Origin: Collimonas humicola
GTDB taxonomy: Bacteria > Pseudomonadota > Gammaproteobacteria > Burkholderiales > Burkholderiaceae_D
Direction: 5' to 3'
NCBI RefSeq assembly: GCF_018304945.1
Contig: NZ_JAGQEE010000004.1
Coordinates: 248,001 to 312,000, forward strand
Length of the DNA: 64,000 nucleotides
Shown in pieces: positions 1 to 64,000 of the stretch. How positions within the stretch are numbered: the first letter of the stretch is position 1; every line of letters starts with the position of its first letter. Both the position numbers and the translations under genes were made by a program. The notes under the pieces are model-generated. The model was not told the DNA's origin, searched no databases, and saw nothing but the letters and a program-made list of their open reading frames with translations.

Positions 1-897
1 ACGGCCGCCGGCGGCACCCTGATCGTGATGGATGCGCCGCCGCCGCAGGAAGATGTGCGCCCTTTCATTGAGATCGGCGCGCTGTTTGCCGGCATCGGCC
101 TGTCGGTGCCGGCGGTCCTGGCGCGGGACGTCGAACACGGTTTCCTGCTGCTGTCCGATCTGGGTTCCACGACTTATCTGCAGCAACTCACCAGCGACGG
201 CAGTATCGAAAATGCCCACAAGCTCTATATGGATGCCATCGACGCGCTGGTATTGCTGCAAACCAAGAGCCAGCCGGATGTGCTGCCGGAATACGACCGC
301 GCCTTCCTGTTGCGAGAATTGCAAATATTCCCTGAGTGGTACATCGGCAAGCATCTGAAGGCCACCCTCAGCGACCAGCAAAGCGCCGATCTCGACAAGG
401 TGTTCGACGCCATCCTCGCCAACAACCTGGCGCAACCGCAGGTGTTCATCCACCGCGACTACCATTCGCGCAACCTGATGGTGCTCGCCGGCGGCAATCC
501 TGGCGTGCTCGATTTCCAGGGCGCGCTGTACGGCCCGATCAGCTACGACATCGTTTCGCTGCTGCGCGACGTCTACATCCAATGGGACGAAGCCCAGGTG
601 CTGGACTGGATGATCCGCTACTGGGAACGGGCCAAGCGCGCCGGCCTGCCGGTGGCGCCGGACATCGACAGCTTCTACCGCGATTTCGAGTACATGGGCT
701 TGCAGCGGCACCTGAAAATCCTCGGCCTGTTCGCGCGCCTGTATCACCGCGACGGCAAGGAAGCCTATCTCAAGGATATCCCGCTGGTCATGGATTACGT
801 CCGCAAGACGGCATTGCGCTACCGCGAACTGATACCGCTGGTGCGCATGCTGGACAAGCTGGAAGATAAAACGGTGCAAGTCGGCTATACCTTCTAA
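1..897 (+). CDS. amgK: N-acetylmuramate/N-acetylglucosamine kinase AmgK, 5' end cut by window edge
   Basis: This is an aminoglycoside-phosphotransferase-fold sugar kinase. The family phosphorylates the anomeric carbon of MurNAc and GlcNAc during peptidoglycan recycling in the cytoplasm. The reading frame is open from the first base, and the opening residues (TLIVMDAPP) match the interior of the family, so the true start lies upstream. The catalytic loop HRDYHSRN begins at base 451, followed by the metal-binding LDFQG segment near base 508. The next gene, 26 bases downstream, encodes the matching uridylyltransferase, which fixes the assignment as AmgK rather than a drug-resistance kinase. The homology call is confident; the missing N-terminus cannot be judged. 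Confidence 0.88.
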   Translation, partial: TAAGGTLIVMDAPPPQEDVRPFIEIGALFAGIGLSVPAVLARDVEHGFLLLSDLGSTTYLQQLTSDGSIENAHKLYMDAIDALVLLQTKSQPDVLPEYDRAFLLRELQIFPEWYIGKHLKATLSDQQSADLDKVFDAILANNLAQPQVFIHRDYHSRNLMVLAGGNPGVLDFQGALYGPISYDIVSLLRDVYIQWDEAQVLDWMIRYWERAKRAGLPVAPDIDSFYRDFEYMGLQRHLKILGLFARLYHRDGKEAYLKDIPLVMDYVRKTALRYRELIPLVRMLDKLEDKTVQVGYTF

Positions 898-923
898 CCA
901 ACCGCAGCACGAATAAAGCATCC

Positions 924-1631
924 ATGAAAGCAATGATATTTGCGGCCGGCCGCGGCGAGCGCATGCGCCCGCTGACCGACACCATTCCCAAGCCCTTGCT
1001 CAAGGTCCGCGGCCGGCCGCTGATCGTCTGGCACATCGTCAACCTGGTGCGCGCCGGCATTACCGAGATCGTCATCAACCACGCCCATCTGGGGCAAATG
1101 ATTGAAGAGGCGCTGGGCGACGGCAGCAAATACGGCGCCGCCATCCGCTATTCACCGGAAAGCGTGGCGCTGGAAACCGCCGGCGGCATCGCCTACGCCC
1201 GCCATCTGCTCGGCGAACAACCGTTCGTGGCAATTGCCGGCGATGTCTACTGCCCGCATTTCGATTTTGAACAGGTCAAAAATACGCTGGAAGACAACGA
1301 CCTGTGGGGCCAGCCCTACCCGCTCGACAAGCGCGACGTAGCCTGGCTCTACCTGGTGAAAAATCCGGCCCATCATCCGCAAGGCGACTTTGGCCTGCAC
1401 AGTTTTTCGGTCAGCAACGAGTGCGAGCCCGGCCATACCTATACTTACTCGGGCATCGGCGTCTATCGCCCCTCGATGTTCGATGCGGTCAGCCCCGGCC
1501 AGCCGGAAAAGCTGGTCACCCTGATGCGCGAATACGCAGCGCGCGGCCAGGTCGGCGGCGAGGTATACCGCGGCGCCTGGACCGACGTCGGCACCATCGA
1601 ACGCCTGGATCAACTCAACGCGCCGCTTTGA
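924..1631 (+). CDS. murU: N-acetylmuramate alpha-1-phosphate uridylyltransferase MurU
   Basis: A 235-residue nucleotidyltransferase that would convert MurNAc-1-phosphate and UTP to UDP-MurNAc. This lets recycled wall sugar re-enter peptidoglycan synthesis without passing through the fosfomycin-sensitive MurA step. The N-terminus carries the signature AAGRGERMRPLTD followed by the KPLL motif of sugar-phosphate nucleotidyltransferases, and the length fits MurU rather than the longer GlmU or RfbA. It lies just downstream of amgK on the same strand, as in other MurU-pathway bacteria, and the pair is probably one operon. A mannose-1-phosphate guanylyltransferase-like enzyme is the alternative from sequence alone; the neighbour makes MurU much likelier. 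Confidence 0.88.
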   Translation: MKAMIFAAGRGERMRPLTDTIPKPLLKVRGRPLIVWHIVNLVRAGITEIVINHAHLGQMIEEALGDGSKYGAAIRYSPESVALETAGGIAYARHLLGEQPFVAIAGDVYCPHFDFEQVKNTLEDNDLWGQPYPLDKRDVAWLYLVKNPAHHPQGDFGLHSFSVSNECEPGHTYTYSGIGVYRPSMFDAVSPGQPEKLVTLMREYAARGQVGGEVYRGAWTDVGTIERLDQLNAPL

Positions 1632-1668
1632 CGCGTCACGCGACAACCTGTTACGAAAGACCGCCAGC

Positions 1669-3009
<1,341 letters not shown>

Positions 3010-3055
3010 CGCCAAGCCTGCCGCCTGGCTGCAATACGCTGCAGGCGCTGTTATC

Positions 3056-3718
3056 ATGACAGCTATGACCATTGCTACCATCGCTGCCACACCCACCATC
3101 GTCGTGTTCGATCTCGGCGGCGTCCTGTTCGACTGGAATCCGGACTACCTGTTTCGCAAGCTGATCGCCGACGAAACGGAGCGCAAGTGGTTCCTCGCCA
3201 ACATCTGCAACGGCGCATGGAATATCCAGCAGGACGGCGGCCGGCCGCTGGCTGAAGCAACCGCCAGCCTGAGCGCCCGCCATCCGGAACATGCATCGCT
3301 GATTGCAGCTTTCTATAGCCGCTGGACGGAAATGCTGGGCGGCACGCTGGCGCCGGGCCTGGCGATTCTCGATGCGCTGGAAGCCGGCGGCGTGCCCTTG
3401 TACGCCTTGACCAACTGGTCGGCCGAAACCTTCCCTTACGCCCGCGGCAACGCTCCTTACCAGCCGGTCCTGCAACGCTTCAAGGACATCCTGGTGTCGG
3501 GTGAAGAAAAACTGATCAAGCCGGATCCGCGCATCTACCAGCGCATGCTGGAACGCATACGCGTACATCATCCCGAGGCTCAGCCAGAACATCTGGTCTT
3601 CATCGACGACGTCGAACGGAATGTGCTGGCCGCGCGCGCACTCGGCTGGCGCGCCATCCATCACAGCGATCCGGCGGCAACCGCTGCGCAACTGCGCCAC
3701 TGGGGCCTGCCGGCATGA
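3056..3718 (+). CDS. HAD-superfamily hydrolase (YihX-like)
   Basis: A 220-residue haloacid dehalogenase-like phosphatase. The nucleophile motif is at the N-terminus (VFDLGGVLFDW, Asp19). The general-acid position two residues later is Gly instead of Asp, as in several members annotated as HAD-IA or YihX-like. Motif II is LTNWS, the conserved Lys is in EEKLIKPDPRIY, and motif IV is FIDDVERNVLAA. The substrate is unknown: sugar phosphatase activity is known for YihX, but the Gly replacement makes the reaction uncertain. The last four bases overlap the ubiH-like gene (ATGA), so translation of the two is probably coupled. Confidence 0.8.
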   Translation: MTAMTIATIAATPTIVVFDLGGVLFDWNPDYLFRKLIADETERKWFLANICNGAWNIQQDGGRPLAEATASLSARHPEHASLIAAFYSRWTEMLGGTLAPGLAILDALEAGGVPLYALTNWSAETFPYARGNAPYQPVLQRFKDILVSGEEKLIKPDPRIYQRMLERIRVHHPEAQPEHLVFIDDVERNVLAARALGWRAIHHSDPAATAAQLRHWGLPA

Positions 3719-4893
3719 ACGAGAACGCCAATCTGCAGAACAAGAACGATGGCGATGCCGACATCGCCATCTGCGGCGCCGGCCCGGTCGGCCTGAGCCT
3801 GGCCGCACTGCTGGTAAAACGCGGAGTGCCGGCGGCACGCATCGCCCTGATCGACGCCAAGACGGTTGAACTGGCGCGCCAGGATCCGCGTTCGCTGGCG
3901 CTGTCCTACGGCAGCAGCCAGATCCTGCAGGCAATCGGCGCCTGGCCGATTGCCGCCACCGCAATTGACCAGATCCACGTCTCGCGCCGCGGCCATTTCG
4001 GCCGCACCCTGATCCAGCGCGACGAATTCCGGTTGCCCGCGCTCGGTTATGTTACGCGCTACGGTACGCTGGTGACTGCGCTCGCTGCGCTGCCGGCACT
4101 GCAAGATATCCAGCTGCTGCGGCCGCTGCAGGTAAGCGCCAGCACCGAATATGACGATCATGTGGAACTGCAGTTATCGGACGGCCGCGCCCTGCACGCC
4201 AAATTGCTGGTGCAGGCCGAAGGCGGCGTGTTCGGCGCGCAAAGCGACAAAGCGCTGCAGCGCGATTACCAGCAAGTCGGCATCGTCGCCCATGTCCAGG
4301 CCAGCGCCCCGATTGCCCAGCGCGCCTTTGAGCGCTTCACCGAGCAGGGCCCGCTGGCGCTGCTGCCGCAGGACGACGGCCACGGCAACAACTATGCATT
4401 GGTCTGGTGCGTGCGCCCTGCTACCGCCGATAATTTGCTGGCGCTGGACGACGCCGCTTTCCTGGAAGCGTTGATGCAAGCCTTCGGAGGCCGCCTGGGA
4501 CGGTTCACCAGGACCACGCCGCGCAACAGTTTTCCGCTCGGCCTGAATGCACGTCCCGCCGCCTCGGCCAGGACAGTAGCGATCGGCAACGCGGCCCAAA
4601 CCCTGCATCCGGTCGCCGGCCAAGGCCTGAACCTGGGACTGCGCGACGCCACGGTGCTGGCGCGCATGTTGGCGACCGACATGTCCTCGGAGACGCTGCT
4701 GCAATTCACCGCCGCCAGGCAATCCGACCGCAGCCTGACGATACACCTGACCGACGTCATGGCGCGGGTCTTCGCCAGCGCGCCCGACGGCGCCTTGTCG
4801 CAAACCCTGCTCGGTCTTTCGCTCGGCCTGGTCGATGTGATCAAGCCGGCGCGGCGCTTGCTGGCACAGCAGATGATGTTCGGCCGGCGCTGA
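3715..4893 (+). CDS. ubiH: UbiH/UbiF/COQ6-family FAD-dependent hydroxylase
   Basis: A 392-residue flavoprotein monooxygenase expected to hydroxylate an intermediate of ubiquinone synthesis. It has the N-terminal Rossmann FAD motif (GAGPVGLSLAALL), a central LALSYGS segment after the QDPRS motif, and the C-terminal FAD-ribityl motif GNAAQTLHPVAGQGLNLGLRD typical of the UbiH/VisC group. The start overlaps the HAD gene by four bases. A hairpin terminator follows directly. Which ring position it hydroxylates (UbiH, UbiF or UbiI type) cannot be told from sequence inspection, so the symbol is the best family guess. Confidence 0.82.
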   Translation: MNENANLQNKNDGDADIAICGAGPVGLSLAALLVKRGVPAARIALIDAKTVELARQDPRSLALSYGSSQILQAIGAWPIAATAIDQIHVSRRGHFGRTLIQRDEFRLPALGYVTRYGTLVTALAALPALQDIQLLRPLQVSASTEYDDHVELQLSDGRALHAKLLVQAEGGVFGAQSDKALQRDYQQVGIVAHVQASAPIAQRAFERFTEQGPLALLPQDDGHGNNYALVWCVRPATADNLLALDDAAFLEALMQAFGGRLGRFTRTTPRNSFPLGLNARPAASARTVAIGNAAQTLHPVAGQGLNLGLRDATVLARMLATDMSSETLLQFTAARQSDRSLTIHLTDVMARVFASAPDGALSQTLLGLSLGLVDVIKPARRLLAQQMMFGRR

Positions 4894-4920
4894 CCGCGGG
4901 CCGCGGCGTTCAGTATAAAA

Positions 4921-4953
4921 AAAGCCGCGCCGGATAAACCTGGCGCGGCTTTT
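4921..4953. terminator. Bidirectional rho-independent terminator between ubiH and pntB
   Basis: AAAGCCGCGCC (4921-4931) pairs perfectly with GGCGCGGCTTT (4942-4952) around a 10-base loop. A runs on the left and T runs on the right let it serve both convergent genes. Confidence 0.85.
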
Positions 4954-4972
4954 CGGCAAGAGCGGCCGGGGC

Positions 4973-6409
4973 TTACTCTATCCCTTTCACCATATCTTCA
5001 ATCACCTTCTTGGCATCGCCGAACACCATCATGGTCTTGTCCATGTAGAACAGCTCATTATCCAGCCCGGCATAGCCGGAGGCCATCGAGCGTTTGTTGA
5101 CGATGACGGTCTTGGCCTTGTAGGCTTCCAGGATAGGCATGCCGGCAATCGATGACTTCGGATCCTTGGCTGCCGGATTGACGACGTCGTTGGCGCCCAG
5201 CACCAGCACCACATCAGCCTGTGCGAATTCGCTGTTGATGTCTTCCATCTCGAACACCTGGTCGTACGGCACTTCTGCTTCCGCCAGCAACACGTTCATG
5301 TGGCCTGGCATGCGCCCTGCCACCGGATGGATCGCAAACTTGACGGTGACGCCCTTGTGCGACAGCTTTTCAGCCAGTTCCATCAATGCGTGCTGCGCGC
5401 GCGCCACCGCCAGGCCGTAGCCGGGAACGATGATGACGGTTTCAGCATTTCCCAGCAGGAACGAGGCATCGTCGGCGGAGCCGGATTTCACCGGGCGCTG
5501 GGCTTGTGCGCCGGCCGATGCCGCAGCAGCCGCATCGCCGCCAAAGCCGCCCAGGATCACATTGAAGAACGAACGATTCATCGCCTTGCACATGATGTAG
5601 GACAGGATCGCGCCGCTGGAACCGACCAGCGAACCGGCGATGATCAGCATCGAATTGTTCAGCGAAAAACCGATGCCGGCCGCGGCCCAGCCCGAATAAC
5701 TGTTGAGCATCGACACCACCACCGGCATATCGGCGCCGCCGATCGGGATGATGATCAGCACACCCAGCGCAAACGCAATGACAGCCATCAGGATGAAGGG
5801 CAGCCAGGACTGGGTCAGCACGAAGATAAGCCCCAGCCCCAGCATCGCTACGGCCAGCAGCAGGTTGATGAAATGCTGGCCGCGGAAACTCACCGGGGCG
5901 CCCTGGAACAGGCGGAATTTATACTTGCCCGACAATTTGCCGAAGGCGATCACCGAACCCGAGAAGGTAATCGCGCCGACGAAGGTGCCGATGAACAGTT
6001 CGATGCGATTGCCGGCCGGCAGCGCCTCGCCGTGCGCCGCGATGCCGAAAGCCCAGGGCTCGGACACCGCCGCCACCGCGATGCAGACCGCCGCCAGGCC
6101 GATCAGCGAGTGCATCGCCGCCACCAGCTCGGGCATCTTGGTCATCTCGACGCGCTTGGCCAGCACCGCGCCGATGCCGCCGCCGACGACCACGCCGCCG
6201 GCCACCAGCCAGAAACCCAGGCCTGCGCCCTGCGATTCCGCTTTCAGCTTGACGATCAGGGCAATCGTGGTGACTACCGCGATCGCCATGCCGGCCATGC
6301 CGAAGGCATTGCCGCGCCGCGCCGATGATGGATGCGACAAACCCTTGAGCGCCTGGATGAAACAGACCGAGGCGATCAGGTACAGCAAGGTCACCAGGTT
6401 CATGCTCAT
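4973..6409 (-). CDS. pntB: NAD(P) transhydrogenase subunit beta
   Basis: A 478-residue integral membrane subunit of the proton-translocating transhydrogenase, which uses proton motive force to reduce NADP+ with NADH. About eight or nine hydrophobic segments fill the first ~270 residues. The C-terminal ~180 residues form the NADP-binding domain III, with VIIVPGYGLAVARAQH, the GRMPGHMNVLLAEA block and the terminal region LGANDVVNPAA...SMASGYAG. Its start overlaps the stop of pntAb by four bases, so the two are translationally coupled. It ends just before a shared bidirectional terminator. Confidence 0.96.
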   Translation of the reverse strand: MSMNLVTLLYLIASVCFIQALKGLSHPSSARRGNAFGMAGMAIAVVTTIALIVKLKAESQGAGLGFWLVAGGVVVGGGIGAVLAKRVEMTKMPELVAAMHSLIGLAAVCIAVAAVSEPWAFGIAAHGEALPAGNRIELFIGTFVGAITFSGSVIAFGKLSGKYKFRLFQGAPVSFRGQHFINLLLAVAMLGLGLIFVLTQSWLPFILMAVIAFALGVLIIIPIGGADMPVVVSMLNSYSGWAAAGIGFSLNNSMLIIAGSLVGSSGAILSYIMCKAMNRSFFNVILGGFGGDAAAAASAGAQAQRPVKSGSADDASFLLGNAETVIIVPGYGLAVARAQHALMELAEKLSHKGVTVKFAIHPVAGRMPGHMNVLLAEAEVPYDQVFEMEDINSEFAQADVVLVLGANDVVNPAAKDPKSSIAGMPILEAYKAKTVIVNKRSMASGYAGLDNELFYMDKTMMVFGDAKKVIEDMVKGIE

Positions 6410-6732
6410 TGCGCCGCTCCCTCTTTAGCCGCCGGCTTGGCCTTCGGCTCTTTTTTCTTGAACATTTCCAGCATGCGCTGGGTCACCAGGAAGCCGCCGA
6501 ACACATTGACTGCCGCCAGCGCCACCGCCAGCGTGCCGGCGACCTGGCCAACCATGCCTTCGGTCAGGCCGGCCGCCAGCATGGCGCCGATGATGATGAT
6601 GGCGGAAATGGCGTTGGTAACCGCCATCAGCGGCGTATGCAGCGCCGGCGTGACGGTCCAGACCACGTGGTAGCCGACGTAGATCGCCAGTACGAAGATG
6701 ATCAGGTTGGTGATGGTGTGCGTGACTTCCAT
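6406..6732 (-). CDS. pntAb: NAD(P) transhydrogenase subunit alpha part 2 (membrane part)
   Basis: A 108-residue protein with three hydrophobic helices, corresponding to the membrane C-terminal portion of an intact PntA. It is encoded separately, as in many betaproteobacteria and alphaproteobacteria. The C-terminal tail is Lys/Ala-rich and includes the segment MLEMFKKKEPKAK. It overlaps pntB by four bases. Unusually, its expected upstream partner pntAa is not adjacent: panD lies between them. Confidence 0.93.
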   Translation of the reverse strand: MEVTHTITNLIIFVLAIYVGYHVVWTVTPALHTPLMAVTNAISAIIIIGAMLAAGLTEGMVGQVAGTLAVALAAVNVFGGFLVTQRMLEMFKKKEPKAKPAAKEGAAQ

Positions 6733-6795
6733 GGTTTCCCTTTAATAGAGCGAGTTCGAATGACTTCCACTACGTCTAGGCGACTAAGCGACCCC

Positions 6796-6821
6796 GTCAT
6801 TCCCGCGTACACGGGGATGAC
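6796..6821. repeat. 26-bp near-perfect palindrome (REP-like) between panD and pntAb
   Basis: GTCATTCCCGCGT followed by ACACGGGGATGAC forms a palindrome with one mismatch and one potential G-U pair. It resembles the dispersed GTCATTCCCGC-type intergenic repeats of many proteobacteria. I found no second copy in this window. It could act as an mRNA processing or stability element between panD and pntAb. Confidence 0.6.
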
Positions 6822-6828
6822 ACGTCTT

Positions 6829-7191
6829 TTAGATCTTTTTCAAACCAGTGATCTTGTTGTCGTCGTCGACAAACACCACTTTCGGCACGTAGCTGCGCGC
6901 TTCTTCGTCGGAAAGCGGGGCGTAGGTGCAGATGATCAGCAGGTCGCCGAGATGGGCGCAGCGGGCGGCGGCGCCGTTCAGGGAAATCTCGCCGCTGCCG
7001 CGCTTGCCGCGGATAGCGTAGGTCGAAAAGCGCTGGCCGTTGTTGACGTTGTACAGCTCGATCTTTTCAAACTCGCGGATGTCGGCTGCTTCCAGCAGGT
7101 CTTCATCGATCCCGCACGAACCTTCATAGTGCAGGTCGGCTTGGGTAACGGTGGCGCGATGAATCTTTGCGCGCAGCATGATGCGTTGCAT
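6829..7191 (-). CDS. panD: Aspartate 1-decarboxylase PanD
   Basis: A 120-residue pyruvoyl enzyme that makes beta-alanine from aspartate for pantothenate and coenzyme A synthesis. The autocleavage site Gly24-Ser25 sits in HYEGSCGID; Ser25 would become the pyruvoyl group. The Lys9 and Tyr58-type active-site surroundings ([10 protein letters not shown] and RFSTYAIRG) and the substrate-loop [11 protein letters not shown] are all present. Length matches the E. coli enzyme. It sits between pntAa and pntAb on the same strand with gaps of 125 and 96 bases, so it may be transcribed with the transhydrogenase genes. Confidence 0.96.
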
Positions 7192-7316
7192 AGTTATTTC
7201 TCCAGTTTACAAGGCCGCCAGCCTCAGCCGGCGGCGCATTACAGCTTTATTTACAGCTATTGATAAAAAACGGCAGTACCTTCAAACACGATCGTTCAAG
7301 ATACTTCCCTGCTTCC

Positions 7317-8432
7317 CTATTTGCGCAGTACCTCGCCGGCACTGCACAGCAAAGTGGCCGCCACTATATCGTCTTCACGATTAATCACAAGCCCGCCTTC
7401 GGCATTGATGATCAGCTTGAGGAAGTCCAGCAGGTTGCGCGCATACAGCGCCGAAGCATCGGCCGCCACCAGCGCCGCCAGGTTGCCTTCGCCGATGATG
7501 TGCACGCCGTGCTTGATGACGGTCTTGCCGCTTTCCGACAAGGGGCAGTTGCCGCCCTGGTCGACCGCCATGTCGAGGATCACTGAACCCGGCTTCATGG
7601 CCTTGACCGTCTCTTCGCTGATTAATACAGGCGCCTTGCGGCCGGGGATCAGCGCGGTGGTGATGATGATGTCGGCCTGCTTGGCGCGCTCGTGCACCAG
7701 TTCTGCCTGGCGCCGCATCCAGTCGGCCGGCATCGGCCGCGCATAGCCGCCCACGCCTTGGGCGATTTCCTTTTCTTCATCGGTAATGAATGGCACATCG
7801 AGGAATTTGGCGCCGAGCGACTCGATCTGCTCTTTTACAGCGGGCCGCACATCGGAAGCTTCGATCACCGCGCCCAGCCGCTTGGCGGTGGCGATCGCCT
7901 GCAGGCCGGCGACGCCGGCGCCCATGATCAGCATGCGCGCCGCCTTGACGGTGCCGGCTGCGGTCATCAGCATCGGCATGAAACGCTGATAGGTATTGGC
8001 CGCCATCAAGACCGCCTTGTAGCCGGCGATGTTGGCTTGCGACGACAGCACGTCCATCGACTGCGCCCGCGACGTGCGCGGCGCGGCCTCCAGCGAAAAG
8101 GCTGTCAGGCCGTGGCTTGCCATAACAGCAATATTGTCGGCATCAAAAGGATTGAGCATGCCCACCACCACCGTGCCGCTTTTCAGCAGGGGCAGTTCGT
8201 CGGCGCTGGGAGCGCGCACTTTCAGCACGGTTTCCATGCCGAATGCGGCGGCGGCGCTGACCACTTCAGCGCCGGCGGCGGCATAGGCTTCATCCGTAAT
8301 ACTGGAAGAAGTGCCTGCGCCAGACTGCACCAGCACCTGGTGCTTGGCCGCCACCAGCTTCTTTACCGTCTCCGGAGTCGCGGCAACCCGGGTTTCACCA
8401 GGCCGCGTCTCGGCGGGGATGCCGATTTTCAT
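7317..8432 (-). CDS. pntAa: NAD(P) transhydrogenase subunit alpha part 1 (NAD-binding)
   Basis: A 371-residue soluble domain I of the proton-pumping transhydrogenase, carrying the NADH site. The N-terminus KIGIPAETRPGETRVAATP is the alanine-dehydrogenase/PntA signature. A Rossmann motif (MGAGVAGLQAIATAKRLGA) lies near residue 170, and the GYAR...RRQAEL loop follows. It is the first gene of the minus-strand set panD-pntAb-pntB and is divergent from the Nudix gene across a 331-base gap that must carry both promoters. Confidence 0.94.
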   Translation of the reverse strand: MKIGIPAETRPGETRVAATPETVKKLVAAKHQVLVQSGAGTSSSITDEAYAAAGAEVVSAAAAFGMETVLKVRAPSADELPLLKSGTVVVGMLNPFDADNIAVMASHGLTAFSLEAAPRTSRAQSMDVLSSQANIAGYKAVLMAANTYQRFMPMLMTAAGTVKAARMLIMGAGVAGLQAIATAKRLGAVIEASDVRPAVKEQIESLGAKFLDVPFITDEEKEIAQGVGGYARPMPADWMRRQAELVHERAKQADIIITTALIPGRKAPVLISEETVKAMKPGSVILDMAVDQGGNCPLSESGKTVIKHGVHIIGEGNLAALVAADASALYARNLLDFLKLIINAEGGLVINREDDIVAATLLCSAGEVLRK

Positions 8433-8763
8433 GTACTTCTCCCACTATGTTAAGAATTCTGTGGATTTATGGAGGATTTACCCTGGCAATCCCCCACAAA
8501 CAGGTCGGAAACAGCGCAATCGGCCGCACCCGGGTGGCCTGGACATTGTCCCGTAATTATCTGCATGGAATATTACACGGAAAAATTGCGGCCAAACAAC
8601 CTGCGTCTTGATGTAGGTTATTTATCCTAAAATTAGCTTCCCTGTTGCAATTATGGCTAGAATCTGATCCGGTCGCCGTATCGGGACATCTCTTCGCACT
8701 GCACAGGTACTTCTGATCGAAAAACGGCAGGCAAGTTAAAATATCGGATTAACCGAGGAATTT
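8433..8763. other. Divergent intergenic region between pntAa and the Nudix gene
   Basis: 331 bases with no credible gene. The part from about 8570 to 8670 is AT-richer than its surroundings and is the likely site of the divergent promoters. No -35/-10 pair is good enough to name. A GAGGAA ribosome site at 8755-8760 serves the Nudix start. Confidence 0.5.
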
Positions 8764-9255
8764 ATGACTGACGTTTGGAAACCCTCCGTCACGGTCGCCG
8801 CGATCATAGAGCGCGACGGCCGCTTCTTGCTGATAGAAGAAGCGACCAGTGACGGCATCCGCATCAACCAGCCAGCCGGCCATCTCGATCCCAACGAGTC
8901 GCTGCTGCAGGCGGTCGCGCGCGAAACGCTGGAAGAAACAGCGCACGAATTCACCCCGACCGCGCTGGTCGGCATGTACATGGCCCGTTATGTGTCGGCG
9001 CGCACCGGCAAAGCGGTCACTTACTTGCGTTTCGCTTTCTGCGGCGACCTGGGCGCCCAGCACGAACAGCCGCTGGATCACGGCATCCTGCGCACCCTGT
9101 GGCTGTCGCGCGACGAAATGGCGGCCTGCAGCGAACGCCACCGCAGTCCGCAAGTGCTGCAATGCGTGGATGACTACCTGCGCGGCCAGCGCGCGCCCTT
9201 GTCCATGCTCAATACCCATCCCAGCGCCTATGGAGTAGAACATGAGCTCTCCTAA
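8764..9255 (+). CDS. Nudix hydrolase, NudJ-like
   Basis: A 163-residue hydrolase of nucleoside-diphosphate-linked compounds. The Nudix box is intact: GHLDPNES...[12 protein letters not shown], residues ~40-62, containing the RExxEE metal-binding core. The N-terminus [21 protein letters not shown] and the placement directly before mnmA match E. coli NudJ (YmfB), a thiamine-pyrophosphate/nucleotide pyrophosphatase located next to mnmA. The stop overlaps mnmA by 14 bases, which suggests coupled translation. Substrate preference is not visible in the sequence. Confidence 0.88.
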
Positions 9256-10366
9256 AAAGCGCGTGGTGATCGGCATGTCCGGCGGCGTCGACTCTTCGGT
9301 TTCGGCCTGGCTGCTGAAGCAACAGGGTTATGAAGTGATCGGCCTGTTCATGAAGAACTGGGAAGACGACGACGATTCCGAATACTGCTCGACCCGCCAA
9401 GACTGGATAGACGCGGTCAGCGTGGCCGACGTCATCGGCGTCGATATCGAAGCCGTGAATTTCGCCGCCGAGTACAAGGACCGGGTATTCGCCGAATTCC
9501 TGCGCGAGTACCAGGCCGGCCGCACGCCCAATCCGGACGTCCTCTGCAACGCCGAAATCAAGTTCAAGGCTTTCCTCGACCACGCCATGAAACTCGGCGC
9601 CGACCTGATCGCCACCGGCCACTACGCCCGCGTGCGGCAAGCCGATTCGGGACGTTTCGAGCTGCTCAAAGCGGTCGACGCCAGCAAGGACCAAAGCTAT
9701 TTTCTGCACCGGCTGAACCAGTCGCAGCTCTCGCGCACCTTGTTTCCGCTGGGCGAAATCCAAAAGACCGAAGTGCGCAAGATCGCCGAACAGATCCAGC
9801 TGCCGAACGCCAGGAAGAAGGATTCCACCGGCATCTGCTTCATCGGCGAGCGGCCGTTCCGCGAATTCCTGAACCGCTACCTGTCTTACCAGCCGGGACC
9901 GATGAAAACGCCGGAAGGCGACGTGGTGGGCGAGCACGTCGGCCTGAGCTTTTACACGCTGGGGCAGCGCAAGGGCATCGGCCTGGGCGGCATGAAATCG
10001 CACAAGAACGCCGGCGGCGACAGCGATCCCTGGTATGTGGCGCGCAAGGATGTGGCAAGCAACACCTTGTACATCGTGCAGGGCCACGATCATCCGTGGC
10101 TGCTGTCGTCGACGCTGCAGGCAGGCCAGCTCAGCTGGGTCGCCGGCGAGGCGCCGCAAAACAGCCATCTGTCGGCCAAGACGCGTTACCGGCAGGCCGA
10201 CATGGCATGTGCATTCGACAGCGTGAAAGTCGAGGCCGGCGAGAACTTCGCGCTGCGCTTCAGCGATCCGCAATGGGCCGTGACGCCAGGCCAGTCTGCA
10301 GTTCTGTACGATGGCGACGTCTGCCTCGGCGGCGGCATTATCGAATCCTCCGGCAACCTCGCCTGA
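9242..10366 (+). CDS. mnmA: tRNA-specific 2-thiouridylase MnmA
   Basis: A 374-residue enzyme that adds the 2-thio group to wobble uridine 34 of Lys, Glu and Gln tRNAs. It has the PP-loop ATPase motif SGGVDSSV (residues 13-20), the first catalytic Cys102 in [12 protein letters not shown] and the second, Cys199, in [10 protein letters not shown], as required for persulfide chemistry. The C-terminal beta-barrel domains carry the [10 protein letters not shown] and DPWYVARKD blocks. The start lies within the end of the Nudix gene. Confidence 0.96.
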
Positions 10367-10377
10367 GTCTGTATCTG

Positions 10378-10408
10378 CCGGTTTTACGTCTTGCAGGCGT
10401 AAAACCGG
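10378..10408 (+). other. Stem-loop after mnmA
   Basis: CCGGTTTTACG (10378-10388) pairs perfectly with CGTAAAACCGG (10398-10408) around a 9-base loop, 12 bases after the mnmA stop. There is no T run, so it could be a 3' stability element or a weak terminator. Confidence 0.55.
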
Positions 10409-10729
10409 GCATCCCCGCATTCCGCGCCGTCCTGGCCGGATCATTCATCCCAATGAATCCGAAATTTTGCCCAAACACACTTTGTCGTGTAATTGCAACA
10501 ATAAGTTCCAAAATATTATTGCTACTATAGGAATAGTAAATTTCCAATTAGGCTGTTTATTGTTGATAGTGAAGTCTCTACACTGAACTTCATCGATGGG
10601 CGCAACACACAAGCAACACTGAATCAGCAATGCAAGTGCGCCGCTCACCGAGGCAGGACCCGACGGGCAACATAGCTCCATGCCTGTGCCGCCGAGCCCG
10701 GTGCCATCTATCAACCATTGGAGAAAAAC
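10409..10729. other. Intergenic region upstream of the DUF4148 gene
   Basis: About 320 bases with no gene. The stretch 10450-10600 is AT-rich compared with the coding background and probably carries the DUF4148 promoter. TTGCAA (10493) and TATTAT (10514) are spaced 15 bases apart, too close for confidence. The GGAG ribosome site at 10720-10723 points to the ATG at 10730. Confidence 0.45.
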
Positions 10730-11002
10730 ATGAATGCCAAACAACTTATCGCTGGTCTCGCCGTTTTAGCCGCTGCCGGCAGCGCTTTTGCAGTTACCCC
10801 ATATCCGCCTGAAACACCGTTCGTCTCCACCAAATCGCGTGCCGACGTCCAGGCTGAAGTTGCGCAAGCGCAAAAAGACGGCACGCTGAACCAGGCGCGC
10901 AACCAGTATCCGACGGTTGCTGCCGCCGGCAAGACGGTCACCCGCGCTGAAGTCGTGAGCCAGATCGACAAGACCGAGCCATCGGTTTACAGCGGCAACT
11001 AA
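10730..11002 (+). CDS. DUF4148 domain-containing secreted protein
   Basis: A 90-residue exported protein of unknown function. A signal peptide (LIAGLAVLAAAGSAFA) is followed by the DUF4148 pattern: SRADVQAEVAQAQKDGTL, then a short C-terminal tail. Such proteins are numerous in Burkholderiales and have no established role. The start at 10730 follows a GGAG site; an in-frame TTG 12 bases upstream is less likely because it overlaps that site. It is monocistronic, ending at a strong terminator. Confidence 0.85.
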   Translation: MNAKQLIAGLAVLAAAGSAFAVTPYPPETPFVSTKSRADVQAEVAQAQKDGTLNQARNQYPTVAAAGKTVTRAEVVSQIDKTEPSVYSGN

Positions 11003-11072
11003 GCCGTAACAGCAACCGGCAATTAATATTAATCACTGATGCGACAGTAACTCTTCAGGTCTGAAGGGTTAA

Positions 11073-11106
11073 GCAAAACGCCAGCAATGCTGGCGTTTTG
11101 CTATTA
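11073..11106 (+). terminator. Rho-independent terminator after the DUF4148 gene
   Basis: GCAAAACGCCAGC (11073-11085) and GCTGGCGTTTTGC (11089-11101) form a perfect 13-bp stem with a 3-base loop. The arm TTTT plus following CTATT gives a partial U tract. Confidence 0.8.
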
Positions 11107-11180
11107 TCCGGTCATGGTCCCGCACGCCATGCCATAGCGTGGTCAGCGGCGTTGCGCTGCATCGACAGACCGCGTCAAAG

Positions 11181-11245
11181 GATCGCTTCAGAAGAACGTT
11201 TCAGAAGAACCTTTTAAAAGAACGTTTTAAAAGATCGCTTCAAAA
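11181..11245. repeat. Five tandem 13-bp repeats upstream of the efflux operon
   Basis: Units: GATCGCTTCAGAA, GAACGTTTCAGAA, GAACCTTTTAAAA, GAACGTTTTAAAA, GATCGCTTCAAAA, at 11181, 11194, 11207, 11220 and 11233. They run head to tail without gaps and end 53 bases before the first ATG of the efflux operon. Copy-number change would alter promoter or leader spacing in 13-base steps. Confidence 0.85.
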
Positions 11246-11298
11246 GCTCATCAGATCATTGCTCAGACCTCTTTTTCGCTCCACTATTTCGGGTCACC

Positions 11299-12825
11299 AT
11301 GCGGTCAATTACCCCTTCCAAGCCTCAACTTTCCATCAGCCTGCTGACGGCCTGTGCGCTGGCCATCCTGTTAAGCGGCTGCGCTGATTTCTCGGGCATC
11401 AATCCGCAATCCAAGCTGGCGGACGGCAGCACGCTGGCCGCAGGCTCTGCACTGAGCAACGTCGGCAATGCAGCCTGGCCGACCAGCGCCTGGTGGGAAA
11501 ATTACCGCGATCCGCAGCTCAATGCCTTGGTGCAGCAGGCCGTGGCCGACAGCCCCAGCCTGAAAATCGCCCAGGCCCGCATCCGCCAGGCTTCTTCACT
11601 GGCCGGCGTGGCGCGCGCAGCAACCTTGCCCAAGGTCGGCGCCGAGGCCAGCAGCACGCGCGGCCTGTATTCCGAGGAATATATTTTCCCGCCGCCGCTG
11701 GGCGGCAGCTGGAACTGGGACAATGAAATCACCGTCAAGGCCGGCTACGACCTCGACTTGTGGGACAAGGACCGCAGCGCGCTGGAATCGGCGCTGGATA
11801 CGGTCCACGTCAGCGCCGCCGAAGCCCGCAGCGCCCAATTGAATCTGGAAAGCGCCGTGGTGCGCGGCTATCTGCAACTGGCGACCCAGTTCGCGCTGCG
11901 CGATATCGCCAGCGCGACGCTGGCGCAGCAGACCTCTATCGCCAGCATCGCCCAGCGCAAGCTGAACGCCGGGCTCGGCACGCGGCTGGAAGTCGCCCAG
12001 GCTGAAACCGCCTTGCCCGATGCCCGTTCCAACATCGAGAAAATCGATGAGAACATCGCCTTGCTGCGCAACCAGATTGCCGCCTTGAGCGGCCAAGGTC
12101 CCGGCAGCGGCGAGGCCATCCAGCGGCCGCTGCTGGCCGCCGCGCTGACTGCGCCTGCCGACGGCGGCGACAGCAACGCACAGCTCCCGGTCGCCCTGCC
12201 CGACAACGTGCCGGCGCACCTGGTCGGCCGCCGTCCGGATGTGATCGCGCAACGCTGGCGGGTCGAGGCCATGAACAAGAATATCGATGTCGCCAAGGCC
12301 GCCTTTTATCCGGATATCAATATCTCTGCCTTCATCGGCCTGCAGGCACTCGGCTTCAGCAACTTCCTGAGCGCATCTTCCGGCGTGCGCGGCGCCGGTC
12401 CGGCCATTTCGCTGCCGATTTTTGAAGGCGGCCGCCTGCGCGCCAATCTGGGCGCCCAGACCGCTGCTCTCGACGGCGCGATTGAAAGTTACAACAACAC
12501 GCTGGTGCAGGCCCTGCAAAGCGTGGCCGACCAGATCATCAAGCTGAAATCGGAACAGCAGCAGCGCGGCCAGTCGGAACAGGCGCTGGCGCTGTCGAAG
12601 AAATCCTACGACCTGGCCAGGCGCGGCTACCAGGCCGGCCTGATCGCCAACATCAACGTCATCCAAAGCCAGCTGGTGCTGCTGCAGCAGCAATTGCGCG
12701 TAGTCCAGATCCGCGCCGGCTACCTCGATAGCTGGGCGCAGCTGATGCAGGCGCTGGGCGGCGGCCTCGGCGACGACCTGCCGCAGCCGGCAGCGGCAGG
12801 CGGCGCCATCGCCGCCGGCAAATAA
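11299..12825 (+). CDS. Outer-membrane efflux factor, NodT/OprM family lipoprotein
   Basis: A 508-residue TolC-like channel that would complete a tripartite efflux pump through the outer membrane. The signal ends in a lipobox (LLSGC, Cys28), so the mature protein is predicted to be lipid-anchored. The two internal repeats typical of the family are visible: WWENYRDPQLNALVQQA near the N-terminus, and long coiled-coil stretches around residues 190-260 and 400-480. The LPDNVPAHLVGRRPDVIAQR block is diagnostic for the NodT/RND outer-membrane lipoprotein family. It heads an operon with the FUSC, AaeX-like and HlyD genes. No good ribosome site precedes the ATG. Confidence 0.92.
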   Translation: MRSITPSKPQLSISLLTACALAILLSGCADFSGINPQSKLADGSTLAAGSALSNVGNAAWPTSAWWENYRDPQLNALVQQAVADSPSLKIAQARIRQASSLAGVARAATLPKVGAEASSTRGLYSEEYIFPPPLGGSWNWDNEITVKAGYDLDLWDKDRSALESALDTVHVSAAEARSAQLNLESAVVRGYLQLATQFALRDIASATLAQQTSIASIAQRKLNAGLGTRLEVAQAETALPDARSNIEKIDENIALLRNQIAALSGQGPGSGEAIQRPLLAAALTAPADGGDSNAQLPVALPDNVPAHLVGRRPDVIAQRWRVEAMNKNIDVAKAAFYPDINISAFIGLQALGFSNFLSASSGVRGAGPAISLPIFEGGRLRANLGAQTAALDGAIESYNNTLVQALQSVADQIIKLKSEQQQRGQSEQALALSKKSYDLARRGYQAGLIANINVIQSQLVLLQQQLRVVQIRAGYLDSWAQLMQALGGGLGDDLPQPAAAGGAIAAGK

Positions 12826-12837
12826 GCGGCAGCCATC

Positions 12838-14961
12838 ATGAGCGAGACCGCAAGCATCCGCCAGTCCTGGCTGCATCACCTGGCGCAGGCCGGCGTCATC
12901 TGGGTAGAAAACCACGGCCAGGACCTGCTGCATGTCAGCAAGATCCTGCTGGCGACCCTGATGGCGCTGGGGCTCTCGCTATTGTTCGACCTATCCAAGC
13001 CCGGCACTGCCATGGTCACCGTCATCATCGTACTGCAGCCGCGCAGCGGCCTGGTGCTGGCGAAGGGTTTCTACCGCTTCATCGGCACCTCGGTCGGCGT
13101 CATCGTATCGATCATCCTGGCTGCCGCGTTTACCCAGCAGCCGGTGCTGTTCCTGGCGGCCGGCGCCTGCTGGCTGGCGTTCTGCACCGCCGGCTCGACC
13201 ATCTTCCGCAACTTCCAGTCGTACGCCTTCGTGCTGGCCGGCTATACCCTGGTCATCGTCGGCTTGCCGGCCGCACTGCAGCCGGCCCAGGCTTTCGACA
13301 TCGCCATGACGCGCCTGAGCGAAGTGATGCTGGGCCTGCTGTGCGCCGGCGTGGTCAGCGATGTGCTGTTTCCCAAGCATTTGTCCGACGTCCTGCTGCT
13401 GACGGTGCGCAAGCGCTTCGCCGACTTCAAGAAATTCATCGCGCTGGACGACAGCGCCGCGATGCCGCGGCCGGCACGCGAACGCATGGTGCTGCGCTTT
13501 ATCGGCGAAGTGATTTCGCTGGAAGCGCTGCGCACTTCCTCGGTATTCGAAAGCGCCAGCGGCCATCTGCAAAGCCTGCAGCTGCGCCAGTTGAATACTG
13601 CCTTCATGACCGCATCCACCACCTTCCACTCGCTCGACCAGCTGTTCGGCCGCTTGCAGGCAGCCGGCAAGCGCAGCACGCTGGATGCCTTGATGATGGA
13701 GTACCGGGCGATTGCGCGCGCCCTCTCCAGCCAGGACCGCGCGCAGCTGAAACAGGTCCGCAACGGAATTCCCGGGCGCCTGGCCGCCCTGCGCCGCGGC
13801 CTGGCCGCCAGCGGCGGCGACGGCAGTCACCTGCTCGATTTCGATTCCGCCACCGAACTGCTGGCCAGGTTCGCCGACGAATTGCTGATCTACGCCAGGA
13901 TCCATGCCATTGTGATCCAGGCCGAGATGCATATGGCGGACGACGTCCAGCTGCCGGCGCACTATGTCGCGCGCACCGATCCGACCCTGATCGTCACCTC
14001 GGCGCTGCGGGCGGCAATCGGCTTCATCCTTTCCGCCTGGTTCTGGATCCAGACCGGCTGGGTTTCCGGCACCGATGCGGTGGTGATGGCAACCGTGGTC
14101 AGCGCCCTGTTTGCGGCGGCTCCCTCGCCCATCAAAGTAGTGCGCCAATTCATGATCGGCGGCGCGCTGGGCGGATTTTTCGGCTTTTTGTCGGCCTACT
14201 ACCTGCAATCGCAGGCCGAAAATTTCACCATGCTGTGCATTGCGCTGGCGCCCTTCATCCTGATCGGCGCCTGGCTCACCACCACCAGGAAATACGCCGG
14301 CATCGGCACCGGCATCCTGCTGTTTTTCTTTTCCTACGCCAGCATCGGCAGCAACTATCAGTTCGACATGCTGGAACTGCTCAACGGCATGGCCGGCGGC
14401 CTGCTCGGCGTCGCCATCGCTTCCGTGATGTACCAGATCATCGATCCCTCCGACAGCCGCTGGATCAAGCGCCGCCTGGCGCGCGCCCTGCGCAACCAGG
14501 TGGTGGAAGCCTGCAGCAGGCCGCTGCCGGGCCTTGCCGGGCGTTTTGAAAGCGGCACCCGCGACCTGCTGTCGCGCTTTGCGATCACCCATTCGCTGGA
14601 TAACGAAGACGACCGCGCCGTCATGACCTGGCTGCTGTCGGTGCTGGAAGTCGGCCGCGCCGTGATCCAGCTGCGCCAGGAAGCCCTGAGCATCGGCAAT
14701 CCGGAAGTACACGGCAAGATCGAGGCAAGCATAGGCGGCATCGCCCATCTGTTTGCGCGCCCCAGCCAAAGCCGCCTGCGGGCAGCGCTCGATGCCGTGC
14801 TGGCGGCGATTGCCGCGTGCGCCGAGATGCCGGCGGTGCTGGCCAACCTGCACCTGATGCGCGGCGCCATGCTGGAACGCGTCACCGTGCTGACGCCGGC
14901 CGAAACCACGGCGCCGCTATCACCCCTCAAACCAGCCACCGACACCACTACCGGGAATTGA
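12838..14961 (+). CDS. aaeB: FUSC-family inner-membrane efflux protein (AaeB-like)
   Basis: A 707-residue aromatic acid/fusaric acid exporter. Two clusters of about five or six membrane helices (residues ~35-190 and ~385-545) flank a cytoplasmic middle segment, and another soluble domain follows the second cluster. This is the duplicated FUSC architecture. Early motif: TLMALGLSLLFDLSKPGTAMVTV. With the neighbouring AaeX-like and HlyD proteins it matches the AaeXAB/FusABC systems that export hydroxylated aromatic acids. The actual substrate is unknown. It starts 12 bases after the outer-membrane factor. Confidence 0.92.
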   Translation: MSETASIRQSWLHHLAQAGVIWVENHGQDLLHVSKILLATLMALGLSLLFDLSKPGTAMVTVIIVLQPRSGLVLAKGFYRFIGTSVGVIVSIILAAAFTQQPVLFLAAGACWLAFCTAGSTIFRNFQSYAFVLAGYTLVIVGLPAALQPAQAFDIAMTRLSEVMLGLLCAGVVSDVLFPKHLSDVLLLTVRKRFADFKKFIALDDSAAMPRPARERMVLRFIGEVISLEALRTSSVFESASGHLQSLQLRQLNTAFMTASTTFHSLDQLFGRLQAAGKRSTLDALMMEYRAIARALSSQDRAQLKQVRNGIPGRLAALRRGLAASGGDGSHLLDFDSATELLARFADELLIYARIHAIVIQAEMHMADDVQLPAHYVARTDPTLIVTSALRAAIGFILSAWFWIQTGWVSGTDAVVMATVVSALFAAAPSPIKVVRQFMIGGALGGFFGFLSAYYLQSQAENFTMLCIALAPFILIGAWLTTTRKYAGIGTGILLFFFSYASIGSNYQFDMLELLNGMAGGLLGVAIASVMYQIIDPSDSRWIKRRLARALRNQVVEACSRPLPGLAGRFESGTRDLLSRFAITHSLDNEDDRAVMTWLLSVLEVGRAVIQLRQEALSIGNPEVHGKIEASIGGIAHLFARPSQSRLRAALDAVLAAIAACAEMPAVLANLHLMRGAMLERVTVLTPAETTAPLSPLKPATDTTTGN

Positions 14962-14963
14962 CC

Positions 14964-15167
14964 ATGCCACGCGAAATCGCCCTCTTCGATGCACTCATCC
15001 CGACCTTGTTGCTGGTCTTCATCGCCTGTTTGTTCCTGCAGATGGCGGTCGACTGGCTGTTTACCCGCCTCGGGCTATACCGCTATGTCTGGCATCCCAG
15101 CCTGTTCCGCATCGCCCTGTTCTTTTGCATTTTCGGCGGCGCCGGGCTGCTGCTGCATGTTGTGTAA
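14964..15167 (+). CDS. aaeX: DUF1656 (AaeX-like) small membrane protein
   Basis: A 67-residue protein with two hydrophobic helices, belonging to DUF1656. Members are always found beside FUSC and HlyD efflux genes, and AaeX is the E. coli example. The pattern IALFDALIPTLL near the N-terminus and the middle RLGLYRYVWHPSLFRIALF fit. It starts two bases after the FUSC stop, so translation is probably coupled. Its molecular role in the pump is unknown. Confidence 0.9.
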   Translation: MPREIALFDALIPTLLLVFIACLFLQMAVDWLFTRLGLYRYVWHPSLFRIALFFCIFGGAGLLLHVV

Positions 15168-15210
15168 TGCCTTGTTTAATTCGCTGTAGAAAATTTGTCC
15201 TAAGGTCGCC

Positions 15211-16110
15211 ATGAAATCATCCACCCTCCTGAAAACCCTGCTGCAGGTCATCATCACCCTGCTTGTGGTCCTGATTGCCGTCTTGCTGGCGCGCGCGCTG
15301 TGGGACCGCTACATGAATACGCCCTGGACCCGCGACGGCCGGGTGCGCGCCGACGTCATCAGCGTCGCCGCCGACGTCTCCGGCATCGTGGTGGCGGTGC
15401 CGGTGGCCGACAACGGCTATGTGCACAAGGGCGACCTGCTGATGAAAATCGATCCGGCCCGCTATGTGCTGGCGCTGGCGCAGGCGGAAGCGCAGGTGAC
15501 CGAACGCCGTGTCGGACTCACCACCAAGCAGCGCGACGCCGCGCGCCGCGCCAAGCTCGATGGCGATGTCATCTCCAATGAAAACCGGGAAAATTCCAGC
15601 GCCGACGCTTCCGCCGCCCAGGCCCTGTACCAGGCCGCGCTGGCCGCGCGCGACAGCGCCAGGCTGAACCTGGAGCGCACCGAAGTGCGGGCCACGGTAG
15701 ACGGCTGGATCACCAACCTGAACGTGCATGCCGGCGATTTTGCCCAGGCCGGATCGCCCAAGCTGGCGGTGATCGACGCCAATTCATTCTGGGTCTACGG
15801 CTATTTTGAAGAGAACAAGCTGCCCTTGATGAAGGTCGGCGACGCGGTCGACATGCGCCTGCTCGGCAGCGAGCAGATCATCAACGGCCATGTCGACAGC
15901 ATCTCGCGCGGCATCACCGACCGCGACAATGCGCTCGGCACTTATGGACTGGCCAATGTGAACCCCAGCTTCAACTGGGTGCGGCTGGCGCAGCGGGTGC
16001 CGGTGCGCATCCATATCGACAAGGTGCCGGACGGGATCACGCTGGCGGCCGGCATGACTTGCACCGTCATCGTCAAGCCGGGACAGCGCCCCGTAACGGC
16101 TGCAAAATAA
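15211..16110 (+). CDS. aaeA: HlyD-family periplasmic adaptor (AaeA-like)
   Basis: A 299-residue membrane-fusion protein linking the inner-membrane pump to the outer-membrane channel. There is one N-terminal membrane helix (residues ~10-30) and a lipoyl half-motif with GIVVAVPVADNGYVHKGDLL. A short coiled-coil hairpin around residues 85-150 is followed by the return lipoyl segment RATVDGWITNLNVHAGDFA. The length matches AaeA. A TAAGG ribosome site precedes the ATG, and a strong terminator closes the operon immediately after the stop. Confidence 0.92.
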   Translation: MKSSTLLKTLLQVIITLLVVLIAVLLARALWDRYMNTPWTRDGRVRADVISVAADVSGIVVAVPVADNGYVHKGDLLMKIDPARYVLALAQAEAQVTERRVGLTTKQRDAARRAKLDGDVISNENRENSSADASAAQALYQAALAARDSARLNLERTEVRATVDGWITNLNVHAGDFAQAGSPKLAVIDANSFWVYGYFEENKLPLMKVGDAVDMRLLGSEQIINGHVDSISRGITDRDNALGTYGLANVNPSFNWVRLAQRVPVRIHIDKVPDGITLAAGMTCTVIVKPGQRPVTAAK

Positions 16111-16140
16111 ACAAAGCCTGGGGCAAATCCCAGGCTTTGT
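16111..16140. terminator. Bidirectional terminator between the efflux operon and the SDR gene
   Basis: ACAAAGCCTGGG (16111-16122) pairs perfectly with CCCAGGCTTTGT (16129-16140) around a 6-base loop. The site lies between convergent genes. Confidence 0.85.
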
Positions 16141-16141
16141 T

Positions 16142-17044
16142 TCAATCCAGCTGCATATCGTTCCCGATCCAGTCCAGCACCGAGGCGTGCCGCGGCCGCC
16201 ATCCCAGTTCCCTGCGCGCCTTGGCCGCCGACACCCGGCTGTTCGATCCGAAGGAATATACCGCGTGGCCGAATCCCCAGGCATCGATCGCGTCCTGCAT
16301 CGGCCACGATTGCGCCGGCCCCAGTCCCAGGCGCGCGGCAATCGCGCCGACGATCTCGGCATACGAGGCCTGGCCGTTTTCGACAAAATAGAAGGAGCCG
16401 GCCGGCGCCTCCTTCAAGGCTAGCAAATACAATTCCGCCACGTCTTCGATGTGTACATTGGACCAGACGTTGACGCCCTTGCCGACATAGCGCGCGATGC
16501 CGCTGCTGCGCGCCTGCGCCACCAACGGCGGAATCTGCACGCTGTCGCGCTTGAGGCCGAGGCCGCTGCCGTAGATCATGGTGTTGCACAGGATGACCGA
16601 ACGCACATCGCGTTGCGCGGCGTCGCGGATCAGCTGGTCCAGGGCGGCGCGCGCGGCCTTCTCCGGCGCCGGCGTGAACGGCGTGTCTTCGTCGAACACC
16701 TGCTCCGACAGCCGGTCGCCGCGGGCATCGTCGCCGATCACGCTGGAGCCGCTGGTGTGGATGAACGCCTTGCCGGAGCCGGCCAGTGCATCGAGCAGGG
16801 TTTGCACCGCGAACAGATTGTCCGAGCTGGCGGCATTGACGACTGCATCGGCGCGCTTGGCCTCACGGCTGAGGATGCCGCCGTCGGCCAGGGTTCCCAG
16901 CACCGGTGCTATGCCCAGCGCGGCCAGCCGCTCGGCCTGCTCCGGCGTCCGCACCAGCCCGCGCACCTTGTATCCCTCCCGCATGAAACGGGTGGCGACA
17001 GAGCCGCCGATGAATCCGCCTGCTCCAGTGATAAATACCTGCAT
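16142..17044 (-). CDS. NAD-dependent epimerase/dehydratase (extended SDR)
   Basis: A 300-residue Rossmann-fold protein. The cofactor motif ITGAGGFIGGSV is at the N-terminus. The Ser of the catalytic set lies in HTSGSSVIGD, but the expected YxxxK is not clearly present: the corresponding region reads FTPAPEKAARAALD. The active site may therefore be altered, as in some atypical SDRs. Later blocks (WSNVHIEDVAELYLLAL and ARRELGWRPRH) are typical of nucleoside-sugar or flavonol-reductase-like SDRs. Substrate unknown. It is monocistronic on the minus strand, with the divergent SulP gene 259 bases away. Confidence 0.8.
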   Translation of the reverse strand: MQVFITGAGGFIGGSVATRFMREGYKVRGLVRTPEQAERLAALGIAPVLGTLADGGILSREAKRADAVVNAASSDNLFAVQTLLDALAGSGKAFIHTSGSSVIGDDARGDRLSEQVFDEDTPFTPAPEKAARAALDQLIRDAAQRDVRSVILCNTMIYGSGLGLKRDSVQIPPLVAQARSSGIARYVGKGVNVWSNVHIEDVAELYLLALKEAPAGSFYFVENGQASYAEIVGAIAARLGLGPAQSWPMQDAIDAWGFGHAVYSFGSNSRVSAAKARRELGWRPRHASVLDWIGNDMQLD

Positions 17045-17303
17045 GTTTTCTCCTGATCCGGGTTATGTCTGAGCGATGCCTGAGCGGCGATCGATACCGA
17101 CACTATGCGCGCATGGTTTGTTGAGAAAAATGGGTGTATCGACAAATGATATTTGACTTAAACTCAACAACGTTTGACGATTACCCACGGTCGCGCACAA
17201 GGGGAAACTGCTTGGTCATGGCCAACTACGGCTAGTTGCAGCTTCGCATTGTTGCGAAAACAGCATAAAATCAGAACATCAACATTCATCATCAGGGAGG
17301 CGC

Positions 17304-19001
17304 ATGAGCGCTGCACAATCACAACACGCCGACCTGAATCCGCCGCCGAAGCGCGTGGTCACGGCGGACCTGGTAGCCGGCCTCTCGATCGCCGGGCTGC
17401 TGCTGCCGGAAGCCGTCGCCTACTCCAGCATCGCCAACCTGCCGCCGCAAACCGGCGTCATCGCGCTGTTCGCCGGCCTGCTGTGCTACGGCCTGTTCGG
17501 CAGCAGCCGCTTTGCAATCGTCTCCGCCACGTCGTCCTCCGCGGCAGTGCTGGCGGCGGCCACGGCCTCCATGGCCAACGGCGACATCGGCCTGCGCATG
17601 ACGCTGGCGATCGGCCTGGTGATGATCACCGGCCTGTTTTTCCTGCTGGCGGGACTGGCGCGCATGGGCAGCGTCACCGATTTCATCGCCAAGCCGGTGC
17701 TGCGCGGCTTTGCTTTCGGCCTGGCCATCGTCATCATTCTCAAGCAGTTCGCCGGCGTGGTCGGCGTCCATCCCGAACATAGCGACATGACCCGCTTCAT
17801 TCCGGAAATGCTGGCGCAGGCCGGCCGCTGGAACTGGATCAGCGTCGCCGTCATGGCGGCAGCGCTGGCCCTGCTGTTCCTGTTTGCGCGGCTGCGGCGG
17901 GTGCCGGGCGCGCTGCTGGTGATCGTCATCGGCGTCGCTGCCGGCCAGTGGCTCAATCTGCAGCAATATGGCGTCGGCCTGGTCGGCAGCATCCATCTGC
18001 AGCTGGCGGTGCCGACCTTGCCCATGCTGTCGCGCGCCGACTGGCTGCGCCTCGGCGAGCTGGGCTTTGCCATGGGCATGATCCTGTATGCCGAATCGTA
18101 TGGCGCGATCCGCAGCTTTGCCATCAAGCACGGCGACACCACGGCGCCCAACCGCGACCTGCTGGCGCTGGGCGCCTCCAACCTGCTGTCCGGCCTGTTC
18201 CACGGCATGCCGGTCGGCGCCGGTTATTCCGCCACCTCCGCCAATGAAGCGGCCGGCGCTACTTCGCGCCTGTCCGGCTGGGTGGCGGCGCTGGTGATGC
18301 TGGCGATCGTGCTGACCTTGCTGCCGGGGATAGCCCTGACGCCGGAGCCGGTGCTGGCGGCAATCGTGATCCACGCTGTCAGCCATACCCTCAATCCGAT
18401 GGTGTTCCGCCCTTACTTCCAGTGGCGCCGCGACCGCCTGGTGGTGATCGCCTCGGTCATCGCCGTGCTGTTGCTGGGCGTGCTGGACGGCCTGCTGGCA
18501 TCGATCGTGATCAGTATCTTCATGATGCTGCGGCAGTTTTCGCAATCCACCATTTCTATCCTTGGACAGCTCGGCGATACGCATGACTTCGTCAACATGC
18601 GCACCCATCCGGCCGCCCAGCCGGTAGCCGGCATCATCATTCTGCGTCCGAATGAGCCGCTGTTCTTCGCCAACGCCGAACGCATCCTGAACCAGGCGCG
18701 CCATTCCATCGCCGCCGCGCCGGGACTGCACACCGTGATCCTCAGCCTGGAAGAATCGCCCGACCTGGACAGTTCCAGCCTGGAAGGCCTGCACGATTTT
18801 TTCAGCTTCGTCAGCGCCAGCGGCTTGCGGCTGCTGCTCGCGCGCCTCAAGGATCCGGTTTACGACATCATGAAAAACGCTGTCGCGCCTGCCTTCCCGG
18901 CCGCCTCTCTCAGTGCGCTGAGCGTCGCCGAGGCAGTGCACCTGGCGTTGACGGCGCAACAGCCAACCAAGCAAGCTACCGATATCGTCCAGGGAGAATA
19001 A
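17304..19001 (+). CDS. SulP-family anion transporter with STAS domain
   Basis: A 565-residue inner-membrane anion permease of the SLC26/SulP family, which carries sulfate, bicarbonate or dicarboxylates. The SulP signature LLLPEAVAYSSIANLPPQTG lies near residue 40. About 10-12 hydrophobic segments extend to residue ~410, followed by a cytoplasmic STAS domain (residues ~430-545) with VILSLEESPDLDSSSLEGL. A GGGAGG ribosome site sits close to the ATG. The next gene begins two bases after the stop, an unusually tight coupling to a secreted protein. Transported ion not inferable. Confidence 0.9.
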   Translation: MSAAQSQHADLNPPPKRVVTADLVAGLSIAGLLLPEAVAYSSIANLPPQTGVIALFAGLLCYGLFGSSRFAIVSATSSSAAVLAAATASMANGDIGLRMTLAIGLVMITGLFFLLAGLARMGSVTDFIAKPVLRGFAFGLAIVIILKQFAGVVGVHPEHSDMTRFIPEMLAQAGRWNWISVAVMAAALALLFLFARLRRVPGALLVIVIGVAAGQWLNLQQYGVGLVGSIHLQLAVPTLPMLSRADWLRLGELGFAMGMILYAESYGAIRSFAIKHGDTTAPNRDLLALGASNLLSGLFHGMPVGAGYSATSANEAAGATSRLSGWVAALVMLAIVLTLLPGIALTPEPVLAAIVIHAVSHTLNPMVFRPYFQWRRDRLVVIASVIAVLLLGVLDGLLASIVISIFMMLRQFSQSTISILGQLGDTHDFVNMRTHPAAQPVAGIIILRPNEPLFFANAERILNQARHSIAAAPGLHTVILSLEESPDLDSSSLEGLHDFFSFVSASGLRLLLARLKDPVYDIMKNAVAPAFPAASLSALSVAEAVHLALTAQQPTKQATDIVQGE

Positions 19002-19003
19002 TC

Positions 19004-20179
19004 ATGCGTGCACGCTGGAAAATAATGACAGCTGCGCTTTGCGCGGCATTTGCGGCCAGCGCGACGGCAGCAGCCAATGCCGCCGAAATCGCCTTTTCCT
19101 CGCAAAGCGATTTCACCGAAATCAGCCTGAACATCAGGGATACCTATAACGGCAATCCGGATTCCATCGAACTGGAAGTGACGCTCAGCCAGGACGCGCA
19201 ACAGCGCATGCAGGCGGCCACCAGCGCGGCGCTGGAGCAGGACCTGACCGTGCTGATCGACGGCAAGGCGGTCAGTACGTCCCGCGTCCAAAGCGCAATC
19301 GACGCACCGCAGATGCGTGTTTCCATCTCAAGGCAGGCCGCCATCGCGCTCCTGCCGACTCTGCTGGGCGTGAATGGCGGCGCCAGCCCGCCAGCCGCCC
19401 GGCCTGCCGTAACGGCAATAGCGCCGGCAACCAATCCAGAACCTTTGTTCGCCATGCCGCCGGTCGAGGCGCAAGCCCAGCAGGTAGTGCCGCCAACGGT
19501 CACGGATTCAGCGCCGGAAGCAGCGGCAGCAATGACGGCAATGACTGCGCCGGAGCCTGAGGCGCCGCTGTCGGCGCCGCCGACAGCCGCAGATCCAGCG
19601 CCGGAAGCAGCGGCAGCAATGACGGCAATGACAGCGCCGGAGCCGAATGCGCCAATGCCGCCGATGCTGCCGATTCCACCTGCGCCACCGGACCTTGGCG
19701 CAGCGCCGGCAGCAGATCCTGCGCCATCCGCACTGCCGCAAGAAACCGTCATGGCGCCAGCGGCGGTTGCGGCCGAATCGGCGGAGCCGGCCGTGCCGCT
19801 GGTTGCAGCCCCGCCGCCACCTCCGCCGCCACCTCCGCCGCAAGTGCCGCGCTGGGCAAGCGGCGCATGGCTGCCGACCAGCGCCACGCCATCTCCTTAC
19901 GCTGAAATCTATTCGGGCGACGCGGTGGCAATCTCCGCGCATACGGTGAACGCCCTCGCCTGCAACCAAGCCAGGACCCATGTGCTGGAAAGCAGCTCGC
20001 AGCAAGTCCGGCTGCAAATCGACCCGGGCAGCGCGTGCATCATCGACAAGATACAGGTCGAACAACTGCGCATCAGCCCTTCGGCAACCCCAGGAAAGGT
20101 GGTGATTTCGCTATACGGTCCCGGCGACGACATGAACGGCGCCCCTGCCATCGAGGGCAGCTATCGGCGCAAGCCGTAA
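19004..20179 (+). CDS. Secreted Pro/Ala-rich protein of unknown function
   Basis: A 391-residue exported protein not matching any family I recognise. A signal peptide (residues 1-27, ending near ATAAANA) is followed by a compact N-terminal region to ~115 (EIAFSSQSDFTEISLNIRD...). A long Ala/Pro/Met-rich linker (residues ~125-285) contains two copies of a 29-residue unit around PAPEAAAAMTAMTAPEP and ends in a polyproline run. A folded C-terminal region (~285-391) has two cysteines, in NALACNQ and GSACIID. It starts two bases after the SulP stop with an AGGGAG site. Low-complexity linkers of this type often span the periplasm or the wall; the role here is unknown. Confidence 0.75.
   Translation: MRARWKIMTAALCAAFAASATAAANAAEIAFSSQSDFTEISLNIRDTYNGNPDSIELEVTLSQDAQQRMQAATSAALEQDLTVLIDGKAVSTSRVQSAIDAPQMRVSISRQAAIALLPTLLGVNGGASPPAARPAVTAIAPATNPEPLFAMPPVEAQAQQVVPPTVTDSAPEAAAAMTAMTAPEPEAPLSAPPTAADPAPEAAAAMTAMTAPEPNAPMPPMLPIPPAPPDLGAAPAADPAPSALPQETVMAPAAVAAESAEPAVPLVAAPPPPPPPPPPQVPRWASGAWLPTSATPSPYAEIYSGDAVAISAHTVNALACNQARTHVLESSSQQVRLQIDPGSACIIDKIQVEQLRISPSATPGKVVISLYGPGDDMNGAPAIEGSYRRKP
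19509..19632 (+). repeat. Two 37-bp perfect direct repeats, period 87 bp, in the secreted-protein linker
   Basis: The same 37 bases occur at 19509-19545 and 19596-19632. The 87-bp period keeps frame and duplicates 29 residues, so this is a recent in-frame internal duplication. Confidence 0.85.
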
Positions 20180-20358
20180 CAACGGCGCGGGGCGGCGCGG
20201 AAAAACATGGTTCAGAAATTTCCGATACTATAGCGACTCGCTGAATGCGATGACGGAAACTCGCTGCCGTTTTGCAGGTCATACCCGGATGCATGGGCCT
20301 TCAGGGATGCAGCCGGCAATGGCGCTTCTGAATCCTATTTTCGCTGTTACATTTACGT

Positions 20359-20378
20359 CCAGATACTTCCAGATACTT
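20359..20378 (+). repeat. 10-bp perfect tandem duplication abutting the cytochrome b561 start
   Basis: CCAGATACTT occurs at 20359-20368 and 20369-20378, ending one base before the ATG. It occupies the position where a ribosome-binding site would be, and no Shine-Dalgarno sequence is visible. Confidence 0.8.
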
Positions 20379-20379
20379 T

Positions 20380-20904
20380 ATGCAACGTTACTCAATCCCA
20401 GCCATCGTGCTGCACTGGCTGGTCGCTATTCTCATCGTTGCAGCTTTTGCATTGGGCCTGACGATGGTCGATATTCCCGGCCTCACGCCCACCAAGCTGA
20501 AATACTTTTCATGGCATAAATGGCTGGGCGTGACAGTGTTCGGCCTGGCCTGCCTGCGCCTCTTATGGCGCAAGGCAAAGGGCGCGCCGCCTTATCCGGC
20601 CAGCATGCAGCCCTGGCAGCAAATGGCCGCGCATGGCCTGCATGTGCTCTTGTATGTGCTGATATTCGCAGTGCCGCTGTCCGGCTATTTCTACAGCCTG
20701 GCGGCCGGCGTGCCGGTGACTTACCTGGGCATCTGGCCGATGCCGGTGCTGATCGCCACCAACCCGGATCTCAAGCCCGTCCTGAAACTGGTTCACTACA
20801 CCCTCAACATGATCATGCTGGGCGCGGTTTCGCTGCACGTGCTGGCGGCGCTCAAGCATCACTTCATCGATCGCGACGGCGTGCTGAAACGCATGCTGCC
20901 CTAG
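20380..20904 (+). CDS. Cytochrome b561 (YceJ/CybB-like)
   Basis: A 174-residue four-helix membrane diheme cytochrome that probably moves electrons from the quinone pool. Candidate heme-ligand histidines are visible in IVLHWLVA (helix 1), FSWHKWLGV (helix 2), AAHGLHVLLY (helix 3) and LVHYTLN plus SLHVLAA (helix 4). It is directly upstream of two YceI genes, the same partnership as E. coli yceJ-yceI. The start lacks a ribosome site because a 10-bp tandem duplication fills that space. Confidence 0.9.
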   Translation: MQRYSIPAIVLHWLVAILIVAAFALGLTMVDIPGLTPTKLKYFSWHKWLGVTVFGLACLRLLWRKAKGAPPYPASMQPWQQMAAHGLHVLLYVLIFAVPLSGYFYSLAAGVPVTYLGIWPMPVLIATNPDLKPVLKLVHYTLNMIMLGAVSLHVLAALKHHFIDRDGVLKRMLP

Positions 20905-20931
20905 TCCCTCAATCAAACAAAAGGAATTTTC

Positions 20932-21507
20932 ATGACCTTGCAAAAGCTCACCCTTACAACCGCCGCCGGCCTGCTGGCCCTCGGCGCCAGCTGCTCGTCC
21001 ATGGCCGCGCCGCTGAAAGCCGACCTGGCGAAAAGCAACGTGACCATCGTGTTCAAGCAGATGAACGTGCCGGTCGAAGCCAAGTTCAAGAAATTCACTT
21101 CGGCCATCGATTTCGACAGCGCCCAGCCTGCTTCCACAAAGGCCAGCGTCGACATCGACATCGCCAGCCTCGACCTGGGCGATCCTGAATACAACAAGGA
21201 AGTGCTGAAAAAAGAATGGTTCAATGCGGCGCAATTCGCCAAAGCCAGCTTTGTCGCCAGTTCGATCAAGGCCAGCGCCGGCGCGCCGGCAGGCAGCAAG
21301 TACGACGTCAGCGGCAAGCTGACCATCAAGGGCAAGACCACCGATGTCAGCTTCCCCTTGAGCGTCAAGAAAGAAGGCGGCGCCCAGGTGTTCGACGGCT
21401 CCCTGCCGATCAAGCGGCTCACCTACAATATCGGTGAGGGCGAATGGAAAGACACCAGCATGGTGGCGGACGAAATCACCATCAAGTTCCATCTTGTAGC
21501 GAATTAA
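20932..21507 (+). CDS. YceI-family periplasmic protein, first copy
   Basis: A 191-residue exported lipocalin-like protein of the YceI family, known to bind isoprenoid lipids in structurally studied members. A signal peptide of ~23 residues ends near SSMAAP. The mature part has LAKSNVTIVFKQMNVPVEAKFKKF and the late block GKLTIKGKTTDVSFPL. It differs clearly from the second copy: it has KQMNVPVE where classical YceI has DHMGIS, so this is the divergent subfamily. AAGGAA precedes the ATG. Probable operon with cytochrome b561 and the second YceI gene. Confidence 0.9.
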   Translation: MTLQKLTLTTAAGLLALGASCSSMAAPLKADLAKSNVTIVFKQMNVPVEAKFKKFTSAIDFDSAQPASTKASVDIDIASLDLGDPEYNKEVLKKEWFNAAQFAKASFVASSIKASAGAPAGSKYDVSGKLTIKGKTTDVSFPLSVKKEGGAQVFDGSLPIKRLTYNIGEGEWKDTSMVADEITIKFHLVAN

Positions 21508-21549
21508 CCAGTCTGCTAAAACATCATCCCACTGAAAGGATCACTCGCA

Positions 21550-22122
21550 ATGAAACTCAAGCTCATCATCGCCTCCCTGCTCGCCGCCAGCGCCGCCAGC
21601 GCATTTGCCACCGCGGACACATACACCATCGATCCCAACCACACCTATCCGAGCTTCACCGCGGACCACATGGGCATCTCGTTCTGGCGCGGCAAGTTTG
21701 AAAAAACCAGCGGCAGCGTCACCCTGGACCGCGCAGCCAAGACCGGTTCGATCGATATCCATATCGACCCGAGCACCATCGACTTCGGCCACGCCAAGAT
21801 GAACGAGCATGCGTCCGGCCCGGACATGTTCGACGTCAAGAAATTTCCTGACGTGACCTACAAAAGCACTTCGATCCAGTTCGACGGCGACAAGCCGGTG
21901 GCCATCGACGGCGAGCTGACCCTGCATGGCGTCACCAAGCCGGTCAAGCTGACCATCAATTCGTTCAAGTGCATCATGCATCCGATGCTGAAACGCGAAG
22001 TGTGCGGCGCCGACGCCACTGCGGAATTCAACCGCAGCGACTTCGGCATCAGCTATGGCGTGCCGAAATTCGCGCCGGAAGTGAAACTGGCCATCCAGGT
22101 CGAAGCCGTCAAGAACAATTAA
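21550..22122 (+). CDS. YceI-family periplasmic protein, second copy
   Basis: A 190-residue classical YceI protein. A signal peptide ends after ASAFA, and the mature N-terminus is [22 protein letters not shown], the family hallmark. The closing segment contains the two cysteines usual for one subfamily ([23 protein letters not shown]). The family binds polyisoprenoid compounds in the periplasm; physiological role unsettled. It ends at a terminator that closes the b561-yceI-yceI unit. Confidence 0.93.
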
Positions 22123-22139
22123 TTCCAGCGTTGCCGAAC

Positions 22140-22174
22140 AAGCCGGACAGCAGCGCGCTGGCCGGCTTTTTTTT
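22140..22174 (+). terminator. Rho-independent terminator after the second yceI gene
   Basis: AAGCCGG (22140-22146) pairs with CCGGCTT (22162-22168), with further pairing inside (CAGC/GCTG) and an eight-T run from 22167. Confidence 0.88.
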
Positions 22175-22270
22175 GCCTCCGTTTTATCTCCGCAACAGCA
22201 ACTGCAGTTCATCTGCCTGTAACACAAGCACGCTAAGATCTTCGCTCCGCCCCATCTTGCCGAGCCCGCC

Positions 22271-23899
22271 ATGTCCTCCGACGACGCTACACCATGCAAA
22301 CGCCGTACTTTTTTACGTAAAGTCGGCGCCGGCGCCGGCGTCCTGCTGAGCGGAGCGCCGCTGCATAGCGTCATCGCGCAAAGCGCAGGACCAGGCGCGG
22401 CGCCGGCCCTGGTCACCGCCGACAAGCTGCGGCCGCAAATGCCGAGCGGCGTGATGAGCGGCGACATCAGCCGCGACAAGGCGATTATCTGGAGCCGCGC
22501 CGACCGGCCTTCGCGCATGGTGGTGGAATATGCCGCCAACGAAAACTTCCAGAACGCGCAGACGATCAACGGGCCGATAGCCCTCTCCAGCAGCGACTTC
22601 TCGGCGCGGGTCGATCTCAGCGGCCTGCCCGGCGGACAAACCATTTTCTACCGCGTGCGTTTCCAGGATATCCAGAATCCTGCCATCTACAGCGCGCCGC
22701 AAAGCGGCAGCCTGCTGATTCCCGGCGGCGCCGAGCGCGACATCACTTTCGCTTTTTCCGGCGATGAGGCCGGCCAAGGCTGGGGCATCAACGAAGCCTG
22801 GGGCGGCTACCGGATCTATGAAACCATGCGCCGTTTCAAGCCGGATTTCTTTATCCACTCGGGCGACCAGATCTACGCCGACGGCGTCATCGAAAAGGAA
22901 GTCAGGCTCGACGACGGCACGCTGTGGCAAAACCTGGTGACGCCGGCCAAGTCCAAGGTGGCGGAAACGCTGGACGACTATCGCGGCAACTTCGCCTACA
23001 ACCTGCTGGACGTCAATAAGCGCCGCTTCGCCGCGGAGGTGCCGTTCCTGGTGCAATGGGACGACCACGAAGTGCGCAACAACTGGTATCCGGGCCAGAC
23101 CATCGGCGCCGCCGAAAAGCGCTACCAGCAGCGCGACCTCTCGACGCTGGCGGCCAACGCCAAGCGCGCGATGTTCGAATACAATCCCTTCCGCATCGAT
23201 CCCAGCGATCCGGAACGGGTTTACCGCATGTTCAACTACGGCCCGCTGCTGGAAGTCTTCATGCTCGACGAACGCAGCTATCGCGGCCCCAACTCGCCCA
23301 ATCGCCAGAGCGCGCTGACGCAGGATGCGGCCTTTCTCGGCGCGGCCCAGCTCCGCTGGATCAAGCAGGCGCTGCTGCGCTCGCGCTCGACCTGGAAAAT
23401 CATCGCCAGCGACATGCCGATCTCGATCGTGGTGCCCGACCTCAACCCGGACGTGCCGCAAGGGACCTTTGAAGCATGGGCCAACGGCGACAACGGCAAA
23501 CCCCGCGGTCGCGAGCTGGAAGTAGCCAGCCTGCTGAAATTCATCAAGCAGCACGATATCAAGAACGTCGTGTGGGTCACTGCAGACGTCCATTACGCCT
23601 CGGCCACCTATTACTCTCCTGACAAAGCCCAGTTCACCGACTTCAAGCCGTTCTGGGAATTCGTCGGCGGCCCCTTGCATGCCGGCACTTTCGGTCCGGG
23701 AGAAATCGACCGCACCTTCGGCCCGGATGTGCGCTACGTCAGCATCCCCGGCGACATGAAGCAGAACCGCCCGCCCAGCGAGCTGCTGCAATTTTTCGGT
23801 GTGGGGAAGGTCGACGCCAGGAGCAAGGTCATGACGGTGTCGCTGCACAATGTCGACGGCAAGGATTTGTTCAAGGTCGACCTGCATCCGGAAGCCTAG
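22271..23899 (+). CDS. phoD: PhoD-type alkaline phosphatase/phosphodiesterase, Tat-exported
   Basis: A 542-residue metallophosphoesterase of the PhoD family. The N-terminus holds a twin-arginine motif (KRRTFLRKVGAG), so it is predicted to be exported folded through Tat. The N-terminal Fn3-like PhoD domain (residues ~50-145) begins with PSGVMSGDISRDKAIIWSR. Catalytic-domain metal sites include FSGDEAGQG, HSGDQIYADG, VQWDDHEVRNNW and the late VTADVHYASATYY. Family enzymes use Ca and Fe and act on phosphodiesters and monoesters. There is no Pho-box-like promoter I can vouch for. Monocistronic. Confidence 0.92.
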   Translation: MSSDDATPCKRRTFLRKVGAGAGVLLSGAPLHSVIAQSAGPGAAPALVTADKLRPQMPSGVMSGDISRDKAIIWSRADRPSRMVVEYAANENFQNAQTINGPIALSSSDFSARVDLSGLPGGQTIFYRVRFQDIQNPAIYSAPQSGSLLIPGGAERDITFAFSGDEAGQGWGINEAWGGYRIYETMRRFKPDFFIHSGDQIYADGVIEKEVRLDDGTLWQNLVTPAKSKVAETLDDYRGNFAYNLLDVNKRRFAAEVPFLVQWDDHEVRNNWYPGQTIGAAEKRYQQRDLSTLAANAKRAMFEYNPFRIDPSDPERVYRMFNYGPLLEVFMLDERSYRGPNSPNRQSALTQDAAFLGAAQLRWIKQALLRSRSTWKIIASDMPISIVVPDLNPDVPQGTFEAWANGDNGKPRGRELEVASLLKFIKQHDIKNVVWVTADVHYASATYYSPDKAQFTDFKPFWEFVGGPLHAGTFGPGEIDRTFGPDVRYVSIPGDMKQNRPPSELLQFFGVGKVDARSKVMTVSLHNVDGKDLFKVDLHPEA

Positions 23900-24014
23900 C
23901 ATCGGCGGGCCATCCATGCATCCATAGGGTTTACCCGACTTGCTGCGCTCCTGGCGAGGCGTTACCATACGGCTAAGTTTGCCATTTCGGCGAACAGCTT
24001 ACCCGTGCCGCTCT

Positions 24015-24383
24015 ATGTTCCGCCTGCCCCGCCGATTGCGCCAGCTTGCCGTCTGCCTGGCCATGTTTGCAGCCCTGCTGCCCAGCGTGGTGCAGTTGCT
24101 GCCGGCCGCCCATGGCCAGCCGCTCGGGCTGGGCGAACTGTGCAGCAGCGCCGGCAATCTGCAGGCGCCCGCATCCGGCAATCACGATACGCCGGACGAG
24201 GATCACCAGGGCCATTGCCTGCTGTGTTTCCTGCATGCCGCCGATATCGGCCTGCCGCCGGGCATCAGCCAATGGCAGCTGCCGGCCAGCGAAGGCATCA
24301 CTCTTCCGCAAGCCCCATTTCCCCTGCATGCCAGCATCGTCCGGCTGCATCCGCAATCGCGCGGGCCACCTGCCTTGTCTTGA
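24015..24383 (+). CDS. DUF2946 family protein
   Basis: A 122-residue small exported or membrane protein. A Leu/Ala-rich N-terminal helix (RLRQLAVCLAMFAALLPSVVQLL) precedes the family signature HCxxCxxH at residues 67-74 (GHCLLCFLHAADIGLPP), a likely metal-binding site. I chose the ATG at 24015, which gives a signal-like N-terminus; an in-frame start 75 bases upstream would add an unlikely arginine-rich extension. DUF2946 proteins commonly accompany outer-membrane or copper-related genes, and here a Cys-rich outer-membrane barrel follows within 81 bases. Function unproven. Confidence 0.78.
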   Translation: MFRLPRRLRQLAVCLAMFAALLPSVVQLLPAAHGQPLGLGELCSSAGNLQAPASGNHDTPDEDHQGHCLLCFLHAADIGLPPGISQWQLPASEGITLPQAPFPLHASIVRLHPQSRGPPALS

Positions 24384-24463
24384 TTTGCCTAGCCAGCGGC
24401 GCACCTTCATTCAATGAAAGTGTGCCTTTACGCCTTACAATCTGAACAAGAAAGCCCTTTACC

Positions 24464-25489
24464 ATGGCTACGCCATTCTCTCGCCGCGCCGGCCTTGCCT
24501 TGCTGCCGCTCGCGGCCATATCCTTGACTGCCCTCTTGCCGCAGACAGCGTCGGCCTGCGCCAGCTGCGGCTGCACCCTCAGTTCCGATTGGGATAACCT
24601 CGGCATCGGCAGCTCGTCCGGGCTGAAAATGGACCTGCGCTACGATTACCTCAACCAGAACCAGCTGCGCAGCGGCACCGGCAAGATCTCGCCCAGCGCC
24701 GCCAGCCAGATTTCCAATAACGGCAATCCGCAGGAAGTCGAAAAATACACCCGCAACAACTATCTGACGCTGGGTCTCGACTACAGTTTCAACCCGGACT
24801 GGGGCATCAATCTGCAACTGCCTTACATCATGCGCAGCCATAGCACCCTGGGCACCGCCTCGGACGGCGTCACGCCCGGTCCCGGCGGCGGCCAGTACGA
24901 CTCTCGCACCTCCAGCATCGGCGACCTCAAGGTCATCGGCCGCTACCAGGGTTTTTCGCCGGAGCATAACTTCGGCATCCTGTTCGGCTTGAAACTGCCC
25001 ACCGGCAGCCATACCGATACCGCCATGTCCAGCGATCCGACGGCGCCGGGACCAGTATCTATCGACCGCGGCCTGCAGCCCGGCACAGGCACCACCGACG
25101 CCATCCTCGGCGTCTACTATATGGATACGCTCAGCCAGAACTGGGACTATTTCGCCCAGGGCATCGTACAAAAGGCGCTCAATTCCAGCGACCAGTACCG
25201 CCCCGGCGACGGCGCCAACCTGAACCTGGGCCTGCGCTATATGGGCAACAGCAGCTTCACGCCGCAAATCCAGCTCAACGTACGGCGCGTGCTGCATGAC
25301 GTCGGCGCCAATGCCGACACCGTCAGCACCGGCGGCACCCTGGTCTATCTGAGCCCCGGCGTGACCGTGCCAGTCTCGCAACAAGTCTCGCTATACGGCT
25401 TTGTGCAGCTGCCGGTCTACCAGAAGGTCAACGGCGTACAGCTTGCTCCGCGCTATACCGCAACGGTGGGCGTCCGCTACGCGTTCTAG
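24464..25489 (+). CDS. Predicted outer-membrane beta-barrel with N-terminal CxxCxC motif
   Basis: A 341-residue protein. A signal peptide (about residues 1-30) is followed at once by CASCGC (Cys32, 35, 37) and then alternating aromatic/polar strands ending in VGVRYAF, a terminal Phe typical of outer-membrane barrels. It resembles the putative transporter/MetA-pathway group of barrels. The Cys cluster at the mature N-terminus suggests metal binding, and the preceding DUF2946 gene carries an HCxxCxxH motif. The two may form a metal-related pair; that is inference. Confidence 0.72.
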   Translation: MATPFSRRAGLALLPLAAISLTALLPQTASACASCGCTLSSDWDNLGIGSSSGLKMDLRYDYLNQNQLRSGTGKISPSAASQISNNGNPQEVEKYTRNNYLTLGLDYSFNPDWGINLQLPYIMRSHSTLGTASDGVTPGPGGGQYDSRTSSIGDLKVIGRYQGFSPEHNFGILFGLKLPTGSHTDTAMSSDPTAPGPVSIDRGLQPGTGTTDAILGVYYMDTLSQNWDYFAQGIVQKALNSSDQYRPGDGANLNLGLRYMGNSSFTPQIQLNVRRVLHDVGANADTVSTGGTLVYLSPGVTVPVSQQVSLYGFVQLPVYQKVNGVQLAPRYTATVGVRYAF

Positions 25490-25495
25490 CAAAAT

Positions 25496-25521
25496 GCGGC
25501 CGGCAGTCCGCTGCCGGCCGC
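25496..25521 (+). terminator. GC-rich hairpin, possible terminator
   Basis: GCGGCCGGCAG (25496-25506) pairs perfectly with CTGCCGGCCGC (25511-25521) around TCCG, seven bases after the barrel gene's stop. There is no U tract, so termination is not certain. Confidence 0.6.
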
Positions 25522-25642
25522 CATCCCACGGTTCAGTACTTCTTTGGCAATTAAGATGCCTGGAGCGCAACACTGATCCGCCTGCGAGCATAGAAATCTC
25601 ACAATTGTTTTCATTTGTATCGAAGTTTATGTCAGCCATATC

Positions 25643-25680
25643 CAATATGACCGCGTTGATTACCTACCTCGGTCATATTG
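25643..25680. promoter_or_regulatory. 11-bp perfect inverted repeat upstream of the DUF3761 gene, candidate operator
   Basis: CAATATGACCG (25643-25653) and CGGTCATATTG (25670-25680) are perfect inverted arms separated by 16 bases, 111 bases before the DUF3761 start. The centre-to-centre distance of 27 bases suits two helical turns or a long hairpin. Regulator unknown. Confidence 0.55.
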
Positions 25681-25790
25681 CCAGGTGCGGCGCACAGCAA
25701 GTTGCATGGTCGTGCTGCAAGTAGACAGATTGACACCCAAGGTGTTGAGATCAGCAACACATGAGCACTATTTACTCCATGGAGAAAAAA

Positions 25791-26306
25791 ATGAAAGCAT
25801 TGTTTATTTCAGCAGCAGTTGCAGCAGCTTTACTGACTTCCGCCGCCAGCTTCGCCCAGGCGCCGGCAGCAGCGCCGGCCGGCAGCACCGGCCTGTGCAA
25901 GGACGGCAGCTATTCCTCCAACGCTACCAAGAAAGGCGCTTGCGCCGGCCATAAAGGCGTAAAAGAATGGTACACAACTGCCGCTGCTGCACCGGCAGCC
26001 GCTGCGGCCGCACCTGCCGCTGCTCCAGCAGCAGCACCTGCAGCAGCCCCAGCTGCAGCGCCAGCCGCCATGGCCAAGCCAGCGGCTGCCGCGCCTGCAG
26101 CAATGGCTCCGGCAAAACCAGCTGCAGCGGCAACCGCTCCTGCGGCCGGCGCTAATCCAGGCGACGTCTGGGTCAACAGCTCGAGCAAGGTGTATCACTG
26201 CGCAGGCACCAAGTACTATGGCAAAACCAAGGCTGGTTCCTACATGACAGAAGCAGCCGCCAAGGCAGCAGGCAACCACGCCGATCACGGCAAGGCTTGC
26301 AGCTAA
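25791..26306 (+). CDS. DUF3761 secreted protein with long Ala/Pro linker
   Basis: A 171-residue exported protein. The signal peptide runs to ~AQA23. The DUF3761 segment (residues ~35-61) has two cysteines and the pattern CKDGSYS...GACAGHKGVKEW. An Ala/Pro repeat-like linker (~64-120) contains MAKPAA units, and a second small Cys-containing module (~126-171: GDVWVNSSSKVYHCAG...GKACS) closes the protein. I start at 25791 because GGAG lies at 25780-25783; a start 30 bases upstream would overlap that site. Function of DUF3761 is not known. Ends at a terminator. Confidence 0.82.
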   Translation: MKALFISAAVAAALLTSAASFAQAPAAAPAGSTGLCKDGSYSSNATKKGACAGHKGVKEWYTTAAAAPAAAAAAPAAAPAAAPAAAPAAAPAAMAKPAAAAPAAMAPAKPAAAATAPAAGANPGDVWVNSSSKVYHCAGTKYYGKTKAGSYMTEAAAKAAGNHADHGKACS

Positions 26307-26318
26307 CAGCTGACGCTG

Positions 26319-26347
26319 CAGGGCCAGGCACCAGCCTGGCCCTGTTT
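26319..26347 (+). terminator. Rho-independent terminator after the DUF3761 gene
   Basis: CAGGGCCAGGC (26319-26329) pairs perfectly with GCCTGGCCCTG (26334-26344) around ACCA, then TTT. Confidence 0.75.
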
Positions 26348-26491
26348 GCATGTGCGGCCGTTTTTCTTGCAGCGCCGCAGCCGCAATCTTTCGGGTTTAT
26401 CTATCTTTTACAATTGGACGATTTTTTTTGATGATGTTTACGCTACTCTTGCTGGGTAGTCTAAACATGGTCAACTTTGAAAGGAAATCTC

Positions 26492-26737
26492 ATGGGCATC
26501 ATCGCTTGGTTGATAGTTGGCGCGATTGCAGGATGGCTGGCTGGTGTTTTGGTCAAGGGCGGCGGCTTCGGCGTGCTGGTTGATATCATCGTCGGTATCG
26601 TCGGCGCCTTCATCGGCGGCTGGCTGGCAGGCGTACTTGGCATTCAGGTTGGCGGCGGCTGGATCGCCTCGATCGTGACTGCCACCGTAGGTGCAGTGAT
26701 CTTGCTGTTCATCCTGCGGCTTATCAAGCGCGCCTGA
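26492..26737 (+). CDS. GlsB/YeaQ/YmgE-family stress-related membrane protein
   Basis: An 81-residue protein with three Gly-rich membrane helices: WLIVGAIAGWLAGVLVKGGGFG, then GIVGAFIGGWLAGVLG, then the tail IVTATVGAVILLFILRLIKRA. This is the transglycosylase-associated (PF04226-type) family, linked to stress responses but without a defined reaction. An AGGAAA site precedes the ATG at 26492. An in-frame TTG at 26477 would overlap it. Confidence 0.9.
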   Translation: MGIIAWLIVGAIAGWLAGVLVKGGGFGVLVDIIVGIVGAFIGGWLAGVLGIQVGGGWIASIVTATVGAVILLFILRLIKRA

Positions 26738-26763
26738 ATTTCAGCGGAAGCAGAAGATGGATC

Positions 26764-26790
26764 AAAAAACCCGCCAAGTGCGGGTTTTTT
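26764..26790. terminator. Bidirectional terminator between glsB-like and SDR genes
   Basis: AAAAAACCCGC (26764-26774) pairs perfectly with GCGGGTTTTTT (26780-26790) around five bases, between convergent genes. Confidence 0.88.
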
Positions 26791-26815
26791 CTTTTCCGGA
26801 GGCGGAAATCCTCCT

Positions 26816-28030
26816 TTATTTGAAGTCATGCGCCATTTGCGCCTTCAGCGACATTTTCGCCGCGCTGCGTTCGCACTGGCCGATATAGTCGAGGAAGCAA
26901 GGCGCCGGCGCCAGTCCCTCGCTGAGAAGCCGACGCTCATCGAACACATAATTGAGCCTGGAGAAGCGGCCGTACAGCATCAATGCCTTGTGCAGCATGC
27001 GGGTATTGATAGGCTCGTTGCGTCCCGTCCTCGTGGCGCTGCCTTGCACAGCGTGGCGCACGCCATACGCCAGCGCCATCTGCCGCAATGCGGCTTCCGG
27101 CACCCTTTCGTAAGGCTGCCTCCGCGCAACCGCATTCAAGCCATGGAAGGCTTGCAGCAGCTGTTCCACCATGACGCTGCCGCTGCGTCCCGCCGAGATG
27201 TGATAAACGGAGAAGCCCAGCGTTTCCTTCAGGGTCAGGGCAACTATCGTCCGCGCGCAATAATCGACCGGCACGATATCCAGGCAGGCCGTCGGCGGGC
27301 ACACAAATCGGTTCAGCTGCGAGACCACTTTCAGTATCCAGAAAATGCTGGCCGACGGCTTGCAACCGAGCGAGGAATGACCGACGATGATCGACGGCCG
27401 CAGCGTCACCAGCGGCAGCTGCGGAAAGCGCTCGCGCAACTGATTCTCGGCTTGCGCCTTGGAGGCGGTGTACGGCACCAGATGTGCGCGCTCGACCGGC
27501 AGGCGCAGGCTTTCAGTGACGACCGGCCCGCGCGCCACGCCGCATGCCATGGCCGTGCCGACATACATGAAGCGCCGCAAGCCTGGCAGCCGCGAACAGC
27601 GCTCGGCCAGGCGCATGGTGGCGTCGACATTGATTTCCCAGATATCCGGCCGGTCGGCAAAGGAAGTCACCGCGGCGCCATGGATGACATGGCTGACCCG
27701 GTCCAGCCGCGGATCGGCAAACGCCTGCGCATCTTTCAAGTCAGCCAGGATGATCTGGCTTTCAGAGATGTGCAGCGGCATTTCGGCTGGCGTGAAGCGA
27801 GCGATCGACTCGCGCACCCGGCGTACTCCTTCGGCAGCGCATTCCGCACGAACCAGAAACAGCATTTCCTTGAAGCTTTCGCTGCCGGCCAGTTCGGCCG
27901 CAATCGCGCCGCCGACAAAACCGGTGACGCCGGTAAGGAAAATCCGCGGCGGCGCAGCCGGCAAGCTCGGCGGCGCCGCCTGCTGCTTGTGGCGCAACCA
28001 CTCCGATCTTGGAAACAGATTAAATAGCAT
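26816..28030 (-). CDS. SDR protein of the thioester/fatty-acyl reductase type
   Basis: A 404-residue extended SDR. The NAD(P) motif FLTGVTGFVGGAIAAEL starts near residue 30. The catalytic YxxxK is intact (PYTASKAQAE), and RPSIIVGHS plus the later VDYCARTIVAL follow the male-sterility/thioester-reductase (NAD_binding_4) pattern seen in fatty acyl-CoA reductases and NRPS terminal reductases. Here the domain stands alone with a C-terminal extension of ~120 residues. There are no carrier-protein or synthetase genes nearby. Substrate unknown, possibly an acyl thioester. Confidence 0.78.
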   Translation of the reverse strand: MLFNLFPRSEWLRHKQQAAPPSLPAAPPRIFLTGVTGFVGGAIAAELAGSESFKEMLFLVRAECAAEGVRRVRESIARFTPAEMPLHISESQIILADLKDAQAFADPRLDRVSHVIHGAAVTSFADRPDIWEINVDATMRLAERCSRLPGLRRFMYVGTAMACGVARGPVVTESLRLPVERAHLVPYTASKAQAENQLRERFPQLPLVTLRPSIIVGHSSLGCKPSASIFWILKVVSQLNRFVCPPTACLDIVPVDYCARTIVALTLKETLGFSVYHISAGRSGSVMVEQLLQAFHGLNAVARRQPYERVPEAALRQMALAYGVRHAVQGSATRTGRNEPINTRMLHKALMLYGRFSRLNYVFDERRLLSEGLAPAPCFLDYIGQCERSAAKMSLKAQMAHDFK

Positions 28031-28072
28031 GTTGGCGCACCAGTCTCGATTGGGTCAATTCGGTCAATACGG

Positions 28073-28888
28073 TCAAAATGAATAATTGACGGTCGCAAAT
28101 CCGCTGTAGTTGGTCTTGGCCAGCACCAGCGGGCTATCTGCGGCTTTTTGCATATAATGCGTGGCGCCGAGCATGGTGGACACCGACCAGGTCCGGTTAA
28201 AACTATGAGTCCATACCAACGACGCATTCACCGCGTTCAGGCCGGATTCCGCGGTGTATCGGGCATAGCCGGAATTGCGGCTCTGGATGGCGTTGACGCC
28301 AAAGAAAGCCTGGTTGTACTTGGCATCGCCGAACATGGCGGCAGCGCTGACGCTGACCTTGTCCTTGGCCAGCGCCAGCACGGTGCTGCTGATCTGGGCC
28401 CGGTAGCTGAGGCCGCGTTCGCGGTTGCTGACCGGTTCCGAGATGGCCAGCGACAATGTGCCGATGCGGCCCAGCTTGATGCCGGCCTCGATATTGGCCA
28501 GCACCGCGCCCTTGATGTCGCCCATGCCTTTCAGCTTTGCCGAGCCGGGTTGCAGGCCGTCGTCGGAATCCTTGCGGCCGGCGTCGTAACCGATGGCGGC
28601 GGTGGCGAAAAACATGTCGCTGATGTCGTAGCGGTAGCCGGCGCCTTGCATGGTGTCGAAGAAAAAGCCCGACGGCGTGACGATGTTCAGCACCGGCACC
28701 GGCACCACGCGGTATTCATCGCTGCCGGCATAGCGCGCCATGCCGCCGGCGCCCAGCCCGATCGTCACCTGGCTGTCCTGCAGCCATGATTTGGACGGCG
28801 CCGGCGCCGCCTGCTGCGCCAGCGCCGCGCGCGAGGCCAGGACGCCGTACAGGGTGAGAACGAGGATGGACTTGGTCTGGTGTTTCAT
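28073..28888 (-). CDS. MipA/OmpV-family outer-membrane protein
   Basis: A 271-residue beta-barrel with a signal peptide ending near RAALAQ. The family opening VTIGLGAGGMARYAGSDEYRVVPVP is present, as are alternating strand patterns and a terminal Phe (TVNYSF). MipA scaffolds murein enzymes in E. coli and OmpV is a porin-like protein; which role applies is unclear. It is divergent from an RstAB-like two-component system across 216 bases and is a plausible target of that regulator. Confidence 0.9.
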   Translation of the reverse strand: MKHQTKSILVLTLYGVLASRAALAQQAAPAPSKSWLQDSQVTIGLGAGGMARYAGSDEYRVVPVPVLNIVTPSGFFFDTMQGAGYRYDISDMFFATAAIGYDAGRKDSDDGLQPGSAKLKGMGDIKGAVLANIEAGIKLGRIGTLSLAISEPVSNRERGLSYRAQISSTVLALAKDKVSVSAAAMFGDAKYNQAFFGVNAIQSRNSGYARYTAESGLNAVNASLVWTHSFNRTWSVSTMLGATHYMQKAADSPLVLAKTNYSGFATVNYSF

Positions 28889-29104
28889 TGTTTCTCCGGG
28901 TTAAGTGGCGCAAATTTGCAGTGCAGATGCATGCGGCAAATTCGCAAGGCATTTCACAGGGCACATTGTCGACACGCCGGAGCCGCGCGTCTGTGAAGCA
29001 TTGGTAGCGAATATGTGTGAATCCGTGGCATTTATGTGTTTGTTTGTAATCGGGTCATCGGCAGCCGGAGCCAGACGCTATGATGAAAAAAAGGAAAAAA
29101 TGGC

Positions 29105-29803
29105 ATGAAGAAGGTTTTATTGATTGAAGACGATGCGCGGCTTGCCGAATTGATATCGGAATACCTGTGCCGCTACGATTTTGAAGTGGCGCTGGTGCTG
29201 CGCGGCGACCTGGCGCTGGACGCCATCGCGCGCGAACAGCCGGATGTGGTGGTGCTGGACCTGATGCTGCCCGGCATGGACGGCATGGATATCTGCCGCG
29301 CCATCCGCAAGACCTCGGCGCTGCCGGTGCTGATGCTGACCGCCCGCGCCGACATTTTCGACCAGGTCGCCGGCCTCGAAATCGGCGCCGACGACTATAT
29401 GCTCAAGCCGGTGGAACCGCGCCTGCTGCTGGCGCGCTTGCGCGTCATCCTGCGCTGGATGGACTTGCGCAACCAGCCGGCGCGCGGCACCCTGCTGCAA
29501 TTCGGCGAGCTGGAGGTCGACCTGTCGGCGCGCCAGGTGTGCTGGAAAGGCGAGGAAATCGATCTCAAGACCGCCGACTACAATCTGTTCGTGATCCTGG
29601 TGCAGGCCGCAGGCAAGGTCCTGAGTCGCGACGAGCTGCTCAAGCGCTGGCGCGGCATCGGCTTCGACGGCCTCGACCGCACCGTGGACGTCAGCATTTC
29701 GCGCCTGCGCAAATGCTTCGACGACGACGCCAACGAACCGCGCAAGATCAAGACCGTGTGGGGGCGCGGCTATCTGTTCAGCCCCATCGCCTGGGACGAA
29801 TAA
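29105..29803 (+). CDS. OmpR-family response regulator (RstA-like)
   Basis: A 232-residue two-domain regulator. The receiver domain (1-~118) has the acidic pocket EDD at 8-10, phospho-acceptor Asp52 in VVLDLMLPGMDG, and Lys in YMLKPVEPR. The winged-helix DNA-binding domain (~130-230) has DGLDRTVDVSISRLRKC and the final KTVWGRGYLF. The stop overlaps the kinase start by one base. The closest well-known relatives are RstA-type regulators. A run of A/G bases before the ATG includes AAGGAAAAAA. Confidence 0.92.
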   Translation: MKKVLLIEDDARLAELISEYLCRYDFEVALVLRGDLALDAIAREQPDVVVLDLMLPGMDGMDICRAIRKTSALPVLMLTARADIFDQVAGLEIGADDYMLKPVEPRLLLARLRVILRWMDLRNQPARGTLLQFGELEVDLSARQVCWKGEEIDLKTADYNLFVILVQAAGKVLSRDELLKRWRGIGFDGLDRTVDVSISRLRKCFDDDANEPRKIKTVWGRGYLFSPIAWDE

Positions 29804-31143
29804 TGCTAAGGATACTGATACGCCTGTACCTGACCGTCGCCGTGCTGCTGCTCCTGTCGATCGTGTTCGTGCAAAAGGGTTTCCCCTATCTGTTCTCGAC
29901 GCACCTGACGACGCAGATGCATAGCGAATACGCCAGCGAAGCGATGCTGCTGCGCGACTACCTCGGCCCACTCGATGAAAGTAACCGGCAGGCCAGGCTG
30001 GACAGCATGAACCGTTCCAATGGGCAGCGCTACCGCCGCCTGTCCGAAGAACAGAAGCGCGCGCTGTCGCCGGCCACCCGTCAGGATCTTGCGCAATACG
30101 GCCTGGCATGGAGCGGCGGCGGCGACATCAACCGCACGAATGTCTACATCGCGCTGAATGACGGCGATCTGGTGGAGGTCCATCCGCTTATTCCCGACTG
30201 GATGGAGATGCTCGCCTATGTGATCATTTTCAGCGTCATGCTGGGAGCGATACTGGTATGGCTGACGCCGCACTGGCGCGACCTGGAAAAACTGCGCATC
30301 GCCGCCGCCCGCTTTGGCGACGGTGCGCTCGACGCACGCGCCAAGCTGTCCGAGAATTCCTCGATCAAGCAGCTGTGCTCCTATTTCAACAACATGGCCG
30401 ACCGCATCGGCGCCCTGATCACTGCGCAAAGGGACATGGTCAACGCCGCTTCGCACGAGCTGCGCACGCCGCTGGCGCGGCTCGAGTTCGGCCTGGTCAA
30501 CCTGATGGACACCACCGAAGACAGCAAGACCCACAAACGCATCCAGGCCATGCGCAAGGACGTCGAGGAACTGGATATCCTGGTCGGCGAGCTGCTGACG
30601 CTGAGCATGCTGGAGCAGGCAACGGTGCCGGAAAGCAGGGAAAAAATCATGCTGGAGGATTTCCTGCGTTCCGCCGCCGGCGTCACCGATGAAGAACTCG
30701 GCCTGCGCCGCTGCACTGTCGTCTGGCAGATCGCGCCCGCCATGCGGGAGATCGTGATCGAGCCGCGCAGCCTTGGACGCGCCTTTTCCAACCTGCTGCA
30801 GAATGCCTTGCGCTACACCCGCAGCACCATCCGGGTGCGGGCCGAGCCAGGCGCCGCTTCGTGGAAACTGATTGTGGAAGACGACGGCGTCGGCATTCCG
30901 GAAAATGACCGGGAACGGATTTTCGAACCGTTCTACCGGCTCGACCGCAGCCGCGACCGCGCCACCGGCGGCTACGGACTAGGACTGGCGATCGTCAAGA
31001 AAATTGCGGAGCGCCTTGGCGGCGGAGTACGAGTCACGGGTTCGGAACTGGGCGGCGCGATGTTCATACTGCACTTCCCGTTACGCAGCGAACAGAGCCA
31101 CCCATCTCTATCACCTTTACTTATTCCAGATAAGGCAAACTGA
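29803..31143 (+). CDS. Sensor histidine kinase (RstB-like)
   Basis: A 446-residue membrane kinase. There are two membrane helices (~5-25 and ~136-155) flanking a ~110-residue periplasmic sensor. A HAMP linker is followed by the phospho-acceptor His218 in NAASHELRTPLARLEF. The C-terminal ATPase domain has the N box (NLLQNALRYT), G1 (VEDDGVGIP), F box and G2 (GGYGLGLAIVKKI). The start at 29803 overlaps the regulator's stop (TAATG); the frame is open further upstream, but that part lies inside the regulator gene. Signal unknown. Confidence 0.92.
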   Translation: MLRILIRLYLTVAVLLLLSIVFVQKGFPYLFSTHLTTQMHSEYASEAMLLRDYLGPLDESNRQARLDSMNRSNGQRYRRLSEEQKRALSPATRQDLAQYGLAWSGGGDINRTNVYIALNDGDLVEVHPLIPDWMEMLAYVIIFSVMLGAILVWLTPHWRDLEKLRIAAARFGDGALDARAKLSENSSIKQLCSYFNNMADRIGALITAQRDMVNAASHELRTPLARLEFGLVNLMDTTEDSKTHKRIQAMRKDVEELDILVGELLTLSMLEQATVPESREKIMLEDFLRSAAGVTDEELGLRRCTVVWQIAPAMREIVIEPRSLGRAFSNLLQNALRYTRSTIRVRAEPGAASWKLIVEDDGVGIPENDRERIFEPFYRLDRSRDRATGGYGLGLAIVKKIAERLGGGVRVTGSELGGAMFILHFPLRSEQSHPSLSPLLIPDKAN

Positions 31144-31203
31144 CAGAGATCAGCCACGGCAATCGCCCCGAAACCCAGCATCCATGCGATAAACGGGCAC
31201 AAA

Positions 31204-31233
31204 CCGCCGGGCCGCGCCGCGGCGGCATTTTTT
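31204..31233 (+). terminator. Probable terminator after the two-component operon
   Basis: The GC hairpin GCCGC-GCC-GCGGC (31211-31223), or the alternative outer pairing CCGCC/GGCGG (31204-31225), is followed by six Ts at 31228-31233. Confidence 0.55.
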
Positions 31234-31317
31234 ACTTTTAATATCCATACTATTTCCCTGGCGAATCACACAGGTGCGCGCTAGAATCCCAAGACAAAAT
31301 TTGGGAGGATTTGACCT

Positions 31318-34011
31318 GTGATGTGCACTACCCGTCGTTTCACACTAGCTGCTCTCGCCCTCAGCATCTCATCATTCAACGCCGCAGCGGCGACCCCGAA
31401 TGACACAGCACCGCTGGGAAAACTACCGCGCTGGGCCCAGCCCCTGGCGTATCAGCTCGACTTGCGCGTCGACCCGCAGCAGTCTGCCTACAGCGGCAGC
31501 GCCACCATCGACCTCGAACTCAAGCAAGCCGCCGATCACCTGTGGCTGCACGGCCAGGACCTGAGCGTCGGCAAAGTCAGCCTGGCCGACAGCGCGAACC
31601 ATGTCCATGCCGCGCAATACAAGGTTGCCGCGAAAAAGGAAGGCGTCGCCACTGTGGAGTTCGGCCAGACGCTGCCGGCCGGCCGCTATCGCATGACGCT
31701 GGAGTACAGCGCGCCGTTCAACCAGCAGCTGGAAGGCGTATACAAAGTCAGCAGCCAGGGCGCGCCCTATGTCATCACGCAGATGGAAGCGATCAGCGCG
31801 CGCTATGCGTTCCCCGGTTTCGACGAGCCGTCTTTCAAGACCCCCTTCACGCTCAGCCTGACCGTGCCGGAAAGCCAGGTCGCGGTCGCCAACACCCGGC
31901 AAGTGGCGGAACAGAAGCTCGACAAGGGCTGGCGCAAGCTCAGTTTTGCCGCCACCAAACCGCTGCCGACCTATCTGGTGGCCTTCGCGGTCGGTCCGTG
32001 GGACGTGGTCGGCGGACCGCAGATTCCGGCGACCCAATGGCGCGCCCAGGCGACGCCGCTGCGCGGCATTGCGCCGCACGGCGAAGGCGAGCGCATCAAG
32101 CCGGCGCTGGCGCAGACCCCGGCCATCATCACTGCGCTGGAAGACTATTTCGGCTTCGGCTATCCCTTCGACAAGGTGGATTTGCTGGCAGCGCCCGACT
32201 TTGCCGCCGGCGCCATGGAAAATCCCGGCCTGGTCACCTTCCGCGATTACCTGATGCTGCTGGACGCCAACTCGCCGGCGCAAAATGTGCGCAGCTCGTT
32301 CAACGTCAACGCCCATGAACTGGCACACCAATGGTTCGGCGATACCGTCACCATGCCATGGTGGGACGACCTGTGGCTGAACGAAGCGTTCGCCACCTGG
32401 ATGCAAGCCAAGATCACCCAGCAGCTGCATCCGGAATACCGCGCCGACCTGGGACTGATCAGCGGCGCCAACTACGCCATGCAAAGCGACAGCCTGGTCA
32501 GCGTGCGCAAGATCCGCCAGCCGATCACCGGCAACGGCGATATCGATACGGCTTTCGACGGCATCACCTACGAGAAAGGCGCCGCGGTCCTGAACATGTT
32601 CGAACGCTACCTCGGCGCGGACACTTTCCGCCAGGGCGTGCGCGCCTATATCAAGCAGCATCAGTTTGCCAGCGCCACCGCGGACGACCTGGTGAGCGCG
32701 CTGGCCAAGGCTTCCGGCAAGGACCCGCGCTTTGCCAAGGCCATGCAAAGCTTTCTCGACCAGGCCGGCGTGCCGCTGGTCGACACCGCGCTCAGCATGG
32801 AAAACGGCAAGGCCGTGCTGCATCTGAAACAGCAGCGCTACCTGCCGCTCGGCTCCAGCGGCGACGCCCAGCGGCTGTGGGGCATCCCGGTCTGCGTGCG
32901 CTATAGCATTGCCGGCGGCGACGCCAGGACGCAATGCGAACTGCTGGACCAGGCACAAGGCAAGATGGAGCTGCCCGGCGCCACCGCCGGCAGCTGGTAC
33001 ATGCCGAATGCAGACGCCGCCGGCTACTACCGTTTCGATATGGCGCGCGACGACCTGGCGCGCCTGACCAGCAACCTGGCGCAGCTGCCGGACACCGAAC
33101 AGCTGGCCTACGCAGACGCCGTCAATGCCGGCTTCGGCCGCGGCGACCTGGATGCCGCCGCGGTGCTGGCGGCCGCGCCGCGCCTGGCGCAATCGAACAC
33201 GCGCGAAGTGGCGACGGCCCTGATTCCCACCCTCAGGTGGCTGGCGAAATACGAAGTCCGCAGCGACGCCCAGCGCAATCGCCTGACCGACCTGGCGCGT
33301 ACAATGTATCTGCCGCGACTGCAGCAGCTCGGCTACCAGCGCCGCGCCGGCGAAAGCCAGGACGATGCGCTGCTGCGCGCAGCGCTGGCCCAGTTCCTGG
33401 CGCTCGACGTCAAGTTGCCTGAAGTACGCCAGGCCCTGCTGCTGCAAGGTGACAAGGCACTGGAGAAAAACGCCGACGGCAAGCTCGACCTGGCGGCAGC
33501 CAATCCTGACCTGCTGCGTGCCGTGCTGTCGGTCGCCGCGCAAGAACAAGGGACGCCGGCAGTCGACGTCCTGATCAAGGCACTCGGCAGCACCAGCGAA
33601 CCGGCGCAGCGCATGGCGATCCTGAGCGGCCTGGGCGCCGCCACCGCCTCGGCCAGCGCCCAGCGCGCACGCAACCTGGCGCTGGACCCGCTGGTCAAGG
33701 TCGGCGAAATGAGCACCTTGCTGCGCGCCAGCAGGGAAGACGGCGAAGGCCGCGAAGCGCTGTGGAAGTGGTTTACACTCAACCATGAACAATTGATCAA
33801 ACGCAGCGGCGAAACGTCCGGCGGCCGCTTGCCGGACCTGGTGGCCGGCGACAGCTGTTCGCAAAGCGAGGCCGACCGCCTGAGCGCCTTCTTCCAGCCG
33901 TTGCTGGGACAGTTGCCGGGCGCCGACCGCGGCCTGGCGCAAACCCGTGAAAAGACCCTGCTATGCACGGCCTTGCGCGAAAAACAAGATCCGGCGGCGA
34001 TATTGCGGTAA
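31318..34011 (+). CDS. Exported M1-family aminopeptidase
   Basis: An 897-residue zinc aminopeptidase. A signal peptide (about residues 1-25, ending NAAAA) predicts periplasmic or outer location. The GAMEN substrate motif precedes the zinc site HELAH (residues 333-337), and Glu356 completes HExxH-x18-E in LWLNEAFAT. A C-terminal ERAP1-like helical domain occupies the last ~380 residues. GGGAGG at 31303-31308 fits a GTG start at 31318 (spacing 9); the ATG one codon later is possible. The M13 peptidase follows 97 bases downstream, making a pair of exported zinc peptidases. Confidence 0.93.
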   Translation: MMCTTRRFTLAALALSISSFNAAAATPNDTAPLGKLPRWAQPLAYQLDLRVDPQQSAYSGSATIDLELKQAADHLWLHGQDLSVGKVSLADSANHVHAAQYKVAAKKEGVATVEFGQTLPAGRYRMTLEYSAPFNQQLEGVYKVSSQGAPYVITQMEAISARYAFPGFDEPSFKTPFTLSLTVPESQVAVANTRQVAEQKLDKGWRKLSFAATKPLPTYLVAFAVGPWDVVGGPQIPATQWRAQATPLRGIAPHGEGERIKPALAQTPAIITALEDYFGFGYPFDKVDLLAAPDFAAGAMENPGLVTFRDYLMLLDANSPAQNVRSSFNVNAHELAHQWFGDTVTMPWWDDLWLNEAFATWMQAKITQQLHPEYRADLGLISGANYAMQSDSLVSVRKIRQPITGNGDIDTAFDGITYEKGAAVLNMFERYLGADTFRQGVRAYIKQHQFASATADDLVSALAKASGKDPRFAKAMQSFLDQAGVPLVDTALSMENGKAVLHLKQQRYLPLGSSGDAQRLWGIPVCVRYSIAGGDARTQCELLDQAQGKMELPGATAGSWYMPNADAAGYYRFDMARDDLARLTSNLAQLPDTEQLAYADAVNAGFGRGDLDAAAVLAAAPRLAQSNTREVATALIPTLRWLAKYEVRSDAQRNRLTDLARTMYLPRLQQLGYQRRAGESQDDALLRAALAQFLALDVKLPEVRQALLLQGDKALEKNADGKLDLAAANPDLLRAVLSVAAQEQGTPAVDVLIKALGSTSEPAQRMAILSGLGAATASASAQRARNLALDPLVKVGEMSTLLRASREDGEGREALWKWFTLNHEQLIKRSGETSGGRLPDLVAGDSCSQSEADRLSAFFQPLLGQLPGADRGLAQTREKTLLCTALREKQDPAAILR

Positions 34012-34108
34012 AGGATGGACAAGAAAATAAACAGGGATTTGCAATAGCTTTATAGAATGCCTTACCAGGCTGTTTTTTCCGATGACTTCTCATAAGGATT
34101 ACCTACTC

Positions 34109-36190
34109 GTGAAACGCTCTCTCATCTGTGCAGCTGTGCTGACACTGGTTGCCGGCTATACCTGCTCCACCGCCAGTTTTGCCCAAACACCCCGTACCGT
34201 CGCTGCCGCAGCCATGACAAGCTCGGGCAAGCAGGTCAGCGGCATCGACATGGCGAACGCCGACCTGACGGTGCGCCCGCAGGACGATTTCTACAGCTAC
34301 GTCAACGGCGCGTGGCTGAAGAAAACCGAAATCCCGGCCGACAAGTCGTCGTGGGGCGCCTTCTATGAGCTGCGCGAAAACTCGCTGAACCAGCTGCACA
34401 CCATCGTCGATGCCGTCAGCGCGGAAAAAGACCTGAAGGCTGGCTCCAACAAGCAAAAGATCGCCGACCTGTATGCCAGCTACATGGATGAGCCGGCGCT
34501 CGAAAAACTCGGCATCAAGCCGCTTGAAGCAGAGTTCGCCAGAGTCGACGCCTTGAAGGACAAGAAACAGATCCCGGGCCTGATCGCCCATCTGAACAGC
34601 ATCGGCGTCACTGCTCCCTACGACCTTGGCATCCACCAGGACGCCAAGGATTCGAGCAAGGTCATCGCCGACCTCGGCCAGAGCGGCCTCGGCTTGCCTG
34701 ACCGCGACTACTACCTGAAAGCCGACGACGCCAAGCTGAAAGATACGCTGGCCAAGTACCGCGCCCATGTCGAAACCATGCTGGCCAAGTCCGGCGACAA
34801 GGCCGCGAAGAAAAACGCCGCCAGCATCGTCGCCCTGGAAACCGCGCTGGCCAAGATACAATGGACCAAGGTCGAGCTGCGCGATCCGGTGAAAGCTTAC
34901 AACCGGGTGGAACTGAACCAGCTGCACACGCTGGCGCCGCATTTCGAGTGGGACGGCTACCTGGCCGGCGCCGGCCTGAAAGACAAGGTCAGCTACCTGG
35001 TGATCAGCCAGCCGACCTACATCAAGGGCCTCGACAAGATCCTGCAGGACACCCCGCTGCCGGTCTGGAAAGCGTATTTCAAATGGCATGTGCTGAGCAG
35101 CTACGCATCCCAGCTGTCGAAAGAATATGTCGACCAGAACTTCGCGTTCAAGGGCACTGTCCTGCGCGGCGTGCCGCAAAACGAGCCACGCTGGAAACGC
35201 GGCATCAATGTGGTGGAAGCCGGCATCGGCGAAGGCCTGGGCCAGCTCTATGTCGAGCAGTTCTTCCCGCCTGAGAACAAGGCGCGCATGGAAAAACTGG
35301 TGGCCAACCTGATCGCTGCCTACAACCAAAGCATCGACGGCCTGGACTGGATGGGTCCCGACACCAAGAAGCAGGCGCAAAAGAAATTGTCGACCCTGAT
35401 GCTGAAGATCGGCTATCCCGACAAGTGGCGCGATTATTCGGGCTTGGACATCAAGCGTGACGACCTGGTCGGCAACACGATGCGCGCCAGCGAATTCGAG
35501 TTCAAGCGCAATATCGACAAGCTGGGCAAGCCGGTCGACCGCGCAGAATGGGGCATGACGCCGCAGACCGTGAACGCCTACTACAACCCGGAACTCAACG
35601 AAATCGTGTTCCCGGCAGCCATCCTGCAGCCGCCGTTCTTCAATGCCAACGCGGATGACGCAGTCAACTACGGCGGCATCGGCGGCGTGATCGGCCATGA
35701 AATCAGCCATGGCTTCGACGACCAGGGCAGCCAGTATGATGAAATCGGCAACCTGCGCGACTGGTGGACCAAGGAAGACCACGAGAAATTCGCAATCAAG
35801 ACCAAGGCCCTGGTGCAGCAATACAATGCCTACAGCCCGGTCCCCGGCTACAAGGTCAACGGTGAACTGACCCTGGGCGAGAACATCGCCGACAACTCCG
35901 GCCTGGCGATCGCCTACAAGGCTTACCACCTGTCGCTGGACGGCAAGACCCCGCCGGTGATCGACGGCCTCACCGGCGACCAGCGCCTGTACCTGGGCTG
36001 GGGCCAGGTATGGCGCGGCAAGGTGCGCGATGCGCAAGCGATCGTGTACGTGAAAACCGATCCGCACTCGCCGCCGCGCTTCCGCGGCAACGGCACGCTG
36101 GGCAACCAGCCTGGCTTCTACAGCGCCTTTGACGTCAAGCCGGGCGACAAGATGTATCTGCCGCCTGAGCAACGCGTCATCATGTGGTAA
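34109..36190 (+). CDS. Exported M13-family metallopeptidase (neprilysin/PepO-like)
   Basis: A 693-residue zinc endopeptidase of the neprilysin family. I prefer the GTG start at 34109 because AAGGA lies 10 bases before it and a clean signal peptide (KRSLICAAVLTLVAGYTCSTASFAQ) begins there. An in-frame ATG at 34082 has no ribosome site. The catalytic motif is HEISH (530-534) in GGVIGHEISHGFDDQG, and the third ligand is Glu591 in GENIADNSG with Asp595. NAYYNP substrate-loop and the terminal RVIMW are typical. Usually cleaves short peptides. Confidence 0.93.
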   Translation: MKRSLICAAVLTLVAGYTCSTASFAQTPRTVAAAAMTSSGKQVSGIDMANADLTVRPQDDFYSYVNGAWLKKTEIPADKSSWGAFYELRENSLNQLHTIVDAVSAEKDLKAGSNKQKIADLYASYMDEPALEKLGIKPLEAEFARVDALKDKKQIPGLIAHLNSIGVTAPYDLGIHQDAKDSSKVIADLGQSGLGLPDRDYYLKADDAKLKDTLAKYRAHVETMLAKSGDKAAKKNAASIVALETALAKIQWTKVELRDPVKAYNRVELNQLHTLAPHFEWDGYLAGAGLKDKVSYLVISQPTYIKGLDKILQDTPLPVWKAYFKWHVLSSYASQLSKEYVDQNFAFKGTVLRGVPQNEPRWKRGINVVEAGIGEGLGQLYVEQFFPPENKARMEKLVANLIAAYNQSIDGLDWMGPDTKKQAQKKLSTLMLKIGYPDKWRDYSGLDIKRDDLVGNTMRASEFEFKRNIDKLGKPVDRAEWGMTPQTVNAYYNPELNEIVFPAAILQPPFFNANADDAVNYGGIGGVIGHEISHGFDDQGSQYDEIGNLRDWWTKEDHEKFAIKTKALVQQYNAYSPVPGYKVNGELTLGENIADNSGLAIAYKAYHLSLDGKTPPVIDGLTGDQRLYLGWGQVWRGKVRDAQAIVYVKTDPHSPPRFRGNGTLGNQPGFYSAFDVKPGDKMYLPPEQRVIMW

Positions 36191-36209
36191 CGACCTGACG
36201 CAGCAAGCC

Positions 36210-36240
36210 AAAAGCCACCGGTCATGCCGGTGGCTTTTTT
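36210..36240 (+). terminator. Rho-independent terminator after the M13 peptidase gene
   Basis: AAAAGCCACCGG (36210-36221) pairs perfectly with CCGGTGGCTTTT (36227-36238), continuing into a six-T run. Confidence 0.9.
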
Positions 36241-36483
36241 ATTTTGCGCTTGAGTCACGGGCGGCGCCCGCACCGTCGCATTGCCCGTCTTCATGCGCCG
36301 CGCCTATTCCGGCAACGAAGGGAAAAATCATTTCCACCCAGCAATCACTAACTACTGTCAACATGACCTCTTCTTTTGTTTTCTTCTAGTGATATATCTA
36401 TAATACGCAGCGGCGCCATGCGAGAAGGCATGATTTATGCTCGCTCCATTGCATCGCTTGATCAACATCAGAAAGTCGCAATC

Positions 36484-37638
36484 ATGCATCTTCACCGCCG
36501 TCTCCTATCCTTTGCACTGCCGCTCGTCATCGGCGTCTGCGGCTTCGTTTCCGCCAGCTTCGCCGAATCCGGCGTCACCGACCAGAAAATCCTGCTGGGA
36601 CAATCGGCGGCGTTTTCCGGCCCGGCCGCGCAGCTGGGGATACAGATGAATGCCGGCGCCAAGGCCTACTTCGATTCGGTCAACGAGCAAGGCGGCGTGT
36701 TTGGACGCCGTATCGAAATCGTCAAGGCGGACGACAGGTACGAAGCCGACCTGGCCGCCGCCAACACCAAGCGCCTGATCGAACAAGACGATGTATTCGC
36801 CTTGTTCGGCTATGTCGGTACGCCGACCAGCAATGCCGCCTTGCCGATTTTCACGGAGGCCGGCGTGCCGTTTTTCGCGCCGGTCACCGGCGCCCAATCG
36901 CTGCGTGAGCCGCTCAACCGCCAGGTCTTCAACGTTCGCGCCAGCTACTTCGACGAAACCGAACATCTGGTGGAAAAGCTGGCGAACGTCGGCATCAAGA
37001 GCATCGCGGTGTTCTACCAGAACGACGCCTATGGCCGCGCCGGACTGGAAGGCGTGCAGCGGGCCATGAAGAAATTGAATCTGGAAATGGTCGAATCGGC
37101 CACGGTGGAGCGCAACAGCACCGACGTCAGCAAGGCCGTCGGCAAAATCCTGCCGAAACGTCCCGCCGCGGTGATCCAGATCAGCGCCTATGCTTCGTGC
37201 GCCGCTTACATCAAGGAAATGCGCAAGGCTGGCTACAACGGCCAGTTCTATAACGTCTCCTTCGTCGGCAGCCAGGCGCTGGCCGATACGCTGGGCAAGG
37301 AAGGCGAAGGCGTGGTGATTTCCCAGGTCGTGCCATTCCCGTGGAGTTCATCGGCGCCAGTGGTCGCTGAATATGTCAAGCTGATGGGAAAATCCGGCGT
37401 CAGGGAATCCAACTTTTCCAGCCTGGAAGGATTCATCGCGGCCAAGGTATTTGTCGAGGGCCTGAAGCGCGCCGGCAAGGATTTGACGCGTGCAAAACTG
37501 GTCAAGGCGCTGGAATCCATCAACATGAAGAACTACAACGGCGGCGGTTTCGACGTCAACTTCAGCGGCAGCAATCATAACGGCTCGACGTTCGTCGACA
37601 TGACCATGATCACCAAAGACAAGAAGTTCATGAACTGA
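36484..37638 (+). CDS. Branched-chain amino-acid type ABC substrate-binding protein (LivJ-like)
   Basis: A 384-residue periplasmic binding protein of the type-I fold. Signal peptide HLHRRLLSFALPLVIGVCGFVSASFA is followed by GVTDQKILLGQSAAFSGPAAQLG, the Peripla_BP_6 pattern for Leu/Ile/Val, amide or urea binders. The mid-section has FALFGYVGTPTSNAALPI and VIQISAYASCAAYIKEM. No permease or ATPase genes are nearby, so it is an orphan that must borrow or lack a transporter, or act as a sensor. The start at 36484 is chosen for the signal peptide; there is no strong ribosome site, and in-frame upstream ATGs exist. Confidence 0.85.
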   Translation: MHLHRRLLSFALPLVIGVCGFVSASFAESGVTDQKILLGQSAAFSGPAAQLGIQMNAGAKAYFDSVNEQGGVFGRRIEIVKADDRYEADLAAANTKRLIEQDDVFALFGYVGTPTSNAALPIFTEAGVPFFAPVTGAQSLREPLNRQVFNVRASYFDETEHLVEKLANVGIKSIAVFYQNDAYGRAGLEGVQRAMKKLNLEMVESATVERNSTDVSKAVGKILPKRPAAVIQISAYASCAAYIKEMRKAGYNGQFYNVSFVGSQALADTLGKEGEGVVISQVVPFPWSSSAPVVAEYVKLMGKSGVRESNFSSLEGFIAAKVFVEGLKRAGKDLTRAKLVKALESINMKNYNGGGFDVNFSGSNHNGSTFVDMTMITKDKKFMN

Positions 37639-37658
37639 TGCACCTGCGGGCCGCGGCA

Positions 37659-37686
37659 AAAAAATCCGGCAATTGCCGGATTTTTT
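37659..37686. terminator. Bidirectional terminator between the binding-protein and dehydrogenase genes
   Basis: AAAAAATCCGGC (37659-37670) pairs perfectly with GCCGGATTTTTT (37675-37686) around AATT. Confidence 0.9.
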
Positions 37687-37692
37687 GTTTCA

Positions 37693-38625
37693 TCAGACAG
37701 GCGTCAACACCGGCTGTCCTGAGAAATGACGCTGGCTGTTTTCCAAAAACAGACGCACGGTTTCGGCCACCGACTCTGGCGACCATCCTGCCACATGCGG
37801 CGTCAGCACCGCATTCGGTAAGCCCAGCAATTCTGCCGGCGGCAACGGTTCGCTCTCATATACATCGAGGCCGGCGCCGCCCAGCCGGCCCTCGCGCAAG
37901 GCTTGCGCCAGCGCCGCGGTATCGACCACGCTGCCGCGCGCGATATTGACGACAAACCCCTGCGGCCCCAATGCATCGAGCACCGCCGCGCCCACCATAT
38001 GGCGGGTGCCGGCGCCGCCCGGCGTGGCGATCATCAGGAAGTCGGCCCATTCGGCCAGGGCATGCAGCGTCGCAAAATAAGTGAACGGCACATCGTTGCG
38101 CGGCGAGCGGTTGTGATAGCCGATGGCCATGTCGAAAGCGGCGGCGCGGCGCGCGATCTGCTTGCCGATCGTGCCGAGCCCGACGATCCCCAGCCGCTTG
38201 CCGGAGACGCTGGGCGGCAAAGGCAGCGCGTCGCGCCAGATGCCCTGGTGCAGCGCCACGCCCAGCTGCGGAATGCCGCGCACCGTCGCCAGCAGCAGGC
38301 CCATGGCGTGATCGGCAACGCAGGCGTCATTGGTGCCGGCGCCGTTGGCGACCGTGATGCCGCGTTCGCGCGCAGCTGCCACATCGATGTTTTCAAAACC
38401 CGCGCCTAGCGCGCAAATCAGTTCCAGTTTTGGCAAGGCCGCAATTTCCCGCGCGTGCAGGCCGATCGAGCCGATGGTCAGCACCGCCCGTATCTGCGCT
38501 GCATGGCTGGCGATGGCGTCGCTGCGTTGCGCGGCCGTAGGGGCATAGACGATCTGCCATTCTTGCGCAATGCGCTGCAGACTTTGTTCGGACAAAGGAT
38601 TGAGAATCAGAAGAGTGGAAAGCAT
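37693..38625 (-). CDS. D-isomer-specific 2-hydroxyacid dehydrogenase
   Basis: A 310-residue NAD(P)-dependent oxidoreductase of the glyoxylate/hydroxypyruvate reductase type. The coenzyme motif is GIVGLGTIGKQIARRAAAF. The catalytic Arg is in NIARGSVVDTAAL, the Glu in GLDVYESEP and the His in TPHVAGWSPES. I start at 38625 (MLSTLLILNPLSEQ); the open frame runs 40 codons further but without family similarity. No clear ribosome site. Substrate (glyoxylate, hydroxypyruvate or another keto acid) undetermined. Confidence 0.88.
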   Translation of the reverse strand: MLSTLLILNPLSEQSLQRIAQEWQIVYAPTAAQRSDAIASHAAQIRAVLTIGSIGLHAREIAALPKLELICALGAGFENIDVAAARERGITVANGAGTNDACVADHAMGLLLATVRGIPQLGVALHQGIWRDALPLPPSVSGKRLGIVGLGTIGKQIARRAAAFDMAIGYHNRSPRNDVPFTYFATLHALAEWADFLMIATPGGAGTRHMVGAAVLDALGPQGFVVNIARGSVVDTAALAQALREGRLGGAGLDVYESEPLPPAELLGLPNAVLTPHVAGWSPESVAETVRLFLENSQRHFSGQPVLTPV

Positions 38626-39177
38626 GGGATGCCAGGAGGTGGATGAAACGTTCGGCGCCGAATGCGCAATGCCGGTAATGATAGCGGTGAAATCCTGGCC
38701 GTGCTTGAGCGAGCTCGCCCGGCAACTCGGCTCCCAGGTGCACAAGCGATGCCGATGATTTCATTGTTACTTTCGCACATCTGGAAATTGCCTGGCGCGG
38801 CGATGCGCTCAGGATTCGCACTGAACAAGGCACCTGATCCTGCCAGCCTTCAACTTATTTCCCAAATGAATTAAATTATTAACAATAAGTAACAGTCAAA
38901 TCGCAATTTTTATTATAGGATTTACATTACTCAACGACATCATCGAGAGTTAAGAGAGTTAATACATTTCCCTAAAGGAAATATATCCATAAGAACAATA
39001 AGAACAATTAAGCATCGATGTCATGCTTTCCGCTGCCCGAACCCGTCGCCACGGGCAGCCGACTTCCCCCTTTGCTTCGGGGGCCCTGCCGGATAGGCGC
39101 GCAGCAAGAACATCATGGCCCTGGCGAGACTGATCTCGGCAGGCCGGCTTTTTAACTCGAACAGCCGAGTGTATAAA
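38626..39177. promoter_or_regulatory. AT-rich promoter and structured leader of the polysaccharide operon
   Basis: No gene is credible in these 552 bases. From ~38865 to 39010 the sequence is strongly AT-rich. It holds a possible promoter, GTAACA (38889-38894) then TATTAT (38911-38916) with 16-base spacing. It also has a 9-bp tandem duplication GAGAGTTAA x2 (38945-38962), an ATTTCC/GGAAAT inverted repeat (38966-38982) and a second 9-bp duplication AAGAACAAT x2 (38991-39008). Two hairpins follow: GCTGCCCG/CGGGCAGC (39032-39059) and CCCCC/GGGGG (39066-39083). Promoter call is tentative; the repeats and hairpins are direct observations. Confidence 0.55.
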
Positions 39178-40368
39178 GTGAAAGTTCTATCTATCTTCGG
39201 AACACGCCCGGAGGCGGTAAAAATGGCTCCGGTGCTGCGGGTCCTGGCACGCGAGGCGGGCATCCAGTCGCTGGTGTGCGTCACCGGCCAGCACCGGCTC
39301 ATGCTGCAGCAGGTGCTGGACCTGTTCAGCATCAAGGTCGATCACAGTCTCGACGTCATGCTCCCGGACCAAACCCTGAATGGGCTGAGCGCGCGCCTGA
39401 TCGGCTTGCTCGACCCAGTGCTTGACGCTACCCGGCCGGACCGCATCCTGGTGCATGGCGACACCACCACCGCCATGATCGCCGCCCTCACCGCCTTCCA
39501 TCGGCGGATACCTGTCGCCCATGTCGAAGCCGGCCTGCGCACCGGCGACCTGACGCAACCTTGGCCGGAAGAAATGAACCGCCGCTACGTCGATGTGGTG
39601 AGCGACCTGCTGCTGGCGCCCACCGCCGGGGCCAAGGCCAGCCTGGCAGCGGAACACCTGGCCGGCCGGGTGGTCGTCACCGGCAACACGGTGATCGATG
39701 CGCTGCGCCTGAGCACCGAATCGATCGCCTTTGACCACAAGTTGCGCGAGCGTCTGGACGCCCACTTCCCTTACCTGCGCGCCGATAAAAAGCTGCTGCT
39801 GGTGACCGGCCACCGGCGCGAGAATTTCGGCCCCGGGTTCGCCGAAATTTGCGATGCGCTGGCGATATTGTCGCGCCGCTCCGATATACAGATCGTCTAT
39901 CCGGTGCACCTCAATCCGAACGTGCAGGGACCGGTGCAGGCGGCCTTGGCGCAGCTGCCGAATATCCACCTGATCGAACCGCTGGACTATCTGCTGTTTG
40001 TGCGGCTGATGCAACATGCGCACGTGATCCTGACCGACTCCGGCGGCGTACAGGAAGAGGCGCCGTCGCTCGGCAAGCCGGTGCTGGTGATGCGCAATGT
40101 CACGGAACGGCCGGAAGCGGTGGCCGCCGGCACCGTGCAGCTGGTCGGCACCGACGCGGCGCGCATCGTCGCCGCAGTGACCCAGCTTTACGAAGACGAC
40201 GCCACCTGGCAACTGGCGACGCAACGCGTCAATCCCTATGGCGACGGCCATGCGGCAGAGCGGATCGCGGCTGTGCTGTGCGGCAGGGAGATCGATGAGT
40301 TCGGCGTGGAAAAATTTGAACCACTGGGAAAAATACATCTGGTCGCGAAGAGCTTTCAAACAATATAG
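39178..40368 (+). CDS. wecB: UDP-N-acetylglucosamine 2-epimerase (non-hydrolysing), WecB type
   Basis: A 396-residue cytoplasmic enzyme interconverting UDP-GlcNAc and UDP-ManNAc. Motifs: FGTRPEAVKMAPV at the start, VTGQH, HGDTTTAM, HVEAGLRTGD, PWPEEMNRR, VTGNTVIDAL, GHRRENFG and SGGVQEEAPSLGKPV, all as in WecB/MnaA. I choose the GTG at 39178 because the family begins there (VKVLSIFGTRPE). An in-frame ATG at 39115 would add 21 residues. It leads the seven-gene polysaccharide operon and probably supplies its sugar nucleotide. No ManNAc dehydrogenase gene is nearby, so ManNAc rather than its uronate would be the product. Confidence 0.9.
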   Translation: MKVLSIFGTRPEAVKMAPVLRVLAREAGIQSLVCVTGQHRLMLQQVLDLFSIKVDHSLDVMLPDQTLNGLSARLIGLLDPVLDATRPDRILVHGDTTTAMIAALTAFHRRIPVAHVEAGLRTGDLTQPWPEEMNRRYVDVVSDLLLAPTAGAKASLAAEHLAGRVVVTGNTVIDALRLSTESIAFDHKLRERLDAHFPYLRADKKLLLVTGHRRENFGPGFAEICDALAILSRRSDIQIVYPVHLNPNVQGPVQAALAQLPNIHLIEPLDYLLFVRLMQHAHVILTDSGGVQEEAPSLGKPVLVMRNVTERPEAVAAGTVQLVGTDAARIVAAVTQLYEDDATWQLATQRVNPYGDGHAAERIAAVLCGREIDEFGVEKFEPLGKIHLVAKSFQTI

Positions 40369-40405
40369 GCACGCGGCTTGTGTTGCGGCGGAATCAGGGG
40401 GAAAT

Positions 40406-41884
40406 ATGGACAGCTGGCCCGATATTCCAGGCAAGGCAACGGCATGCCGGCGGCTGGCCGCGACCATGGCGCGCCGGCCTGTTTTCTTTCTCATTTCCAG
40501 CCTGATGGCGGCCGCCGGCAAGGCGCAGGCATCGTCTTTAGCATTCAGCGCCCGCACAGCAGAACTGGATCTGATGACGGCTATCCTGGCGGGGATAATA
40601 TGCTTGCTGGTGATCTACACGGTCCGCCATTATCTGTTCACGCTCGACCGCCTGTTCGGACGGCAGCGCCAGCCCTACCTGGATATCGAGCAGGCGTTGT
40701 GGCCCACAGTCGTGGTGTGCGTCGCCGCCCACAATGAAGAACGGGTGATCGCGGATGCATTGAACGCCCTGCTCGAAGTCGACTATCCGCGCGACAAGCT
40801 GGTCATCATGCCGGTCAACGACCGCTCCAGCGACGGCACCCGCGCCATCATCGACCGCATCGCCGCCGCCCATCCCGGCCGCTTCACCTTGTTCCACCGC
40901 GACAGCGGACGGCCCGGCAAGGCCGCTGCATTGCGCGACGCCACCGAGAGGATCCAGGCCGAAATCGTCATCGTCTTCGACGCCGACTATCTTCCCGCGC
41001 GCGGCCTGATCAAGCAACTGGTGGCACCGTTTTTCGATCCGGAAGTGGGCGCCATCATGGGCCGCGTAGTACCGATCAATGCCGGCGCCAACCTGCTCAC
41101 GCGCTTGCTCGACCTGGAGCGGGCCGGCGGTTACCAGGTCGACCAGGCGGCGCGCATGAACCTGGGGCTGGTGCCGCAGTACGGCGGCACCGTCGGCGGC
41201 GTCAGGCGCTGCGCGCTGGAGGAAATCGGCGGCTGGAACAGCGATATGCTGGCGGAAGACACCGACGTCACCTTCCGCCTGTTGCAGCATGGCTGGAAAA
41301 CGGTCTACCAGAACCGCTCGGAATGCTACGAAGAAGTGCCCGAAGCGTGGCCGGTCAGGATCCGGCAGATCAGCAGATGGTCGCGCGGCCACAACCAGGT
41401 CATGAGCCGCAACCTGATGCGCCTGCTGAAAAACCCGCGCATCAGCCGACGCGAAAGAGCCGACGGCGTCCTGCTGCTGTGCGTATTCGTCATGCCGCCC
41501 CTGCTGCTGATCGGCTGGGGCATCACCATCATCCAGTTTTTCATGACCTCGCACCAATGGCTGTTCGGCTGGCTGGCCCTGAGCGGCATCGTGGGCTACG
41601 GCGCCTTCGGCACCAACGCGGCCTTTTTTGAAATGGCCGCCGCCACTTACCTGGACGGCCACCGCAACCGCATACGCTTGCTGCCGCTCAGCATCTTCGG
41701 CTTCCTGGTCAGCCTGACGGCGATTTCCCGTGCGGCCATTGCCCAGTTACTGGATGCGCTATGCAAGCGTGAACTGGTATGGCATAAGACCGAACGATTC
41801 AGGATGGCGCCGGCAACCCCTGCCCAGGAGCTGATTCTGCCGCGCGATAGCGCGCTGCCCGGCTTGCCGGTCGAGGTTTCCTGA
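40406..41884 (+). CDS. Processive family-2 glycosyltransferase (polysaccharide synthase)
   Basis: A 492-residue membrane synthase. The N-terminal hydrophobic segments (residues ~24-38 and ~58-76) precede a GT-A domain with Asp139 (VNDRSSDGT), DAD (192-194), EDTD (284-287) and Q321xxRW325, the D,D,D,QxxRW set of cellulose, chitin, hyaluronan and PgaC synthases. At least three more membrane helices follow (from ~345). AGGGGGA at 40396-40402 fixes the ATG at 40406. No PilZ domain is visible. The polymer is probably built from the UDP-sugar made by the upstream epimerase, which is inference. The next gene starts three bases after the stop. Confidence 0.9.
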   Translation: MDSWPDIPGKATACRRLAATMARRPVFFLISSLMAAAGKAQASSLAFSARTAELDLMTAILAGIICLLVIYTVRHYLFTLDRLFGRQRQPYLDIEQALWPTVVVCVAAHNEERVIADALNALLEVDYPRDKLVIMPVNDRSSDGTRAIIDRIAAAHPGRFTLFHRDSGRPGKAAALRDATERIQAEIVIVFDADYLPARGLIKQLVAPFFDPEVGAIMGRVVPINAGANLLTRLLDLERAGGYQVDQAARMNLGLVPQYGGTVGGVRRCALEEIGGWNSDMLAEDTDVTFRLLQHGWKTVYQNRSECYEEVPEAWPVRIRQISRWSRGHNQVMSRNLMRLLKNPRISRRERADGVLLLCVFVMPPLLLIGWGITIIQFFMTSHQWLFGWLALSGIVGYGAFGTNAAFFEMAAATYLDGHRNRIRLLPLSIFGFLVSLTAISRAAIAQLLDALCKRELVWHKTERFRMAPATPAQELILPRDSALPGLPVEVS

Positions 41885-41886
41885 GC

Positions 41887-42951
41887 ATGGCTGCGCCAAT
41901 GCTGCTGATCAGCGTGCTGCTGATCATGTGCCTGCCGTTCATCCCGGCGCTGCGCGAATGGCTGCGCCCAAGCGACGTGGCGCCGCTGCCGGTCAGGCGC
42001 AACGAGATCAACAACCTGCGCTATTTCGCCGACAGTTTCCGGCACACCGTCGTCGGCATGCTGACCATCGATTTGCAGACACTGCAAAGCATCCAGACCG
42101 ACCGCACCGTCAGCATCAACGACAAGCTGCACGTCGTCCACCAGCGTCTGGACGACGATGCCGGCAACGGCTACCTGCCGGCGACCCTGAACGTGCTGCA
42201 GCAAAAGAACGGCATCGTCATCTTTCTGCACGACGCCCGGCTGCAGCCAGGCAGCCATAGCCAGGCCGACCTGTTTGCCGCCGCCGATCTGCTGGTGGGC
42301 GCAGGCGCCAGCCTGCGCGCCTGCTCGGCGCAGGGCCGCATTACGCTGGGCGCCGACACGGTCGTGCATCGCTGGATCGATGCGCCCTGCATCCAGGTCG
42401 GCAGCAACGCCGCCATCGACGGCCGCATTACCGCGCTCAGGGAAATCCGGTTTTCCGGCGGCAGCCGCTTTGTGCGCGCCGGCGCGCCAGCCATGCACTT
42501 CGGCGACGCCAGCGCTGCCGCCGCAGCGGCGCCGCAGGCGCCATCGCCGCGCATGCGCTACCTGCTGGATGACGGCGCACAGCAATCGGCCGCTCTCAGC
42601 CAGCATGGCGACTATGTGGTGCGCGGCGCCTACCGCATCCTTCCGGGCACCACCGTGTTCGGCAGCATCAAGGCCTATGGCGACCTGCATCTGGGAGAAC
42701 ACAGCTGCATTGCCGGCAGCCTGGTCAGCAATCAAGACATCGTGCTGGCCAGCGGCTGCGCCGTGCTGGGCCCGGTGATCAGCCAGAACGATATCGTGAT
42801 CGGCCCCGGTTGCCGCATCGGCACGCCCGAGGCGGCAACCACCGTAATCTGCCGCAAGCTGAGCATCGCCGCCGGCTGCGCGGTGCATGGCGTCATTACC
42901 ACGCATGACGGCGCCACGGTCGCGCTGGAGGAGAAATCGCATGCCAGCTGA
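41887..42951 (+). CDS. Membrane-anchored polymer-forming (bactofilin-like) protein
   Basis: A 354-residue protein. One N-terminal membrane helix (LLISVLLIMCLPFIPAL) is followed by an acidic/variable middle and two beta-solenoid-like stretches. The last (~240-345) reads YVVRGAYRILPGTTVFGSIKAYGDL...CIAGSLVSN...VLGPVISQND. That regular spacing of Gly and hydrophobic residues resembles polymer-forming cytoskeletal (bactofilin, DUF583) and hexapeptide folds. In a synthase operon it could organise or localise the secretion complex. It overlaps the following gene by 11 bases. The family call is by pattern only. Confidence 0.68.
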   Translation: MAAPMLLISVLLIMCLPFIPALREWLRPSDVAPLPVRRNEINNLRYFADSFRHTVVGMLTIDLQTLQSIQTDRTVSINDKLHVVHQRLDDDAGNGYLPATLNVLQQKNGIVIFLHDARLQPGSHSQADLFAAADLLVGAGASLRACSAQGRITLGADTVVHRWIDAPCIQVGSNAAIDGRITALREIRFSGGSRFVRAGAPAMHFGDASAAAAAAPQAPSPRMRYLLDDGAQQSAALSQHGDYVVRGAYRILPGTTVFGSIKAYGDLHLGEHSCIAGSLVSNQDIVLASGCAVLGPVISQNDIVIGPGCRIGTPEAATTVICRKLSIAAGCAVHGVITTHDGATVALEEKSHAS

Positions 42952-43966
42952 TCGACGCCGGACGCAATGGCGAGCCGTGCCTGCCCTCCGCGCAGCCGTC
43001 TTTTTCTTTTGCTGCGCCTGCCGCCCAGCGGCGGCCGACGACTTGCCGGCGGCCCAGGCGTTCGCCGATTTCGCCGAGCCGAACGGCGCCCTCACGGTCT
43101 TTCCCAAAGGCGACTATGTCGAGCCCTACTTCGCGCTCAAGGCCTTGCTGGCGGCGCATCGGCTGGGCGTCGACATCGCTCCGGCGGCCAGTGCCTTCGG
43201 CCACTGGCTGCTGCCCTTCCAGCAGGCCGACGGCCCCTTCCCGCGCATCTGCCGCAGCAGCGCGGCGGAGTGGCTGGCCTGCGGCCCGGCGGATGCCGAC
43301 GACTCCCTGGATGCGCTATGGTGCCTGCTGGCCGCCGAGGTCCTGCCGGCCGATGAAGTGCTGGCCGCCAGTTGCGCCAGGTCCCTGGAACACCTGGCAA
43401 CCCTGTGGAATCCGGCGCAGCAGACATTCCACGCCGCCGCCGGCAGCGCGGCCTATTTCGCCGACAACGTCGAAGTCATCGGCGCCCTGCGCCATCTGCG
43501 CGGCAGCAGTGCGGCAAGCACACGCTTCGCCGTCCAGCTGGCGGCGCTGCCGAGCAGCGCCAGCATGCTTAAAGGCTTGCGCCTCACTTACGGCTACGAT
43601 CCGGACGGCGCCCTTGAACCGGCGCGCGCCAGCATGCCGCCGACACCATACGGCTTCTATCCGAATGCGGTGGCGCCCGTCTATCTGTGGCTATACGACC
43701 TGCGCGGCGGCGCCAGCGGCGTGCGTTACTGGCGCCTGTGGATGGAACGCTATGGCGCGCAATGGCTGGCCGGTGCAAGCGATCACTATCCCTGGGGACT
43801 GATCGCCTGGGCCGCCTATCGCAACGGCGACCAGGCCAGCGCGCGGCGATGGCTTGACAATGCCGCCGCCTGGCGCGCGGCGGGCCGCTGGAACATCGTC
43901 GAAGAAGGCGTGCGCATCGGCTTGCGCAACACTTTCAAAAACCGGACTCCACAGCCGTCATCATGA
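42941..43966 (+). CDS. Exported protein, possible (alpha/alpha)6 glycosidase-like, polysaccharide operon
   Basis: A 341-residue protein not securely recognised. An N-terminal hydrophobic export signal (ALRAAVFFFCCACRPAAA) precedes a helical, Trp/Tyr-rich body with repeated helix-turn patterns: DYVEPYFALKALLAAHRLG, DADDSLDALWCLLA, then FYPNAVAPVYLWLYDLRGG and SDHYPWGLIAWAAYRNGD. This looks like a six-hairpin toroid such as GH8 or other polysaccharide hydrolases/lyases often found in synthase operons. Acidic catalytic residues cannot be assigned; DADD near residue 109 is a candidate. GGAGGAG at 42927-42933 fixes the start inside the upstream gene, and the end overlaps the next gene by four bases. 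Confidence 0.6.
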   Translation: MPADRRRTQWRAVPALRAAVFFFCCACRPAAADDLPAAQAFADFAEPNGALTVFPKGDYVEPYFALKALLAAHRLGVDIAPAASAFGHWLLPFQQADGPFPRICRSSAAEWLACGPADADDSLDALWCLLAAEVLPADEVLAASCARSLEHLATLWNPAQQTFHAAAGSAAYFADNVEVIGALRHLRGSSAASTRFAVQLAALPSSASMLKGLRLTYGYDPDGALEPARASMPPTPYGFYPNAVAPVYLWLYDLRGGASGVRYWRLWMERYGAQWLAGASDHYPWGLIAWAAYRNGDQASARRWLDNAAAWRAAGRWNIVEEGVRIGLRNTFKNRTPQPSS

Positions 43967-45816
43967 GCGCCCTACGCCACCCACATCTGCGCAAGATCCT
44001 GCTGGCGCTGGCGCTTGCCGTCATCATCGGCGGCGGCGCCGGCTGGGTCTACCGCATCAACCAGATCAGCCCGGCGCAATGGCAAAGCGACGCCATCGTC
44101 CTGGTCTTGCCGGACGAACTGTCCGACGCCAACCGCTTGTATTCCAACGCATGGCTGGACGGCGCGGCGGAAGAAGGGATCCGCCTGCAGACCATTACCG
44201 CCTCTGAATTTTCACGGCGCGGACTGCAAGGCGAACGGCCGTTCGCCGGCGTGATCCTGCCGGACACCATCCATCGCCAGATCAGCACCGCTTTCGTCAA
44301 CCAGATCAGCCGCTTTGTGGAAAACGGCGGCGCCCTGATGCTGGTGGGCGATGCCGGCGTGCTGGACGAGAACGGCTACTACAGCGAACCGGCGTCGCGC
44401 TTTTCAAAGCTGGCAGGAACCGAATACGCCATGTACGGTGCGCTGCATGACAAAATATCGTTCAACCCGACCATCTCCGGCAGTCCGCAGATCATGCAGG
44501 CGCTGGAAATTCCGCCGGGACGCTGGATCAAAAACGGCGAGCTGGCGGTATTGTCCGGCTACGGCGAGGACACCTTGCGTTATCCGGCCCTGCGTACCGC
44601 CGCCACCTATGCCGGCACCCTGCGCATGCAAGCCGAGGGCGATACCGTGATTGCAGGCGAACATGATGTCGGCCAGGGCCGCGTGCTGTTCGTCAACCTG
44701 CCGCTGGGATACCTGAAGCTGCGTACCGACGGCATCCTGATGCATGGCTTCCTGCACTACTTCGCCAACCGCATCATGGGCCAGCCGCAATTGTCCGCCG
44801 CGCCGGACGCGATCGGCGGACTGATCCTGAACTGGCATTGCGACGCCAAGATCTGCATTCCCGCCATGGACCAGCTGATCAAGGCCGGCGTATTCAGGCG
44901 CGGGCCGTTCAGCATCCATGTCACCGCCGGGCCTGACCAGCGCACCTTCGGCGACGGCCTCGGCGTCGACCTCAACCATAACCCGGCGTTTCAGGCGCGC
45001 TTGCAAACCTTGCTGGCCCAAGGCAATGAAATCGGCAGCCACGGCGGCTGGATACATGACTGGTTCGGCAAGAACCTGGCTGCCGGCAATGCCGAAAAAA
45101 TGACCACTTACCTGGAACAGAATGCCGATGCGGTGAACCAGCTGATCGGCCGCCCGCAGACCGAATACTCGGCGCCGACCGGCAACCAGCCGGTCTGGGT
45201 CACCGACTGGTTGGACGACCAGGATGTGCTGGCCTACTACTTCACCGGCAATATCGGGCAGGGCCCGACCCATGCTTACCGCGACGGCCGCCGCGACAAG
45301 CATATCTGGTCGTTCCCGGTGCAGACCTATGGCCATATCAGCACCATCGAAGAAGCCTATATGGAGCATGTACCGGAAAGCGAAATCAGCAACTGGCTGA
45401 CGTCGCTGGTGCAGTTTACCGAGGATACCGGACAGATCAGGCTGATTTATTTCCACCCGCCGGGCGCGGTGCTGTATCCCGACGCCATCAACCGGCTGAT
45501 GCTGGCCGCTGACGCAGCCGGAAAGAGCGGCCGTTTCCGCTGGCGCACCATGACCGACCTGGCGCGCTTCATGAACCGCAGGGAGCAGACGGCATGGAAT
45601 ATTTCCGGCGACCGGCATGCAGTCGTGGTCGATGCGGCCAATGCCGTTTCATTGCAGCAGCAAAGCTGGCTGTTCCCGGTTGCGCTGTATGCAAAGCCGC
45701 GCATCCTGGCCGGCAATGCTAGAGTGGAGCAACGCGGCGAAAACTGGACCGTGATCGCCGGCGACAGCAAGCAACTTCGCATTTCAACACCGTTGATAAA
45801 GGAAGCACTGCATTGA
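43963..45816 (+). CDS. Two-domain polysaccharide-deacetylase-like protein
   Basis: A 617-residue protein with an N-terminal signal anchor (~10-28). The first domain (~42-270) has VENGGALMLVGDAG and looks like a class-I glutamine-amidotransferase-like fold. The C-terminal domain (~285-545) resembles NodB/CE4 deacetylases: GLILNWHCDAK (Asp294) in place of the usual TFDDG, and GSHGGWIHDWF (His360, His365) where the family has H-x3-H. The His spacing is one residue longer than normal, so activity is uncertain. It could de-N-acetylate the exopolysaccharide in the periplasm. Start and end overlap neighbours (ATGA; TTGA). Confidence 0.7.
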   Translation: MSALRHPHLRKILLALALAVIIGGGAGWVYRINQISPAQWQSDAIVLVLPDELSDANRLYSNAWLDGAAEEGIRLQTITASEFSRRGLQGERPFAGVILPDTIHRQISTAFVNQISRFVENGGALMLVGDAGVLDENGYYSEPASRFSKLAGTEYAMYGALHDKISFNPTISGSPQIMQALEIPPGRWIKNGELAVLSGYGEDTLRYPALRTAATYAGTLRMQAEGDTVIAGEHDVGQGRVLFVNLPLGYLKLRTDGILMHGFLHYFANRIMGQPQLSAAPDAIGGLILNWHCDAKICIPAMDQLIKAGVFRRGPFSIHVTAGPDQRTFGDGLGVDLNHNPAFQARLQTLLAQGNEIGSHGGWIHDWFGKNLAAGNAEKMTTYLEQNADAVNQLIGRPQTEYSAPTGNQPVWVTDWLDDQDVLAYYFTGNIGQGPTHAYRDGRRDKHIWSFPVQTYGHISTIEEAYMEHVPESEISNWLTSLVQFTEDTGQIRLIYFHPPGAVLYPDAINRLMLAADAAGKSGRFRWRTMTDLARFMNRREQTAWNISGDRHAVVVDAANAVSLQQQSWLFPVALYAKPRILAGNARVEQRGENWTVIAGDSKQLRISTPLIKEALH

Positions 45817-46865
45817 AAACAGCACTGGCAACTCTGGGCCTGTCCTTCGGCTGCGTCGCATTTCCTGCTTGTGCATCGGCTGACGACAGCACCGACATAC
45901 AGGTTCCCGTATTACAGCACGCGCGCTTGATGCCGCTGATGAACACGCCGCCCGCAGCGGTCGCCGCTGTGCAGCCGCACGCAGCAGCTGCGCCGGCCGC
46001 ATCAATGGCGCCGGCATTGTCGCCGGCCTCGGCCCATGCTGTGCCCGCCGCAACCGATTCGGCGCCCGTGCCGCTGGCGCTGGCAGCCCCGGTGGATGCA
46101 GCCCCGGTTGCAGTCGCGCCGCCCGAAAGCACAGCTGCCGCGGCGCCGGAACTGAGCCCCGAGCTAGGCGCTCTCGAATTGATCGGCGGTGACGGCCACA
46201 TGACCAATGGCTATGGTCATGCGCGTCTGACGTCGCTGCGCGGCATGGCGGTGACCTCCCTGGGCGTGGTGCAAGGCGAATTGACGCAGCAGTCTCGTTT
46301 CGGCTATACCGGCAACTATGGCAGCGTCTCGCTGACCCACGACTTTTCACCGGATTACTACAGCACCGTCAGCGTCGGCGCTGGCAACAGTCCGCTGTTT
46401 TCCAGCTGGCGCGGCGATGCCACCGCTTATCGCAAGTTCGGCAGCGAGCGCCAGTACGTCGCCGGCATCGGCGCCTACTACGCCAAGGGCAATGAAAGCG
46501 CGCGTTCCGATACAGGCTTGCTGTTGACCGGCATCGCTTACCTGACCGGGGTGGTGATGGAAGGCGGCGTGCGCCTGAACTGGGCCGATCCGGGTTCGAT
46601 ACTGGGCCCCAGCGAATACATCGCCGCAACCTTCGGCAATGACGACCGGCGCGCCGTCATCGTCCGCTATGAGCATGCCAAGGAAACCTACAAGGTGCTG
46701 CCGGGCGGGCCGGAACTGGTGAACTTCAAGAGCAATACCGTCAATCTGCAATGGCGCGAACGGATCAACCGCGTCAGCATGTTGCTGGCGGGGCTGGAGT
46801 ACTACCAGAGCCCGCTCTACGACCGGCTCTCCTTCAATCTCGGCTGGCGCTGGAGTTTCAGATGA
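45813..46865 (+). CDS. YaiO-family outer-membrane beta-barrel protein
   Basis: A 350-residue exported protein starting at TTG (45813), supported by AAAGGAAG at 45798-45805 and by overlap with the upstream stop. A signal peptide (to ~24) and an Ala/Pro-rich linker (~45-115) precede a barrel of ~230 residues with aromatic-ended strands, finishing LSFNLGWRWSFR. The barrel matches YaiO; in E. coli yaiO sits with a family-2 glycosyltransferase (yaiP) and a deacetylase (yaiS). A role as export pore for the polymer is likely but unproven. Overlaps the next gene by four bases. Confidence 0.8.
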   Translation: MKTALATLGLSFGCVAFPACASADDSTDIQVPVLQHARLMPLMNTPPAAVAAVQPHAAAAPAASMAPALSPASAHAVPAATDSAPVPLALAAPVDAAPVAVAPPESTAAAAPELSPELGALELIGGDGHMTNGYGHARLTSLRGMAVTSLGVVQGELTQQSRFGYTGNYGSVSLTHDFSPDYYSTVSVGAGNSPLFSSWRGDATAYRKFGSERQYVAGIGAYYAKGNESARSDTGLLLTGIAYLTGVVMEGGVRLNWADPGSILGPSEYIAATFGNDDRRAVIVRYEHAKETYKVLPGGPELVNFKSNTVNLQWRERINRVSMLLAGLEYYQSPLYDRLSFNLGWRWSFR

Positions 46866-47662
46866 AAGCACGGCGGGAAGATGGCGGCGGCAAGCAGGCA
46901 GCGGTCAACCCGCGCTTCACCGGCTTTGGCGGCCAGCTGATACAAACCCATCGCGCCCTGCGGCGGCTGGCTTTTCCGCACCGCCGCTGGATCGATATCT
47001 TGCTGCTGCCGGCGCTGATCTTCTCTTGCACGCTGCTGGCCTGGCCTTTGATTGCCGAGCTGTGGGCCGCGATTATCGGATTCTGGGCCAATGGCCTGGG
47101 CGACGAGATGGCGCTCAGAATGGGCCGCAGCGCTTTTCCGGGCATCCGTTCGATCCCCTACGCCTATGTCGAAGCGGCGCTGCCGGATCCTTTGCAATGG
47201 TGGAGCGGCATGCTGATCAGCATCACGCTGCTGCTGACCACCACGTTGCTGCCGGCCCGCATGCTGCCGATATCCTATGCCCTGCGCGTGATCGGCCTGG
47301 TGCAGCTGGCCAGCCAGCTGTATTTTTACTTCTGGGCGGCGGAATTCCCTTATCAGTCGGCCTCCTCCGTCTCGGCGCTGATGCAAGCGTCCATGGTGCT
47401 GATCCTGCTGACGCCCTGGATCTATGGCCTGCTGTACAACATTTTCGACTTCGGGGTTTATCGCAAAATCCTGCTGTCTGTGCTGGCCGTGCTTTACCTG
47501 ATCGGGCTGACGCCATTCCAATACACCTTTGCCGCCTGGCTGATGCTGCGCTACTCGCTGCTGTGGCATCCCCTCATCTACCTGCTGGGCTCCAGCCTGA
47601 TCCAGTTCGGCGCCTTGGTCGGCTTCTATTCCTGGGCCATGAGCTGGCAGCGGCGCGAATAG
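46862..47662 (+). CDS. Multi-pass inner-membrane protein, last gene of the polysaccharide operon
   Basis: A 266-residue protein with a basic cytoplasmic N-terminus and about six hydrophobic segments (roughly residues 48-72, 110-130, 140-165, 175-195, 205-225, 235-258). I recognise no family. The ATG at 46862 overlaps the preceding stop (ATGA), so it belongs to the operon. Possible roles are a synthase partner subunit (as PgaD is to PgaC) or an acyl/sugar-modifying membrane protein. No catalytic motif stands out. No clear terminator follows within the 70-base gap. Confidence 0.7.
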   Translation: MKARREDGGGKQAAVNPRFTGFGGQLIQTHRALRRLAFPHRRWIDILLLPALIFSCTLLAWPLIAELWAAIIGFWANGLGDEMALRMGRSAFPGIRSIPYAYVEAALPDPLQWWSGMLISITLLLTTTLLPARMLPISYALRVIGLVQLASQLYFYFWAAEFPYQSASSVSALMQASMVLILLTPWIYGLLYNIFDFGVYRKILLSVLAVLYLIGLTPFQYTFAAWLMLRYSLLWHPLIYLLGSSLIQFGALVGFYSWAMSWQRRE

Positions 47663-47731
47663 CCCGATTGCGCGGCAAACGGCGCCAACAGGCTTATACT
47701 CCGTGATCATTAATGAAGAAGGATAGCAATT

Positions 47732-47998
47732 GTGAAAAAGACCGGCATGGCAAAGAGCGACGCCAAGAAACTCATGGGCAAAATGACCGCGCCCGGCGCT
47801 GGCGGATTCGGCAACAGCGACGTCGTCGTGGTCGACCGCAAGGAGCAGCGCAAGCGCGATCAGGCGCTGGGCCTGGTGCCGTTCGCGGTCAAGCTCAACG
47901 GCACGCTGGTGCAGCAGCTGCAGACATTGGCGAAAGAGCGCGAACTCGATCTCAACCAGCTGGTGGCCGAGCTGCTGGCGAAAGGCCTGGCTGACTAG
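47732..47998 (+). CDS. Small protein, possible ribbon-helix-helix-like
   Basis: An 88-residue, Lys-rich protein without a signal or membrane helix. The C-terminal half, VPFAVKLNGTLVQQLQTLAKERELDLNQLVAELLAKGL, has the beta-strand then two-helix layout of small RHH DNA-binding or toxin-control proteins. The N-terminal 30 residues are basic and probably disordered. A GTG start at 47732 follows GAAGGA; the ATG at 47747 is an alternative. It stands alone, ending at a terminator. The RHH idea is inference from pattern only. Confidence 0.6.
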   Translation: MKKTGMAKSDAKKLMGKMTAPGAGGFGNSDVVVVDRKEQRKRDQALGLVPFAVKLNGTLVQQLQTLAKERELDLNQLVAELLAKGLAD

Positions 47999-48024
47999 GG
48001 CCAGTCGGCAGGACGATGCAAGGG

Positions 48025-48050
48025 AAAAGCCGCAGCGACGGCTTTTTTTC
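48025..48050 (+). terminator. Rho-independent terminator after the small RHH-like gene
   Basis: AAAAGCCG (48025-48032) pairs with CGGCTTTT (48039-48046) around six bases, within a seven-T run. Confidence 0.82.
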
Positions 48051-48289
48051 AATCCCTCGCTATATCTTTTAAAACACGGCGCATCCGCACGGCGGCTCGC
48101 ATGATGCGGCTTACCGCTTCGCCTTGTTCCTGCTCACGCCCGAAGCCCGGCAAACCCTTGTCGATTACGGGTTTTCCAGGTAACTCCGGGCAAAAGCACC
48201 CCCGATACGGGTTGTCGATTAAAATGCTGATCCAACTGGGATGGCATGGCGTGCAGCGTGGCATCTCCTTCCCCGAGAGATACGCGACG

Positions 48290-49339
48290 ATGACCCCGAT
48301 TCAGAACCAAGCCCCCGCCAACGTGATCAGCCAGGAAGCGCAGGACACCGCAGAAAAGCACCTGCGCGACATCCTGACCCTGGCGCTCGAGCATGCAGCG
48401 CCGCATGCCGCCGTGGTGGTGTCGGACGCCCGCTGCGCACTGGCCGTCACGCTGACCGCCGCTTACCGGCACTGCCTGCCGGACGCTGCCTTCATCGACT
48501 TCGATGCCCTCACGCCGGACGCCGTGCTGGCGGCTTTTGCGCCGCTGCAGGCGGGCGACCTGGTGATCCTGGTGCAGTCCACCAACTTCCGCCTGGAAGC
48601 GTTCCGCATCCGCGTCGAACTCTTCAAGCGCGGCCTCAAGGTGATAGAGCATCCGCATCTGTCGCGCATGCCTGGACCCGAGGCGCTGCATTACATCGAA
48701 GCGCTGGCTTACGATCCTGCCTATTACCGCGGCGTCGGCTACGCGCTCAAGGCGCGCATCGACCGCGCCCGCCGCGGCGTGGTCGACAGCGGCGGCGCGC
48801 AGCTGGTGTTCGATTCACCGTTCGAGGCGGCCAAGCTGAACATCGGCGACTACAGCGAGATGAACAATGTCGGCGGCCAGTTCCCCATCGGCGAAGTATT
48901 CACCGAGGCGCAGGACCTGGAAGCGGTCAATGGCAAGGTGCGCATATTCGTGTTCGGCGACACTGCGTTCCGGGTCAACCGGCCGGCGCAGCCGATCACC
49001 CTGGTGATCAGCAAAGGCCGGGTCGCCGAGGTCATCGATTCCACGCCGGATTTCGACCAGGTGCTGGCCAACATCCGCGCCGATGAAGGCGAAGTGTGGC
49101 TGCGCGAGCTTGGCTTCGGCATGAACCGGGCGTTTTCGCAGGAGCGCATGGTGAGCGACATCGGCACCTACGAGCGGATGTGCGGCATCCATCTTTCGCT
49201 CGGCGCCAAACATGGGGTCTACAGCAAGGCGAACATCAAGCGCGCCAGCGCCAGATATCATATCGACGTCTTTGCGGTGACCGAGGCGGTCTACCTGGAT
49301 GACGCAGTGGTGTATCGGAACGGCGCCTGGCAACCCTGA
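48290..49339 (+). CDS. Aminopeptidase T-like (M29-related) protein
   Basis: A 349-residue cytoplasmic protein resembling the leucyl aminopeptidase/aminopeptidase T (M29) family, in which two metal ions are held by Glu, His and Asp residues. Candidate late motifs are GEVWLRELGFGMNRAFSQ, IGTYERMCGIHLSLGAKHGVY and YHIDVFAVTEAVYLDD. The N-terminal region (AAVVVSDARCALAVTLTAAYRH) is diverged. Start at 48290 with GAGAGA 9 bases upstream; an in-frame ATG at 48224 is possible. Whether it is an active peptidase is uncertain. Confidence 0.65.
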   Translation: MTPIQNQAPANVISQEAQDTAEKHLRDILTLALEHAAPHAAVVVSDARCALAVTLTAAYRHCLPDAAFIDFDALTPDAVLAAFAPLQAGDLVILVQSTNFRLEAFRIRVELFKRGLKVIEHPHLSRMPGPEALHYIEALAYDPAYYRGVGYALKARIDRARRGVVDSGGAQLVFDSPFEAAKLNIGDYSEMNNVGGQFPIGEVFTEAQDLEAVNGKVRIFVFGDTAFRVNRPAQPITLVISKGRVAEVIDSTPDFDQVLANIRADEGEVWLRELGFGMNRAFSQERMVSDIGTYERMCGIHLSLGAKHGVYSKANIKRASARYHIDVFAVTEAVYLDDAVVYRNGAWQP

Positions 49340-49375
49340 GCCGGCCGCAGGCGCTGCCGCAATGCAAAGCAGCTG

Positions 49376-49972
49376 CTAAGAGGGAATGTACAGAGGATAA
49401 AGAATATTCTCTTCGCGCGTGATGCGGTCTACCAGCACCTTGCCGAGATTTTCAAACTCATCCTTGAATGTGATGCGCGCATCGCGCGAGACGATCCATT
49501 CCTTGCCTTGGTATTTGTCGAAAAAATCAAACGCCACGCGGCCGATGCCATCCATTTCCCGCTTATAGGAACGGTAGACATCGTGCAGGGCAGGATCTTC
49601 AGCCAGGCTGCGCCGCATGTAGGAATACAGCTTGACGCCCTCGGTCAGCAAGTGGCCGTACATCGCCATCCGCATCTCGCGCAATGCGGCAGGCACAGCA
49701 TCCCACTTGTCGGCGCTCATCCTGTTCGCCACTGTCGAGTACATCAGCAGCAGCGCCGCATGGTCCCCTTTCAGTTGCGGGATCAGCTTTTCATCGTATT
49801 CGATCTGATGATTGGCGCTTTTGGCCGGCTGCAGTGCAGCCCGCTCGGCTATCGGTGTGGCTCCTCTGGCTGGCGTTGCTGACTGCTGGCTGGGAGTTTT
49901 TTTTACTGCGTCGTGCTTCTCCTCATCGTGGGTACTGGTCGCGGGTTTATTGAAAATTGTTTTCAGCCACAT
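49376..49972 (-). CDS. Hemerythrin-like (HHE) domain protein
   Basis: A 198-residue soluble protein. A polar N-terminal tail (~1-55) is followed by a four-helix HHE domain with likely diiron ligands His71 (KGDHAALL), His107 and Glu111 (MYGHLLTEGVKLY), Glu173 (DEFENLGK) and Glu188 (ITREENILYPLY). HHE proteins bind oxygen, sense redox or iron, or repair iron-sulfur centres. Function here is open. It is monocistronic on the minus strand; an AT-rich ~300-base gap separates it from the DUF3050 gene and holds no other gene I can see. Confidence 0.78.
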   Translation of the reverse strand: MWLKTIFNKPATSTHDEEKHDAVKKTPSQQSATPARGATPIAERAALQPAKSANHQIEYDEKLIPQLKGDHAALLLMYSTVANRMSADKWDAVPAALREMRMAMYGHLLTEGVKLYSYMRRSLAEDPALHDVYRSYKREMDGIGRVAFDFFDKYQGKEWIVSRDARITFKDEFENLGKVLVDRITREENILYPLYIPS

Positions 49973-50268
49973 ATTTCACCTCGCCAGTCCCCGTGCAGGA
50001 GTAATTATCAGAGTATTACTTGCTTATTATTGTGATTGCCTATCAACAACAATAGTACATTAAATTCCATCTGGGAATATCTTTCTCAGTGGCAATTTAA
50101 AAGATTTTTTCATGCGCTAACCGCTCCGGCCAGACCAAGGCATCCGGCCGAAGCAGCGGACCACATCTGCCAATACAACGCCTTGCTCATAAAACGACCG
50201 CCGGCGCTGAAAAATGATTTCGGCGTCCCGGGCCACGCGTGTTTGCAAGCGCTGCCGGCAATGCGCTT

Positions 50269-51042
50269 TCAGGATGGCGGATGCTGCAGGGCCGCCAGCA
50301 AGCTGTCCCACAAGCGATGGCGCTCGTCGATCGCCTTGATCCCGGCTTCCAGCACCTCGCGCATCTGCACCGGATCGTTGCCGGTAATCTCTTCAATCAT
50401 GCGTTGCGCCGCCGGCCCATGGTCGCCGGAATCGACCTCGATGTGGCGCTCCAGGTAGAAATTGAGTTCGGGTACGGTTTCCGGCGCGATGCTCCACCTC
50501 TTCAGCAAGGCCTGGAACATCTCCGGGATGACGTTTTCCCGGCCGTAGAAAAAGCTGCCGACGACCTGGTGCGTCTGCCCTTCCTGGCAAGTGTTGATGG
50601 TAGCCGTGACAAAGCGCTGGATCGGCGCCAGCGCCTCCGCGCGCTTGAGCGCGGCGGCGACCGTATCGCCTTTCCTGATCATGTTTAAAAACTGATTGAT
50701 CTGCCGCGTGGAGGCGCCGATCTCTTTCATCGCCGACAGGTAAAGATCGAAATGCGTCATCGCGCCCTTGGGCGTGATATCCGACTCCTCGCCCAGCACA
50801 ATCTCGTTGATCAGGCGCGCGGCATGCGGATTGGCCGGCGGATACCAGGGGATCGAGGTGGTGGTCAGATCCATCTGCAAGCGCTTCACCAGCGACATGA
50901 AATCCCATACAGCAAAAACATGCCACTCCATGAACAGACGCAAATCGTTCTGGTTGCGGATGGCTGAAAAAACAGCATGATTGGTCAACAGATTGTGCTT
51001 TTCCTTGAGGGTAAGCTGTAGCGATTCAATAGTCGTTGTCAT
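50269..51042 (-). CDS. DUF3050 protein, possible heme-oxygenase-like diiron enzyme
   Basis: A 257-residue all-helical protein of DUF3050. I start at 51042 (MTTTIESLQL) because GGAG lies just before it; the open frame continues upstream without similarity. Visible candidate metal ligands are Glu39 and His41 (FMEWHVFAVWDFM), acidic residues at 85-86 (LGEESD), His97, and His200-x3-Asp204-x3-His208 (LERHIEVDSGDHG). This pattern recalls the heme-oxygenase-like diiron oxidase superfamily. No reaction is established for DUF3050, so the enzymatic role is inference. Confidence 0.8.
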   Translation of the reverse strand: MTTTIESLQLTLKEKHNLLTNHAVFSAIRNQNDLRLFMEWHVFAVWDFMSLVKRLQMDLTTTSIPWYPPANPHAARLINEIVLGEESDITPKGAMTHFDLYLSAMKEIGASTRQINQFLNMIRKGDTVAAALKRAEALAPIQRFVTATINTCQEGQTHQVVGSFFYGRENVIPEMFQALLKRWSIAPETVPELNFYLERHIEVDSGDHGPAAQRMIEEITGNDPVQMREVLEAGIKAIDERHRLWDSLLAALQHPPS

Positions 51043-51157
51043 GTCATCTCCACGAGAAGTCACACACAAATGTGTGTAAAACGACAATGACAGATATATT
51101 TCCCAATGGCAATAATTTGATGCATCGCCAGGCCGGCGGCGACGGATCAGGCTGCTC

Positions 51158-51586
51158 TCAGAACGAAGCGCAAATGGAGGTGAGCAGCAAACCCACCGCA
51201 TCCTGGTGGAACTGGCTGACATAGGCGCTGCGTATCTGCGCCAGCCGCGCCAGCGTCTCCGGCGTTGCGGCGGCGACGATGCGGATCACGAAACTGTCTT
51301 CCTGGATGGTCTTGCCTGTGGCCGCATCGCGCCATTGGCCGCGGGTGTCCCAGGTCGTCAGGCCAGCCGGGAAACGCGGCGTCACCACGTCGGCCATGAA
51401 GCCGGCGCGCTCGGCATCGCTTACCGGTCCGCGGCCATTGGTGTCGCGGCCAAACAGCAGTTCGGCCTGCAGCTGGCTGCTGCCGCCGGCCTGCTTGCAC
51501 AAATCGCCGCCGGCGCCTTCCGGCACGGTCGCGCAGGCTGACGCCAGCAGCACGCAAAGCAAAGGACAAATCAAGCTGAGACGCAT
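51158..51586 (-). CDS. DUF3574 lipoprotein
   Basis: A 142-residue predicted lipoprotein. The signal ends in a lipobox (LLASAC, Cys18). The body matches DUF3574: ELLFGRDTNGRGPVSDAE, TPRFPAGLTTWDTRGQWRD and SFVIRIVAA. Function unknown. The two candidate residues after the lipidated Cys are Ala-Thr, favouring the outer membrane. It lies upstream of the DUF3050 gene on the same strand, 115 bases apart, so cotranscription is possible but not shown. Confidence 0.83.
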   Translation of the reverse strand: MRLSLICPLLCVLLASACATVPEGAGGDLCKQAGGSSQLQAELLFGRDTNGRGPVSDAERAGFMADVVTPRFPAGLTTWDTRGQWRDAATGKTIQEDSFVIRIVAAATPETLARLAQIRSAYVSQFHQDAVGLLLTSICASF

Positions 51587-51719
51587 TGTGTTCCCCCGGT
51601 AATGGCTCCCGGTAACGGCTCCCTGTAGCGGCTCCTGGCGCCGGCCCCAAAGTTCATGGAGTGCTGCTATATCTTAAACGAGCAAAGTGAGGGAGAATTG
51701 TCGCAGATAAGGATATGCC

Positions 51720-51980
51720 ATGAATCTCATCGAAAAACTGCTCGCCAAAGCCGCCCCGTCCAACGCCGCCCCCGCCGCGCAGGCGGTCAAGATCCTGGTG
51801 CGCGTGTATCTCGACAGCGCGGGACACGTGACCGATGTGGCGATCAGGAAAAGCTGCGGCGTTCCGGAACTGGATGCGCGGGCGCAGCGCGAGATCGCGG
51901 TAATGCGCTTCCCCGGCAAGAGCCGCGGCGCCAAGACCTCGCACAACTGGCACGACCTGACCTACACCATTCACCAATAA
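51720..51980 (+). CDS. Stand-alone TonB C-terminal-domain-like protein
   Basis: An 86-residue protein consisting almost entirely of a TonB-CTD-like fold: VRVYLDSAGHVTDVAIRKSCGVPELDARAQREIAVMRFPG. Normal TonB proteins have an N-terminal membrane anchor and a proline-rich spacer; neither is present here, and there is no signal peptide. It could be a cytoplasmic remnant or an independent domain protein. No ExbB/ExbD or TonB-dependent receptor gene is nearby. Confidence 0.68.
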   Translation: MNLIEKLLAKAAPSNAAPAAQAVKILVRVYLDSAGHVTDVAIRKSCGVPELDARAQREIAVMRFPGKSRGAKTSHNWHDLTYTIHQ

Positions 51981-52365
51981 GCAGGCGCACCGCAAGCCTT
52001 GTCGTTTTGCCAGCGGATTTATATTCCGGCTGCGCCGCCCTCCCGGATTGCCTTCTCCGCCACGGTTTCACTCTGCGCGAGCGGCCTTTTCATTGCGCCG
52101 CCTTGCCCCGCATATGGAAATGCGAATGGCGTCTATTGAACCCTCATGATGGATTCGCGGCTATCCATACCCTAAGCTGTCTTCGCCGAACTGATCTTCT
52201 TTGCAAACGACGAGCAGTCCAGTTACCAGGGTTCGGTGTGCGGTTGCTGGCAATTCAAAACATAACACGAGACACCCTGTTGACGGTCGCTTAACAGTCG
52301 ATTCACAGTCGATGAAAAGCCGGTTACCGGCCGCTGCAGTGGACATACAAAGGAGCAGCTCGATC
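51981..52365. promoter_or_regulatory. Leader region of the NCS2 permease with three 11-bp tandem repeats
   Basis: 385 bases with no convincing gene. ACGGTCGCTTA, ACAGTCGATTC and ACAGTCGATGA follow head to tail at 52283-52315, one helical turn apart, 51 bases before the permease start. Such phased sites suit a multimeric regulator; none is identified. AAGGAG at 52350-52355 is the ribosome site. Confidence 0.55.
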
Positions 52366-53754
52366 ATGATGGAACAACAACTCCAGCCCCAGCCTGTTGT
52401 GGGCCTGGGTGAACCTATTGCCGTGGCCGAAGGTAAAATCGACCAGTACTTTCAGATTACCGCACGCGGCAGCACCCAACGGCGTGAAGTCGTCGCCGGC
52501 ATCACCACTTTCCTGGCCATGGTGTATTCAGTTTTCGTCGTGCCGGGCATGCTTGGCAGGGCCGGGTTCGACGTCAGCGCGGTATTCGTCGCAGTCTGCC
52601 TGACCACCGCATTCGGCTCGCTGCTGATGGGCCTGTGGGCGCGCCTGCCGATCGCCGTCGGCTGCGCCATTTCGCTGACCGCCTTCACCGCCTTCGGACT
52701 GGTGCTCGGCAAAGGACTGTCGCCTTCGGTCGCCCTCGGCGCCGTGTTCCTGATGGGCCTGGTGTTCACCGCCATTTCCGTGACCGGCATCCGCTCCTGG
52801 ATCCTGCAAAACCTGCCGTCCGGCGTAGCGCACGGCACCGGTGTCGGTATCGGCCTGTTCTTGCTGCTGATCGCCTCCAACGACGTCGGCCTGGTGGTCA
52901 AGAACGCCGGTCCCGGCCTGCCAGTAGCGCTCGGCCACATCACTGCCTTCCCGGTCGTCATGAGCATCGTCGGCCTGGCCGCCATCTTCGGCCTTGAGCG
53001 CCGCCGCGTACCGGGCGGGATTCTGCTGGTTGTCGTCTCGCTGTCGGCGATCGGCCTGATCTTCGATCCGGCTGTCAAGTTCACCGGCATCTTCTCCATG
53101 CCTGCGCTCAGCTCGCCAGGGCACGCCAGCCTGATCGGTTCGATGGATATCAAGGGCGCGCTCAGCATGACCGTGCTGCCTAGCGTGCTGGCGCTGGTGA
53201 TGACTGCGGTATTCGATGCAACCGGCACCATCCGCGCCGTCGCCGGCCAGGCCGGGCAAGTCAATGAAAAGGGTTACATCCACAATGGCGGCAAAGCGCT
53301 GACAGCAGATTCGCTGAGCTCGATTTTCGCCGGCCTGGTAGGCGGCGCTCCTGCCGCCGCGTATATCGAATCGACTGTCGGCACCGCAGCCGGCGCCCGC
53401 ACCGGCCTGACCGCCGTCGTGGTCGGCCTGCTGTTCCTGGCTGTGATTTTCTTTTCGCCGCTGGCAGGCCTGGTGCCTTCCTATGCGACCGCACCGGCGC
53501 TGATGTACGTCGGCCTGCTGATGCTGGGCAGCGTCAGCCGCATGCATATGGATGACATGGTCGATGCCATGTCCGGCCTGCTGTGCGCAGTATTCATCGT
53601 CCTCACCTGCAACATCGTCACCGGCATCATGCTCGGCTTCTGCACTCTGGTGATCGGCCGCGTGGTGTCTGGCGAATTCCGCAAGCTGAACGTCGGCACC
53701 GTCGCGATTGCGATCGCCTTGGCAGTCTTCTATGCGGGTGGCTGGGCGATTTAA
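52366..53754 (+). CDS. NCS2-family purine permease (AzgA/AdeP-like)
   Basis: A 462-residue inner-membrane nucleobase:proton symporter. About 12-14 hydrophobic segments carry family motifs: [21 protein letters not shown] at the start, [22 protein letters not shown] mid-protein, and [15 protein letters not shown] and [26 protein letters not shown], the last close to the AzgA signature. The AzgA group transports adenine, guanine and hypoxanthine rather than uracil or xanthine. AAGGAG lies 10 bases before ATG 52366; the ATG three bases later is also possible. Ends at a terminator. Confidence 0.9.
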
Positions 53755-53811
53755 GACTCAGCAAAAACCAGTAACTTCGGCTTTTTGGGTCTCCTTGAAT
53801 AGTCGATTGAC

Positions 53812-53843
53812 GGCAGCGCCTCCCCCGGAGCGCTGCCTTTTTT
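53812..53843 (+). terminator. Rho-independent terminator after the purine permease gene
   Basis: GGCAGCGC (53812-53819) pairs with GCGCTGCC (53830-53837), then six Ts. Confidence 0.85.
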
Positions 53844-53908
53844 GTTTGCGGGGGTTGAATTCCTGATCCACGCAAATAGCGGCCGTATCTTCTGGGAGAT
53901 CCGGCCAA

Positions 53909-54418
53909 TTATTCCAGAAGCCACTCCTGCTGGTGCAGCCACCAGGCGAGCCAGCCCAGGATCATCGCCGGCGCCAGCCAATGAGCCAGATCGATCACAA
54001 GGGAGTTAGCCAGCCCTTCCCAGGCTTCAAGCACGCCGGGACCAAACAGCGGCGCCGCCGCGACGCCGGGAATCACTGCCAGTGTCAGTGCCAGCCACAG
54101 CATAGTCGCAGCCGTAACCACCAATCCATATACGCCAAGCAAAGGCAGCACCGTCGCCAGCCAGCCCGGCAATTCGGAAACGCTGCGGTCACGCGATGTA
54201 CTGCTTCGGGCGGCCATCACAGATCCGGTTGAACGCTCAGGCAGAATTTGCATCACCGCGGCGGCAAATCCGTCGTCTGCCGGCGCATCGAGCCGAGCTT
54301 GGCGGCGCAATGTATCCGCCAGCCAGCCGCTCCCTTCCGCAGCAAGACTGACTGCCTCTCCTTGCGGCTCATCTTGCCGCATCGAACCGGATGAATCCGA
54401 AGTGGGAATCTGCTTCAT
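53909..54418 (-). CDS. Putative anti-sigma factor / membrane protein coupled to the ECF sigma gene
   Basis: A 169-residue protein with a soluble N-terminal half (~1-75) and two membrane helices (~85-115 and ~135-155). The ATG overlaps the sigma-factor stop by four bases (ATGA on the minus strand). The N-terminal part contains SGWLADTLRRQARLDAPADDGFAAAVMQ, which could be a sigma-binding helix. No HxxxCxxC zinc motif is present. Position and topology suggest an anti-sigma factor; the sequence alone does not prove it. Confidence 0.65.
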   Translation of the reverse strand: MKQIPTSDSSGSMRQDEPQGEAVSLAAEGSGWLADTLRRQARLDAPADDGFAAAVMQILPERSTGSVMAARSSTSRDRSVSELPGWLATVLPLLGVYGLVVTAATMLWLALTLAVIPGVAAAPLFGPGVLEAWEGLANSLVIDLAHWLAPAMILGWLAWWLHQQEWLLE

Positions 54419-55041
54419 TTGCACTGCTCCAAAGGTTGGCGCGGAGCCCAGGCGGCGAGCGCCGTTTCGAGCTTGGCGCGGCCACGCAATAAATGGGTTT
54501 TGAGTGTGCCCAGCGGACATCCCAAGGCAAGCGCGGCCTCCGCATGGGAGAGGTCGCCCCAGTAGCTCAGCACAATCGCTTGCCGCTCGGCGTCGCTTAG
54601 CATATCCAGCGCCCGCTGCATGTCCAGCGACAGCGCCACCGTGTCGCTCAAGGACAGGGCATGGTCTGCCCGAGCCATAAGGCCGTCCGCCATCTGCTGC
54701 TCAGTTTCACCGCTCAAAACCTGGGTCTGCGCCTGCAGCTGGGCGTCGCCGCGGCGGCGCTGTTCCAGGAACAGATTCGTGGCGATACGGATGAGCCAGG
54801 TACGGAAGCGAGCCTCGCCGCGAAAGCCGCCGAGGTTCTGGTAAGCGCGCAAAAACGCCTCCTGCGCCAGCTCGTCCGCCCAGGCCGCATCGCCTCCGGC
54901 CAGACGCCGCAACAGCGCCCGCACGGCGCCTTGATGGCGCTTTACCAACAGACCGAAGGCCTGGCGATCGTCATGCTGACGCACCCGCTGCAGCAGAGCG
55001 AGATCGGGATCTTCCAGCAGCGCGGCGATATCGGGCTCCAC
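54415..55041 (-). CDS. ECF-type RNA polymerase sigma factor
   Basis: A 208-residue sigma-70-family factor of the extracytoplasmic-function class. Region 2 (~25-95) reads AFGLLVKRHQGAVRALLRRLAG, DELAQEAFLRAYQNLGGFRGEARFRTWL and IATNLFLEQRRR. Region 4 (~140-195) has LSDAERQAIVLSYWGDLSHAEAALALGCPLGTLKTHLLRGRAKL. The linker is a little long. It probably directs polymerase to a stress or envelope regulon, held in check by the coupled downstream membrane protein. Six bases separate it from the upstream DUF6249 gene. Confidence 0.92.
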   Translation of the reverse strand: MEPDIAALLEDPDLALLQRVRQHDDRQAFGLLVKRHQGAVRALLRRLAGGDAAWADELAQEAFLRAYQNLGGFRGEARFRTWLIRIATNLFLEQRRRGDAQLQAQTQVLSGETEQQMADGLMARADHALSLSDTVALSLDMQRALDMLSDAERQAIVLSYWGDLSHAEAALALGCPLGTLKTHLLRGRAKLETALAAWAPRQPLEQCK

Positions 55042-55047
55042 AAGGGC

Positions 55048-55455
55048 TCAACGCGGCGCAGGCTTGGATTCCATCTTCCACACCACCAGCAGCGCAATGC
55101 CGACAAACAAGGGGATGCAGCCGATCGCCCACAGCCACTCGTCCGGCCGCATGGCGTAAAACATCACCATCAACCCTAAGCCCGCCGCCGCGTTGGTGGC
55201 GCCGAAGATCAGCTGGACACTTTTGTTCTGCCAGCCGGAATTGCCGCCGGCAGGACGATCCGCCAGCAGGCTGCCGTCGAGCAGCTGCGGCGGAATCTCA
55301 CGGCCTTGCGCAACCAGCTGACGCACCGTTTCGTGCATCAGTTCGGCGCGGCGCATCCTGGACAGGACGCCCATGACGATAGCGACGATGGGGATGCACA
55401 GCCCCAGCACAGGAATGATGAGGGGGCCGAGGTTTGAAATGGTTTCCGAATTCAT
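55048..55455 (-). CDS. DUF6249-like small membrane protein
   Basis: A 135-residue protein with an N-terminal helix (LIIPVLGLCIPIVAIVMGVL) and a pair of C-terminal helices around an amphipathic middle (RRAELMHETVRQLVAQGREIPPQLL). This layout fits the DUF6249 family often placed next to ECF sigma genes. It is first in the minus-strand operon DUF6249-sigma-membrane protein. Function unknown; a part in sensing for the sigma system is inference. Confidence 0.75.
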   Translation of the reverse strand: MNSETISNLGPLIIPVLGLCIPIVAIVMGVLSRMRRAELMHETVRQLVAQGREIPPQLLDGSLLADRPAGGNSGWQNKSVQLIFGATNAAAGLGLMVMFYAMRPDEWLWAIGCIPLFVGIALLVVWKMESKPAPR

Positions 55456-55661
55456 GCTGTCTCCTGAAAGGGTTCGTGAAAGGCTTACCCTGCTTGGATG
55501 TGGCTGGATGACGTTTTGGATTCAAAACTGCGCAATTTTTTTTACGGACCAGGCCCTTCGCCCCGCTGTCTTGGAATTTCACCTCGTACTGGGCCGATGG
55601 AGCGCCTTGCATCGCATCCATCCATGGCCGCCCAGACGCCCAGCTTATTTCCCAACGGGCC

Positions 55662-56720
55662 TTAATTTGGCGCGGCAACCAATACATTGAAAGTGTCCGG
55701 CAACAGCGCAGCGCGCGGACGAGGATTGGCTGGGGTGGGCGCCGGCGCCGCGCCGAATTTGCCGCTGACCAGATACACAAGATGCGTTTCCGGATTGAGC
55801 GCCAAGGTACGCGCGCCCTTTTGGGTGGCGAGGCTGGCTGCAACCGTGTATTTGTCCGCCGTGTCCTCATGCACAACCGTCAAGGTTCCGCCACCATTGG
55901 AAACGAAGACCAGCCCCGTCGCTGGATCAAACGCGGCCGCATCCGGCCTGTCGCCGATGTCTACCGTCGTGACGGTTTTTCCCGATATGGCATCGACAAC
56001 CATCATCTTCTTGTTGCCGCATACCGAAAACAACCTATGATGCAGGTCATCGATCGCCAGGCCGCTCGGTCCGTCGCACGCAGCCATGGTCCAGTGCTTG
56101 ACGATTTTTGAAGACTGCGCATCGATCACGGCAATTTCATTCTTGTCTTCCACATTGAAAAAGATATGGCCAAGGCTGTCGCTGACGGCGAACTCCGGCT
56201 GGCCGGAGACCGGCAGCGTGTCGATCACCTTGCGTGTGACAGCATCGACGATCGTCACGCTTTGATCTTTGCCGTTGAAGCTGTAGATCCGCTGCAATGG
56301 CTGATAGTAAAGTATCGCGTCGGGACCGGCGCCGATGCCTTTGACGGTATCGATCGTCTTGAGGCTGTCGAGCTCAAAAACCGTCAGCGTGCCCGCGCGG
56401 CCGTTGCTGGTAAAACCGAGCTTCAGGTCTTGCGCGATCGCGACGCCGTGGACGCCGGCGGTATCGGCTATGTTGGCAACCAGCTCTCCCGAGCGGGTAT
56501 CGATAACCTGGACATGGTCGGAACGGCTGACAAACAGATGGTCCCGTTTGCTGTCGACAGCGAGGTAATCCCATCCCTCCACCCCGGTTACCGGAAAGCG
56601 CGAAACGATCTTGTAGCTCTCCGGTGCGGCAGCGCGGACAGCCGGGACAAGGGCGATCTGCAACAACGCGAAGGCACAGGCCGCAGCCATGGCCGAACTG
56701 CTGAAGGTGAAATTTTTCAT
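55662..56720 (-). CDS. Exported YncE-family beta-propeller protein
   Basis: A 352-residue secreted protein with a signal peptide ending near AVRAAA and about six or seven WD/YVTN-like blades: GWDYLAVDSKRDHLFVS, GVHGVAIAQDLKLGFTSNG, GPDAILYYQPLQRIYSFNG and PDAAAFDPATGLVFVSNG. YncE-type propellers bind ligands or DNA/surface partners in some species; no catalytic residues are evident. Monocistronic, divergent from the monooxygenase gene across 387 bases. Confidence 0.88.
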   Translation of the reverse strand: MKNFTFSSSAMAAACAFALLQIALVPAVRAAAPESYKIVSRFPVTGVEGWDYLAVDSKRDHLFVSRSDHVQVIDTRSGELVANIADTAGVHGVAIAQDLKLGFTSNGRAGTLTVFELDSLKTIDTVKGIGAGPDAILYYQPLQRIYSFNGKDQSVTIVDAVTRKVIDTLPVSGQPEFAVSDSLGHIFFNVEDKNEIAVIDAQSSKIVKHWTMAACDGPSGLAIDDLHHRLFSVCGNKKMMVVDAISGKTVTTVDIGDRPDAAAFDPATGLVFVSNGGGTLTVVHEDTADKYTVAASLATQKGARTLALNPETHLVYLVSGKFGAAPAPTPANPRPRAALLPDTFNVLVAAPN

Positions 56721-57107
56721 GTATTTGATTTAAGGGTTGATGAATTTCCAATGCCGGGCAGCGCATTTTATCGGCTATGACAGGTTCAATATTCTCATAG
56801 GCCCGCGTCAAGCTAGCAGTAAACAATTAGCGCAGGATTAGGATGGCCAGAGTGGAAGAAAATGACGGCAGACAGCCATCGTCTTGCCTCCCGCGCGACC
56901 GAGGAATAGCCTTCATTGCCACTTTAAAACTCCCGACCTCCCAAATACCAAGACAGTGCAATGTTTTCTTGATAATTCCTCGGTTCTATCATGCTGGCAG
57001 GCGTATGATTATCTTCACTGGAGTTGACGGCAGGCTTGACGCCAGCTTCCATGGACTCCAGGCCTTGCAACCCCCGCACTTGTCTGCGGCAATGGGAGGA
57101 CAGCAAA
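56721..57107. other. Divergent intergenic region, yncE-like / monooxygenase
   Basis: 387 bases with no gene I can support. An open frame on the plus strand from 56843 has no ribosome site and runs into the monooxygenase gene out of frame. TATGAT at 57004 could be a -10 element, but no matching -35 is seen. GGGAGGA at 57094-57100 serves the next gene. Confidence 0.45.
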
Positions 57108-57395
57108 ATGATCAAGGTCATGGCCCGGATCTCATCGCAACCAGGCGCGGAATCGTCAATGAAAAACATACTGCAAGATCTGGTTGGTCCTAGCCGCAAC
57201 GAAGCAGGTTGCCAGAGTTACGAACTGTTTCAGGACGAAGAAAATCCGCTCGAATTTGTCACCATCGAGCACTGGACAGAGCAAGCAGCGGCCGACGCCC
57301 ATATGGCTACACCCCACGTTGCCGCGGCAATCGCCAAAGCCGCCCCGTTGCTGGCGCAGCCGCCCGTCATCCATCGCTACACGCAGATCGCCTGA
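57108..57395 (+). CDS. Antibiotic-biosynthesis-monooxygenase (ABM) domain protein, YgiN-like
   Basis: A 95-residue ferredoxin-fold protein. The pattern KVMARISSQPGAESSMKNILQDLV, then NEAGCQSYELFQDEENPLEFVTIEHWTEQAAADAHMATPHV, is that of the ABM family, which includes quinol and heme-degrading monooxygenases. The catalytic His of YgiN-like proteins may correspond to the HMATPH segment. GGGAGGA seven bases before the ATG supports the start. Substrate unknown. Confidence 0.88.
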   Translation: MIKVMARISSQPGAESSMKNILQDLVGPSRNEAGCQSYELFQDEENPLEFVTIEHWTEQAAADAHMATPHVAAAIAKAAPLLAQPPVIHRYTQIA

Positions 57396-57468
57396 GAAGA
57401 CGGCGCAGAATACCAGCGATGTATTTGGATAACGCCGAAAAAATTCCGCATTTGTTATTTTTGCAGAG

Positions 57469-58488
57469 TTAATTATTGCTGCTCAAGGGCCGCTCCTGAT
57501 TTAAAGAGCTTGCCAATGCCGTTAATACTTCACGTGCACGCATCTGCGCCTGATCCGGCCGCCAGGACGCGATGTCGCTCAAGGAATATGATTGCCTCAG
57601 ATAACGTATGACAGCGAGCCCCAGCCAATATCCAGTGCGATTTGGCAAATCAGCGTTAACCTTGGTCGTTGACGAGTTGAACCAACGATTGAAGGCATCC
57701 GGATGCAATCTGTCTATCGCCAGGAAATCTGCATCGGTCAGAAAACGCCTGGCGATTTCCGGCAATCGCTGGTCCTGCAAAGAGCCAAGATCTTCCTGCA
57801 GCAGATATTCTTCATCCTTGTACCCTGGAGACAACTGGGTACTGACGTAGGTGGCGAGCCCTTCCTCGAATAGTGGAAGCGTCAGGTCAGCACCTGCCAT
57901 TACGCCGTCATTTTTTATCCCCGCATGGTTGGCGTGATACAGGTGAAACAGCTCGTGCGGAATAACTACGTCCATATTCGCTTTTTCAAGAATGAGCGAA
58001 TCAATGGCAAAAACCAATACGCAAGAACCATCTGCCAGAACGCCGCTTTTGGCATCGAAGTTGGGTGCGAGGATTATCTGGGCATCAGGGCTCTCAGGTG
58101 CGTCCGCAAACACAGTCCTGAATTTGGCTCCTTGCCGAGAGATGTCTACCTCCAATCTCGCTGCTGCATCAGCGATTTGATTGGCCAATCCGGAGTAACT
58201 TGCAAACCGTGATTGCAAAATACGGTGCTTCCGGCCGCGCCAATCCGGGTGATGATCGGCTTCCCAGACAACTGCCTGGTAGAGGTCTTCCCGATCTTGT
58301 TCAATGAATTCATCCCAAAGCTTTTCCTGCTGCGCAAACGGCTTATCCTGCGCGGCCGCCCAAAATATATCAAAGGATCTGACTATCGACGGCGCATGCG
58401 ATGCGGCACATGCGATTGGCGACATAAACAGCAACAGCAGGGCTGTCATCTGAATGTTTAGTCCGGTGCGGATCAGGATGTTTTTCAT
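57469..58488 (-). CDS. Exported gluzincin-type metallopeptidase of an unfamiliar family
   Basis: A 339-residue protein with a signal peptide (to ~29). The zinc-binding HELFH (His178, His182) lies in VVIPHELFHLYHANH, and a downstream FEEGLATYVS (Glu208/209) supplies a likely third ligand 26-27 residues after the second His, a gluzincin arrangement. The rest (e.g. LPDCEIARRF-like helices and NRTGYWLGLAVIRYL) matches no family I can name, although DUF2268-like proteases share the layout. Function unknown; periplasmic protease is the best guess. Confidence 0.75.
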   Translation of the reverse strand: MKNILIRTGLNIQMTALLLLFMSPIACAASHAPSIVRSFDIFWAAAQDKPFAQQEKLWDEFIEQDREDLYQAVVWEADHHPDWRGRKHRILQSRFASYSGLANQIADAAARLEVDISRQGAKFRTVFADAPESPDAQIILAPNFDAKSGVLADGSCVLVFAIDSLILEKANMDVVIPHELFHLYHANHAGIKNDGVMAGADLTLPLFEEGLATYVSTQLSPGYKDEEYLLQEDLGSLQDQRLPEIARRFLTDADFLAIDRLHPDAFNRWFNSSTTKVNADLPNRTGYWLGLAVIRYLRQSYSLSDIASWRPDQAQMRAREVLTALASSLNQERPLSSNN

Positions 58489-58592
58489 ATATGCAATATT
58501 GCTTTAATAATTACCACATGGCAACATGCTTCCACTGTTTTTGTTCAAACTGAATGACAGACAAAGGCAAACCCATTTCAGAAAAGGAAACG

Positions 58593-59498
58593 ATGAAAGC
58601 CAGCGCACCGATAGATATCGCCGCAAGCACCGACGCGATTGCGACCCGGTACAAGAACATTGAGGTCGACGGGGTCAGGATTTTCTATCGCGAAGCCGGG
58701 CGGCAAGGCGCGCCCGTACTGCTGCTGTTGCATGGCTATCCGTCCTCGTCCCGCATGTTTGAACCGCTGCTGCCGCACCTGGCCAAGCACTATCACCTGA
58801 TTGCTCCCGACTACCCGGGTTTCGGTTTATCTCAGGCGCCTGACCGCGCCGCGTGGCCATATACCTTCGATCATCTCGCCAGGACGATGCTGGCCTTCAC
58901 CGACATGCTGGGCTTGAATCGCTACGCGATCTACCTGCAAGACTACGGCGGCCCAATCGGCTTTCGCATAGCGCTGGCGAGGCCGGAACGGGTGCAGGCG
59001 CTGATCATTCAAAATGCGGTGATCCATGAAGAGGGACTGACGCCAATCTGGAATGTGCGACGCAGCTACTGGGCCCATCGCGCTGAATTCGAGCAAAAGA
59101 TTCGCGATGGCATGTTGTCCCAAGCTTCTGGCGAGGCAAGACATGTGGGCGGCCGCCCGCATCCCGAACAATATAATCCCGACCTGTGGATGGATGAAAT
59201 CGCCTTCCTCAAGCAGCCCGGCATGGCGGCGATCCAGCTTGACCTGGTACACGATTATCAATCGAACGTCCGCGCTTATCCGCAGTGGCAAGAATACTTG
59301 CGCACGCAAAAGCCGTCGACCCTGGTAGTCTGGGGCAAGCACGATCCGATTTTCGCAGTGGAAGGCGCGCAGGCGATTCAACGCGAACTGCCGTCAACCG
59401 AACTCCACCTGCTGGACGCCGGACATTTCGCCACCAACGATGTGCCGGGACAGATTGCGGACTATATCGACGACTTTTTGCGGCGCAGGAAAAATTAA
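58593..59498 (+). CDS. Alpha/beta hydrolase with Asp nucleophile (haloalkane dehalogenase/epoxide hydrolase-like)
   Basis: A 301-residue hydrolase. The oxyanion motif HGYPSSSRMF is followed by the nucleophile elbow LQDYGGPIGFR, where the nucleophile is Asp rather than Ser, as in haloalkane dehalogenases and epoxide hydrolases. The acid is in VVWGKHDPIF and the base His in LLDAGHFATND. The cap region between ~140 and 215 has Trp residues (SYWAHR, DLWMDE). AAAAGGAAA before 58593 supports this ATG; the ATG at 58554 lacks a site. Substrate undetermined. Confidence 0.85.
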   Translation: MKASAPIDIAASTDAIATRYKNIEVDGVRIFYREAGRQGAPVLLLLHGYPSSSRMFEPLLPHLAKHYHLIAPDYPGFGLSQAPDRAAWPYTFDHLARTMLAFTDMLGLNRYAIYLQDYGGPIGFRIALARPERVQALIIQNAVIHEEGLTPIWNVRRSYWAHRAEFEQKIRDGMLSQASGEARHVGGRPHPEQYNPDLWMDEIAFLKQPGMAAIQLDLVHDYQSNVRAYPQWQEYLRTQKPSTLVVWGKHDPIFAVEGAQAIQRELPSTELHLLDAGHFATNDVPGQIADYIDDFLRRRKN

Positions 59499-59530
59499 TC
59501 GATATGAAAAGATTTTATTCAGGAGTCGCA

Positions 59531-59782
59531 ATGAAATTACAATTTAGTTTGGCCGCTTGCCTGATCGCCTGCCTGGAGGGATGCACCACCCAGCCGCCCC
59601 CGCCAGCCCCCGCGCCCGGATCGGACCGCGATGAACACGGGTGCATCGCCTCGGCAGGATATTCGTGGTGTACCAACACGAACCATTGTGAACGCCCCTG
59701 GGAGCTCGCCCAGAAGAACGGCCTCGACAAATCGAGGGAAGCGTTCAATGAATTCTGCAAGAATTCATCCGCGAAGCAGTAA
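59531..59782 (+). CDS. Small Cys-rich lipoprotein
   Basis: An 83-residue predicted lipoprotein. The signal ends in a lipobox-like LEGC, followed by a short Pro-rich stretch. A compact domain follows, with DEHGCIASAGYSWCTNTNHCERPWELA and a final Cys (EFCKNS). The CIxSAGYxWC...CxRPWE pattern recurs in small bacterial lipoproteins of unknown function. AGGAG at 59521-59525, five bases before the ATG, selects 59531; an in-frame ATG at 59504 is the alternative. Confidence 0.72.
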   Translation: MKLQFSLAACLIACLEGCTTQPPPPAPAPGSDRDEHGCIASAGYSWCTNTNHCERPWELAQKNGLDKSREAFNEFCKNSSAKQ

Positions 59783-59939
59783 TGCATATTCCGGGAGATA
59801 GGGGTCTTTTGTCGGATTAAACAGATGAACAGGTTGGTCTGAAATATCCGGCACACTATCCGCATTCAAGGTTTATCCCGGTTTCGAACCAGCCCAAGAG
59901 AAGCTATCGCAATGAAGTGGGTTATCAGAGGTATGAAGA

Positions 59940-60260
59940 ATGAAATTACCATCAACCATCGTAGTGCTATCGATTGTAGGATTATTGGCATTCACGAATC
60001 CAAAACTAGACAGCTATGAGCAGTACATCCATCAAGTCATCACCCAGGAAGCCAATAAACGGGATGACTTGACACGAACACTGGGGACGCTATTTGGAGG
60101 AGTGGCTAGTAGCTTCATCGCTAACAGCACCGTGAGAAATAACTATGTTCTGTTTAGCACTTACGACTCGAATCTGGGAAATCAACATCTAAAAGTTGTG
60201 GGTGTCCTTGGTAATTTCTTTCAAATTTCACGGTCGCAAGGCAACGATCACGTACAGTGA
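59940..60260 (+). CDS. DUF4359-like exported or membrane-anchored protein
   Basis: A 106-residue protein with an N-terminal hydrophobic helix (PSTIVVLSIVGLLAFTNP) followed by the DUF4359 pattern: NPKLDSYEQYIHQVI...NNYVLFSTYDSNLG...KVVGVLGNFFQI. The function of the family is unknown. Base composition drops here relative to the rest of the window and codon use includes many AT-ending codons, which suggests foreign origin. No ribosome site is obvious before the ATG. Confidence 0.68.
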   Translation: MKLPSTIVVLSIVGLLAFTNPKLDSYEQYIHQVITQEANKRDDLTRTLGTLFGGVASSFIANSTVRNNYVLFSTYDSNLGNQHLKVVGVLGNFFQISRSQGNDHVQ

Positions 60261-60563
60261 TCACATATGCATTGACTATTCATGGCGGCAGAAACGTATT
60301 GATCCGAGATTTACCGGCCCGTTTTATTGCGTTTTCGTACCAAAACTAAGAATTAGTTTCTTTCAACACAAGAGTAGCAACTTCGTTGCGAATAGCTACG
60401 AATTCGCCGAGCTATCCCTAGATGATGCGCTGTGACATTTTGAGTAGCCCCAACAGTGCTGCAATTGTGAAGACAGCAAAGTCGACTTGTAGATTAATTC
60501 GCAGTCTTTGCGGAGCGAAATTGTCAGAAATTCAAAGTAGAAATGGCTTAGAATATGGGCTTC
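60261..60563. other. Low-GC gap between the DUF4359 gene and tRNA-Gly
   Basis: 303 bases, AT-richer than the window average, with no gene I can support. An open frame continues from inside the DUF4359 gene in another frame but shows no family pattern. The tRNA promoter should lie in the last ~60 bases. Confidence 0.5.
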
Positions 60564-60637
60564 GCGGGTGTAGTTCAATGGTAGAACGAAAGCTTCCCAA
60601 GCTTTAGACGAGGGTTCGATCCCCTCTACCCGCTCCA
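60564..60637 (+). tRNA. tRNA-Gly (anticodon CCC)
   Basis: A 74-base tRNA with encoded CCA. The acceptor is GCGGGTG/TACCCGC (last pair G-U), the D arm is GTTC/GAAC, and the anticodon stem AAAGC/GCTTT closes the loop TTCCCAA, giving anticodon CCC. The T arm is GAGGG/CCCTC around TTCGATC, and the discriminator is U73, as usual for glycine. It reads GGG codons. The trmB gene follows 132 bases downstream. Confidence 0.95.
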
Positions 60638-60768
60638 GACCAGCGTTGGCACCCGCCATTTCAGGGTGCCATTTGTATTTTTGAGGCAGGTATTTGTCTG
60701 GCGTTACAATGGTCCTGTCCGCAAGGGCAATCCAGCGCTTGCTTCGCTCCACCTAAAGTCTAATTAGC

Positions 60769-61476
60769 ATGTCAGAAAATAAATCCGGCAAACCCCTCTT
60801 TTACGATCCGACCGAACACCGGATCCGCAGCTTTGTCACGCGCGCCGGGCGCTTGTCGACGGCGCAGGCGCGTGCCATCGAAGAACTGGGGCCGCAATTC
60901 TGTGTCTCATATAACAAGGCTGAAGTCGATCTGGCGCAGGTTTTCGGGCGTAGTGCGCCGACTATCCTTGAGATCGGCTTCGGCATGGGCGAGACTTCGG
61001 CCAAGATCGCGGCCGGCATGCCGGAAAAGAATTTCGTCGGCGTTGAGGTGCATACGCCGGGCGTCGGCAGCTTGCTGAAATTGATCGGCGAGCAGCAGTT
61101 GAGCAATCTGCGCCTGATCCAGCACGATGCGGTGGAAGTGCTGACCAACATGATTGCGCCTGGCTCGCTGGCCGGTGCGCATGTGTTCTTTCCCGATCCC
61201 TGGCACAAGGCGCGCCATAACAAGCGGCGCCTGATCCAGGGGCCGCTGGTGAGCTTGCTGGCGTCGCGCATTGCGCCGGGCGGCTACCTGCATTGCGCTA
61301 CCGACTGGCAGGAGTATGCTGAACAAATGCTGGAAGTATTGAGCGCCGAGCCGCTGCTGAAGAATACCGCGGAGACTTATGCGGAACGGCCGGAATATCG
61401 GCCTGTGACCAAGTTCGAGAATCGCGGCTTGCGGCTTGGGCATGGCGTCTGGGACCTGGTGTTCACGCGCGTTTGA
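60769..61476 (+). CDS. trmB: tRNA (guanine-N7)-methyltransferase TrmB
   Basis: A 235-residue SAM-dependent enzyme that methylates G46 in the variable loop of many tRNAs. The SAM motif [14 protein letters not shown] is followed by [15 protein letters not shown], the substrate-side [19 protein letters not shown] (the TrmB signature) and the C-terminal [17 protein letters not shown]. Length fits. It sits immediately downstream of a tRNA-Gly gene. Confidence 0.95.
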
Positions 61477-61502
61477 GCTGAATTGTTAGAGGAAGCTGCA
61501 AT

Positions 61503-62060
61503 ATGCTGATGATCCGATTTTTCCCCCGTATCGACAACCGGCTCGCCAGGCTTGCTGCCTCGGTGTCGCTGCTTGCCTTGTCTCATATCTCTCTGGCGCA
61601 GGCGGGAGAGCAAGCACCGCCGCTGCCGCCTGGCGCCATCACGGTTGAAGACACCCGTTATCAGCCCGCCCCTCCCGGCGCGGCGACGCAATTGCCGGCA
61701 GCATCCGCGCGGCCGTCAGCCGAAGGCATGGTCGAGGCCGCGAAACGCGATGCCGGCAAGATAGACCGCGAGCTGCGCAAGGATGCGCCGCCCAAGGAGA
61801 AGGCAGCCGCGGCCGCCACGCCGACCATGCAGCAGAAACTGGAAATGGGCCTCGCGCCTGCGGCTCCGCCGGAACCTCGTTCGCCCAAAGAAACCACCAT
61901 GGAAGACATCACGCTGCCGAACGGCCAGCGGGTCACCAAGGTGACCGGACCGACCGGCACCTATTGCGTCACCCAGATCTCGGTGGGCAACACCAAGGGC
62001 GAAGACATCATGCAGAAGGGCGCGATTTCGCGCACCACCTCCTGCGGCGCGGGGTTTTGA
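61503..62060 (+). CDS. Exported protein of unknown function
   Basis: A 185-residue exported protein. A hydrophobic signal (RLAASVSLLALSHISLAQA) is followed by a Pro/Ala-rich disordered region (~35-125). A short conserved-looking C-terminal module (~130-185) reads DITLPNGQRVTKVTGPTGTYCVTQ, ends near TTSCGAGF and contains two cysteines that could form a disulfide. AGAGGAAG precedes the ATG. I do not recognise the family. It lies between trmB and thiL. Confidence 0.72.
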   Translation: MLMIRFFPRIDNRLARLAASVSLLALSHISLAQAGEQAPPLPPGAITVEDTRYQPAPPGAATQLPAASARPSAEGMVEAAKRDAGKIDRELRKDAPPKEKAAAAATPTMQQKLEMGLAPAAPPEPRSPKETTMEDITLPNGQRVTKVTGPTGTYCVTQISVGNTKGEDIMQKGAISRTTSCGAGF

Positions 62061-62136
62061 AGCAATCCGGCCAGTGCCGATATCCAATTTCGGCAAAATG
62101 CCTATGTAGCGGCCCGCCATTCGGTACAATCTGCCT

Positions 62137-63132
62137 ATGTTGTCCGAATTCGACCTGATCTCCCGCTACTTTACTCGCACCGCGCGCAGCAATATCGAGC
62201 ATATTGCCCTTGGCGTCGGCGACGACTGCGCCTTGCTGACGCCTACGGCCGGCATGCAGCTGGCCATTTCCACCGACATGCTGGTGGAAGGACGGCATTT
62301 TTTCCCTGATGCAGATGCTTTCGCGCTGGGCCATAAATGCCTGGCGGTGAACCTCTCCGACCTGGCGGCGATGGGTGCGCGGCCGCTGGCGTTTACGCTG
62401 GCGCTGGCGCTGCCCGCTGCGCGCGAGGAATGGCTTGCGCCGTTTTCCAGCGGCTTGCTGGCGCTGGCCGACGCGCATCATTGCGAATTGATCGGCGGCG
62501 ACACCACCAAGGGACCGCTGAATATCTGCATCACCGTCTTCGGCGAAACCTTGCCGGGCCAGGCTTTGCGCCGCGATGCCGCGCAAGCGGGCGATGACAT
62601 CTGGGTCTCCGGCACGCTGGGCGATGCGCGGCTGGCGCTGGCGATCTACCGCCAGGAACTGGCCGGCCAGCTGAATCCCGACCTGCAACTCGGCAGCGAG
62701 AATTTCCTGCTGGCTGCGGCGCGCATGCACCAGCCCAGCCCGCGCGTTGCGCTGGGGCTGGCCTTGCGCGGGATCGCCCATGCCGCCATCGACATTTCCG
62801 ATGGCCTGGCCGGCGATCTCGGCCATATCCTGAAGCGCTCCGGCGTCGGCGCCACCCTGGCGGTCGATAGCCTGCCGGCCGGTCCCATATTGAACCAGCA
62901 AGCGCAAACTGTCCGCCGCCATTTCACCCTGGCCGGCGGCGACGATTATGAACTGTGCTTTACCGCCGCCGCCAGCCGGCGCGACGCCGTACTGGCCGCG
63001 GCCCAGGCCAGCGCCACCGCGGTGACGCGCATCGGCCGCATCGATGCCGCCCCGGGCCTGCGCCTGCAAGACGCCAGCCTGGCGCCACTCAACCTGCAAC
63101 TCAGCTCTTTCGATCACTTTCAGACCACATGA
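62137..63132 (+). CDS. thiL: Thiamine-monophosphate kinase ThiL
   Basis: A 331-residue kinase that makes thiamine diphosphate, the last step of the pathway. It begins SEFDLISRYF, then GVGDDCALLTP (Mg/ATP-binding Asp pair), STDMLVEGRHFF, AVNLSDLAAMGARPLAF, ELIGGDTTKGP and AAIDISDGLAGDLGHIL, all diagnostic of ThiL in the PurM-like superfamily. The stop overlaps pgpA by four bases. No riboswitch-like element is seen upstream. Confidence 0.95.
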   Translation: MLSEFDLISRYFTRTARSNIEHIALGVGDDCALLTPTAGMQLAISTDMLVEGRHFFPDADAFALGHKCLAVNLSDLAAMGARPLAFTLALALPAAREEWLAPFSSGLLALADAHHCELIGGDTTKGPLNICITVFGETLPGQALRRDAAQAGDDIWVSGTLGDARLALAIYRQELAGQLNPDLQLGSENFLLAAARMHQPSPRVALGLALRGIAHAAIDISDGLAGDLGHILKRSGVGATLAVDSLPAGPILNQQAQTVRRHFTLAGGDDYELCFTAAASRRDAVLAAAQASATAVTRIGRIDAAPGLRLQDASLAPLNLQLSSFDHFQTT

Positions 63133-63653
63133 CAACAACGGACAGCAATCCTTCACAGCAACCGATCCGGCCTGGCCCTCGTTTCATGTTGTCGCATCCC
63201 GCCCACTTCATCGCCCAAGGTTTCGGCAGCGGACTGTCGCCCGTCATGCCGGGCACCTTCGGCACCTTGTTTGCCTGGCTCTCGTATGTGGTGATGACCA
63301 CGCGCTGGCCGGAAATTTTCACGCCGCTCAACTGGCTGGTGATTATCGCCGCCGGCTTCGTGGTCGGCGTCTGGACTTGCCAGACCACCGGCCGCCATCT
63401 GCATGCGCCGGATCACGCCAGCATGGTGTGGGACGAGATCATCGCGTTCTGGCTGGTGCTGGTGCTGGTGACGCCGGCCAGCCTGTCGGCGCAGTTCGGC
63501 GCCTTCGTCGTGTTCCGTTTTTTCGACATGGTCAAGCCGCCGCCGATCGCCTATTTCGACCGCCATTTCAAGGGCGGCTTCGGCGTCATGTGGGATGACA
63601 TCGTGGCGGCCTTCTATACCCTGCTGTTGCTGGCGGCATGGCGCTTGATTTAG
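63129..63653 (+). CDS. pgpA: Phosphatidylglycerophosphatase A
   Basis: A 174-residue membrane enzyme that dephosphorylates phosphatidylglycerophosphate to phosphatidylglycerol. It has the family blocks GFGSGLSPVMPGTFGTL, DHASMVWDEIIAFWLVL and FRFFDMVKPPPIAYFDR, with GGFGVMWDDIVAA near the end and several membrane helices. The ATG overlaps the thiL stop (ATGA). The thiL-pgpA order is common in proteobacteria. Confidence 0.94.
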   Translation: MTTTDSNPSQQPIRPGPRFMLSHPAHFIAQGFGSGLSPVMPGTFGTLFAWLSYVVMTTRWPEIFTPLNWLVIIAAGFVVGVWTCQTTGRHLHAPDHASMVWDEIIAFWLVLVLVTPASLSAQFGAFVVFRFFDMVKPPPIAYFDRHFKGGFGVMWDDIVAAFYTLLLLAAWRLI

Positions 63654-63753
63654 CGCCGGATTTAACTGGGCGGCATGCCCCGGACGGATTGCATCTGCCT
63701 GCAACAAGTGGCAGTATGTAAGCACCGACCAGGCAGAATACAGGAGTTGCACC

Positions 63754-64000
63754 ATGAACACCGCACTCGAAGACAGCACCGAACAAATCATTGATCTGGC
63801 AGCACAAGTCGGCCGCGCTCTGCAAGCCAGGGGCTGGTTCCTGTCCACCGCGGAATCCTGTACCGGCGGCGGCGTGTCGCAGGCGATTACGGAAATCGCC
63901 GGTTCTTCGGAATGGTTTGATTGCGGCTTCGTGACCTACTCGAACGCCTCCAAGACGGAACTGCTGGATATCCCGGAAGCCGAGATCGCCCAGCACGGCA
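63754..64000 (+). CDS. pncC: Nicotinamide-nucleotide amidohydrolase PncC (CinA C-terminal type), 3' end beyond window
   Basis: The first 82 codons are visible, running off the right edge. The start of the CinA C-terminal domain is clear: AQVGRALQARGWFLSTAESCTGGGVSQ, then EIAGSSEWFDCGFVTYSNASK, with the nucleophilic Ser in AESCTGG. The enzyme hydrolyses NMN to nicotinate mononucleotide in pyridine-nucleotide salvage. There is no N-terminal molybdopterin-like domain, so this is the stand-alone PncC form. CAGGAGT at 63741-63747 supports the ATG. It follows pgpA by 100 bases. Confidence 0.92.
   Translation, partial: MNTALEDSTEQIIDLAAQVGRALQARGWFLSTAESCTGGGVSQAITEIAGSSEWFDCGFVTYSNASKTELLDIPEAEIAQHG

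Follow-up and report, generated by a model that had tools for sequence, protein, structure and literature searches.

Seven neighbouring genes of Collimonas humicola, all on the + strand at positions 39178–47662 of the window (the whole 64,000-nucleotide stretch of DNA that was analysed), are predicted to form a distinct synthase-dependent exopolysaccharide system that is not Pga, Bcs, Pel or Nfr. With a probability of roughly 0.6, we propose that the operon is an exopolysaccharide machine that combines a WecB epimerase, a GT2 synthase likely making poly-beta-ManNAc, trimming, export by a YaiO protein and a bactofilin scaffold. An earlier reading of the DNA (the sequence-only reading) had described a complete make-modify-export unit that matches none of the named systems, and the conservation that we observed from two seeds supports this description. 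No account of such an operon turned up in the literature searches made.

Layout of the operon

All seven genes claimed by the sequence-only reading are present on the same strand:

39178..40368, +, non-hydrolysing UDP-GlcNAc 2-epimerase (WecB type); TIGR00236 436 bits, PF02350 374 bits
40406..41884, +, GT2 polysaccharide synthase; PF13641/PF13632; D, DxD, ED, QxxRW; hydrophobic segments
41887..42951, +, bactofilin-like beta-helix protein, inner-membrane-anchored, probably cytoplasmic; PF04519 in relatives
42941..43966, +, exported glycosidase-like protein, predicted (alpha/alpha)6 toroid; from structure prediction
43963..45816, +, membrane-anchored two-domain deacetylase-like protein; N-terminal part resembling PF08532, C-terminal part polysaccharide-deacetylase-like
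45813..46865, +, YaiO-family outer-membrane beta-barrel; TIGR04390 167 bits, PF19413 58.6 bits
46862..47662, +, multi-pass membrane protein of a family without Pfam model

The four junctions from the bactofilin-like gene onward overlap by 11, 4, 4 and 4 bases, as had been read, whereas the gap between the GT2 and bactofilin-like genes is 2 bases (41885–41886) and not the 3 bases claimed. The start chosen here leaves 37 bases between the epimerase and GT2 genes; the open frame itself extends further upstream. Promoter-like sites number 3, against 1.9 +/- 1.4 after shuffling, and terminator-like sites 8, against 8.1 +/- 3.0; both are at the level of shuffled sequence and uninformative. Because the seven-gene set is conserved, we consider it to be more than a chance arrangement.

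Conservation across genomes

At least 520 relatives were ranked by the similarity of their synthases, and the conservation counts rest on the best 80 of them. From these we selected the 57 loci in which the synthase is flanked by at least 6 kb on its upstream side and 7.5 kb on its downstream side. Locus profiles were built from the window protein and up to ten relatives, and open frames were called crudely, using the longest start. The bactofilin-like, YaiO and multi-pass proteins occur beside a related synthase in all 57 loci, always on one strand, and the bactofilin-like gene directly follows the GT2 gene in 56. The epimerase was found in 54 loci (in 5 of them on the opposite strand), the glycosidase-like protein in 43, although in two of these (L068 and L071) the match is no more than a distant paralogue, at 47 and 56 bits, and the deacetylase-like protein in 38. 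Across all 80 loci, the counts are 79 for the bactofilin-like protein, 76 for the multi-pass protein, 74 for YaiO, 69 for the epimerase, 55 for the glycosidase-like and 43 for the deacetylase-like protein.

When the search was reversed and seeded with the multi-pass protein, this protein was found in 30 of 392 family genomes. YaiO is present in all 30 stretches, although in one (L220) it lies about 9 kb away on the other strand. GT2 and the bactofilin-like protein accompany it in 28; the remaining two stretches are contigs of 7.8 and 3.3 kb. The conservation in relatives on which the sequence-only reading had staked its proposal was thus found from both seeds, GT2 and the multi-pass protein. 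The fixed core of the operon consists of the synthase and the bactofilin-like, YaiO and multi-pass proteins, with the glycosidase-like and deacetylase-like proteins being common but not universal. Occurrences of the operon span Pseudomonadota, with loci in Burkholderia, Ralstonia and Cupriavidus among them, Acidobacteriota, Gemmatimonadota, Candidatus Eiseniibacteriota and Rhodothermota; many of the non-pseudomonad ones are metagenome bins, and one version is located on a conjugative plasmid.

The synthase and its probable product

The synthase matches PF13641 with 107.5 bits, and its motif residues (D, DxD, ED/TED and QxxRW) are invariant in an alignment of eight sequences (A2). These motifs and the hydrophobic segments, together with a predicted outer-membrane pore in the same operon, are what is expected of a synthase-dependent exopolysaccharide system, and we infer that the operon produces a polysaccharide. 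That the product is instead a cell-envelope glycolipid or a wall modification appears very improbable: export by YaiO proteins is undemonstrated in the literature examined, but the processive GT2 motifs, the exported glycosidase-like fold and the outer-membrane barrel jointly fit secretion.

Five reference synthases (PssC, PgaC, BcsA, YaiP and NfrB) were compared to the family GT2, and the nearest is PssC of Listeria. Two family GT2 profiles score 181/187 bits with PssC, 123/132 with PgaC, 66/74 with BcsA and 46/52 with YaiP, and NfrB has no match to the family GT2 profile. Furthermore, all 12 family GT2s compared are closer to PssC (126–172 bits) than PgaC is to PssC (122 bits). GT2 and PssC share 30.7% identity over 427 columns, with a saturated tree; since the reference branches are saturated, PssC cannot be placed in the trees. 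PssC is predicted to be the GT2 that polymerises the Listeria polysaccharide, and its deletion is reported to abolish Congo red binding (PMC4125290); the product of the pssA-E operon is, according to a review, poly-beta-(1,4)-ManNAc with terminal galactose (PMC5039582). The product of the GT2 in our operon is probably poly-beta-ManNAc as well.

Alternatively, the polymer might be based on GlcNAc or another hexosamine (PNAG- or chitin-like), with the epimerase feeding another pathway or a minor sugar. Among NCBIfam models the GT2 scores best with PgaC/IcaA, although its 130.5 bits lie far below the cut-off of 422, and PssC itself is reported to share about 30% identity with IcaA and HmsR (PMC4125290), which would agree with such a product. 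We nevertheless consider it unlikely, as the epimerase occurs in 54 of the 57 loci, the GT2 is closer to PssC than to PgaC and the seven proteins have no significant match to PgaA, PgaB or PgaD.

The epimerase and the probable supply of UDP-ManNAc

The WecB-type epimerase, which scores above the TIGR00236 cut-off (436 versus 210 bits) and has Lys15 in its FGTRPEAVKMAP stretch, would supply UDP-ManNAc. In four of the five operon-bearing genomes of the genus that were tested, including the source genome, the wecB of the operon is the sole TIGR00236 match. The fifth (G143) has only a remnant of the operon wecB plus two other wecB genes, one of them directly upstream of nfrB-nfrA. All 11 genomes without wecB in the locus sequence have one elsewhere; this count is weak because 8 of those loci are incomplete. 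Two points weigh against our proposal: wecB is common in general, as 10 of the 14 control genomes have a match above the cut-off, and the source genome has a GT26 gene (PF03808) that could use UDP-ManNAc.

A heteropolymer of ManNAc and a second sugar, synthesised either by this GT2 or with the help of enzymes encoded elsewhere, would be consistent with the galactose on the Listeria product (PMC5039582) and with the GT26 gene, the one such gene found, which lies elsewhere in the source genome. Set against this, no second glycosyltransferase was seen among the eight clusters of open reading frames that occur in at least 5 of the 57 loci (representatives judged by eye), and a heteropolymer seems to us quite improbable.

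The bactofilin-like protein

The bactofilin-like protein of the window scores 23.7 bits with PF04519, under the Pfam cut-off of 27.9, while relatives reach 30.3 bits (G033) and 31.0 bits (a protein on an Escherichia fergusonii plasmid). An N-terminal hydrophobic segment is present in all 36 family members; lysine and arginine are more frequent after the segment in 29, before it in 5 and tied in 2. As annotated, the E. fergusonii plasmid protein (165 aa) has no N-terminal hydrophobic helix, so membrane tethering is not universal.

It is also conceivable, if rather doubtful, that this beta-helix protein is an enzyme or an acyltransferase-like LbH protein and no bactofilin scaffold. LbH and ice-binding models match 6 and 5 of the 36 members, respectively, a hexapeptide transferase comes first in a PDB profile search (E 0.0066) with bactofilin third (E 0.021), and a comparable position in E. 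coli is taken by yaiX, whose annotation is that of an acyl- or acetyltransferase. On the other hand, PF04519 matches 33 of the 36 members (E<=0.01), and a profile comparison places the family nearer to bactofilins from the same genomes (E 0.0009, probability 23%), with LpxA/YaiX further off (0.012, 3.5%); both similarities are weak.

The envelope proteins

Structure prediction gave an (alpha/alpha)6 toroid for the glycosidase-like protein, in line with its assignment in the sequence-only reading; the window protein has no Pfam match. The deacetylase-like protein of the window matches PF01522 under the Pfam cut-off. Among 22 family members, PF01522 is matched in 17 (E<=0.01), PF08532 in 7 and the DUF2334 model in one. 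H292, H360, H365 and H498 are invariant in the alignment of this family (A8), and D294 is present in 20 of the 22 members. All 22 have HxxxxH, compared to HxxxH in a CE4 protein of the source genome, and a profile comparison with CE4 proteins gave no significant similarity.

The barrel scores 167 bits with TIGR04390 (cut-off 32), the family of E. coli YaiO, and has no TPR and no NfrA_C match. The multi-pass protein of the window has no Pfam match, and none of 42 members of its family matches Pfam at E<=0.01. The AF2 model of the multi-pass protein (pLDDT 90.5) has no clear PDB match, and the family was found only with the operon in the searches made.

Comparison with known systems

The operon is unlike the systems named by the sequence-only reading, as had been claimed, but its nearest characterised relatives, which that reading did not name, are ManNAc-polymer systems: Listeria Pss by its synthase and E. 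coli Nfr by its logic. Besides PssC, Listeria monocytogenes pssA-E encodes a DUF2334 protein, whose model matches the one deacetylase-like member mentioned above. Listeria differs in being Gram-positive and in having its own BcsB-like PssD and diguanylate-cyclase-type PssE, and the profiles for the epimerase, bactofilin-like, YaiO, glycosidase-like and multi-pass families find no match among the five Pss proteins.

E. coli NfrB-NfrA-WecB, the N4 glycan receptor (NGR), likewise combines a GT2, an outer-membrane barrel and WecB. For NGR, UDP-ManNAc has been argued genetically, with wecB in cis unless it is elsewhere (PMC8669469, PMC8669472); judged by gene linkage and family, supply by WecB would be common to both systems. 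In Collimonas, however, NfrB contains an MshEN domain and TPRs are found in NfrA, neither protein is matched by the GT2 or YaiO profiles, and the GT2 has no MshEN match. No other protein family of our operon was found in the 17 kb around the Collimonas Nfr locus. We thus rejected Nfr as the identity of the operon.

In E. coli yaiS-yaiP-yaiX-yaiO, a GT2, an LbH-type protein and a YaiO barrel adjoin each other; as the sequence-only reading stated, yaiO indeed has a GT2 gene, yaiP, and a putative deacetylase gene, yaiS, in its neighbourhood, with yaiX in between. In contrast to our operon, YaiP is a more distant synthase (46/52 bits), YaiX reaches E 0.45 and no epimerase is annotated alongside.

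Pga and Bcs of E. coli share with the operon a GT2 synthase, one or more periplasmic enzymes and an outer-membrane pore, and BcsZ is a periplasmic glycosidase of the cellulose system comparable to the glycosidase-like protein. They differ from the operon in its TPR-free pore, its own epimerase and its own bactofilin-like protein, and the six proteins other than GT2 have no significant match to PgaA/B/D or BcsB/C/Z. A Pfam search of the seven proteins gave neither PilZ nor TPR, in agreement with the earlier claim. Pga was thus rejected by the PgaC score and the lack of PgaA/B/D matches, and Bcs by the CelA score (75.9 bits, cut-off 699), the lack of PilZ in the GT2 and the lack of BcsB/C matches. 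The Pel polymerase is the GT4 synthase PelF, whereas the sole polymerase-type protein within our operon is a GT2, by which Pel was rejected at the operon level.

Proposed mechanism and significance

In the mechanism that we propose, WecB would turn UDP-GlcNAc into UDP-ManNAc, which the GT2 would polymerise, most likely to poly-beta-ManNAc, while moving the growing chain across the membrane through a channel of its own. Two proteins would be its constant partners at the inner membrane: the multi-pass protein, and the tethered bactofilin-like protein as a probable scaffold on the cytoplasmic side by which the synthase is clustered or positioned. Trimming or clearing of chains in the periplasm would fall to the (alpha/alpha)6 protein, a task that BcsZ has in the cellulose system, and some acetyl groups may be taken off by the deacetylase-like protein; the polymer would exit via the YaiO barrel. 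More tentatively, the operon may represent a phylum-crossing mode of mannosamine-polymer secretion, in which a usually tethered bactofilin polymer positions the synthase and the multi-pass family is the hallmark.

In Gram-negative bacteria, only a small number of synthase-dependent exopolysaccharide machines have been characterised. The operon links a bactofilin-like protein, which the known machines compared here do not have, to polysaccharide synthesis, and its hallmark membrane protein has no Pfam family. If the product is poly-ManNAc, the operon would be a second dedicated Gram-negative route beside Nfr, its polymer might serve as a phage receptor and biofilm component, and it would become possible to test directly whether bactofilins take part in the construction of envelope polymers. 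If the bactofilin-like protein positions the synthase, this would be a case of cytoskeleton-guided exopolysaccharide extrusion.

Operon layout and protein families

The sequence-only reading had placed seven genes on one strand, and these positions are borne out in the sequence. The genes are separated by gaps of 37 and 2 bases or overlap by 11, 4, 4 and 4 bases.

39178-47662, forward strand: operon encoding, in order, a WecB epimerase, a GT2 synthase, a bactofilin-like protein, a glycosidase-like protein, a deacetylase-like protein, a YaiO barrel and a multi-pass membrane protein
47732-47998: small gene immediately downstream of the operon

The assignments of the epimerase (TIGR00236, 436 bits) and the barrel (TIGR04390, 167 bits) are unambiguous, and the GT2 carries processive-synthase motifs that are invariant across eight relatives. 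The window's bactofilin-like and deacetylase-like proteins score below the Pfam cut-off; among their family members, 33 of 36 match PF04519 and 17 of 22 match PF01522, respectively (E<=0.01). A Pfam search of the window's glycosidase-like and multi-pass proteins gave no match. Four of 29 glycosidase-like members match an MGH1-like glycoside hydrolase model, and none of the 42 multi-pass members matches any Pfam model. The small downstream gene is kept in four same-genus relatives; it was not found in distant operons and is therefore probably outside the system.

Conservation of the gene set

A scan of species genomes with a synthase alignment gave at least 520 relatives, of which the 80 best were retained; the counts rest on 57 loci with sufficient flank, all picked by synthase similarity. 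All seven families occur in distant relatives from the window's family and order, with reshuffled gene order and about 22-60% identity. The bactofilin-like, YaiO and multi-pass proteins are each present in all 57 loci, and together with the synthase these four core genes always share one strand. The bactofilin-like gene immediately follows the synthase in 56 loci. The epimerase is found in 54 loci (on the opposite strand in five), the glycosidase-like protein in 43 (two having only a distant paralogue), the deacetylase-like protein in 38 and the complete set in 25.

Because these loci had been chosen by synthase similarity, we used the multi-pass protein as a second seed. Among 397 genomes sampled from the phylum, 4 contained it, each time adjoining the synthase set; the family sample of 392 genomes gave 30, and 11 of 15 same-genus genomes have it. 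The phylum and family searches revealed no member away from the operon. All 30 family stretches contain YaiO, which in one (L220) lies about 9 kb off on the other strand. The synthase and the bactofilin-like protein are present in 28, the two stretches without synthase being contigs of 7.8 and 3.3 kb. The epimerase, glycosidase-like and deacetylase-like proteins occur in 27, 25 and 21 of the 30.

Two further observations concern the gene neighbourhood. A GGDEF-motif protein, often with EAL, lies within 9 kb of the synthase in 12 of the 57 loci (e.g. L076 1256-3769 and L079 7122-9563). It was recognised by its motif within a single ORF cluster and is on the opposite strand in 8 of the 12; a c-di-GMP link is possible. 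Furthermore, we observed longer deacetylase-like paralogues (685-827 aa) with an insertion between both domains, in the following fetched stretches:

L037 8109-10592
L038
L039
L040
L044 9489-11546
L043 3285-5555, gene divergent from the operon

Five of these stretches showed no further operon family nearby, some of the contigs being short.

Taxonomic spread and mobile versions

Synthase-seeded loci, many of them from metagenome bins, were found in Collimonas, Ralstonia, Cupriavidus, Duganella, Undibacterium, Polaromonas, Sphaerotilus, Thiomonas, Chromobacterium, Burkholderia and Methylococcaceae, and also in Acidobacteriota, Gemmatimonadota, Candidatus Eisenbacteria and Rhodothermales. A 47-row tree groups the 43 family synthases together, apart from PgaC, YaiP, BcsA and NfrB (fork 87/94, stem 3.1), with saturated reference branches and bootstrap values that are not settled.

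A version with an acyltransferase is carried by a conjugative IncI plasmid of Escherichia fergusonii, as identified with the same profiles:

L233 3581-10206: bactofilin-like, wecB, YaiO, multi-pass, acyltransferase, glycosidase-like, GT2

The plasmid YaiO is a weak profile match (26 bits), and no deacetylase-like protein was matched by profile on the plasmid. A chromosomal stretch resembling the bactofilin-wecB part occurs in 2 of 5,426 E. coli genomes; in the one chromosome that we opened (L235 8169-15080), the genes follow the plasmid order, including the acyltransferase, according to annotation rather than profiles. In the yai locus of E. coli K-12, an IS2 element interrupts yaiX (L125 4845-6873), the gene between yaiP and yaiO; strain SCU-105 has an intact copy and a PIG-L deacetylase gene annotated as incomplete.

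Substrate of the synthase

Three lines point to UDP-ManNAc as the substrate: the linked epimerase, the kinship of the synthase and the finding that no other sugar-nucleotide or glycosyltransferase gene was recognised in shared ORF clusters. Regarding the first, five same-genus genomes with the operon were tested, and in four (the source genome G000, G117, G130 and G028) the operon wecB is the sole TIGR00236 match. In the fifth, G143, it is a remnant that aligns at both ends only, and two further epimerases are present, one directly upstream of an nfrB-nfrA pair. The Nfr authors reported the same pattern for their system, in which wecB adjoins nfrB except where a further copy exists in the genome (PMC8669469; PMC8669472). 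All 11 genomes whose examined locus is without wecB have one elsewhere, but 8 of these loci are cut short; wecB is common anyway, as 10 of 14 control genomes exceed the TIGR00236 cut-off. One GT26 gene elsewhere in the window's genome could be another user of UDP-ManNAc, which counts against this substrate.

The wecB-nfrB-nfrA locus of G143 (L143 7284-12880) encodes an NfrB with MshEN and an NfrA with TPR. With this NfrB as query against 12 genomes, full-length matches were found only in G143 and G061; the latter has no match to the operon's multi-pass protein.

Regarding kinship, two family synthase profiles score Listeria PssC at 181 and 187 bits, compared to 123 and 132 for PgaC, 66 and 74 for BcsA and 46 and 52 for YaiP, with no match of NfrB to the family profile. 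Each of the 12 family synthases compared resembles PssC more closely than PgaC itself does; the trees give no confirmation of the link to PssC. We equated the fetched Listeria locus with pssA-E from gene order and products. A passage of a review gives the pss product as poly-beta-(1,4)-ManNAc with terminal galactose (PMC5039582), and parts of another paper describe PssC as the predicted polymerase, whose deletion abolishes Congo red binding (PMC4125290).

Lastly, we examined by eye eight ORF clusters common to at least five of the 57 loci and recognised no other sugar-nucleotide or glycosyltransferase gene among them.

Proposed mechanism and place among known systems

In the simplest reading, the epimerase would act first, followed by the synthase with its inner-membrane partners. 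The polymer would then be trimmed in the periplasm, with optional deacetylation or acylation, and YaiO would serve as its exit. The system would work like known synthase-dependent systems. Within the open-access literature, our search found no description of it. Judged by the defining parts of each system, the operon falls outside Pga, Bcs, Pel and Nfr; what distinguishes it is the constant presence of a bactofilin-like partner and the multi-pass membrane protein that serves as its hallmark.
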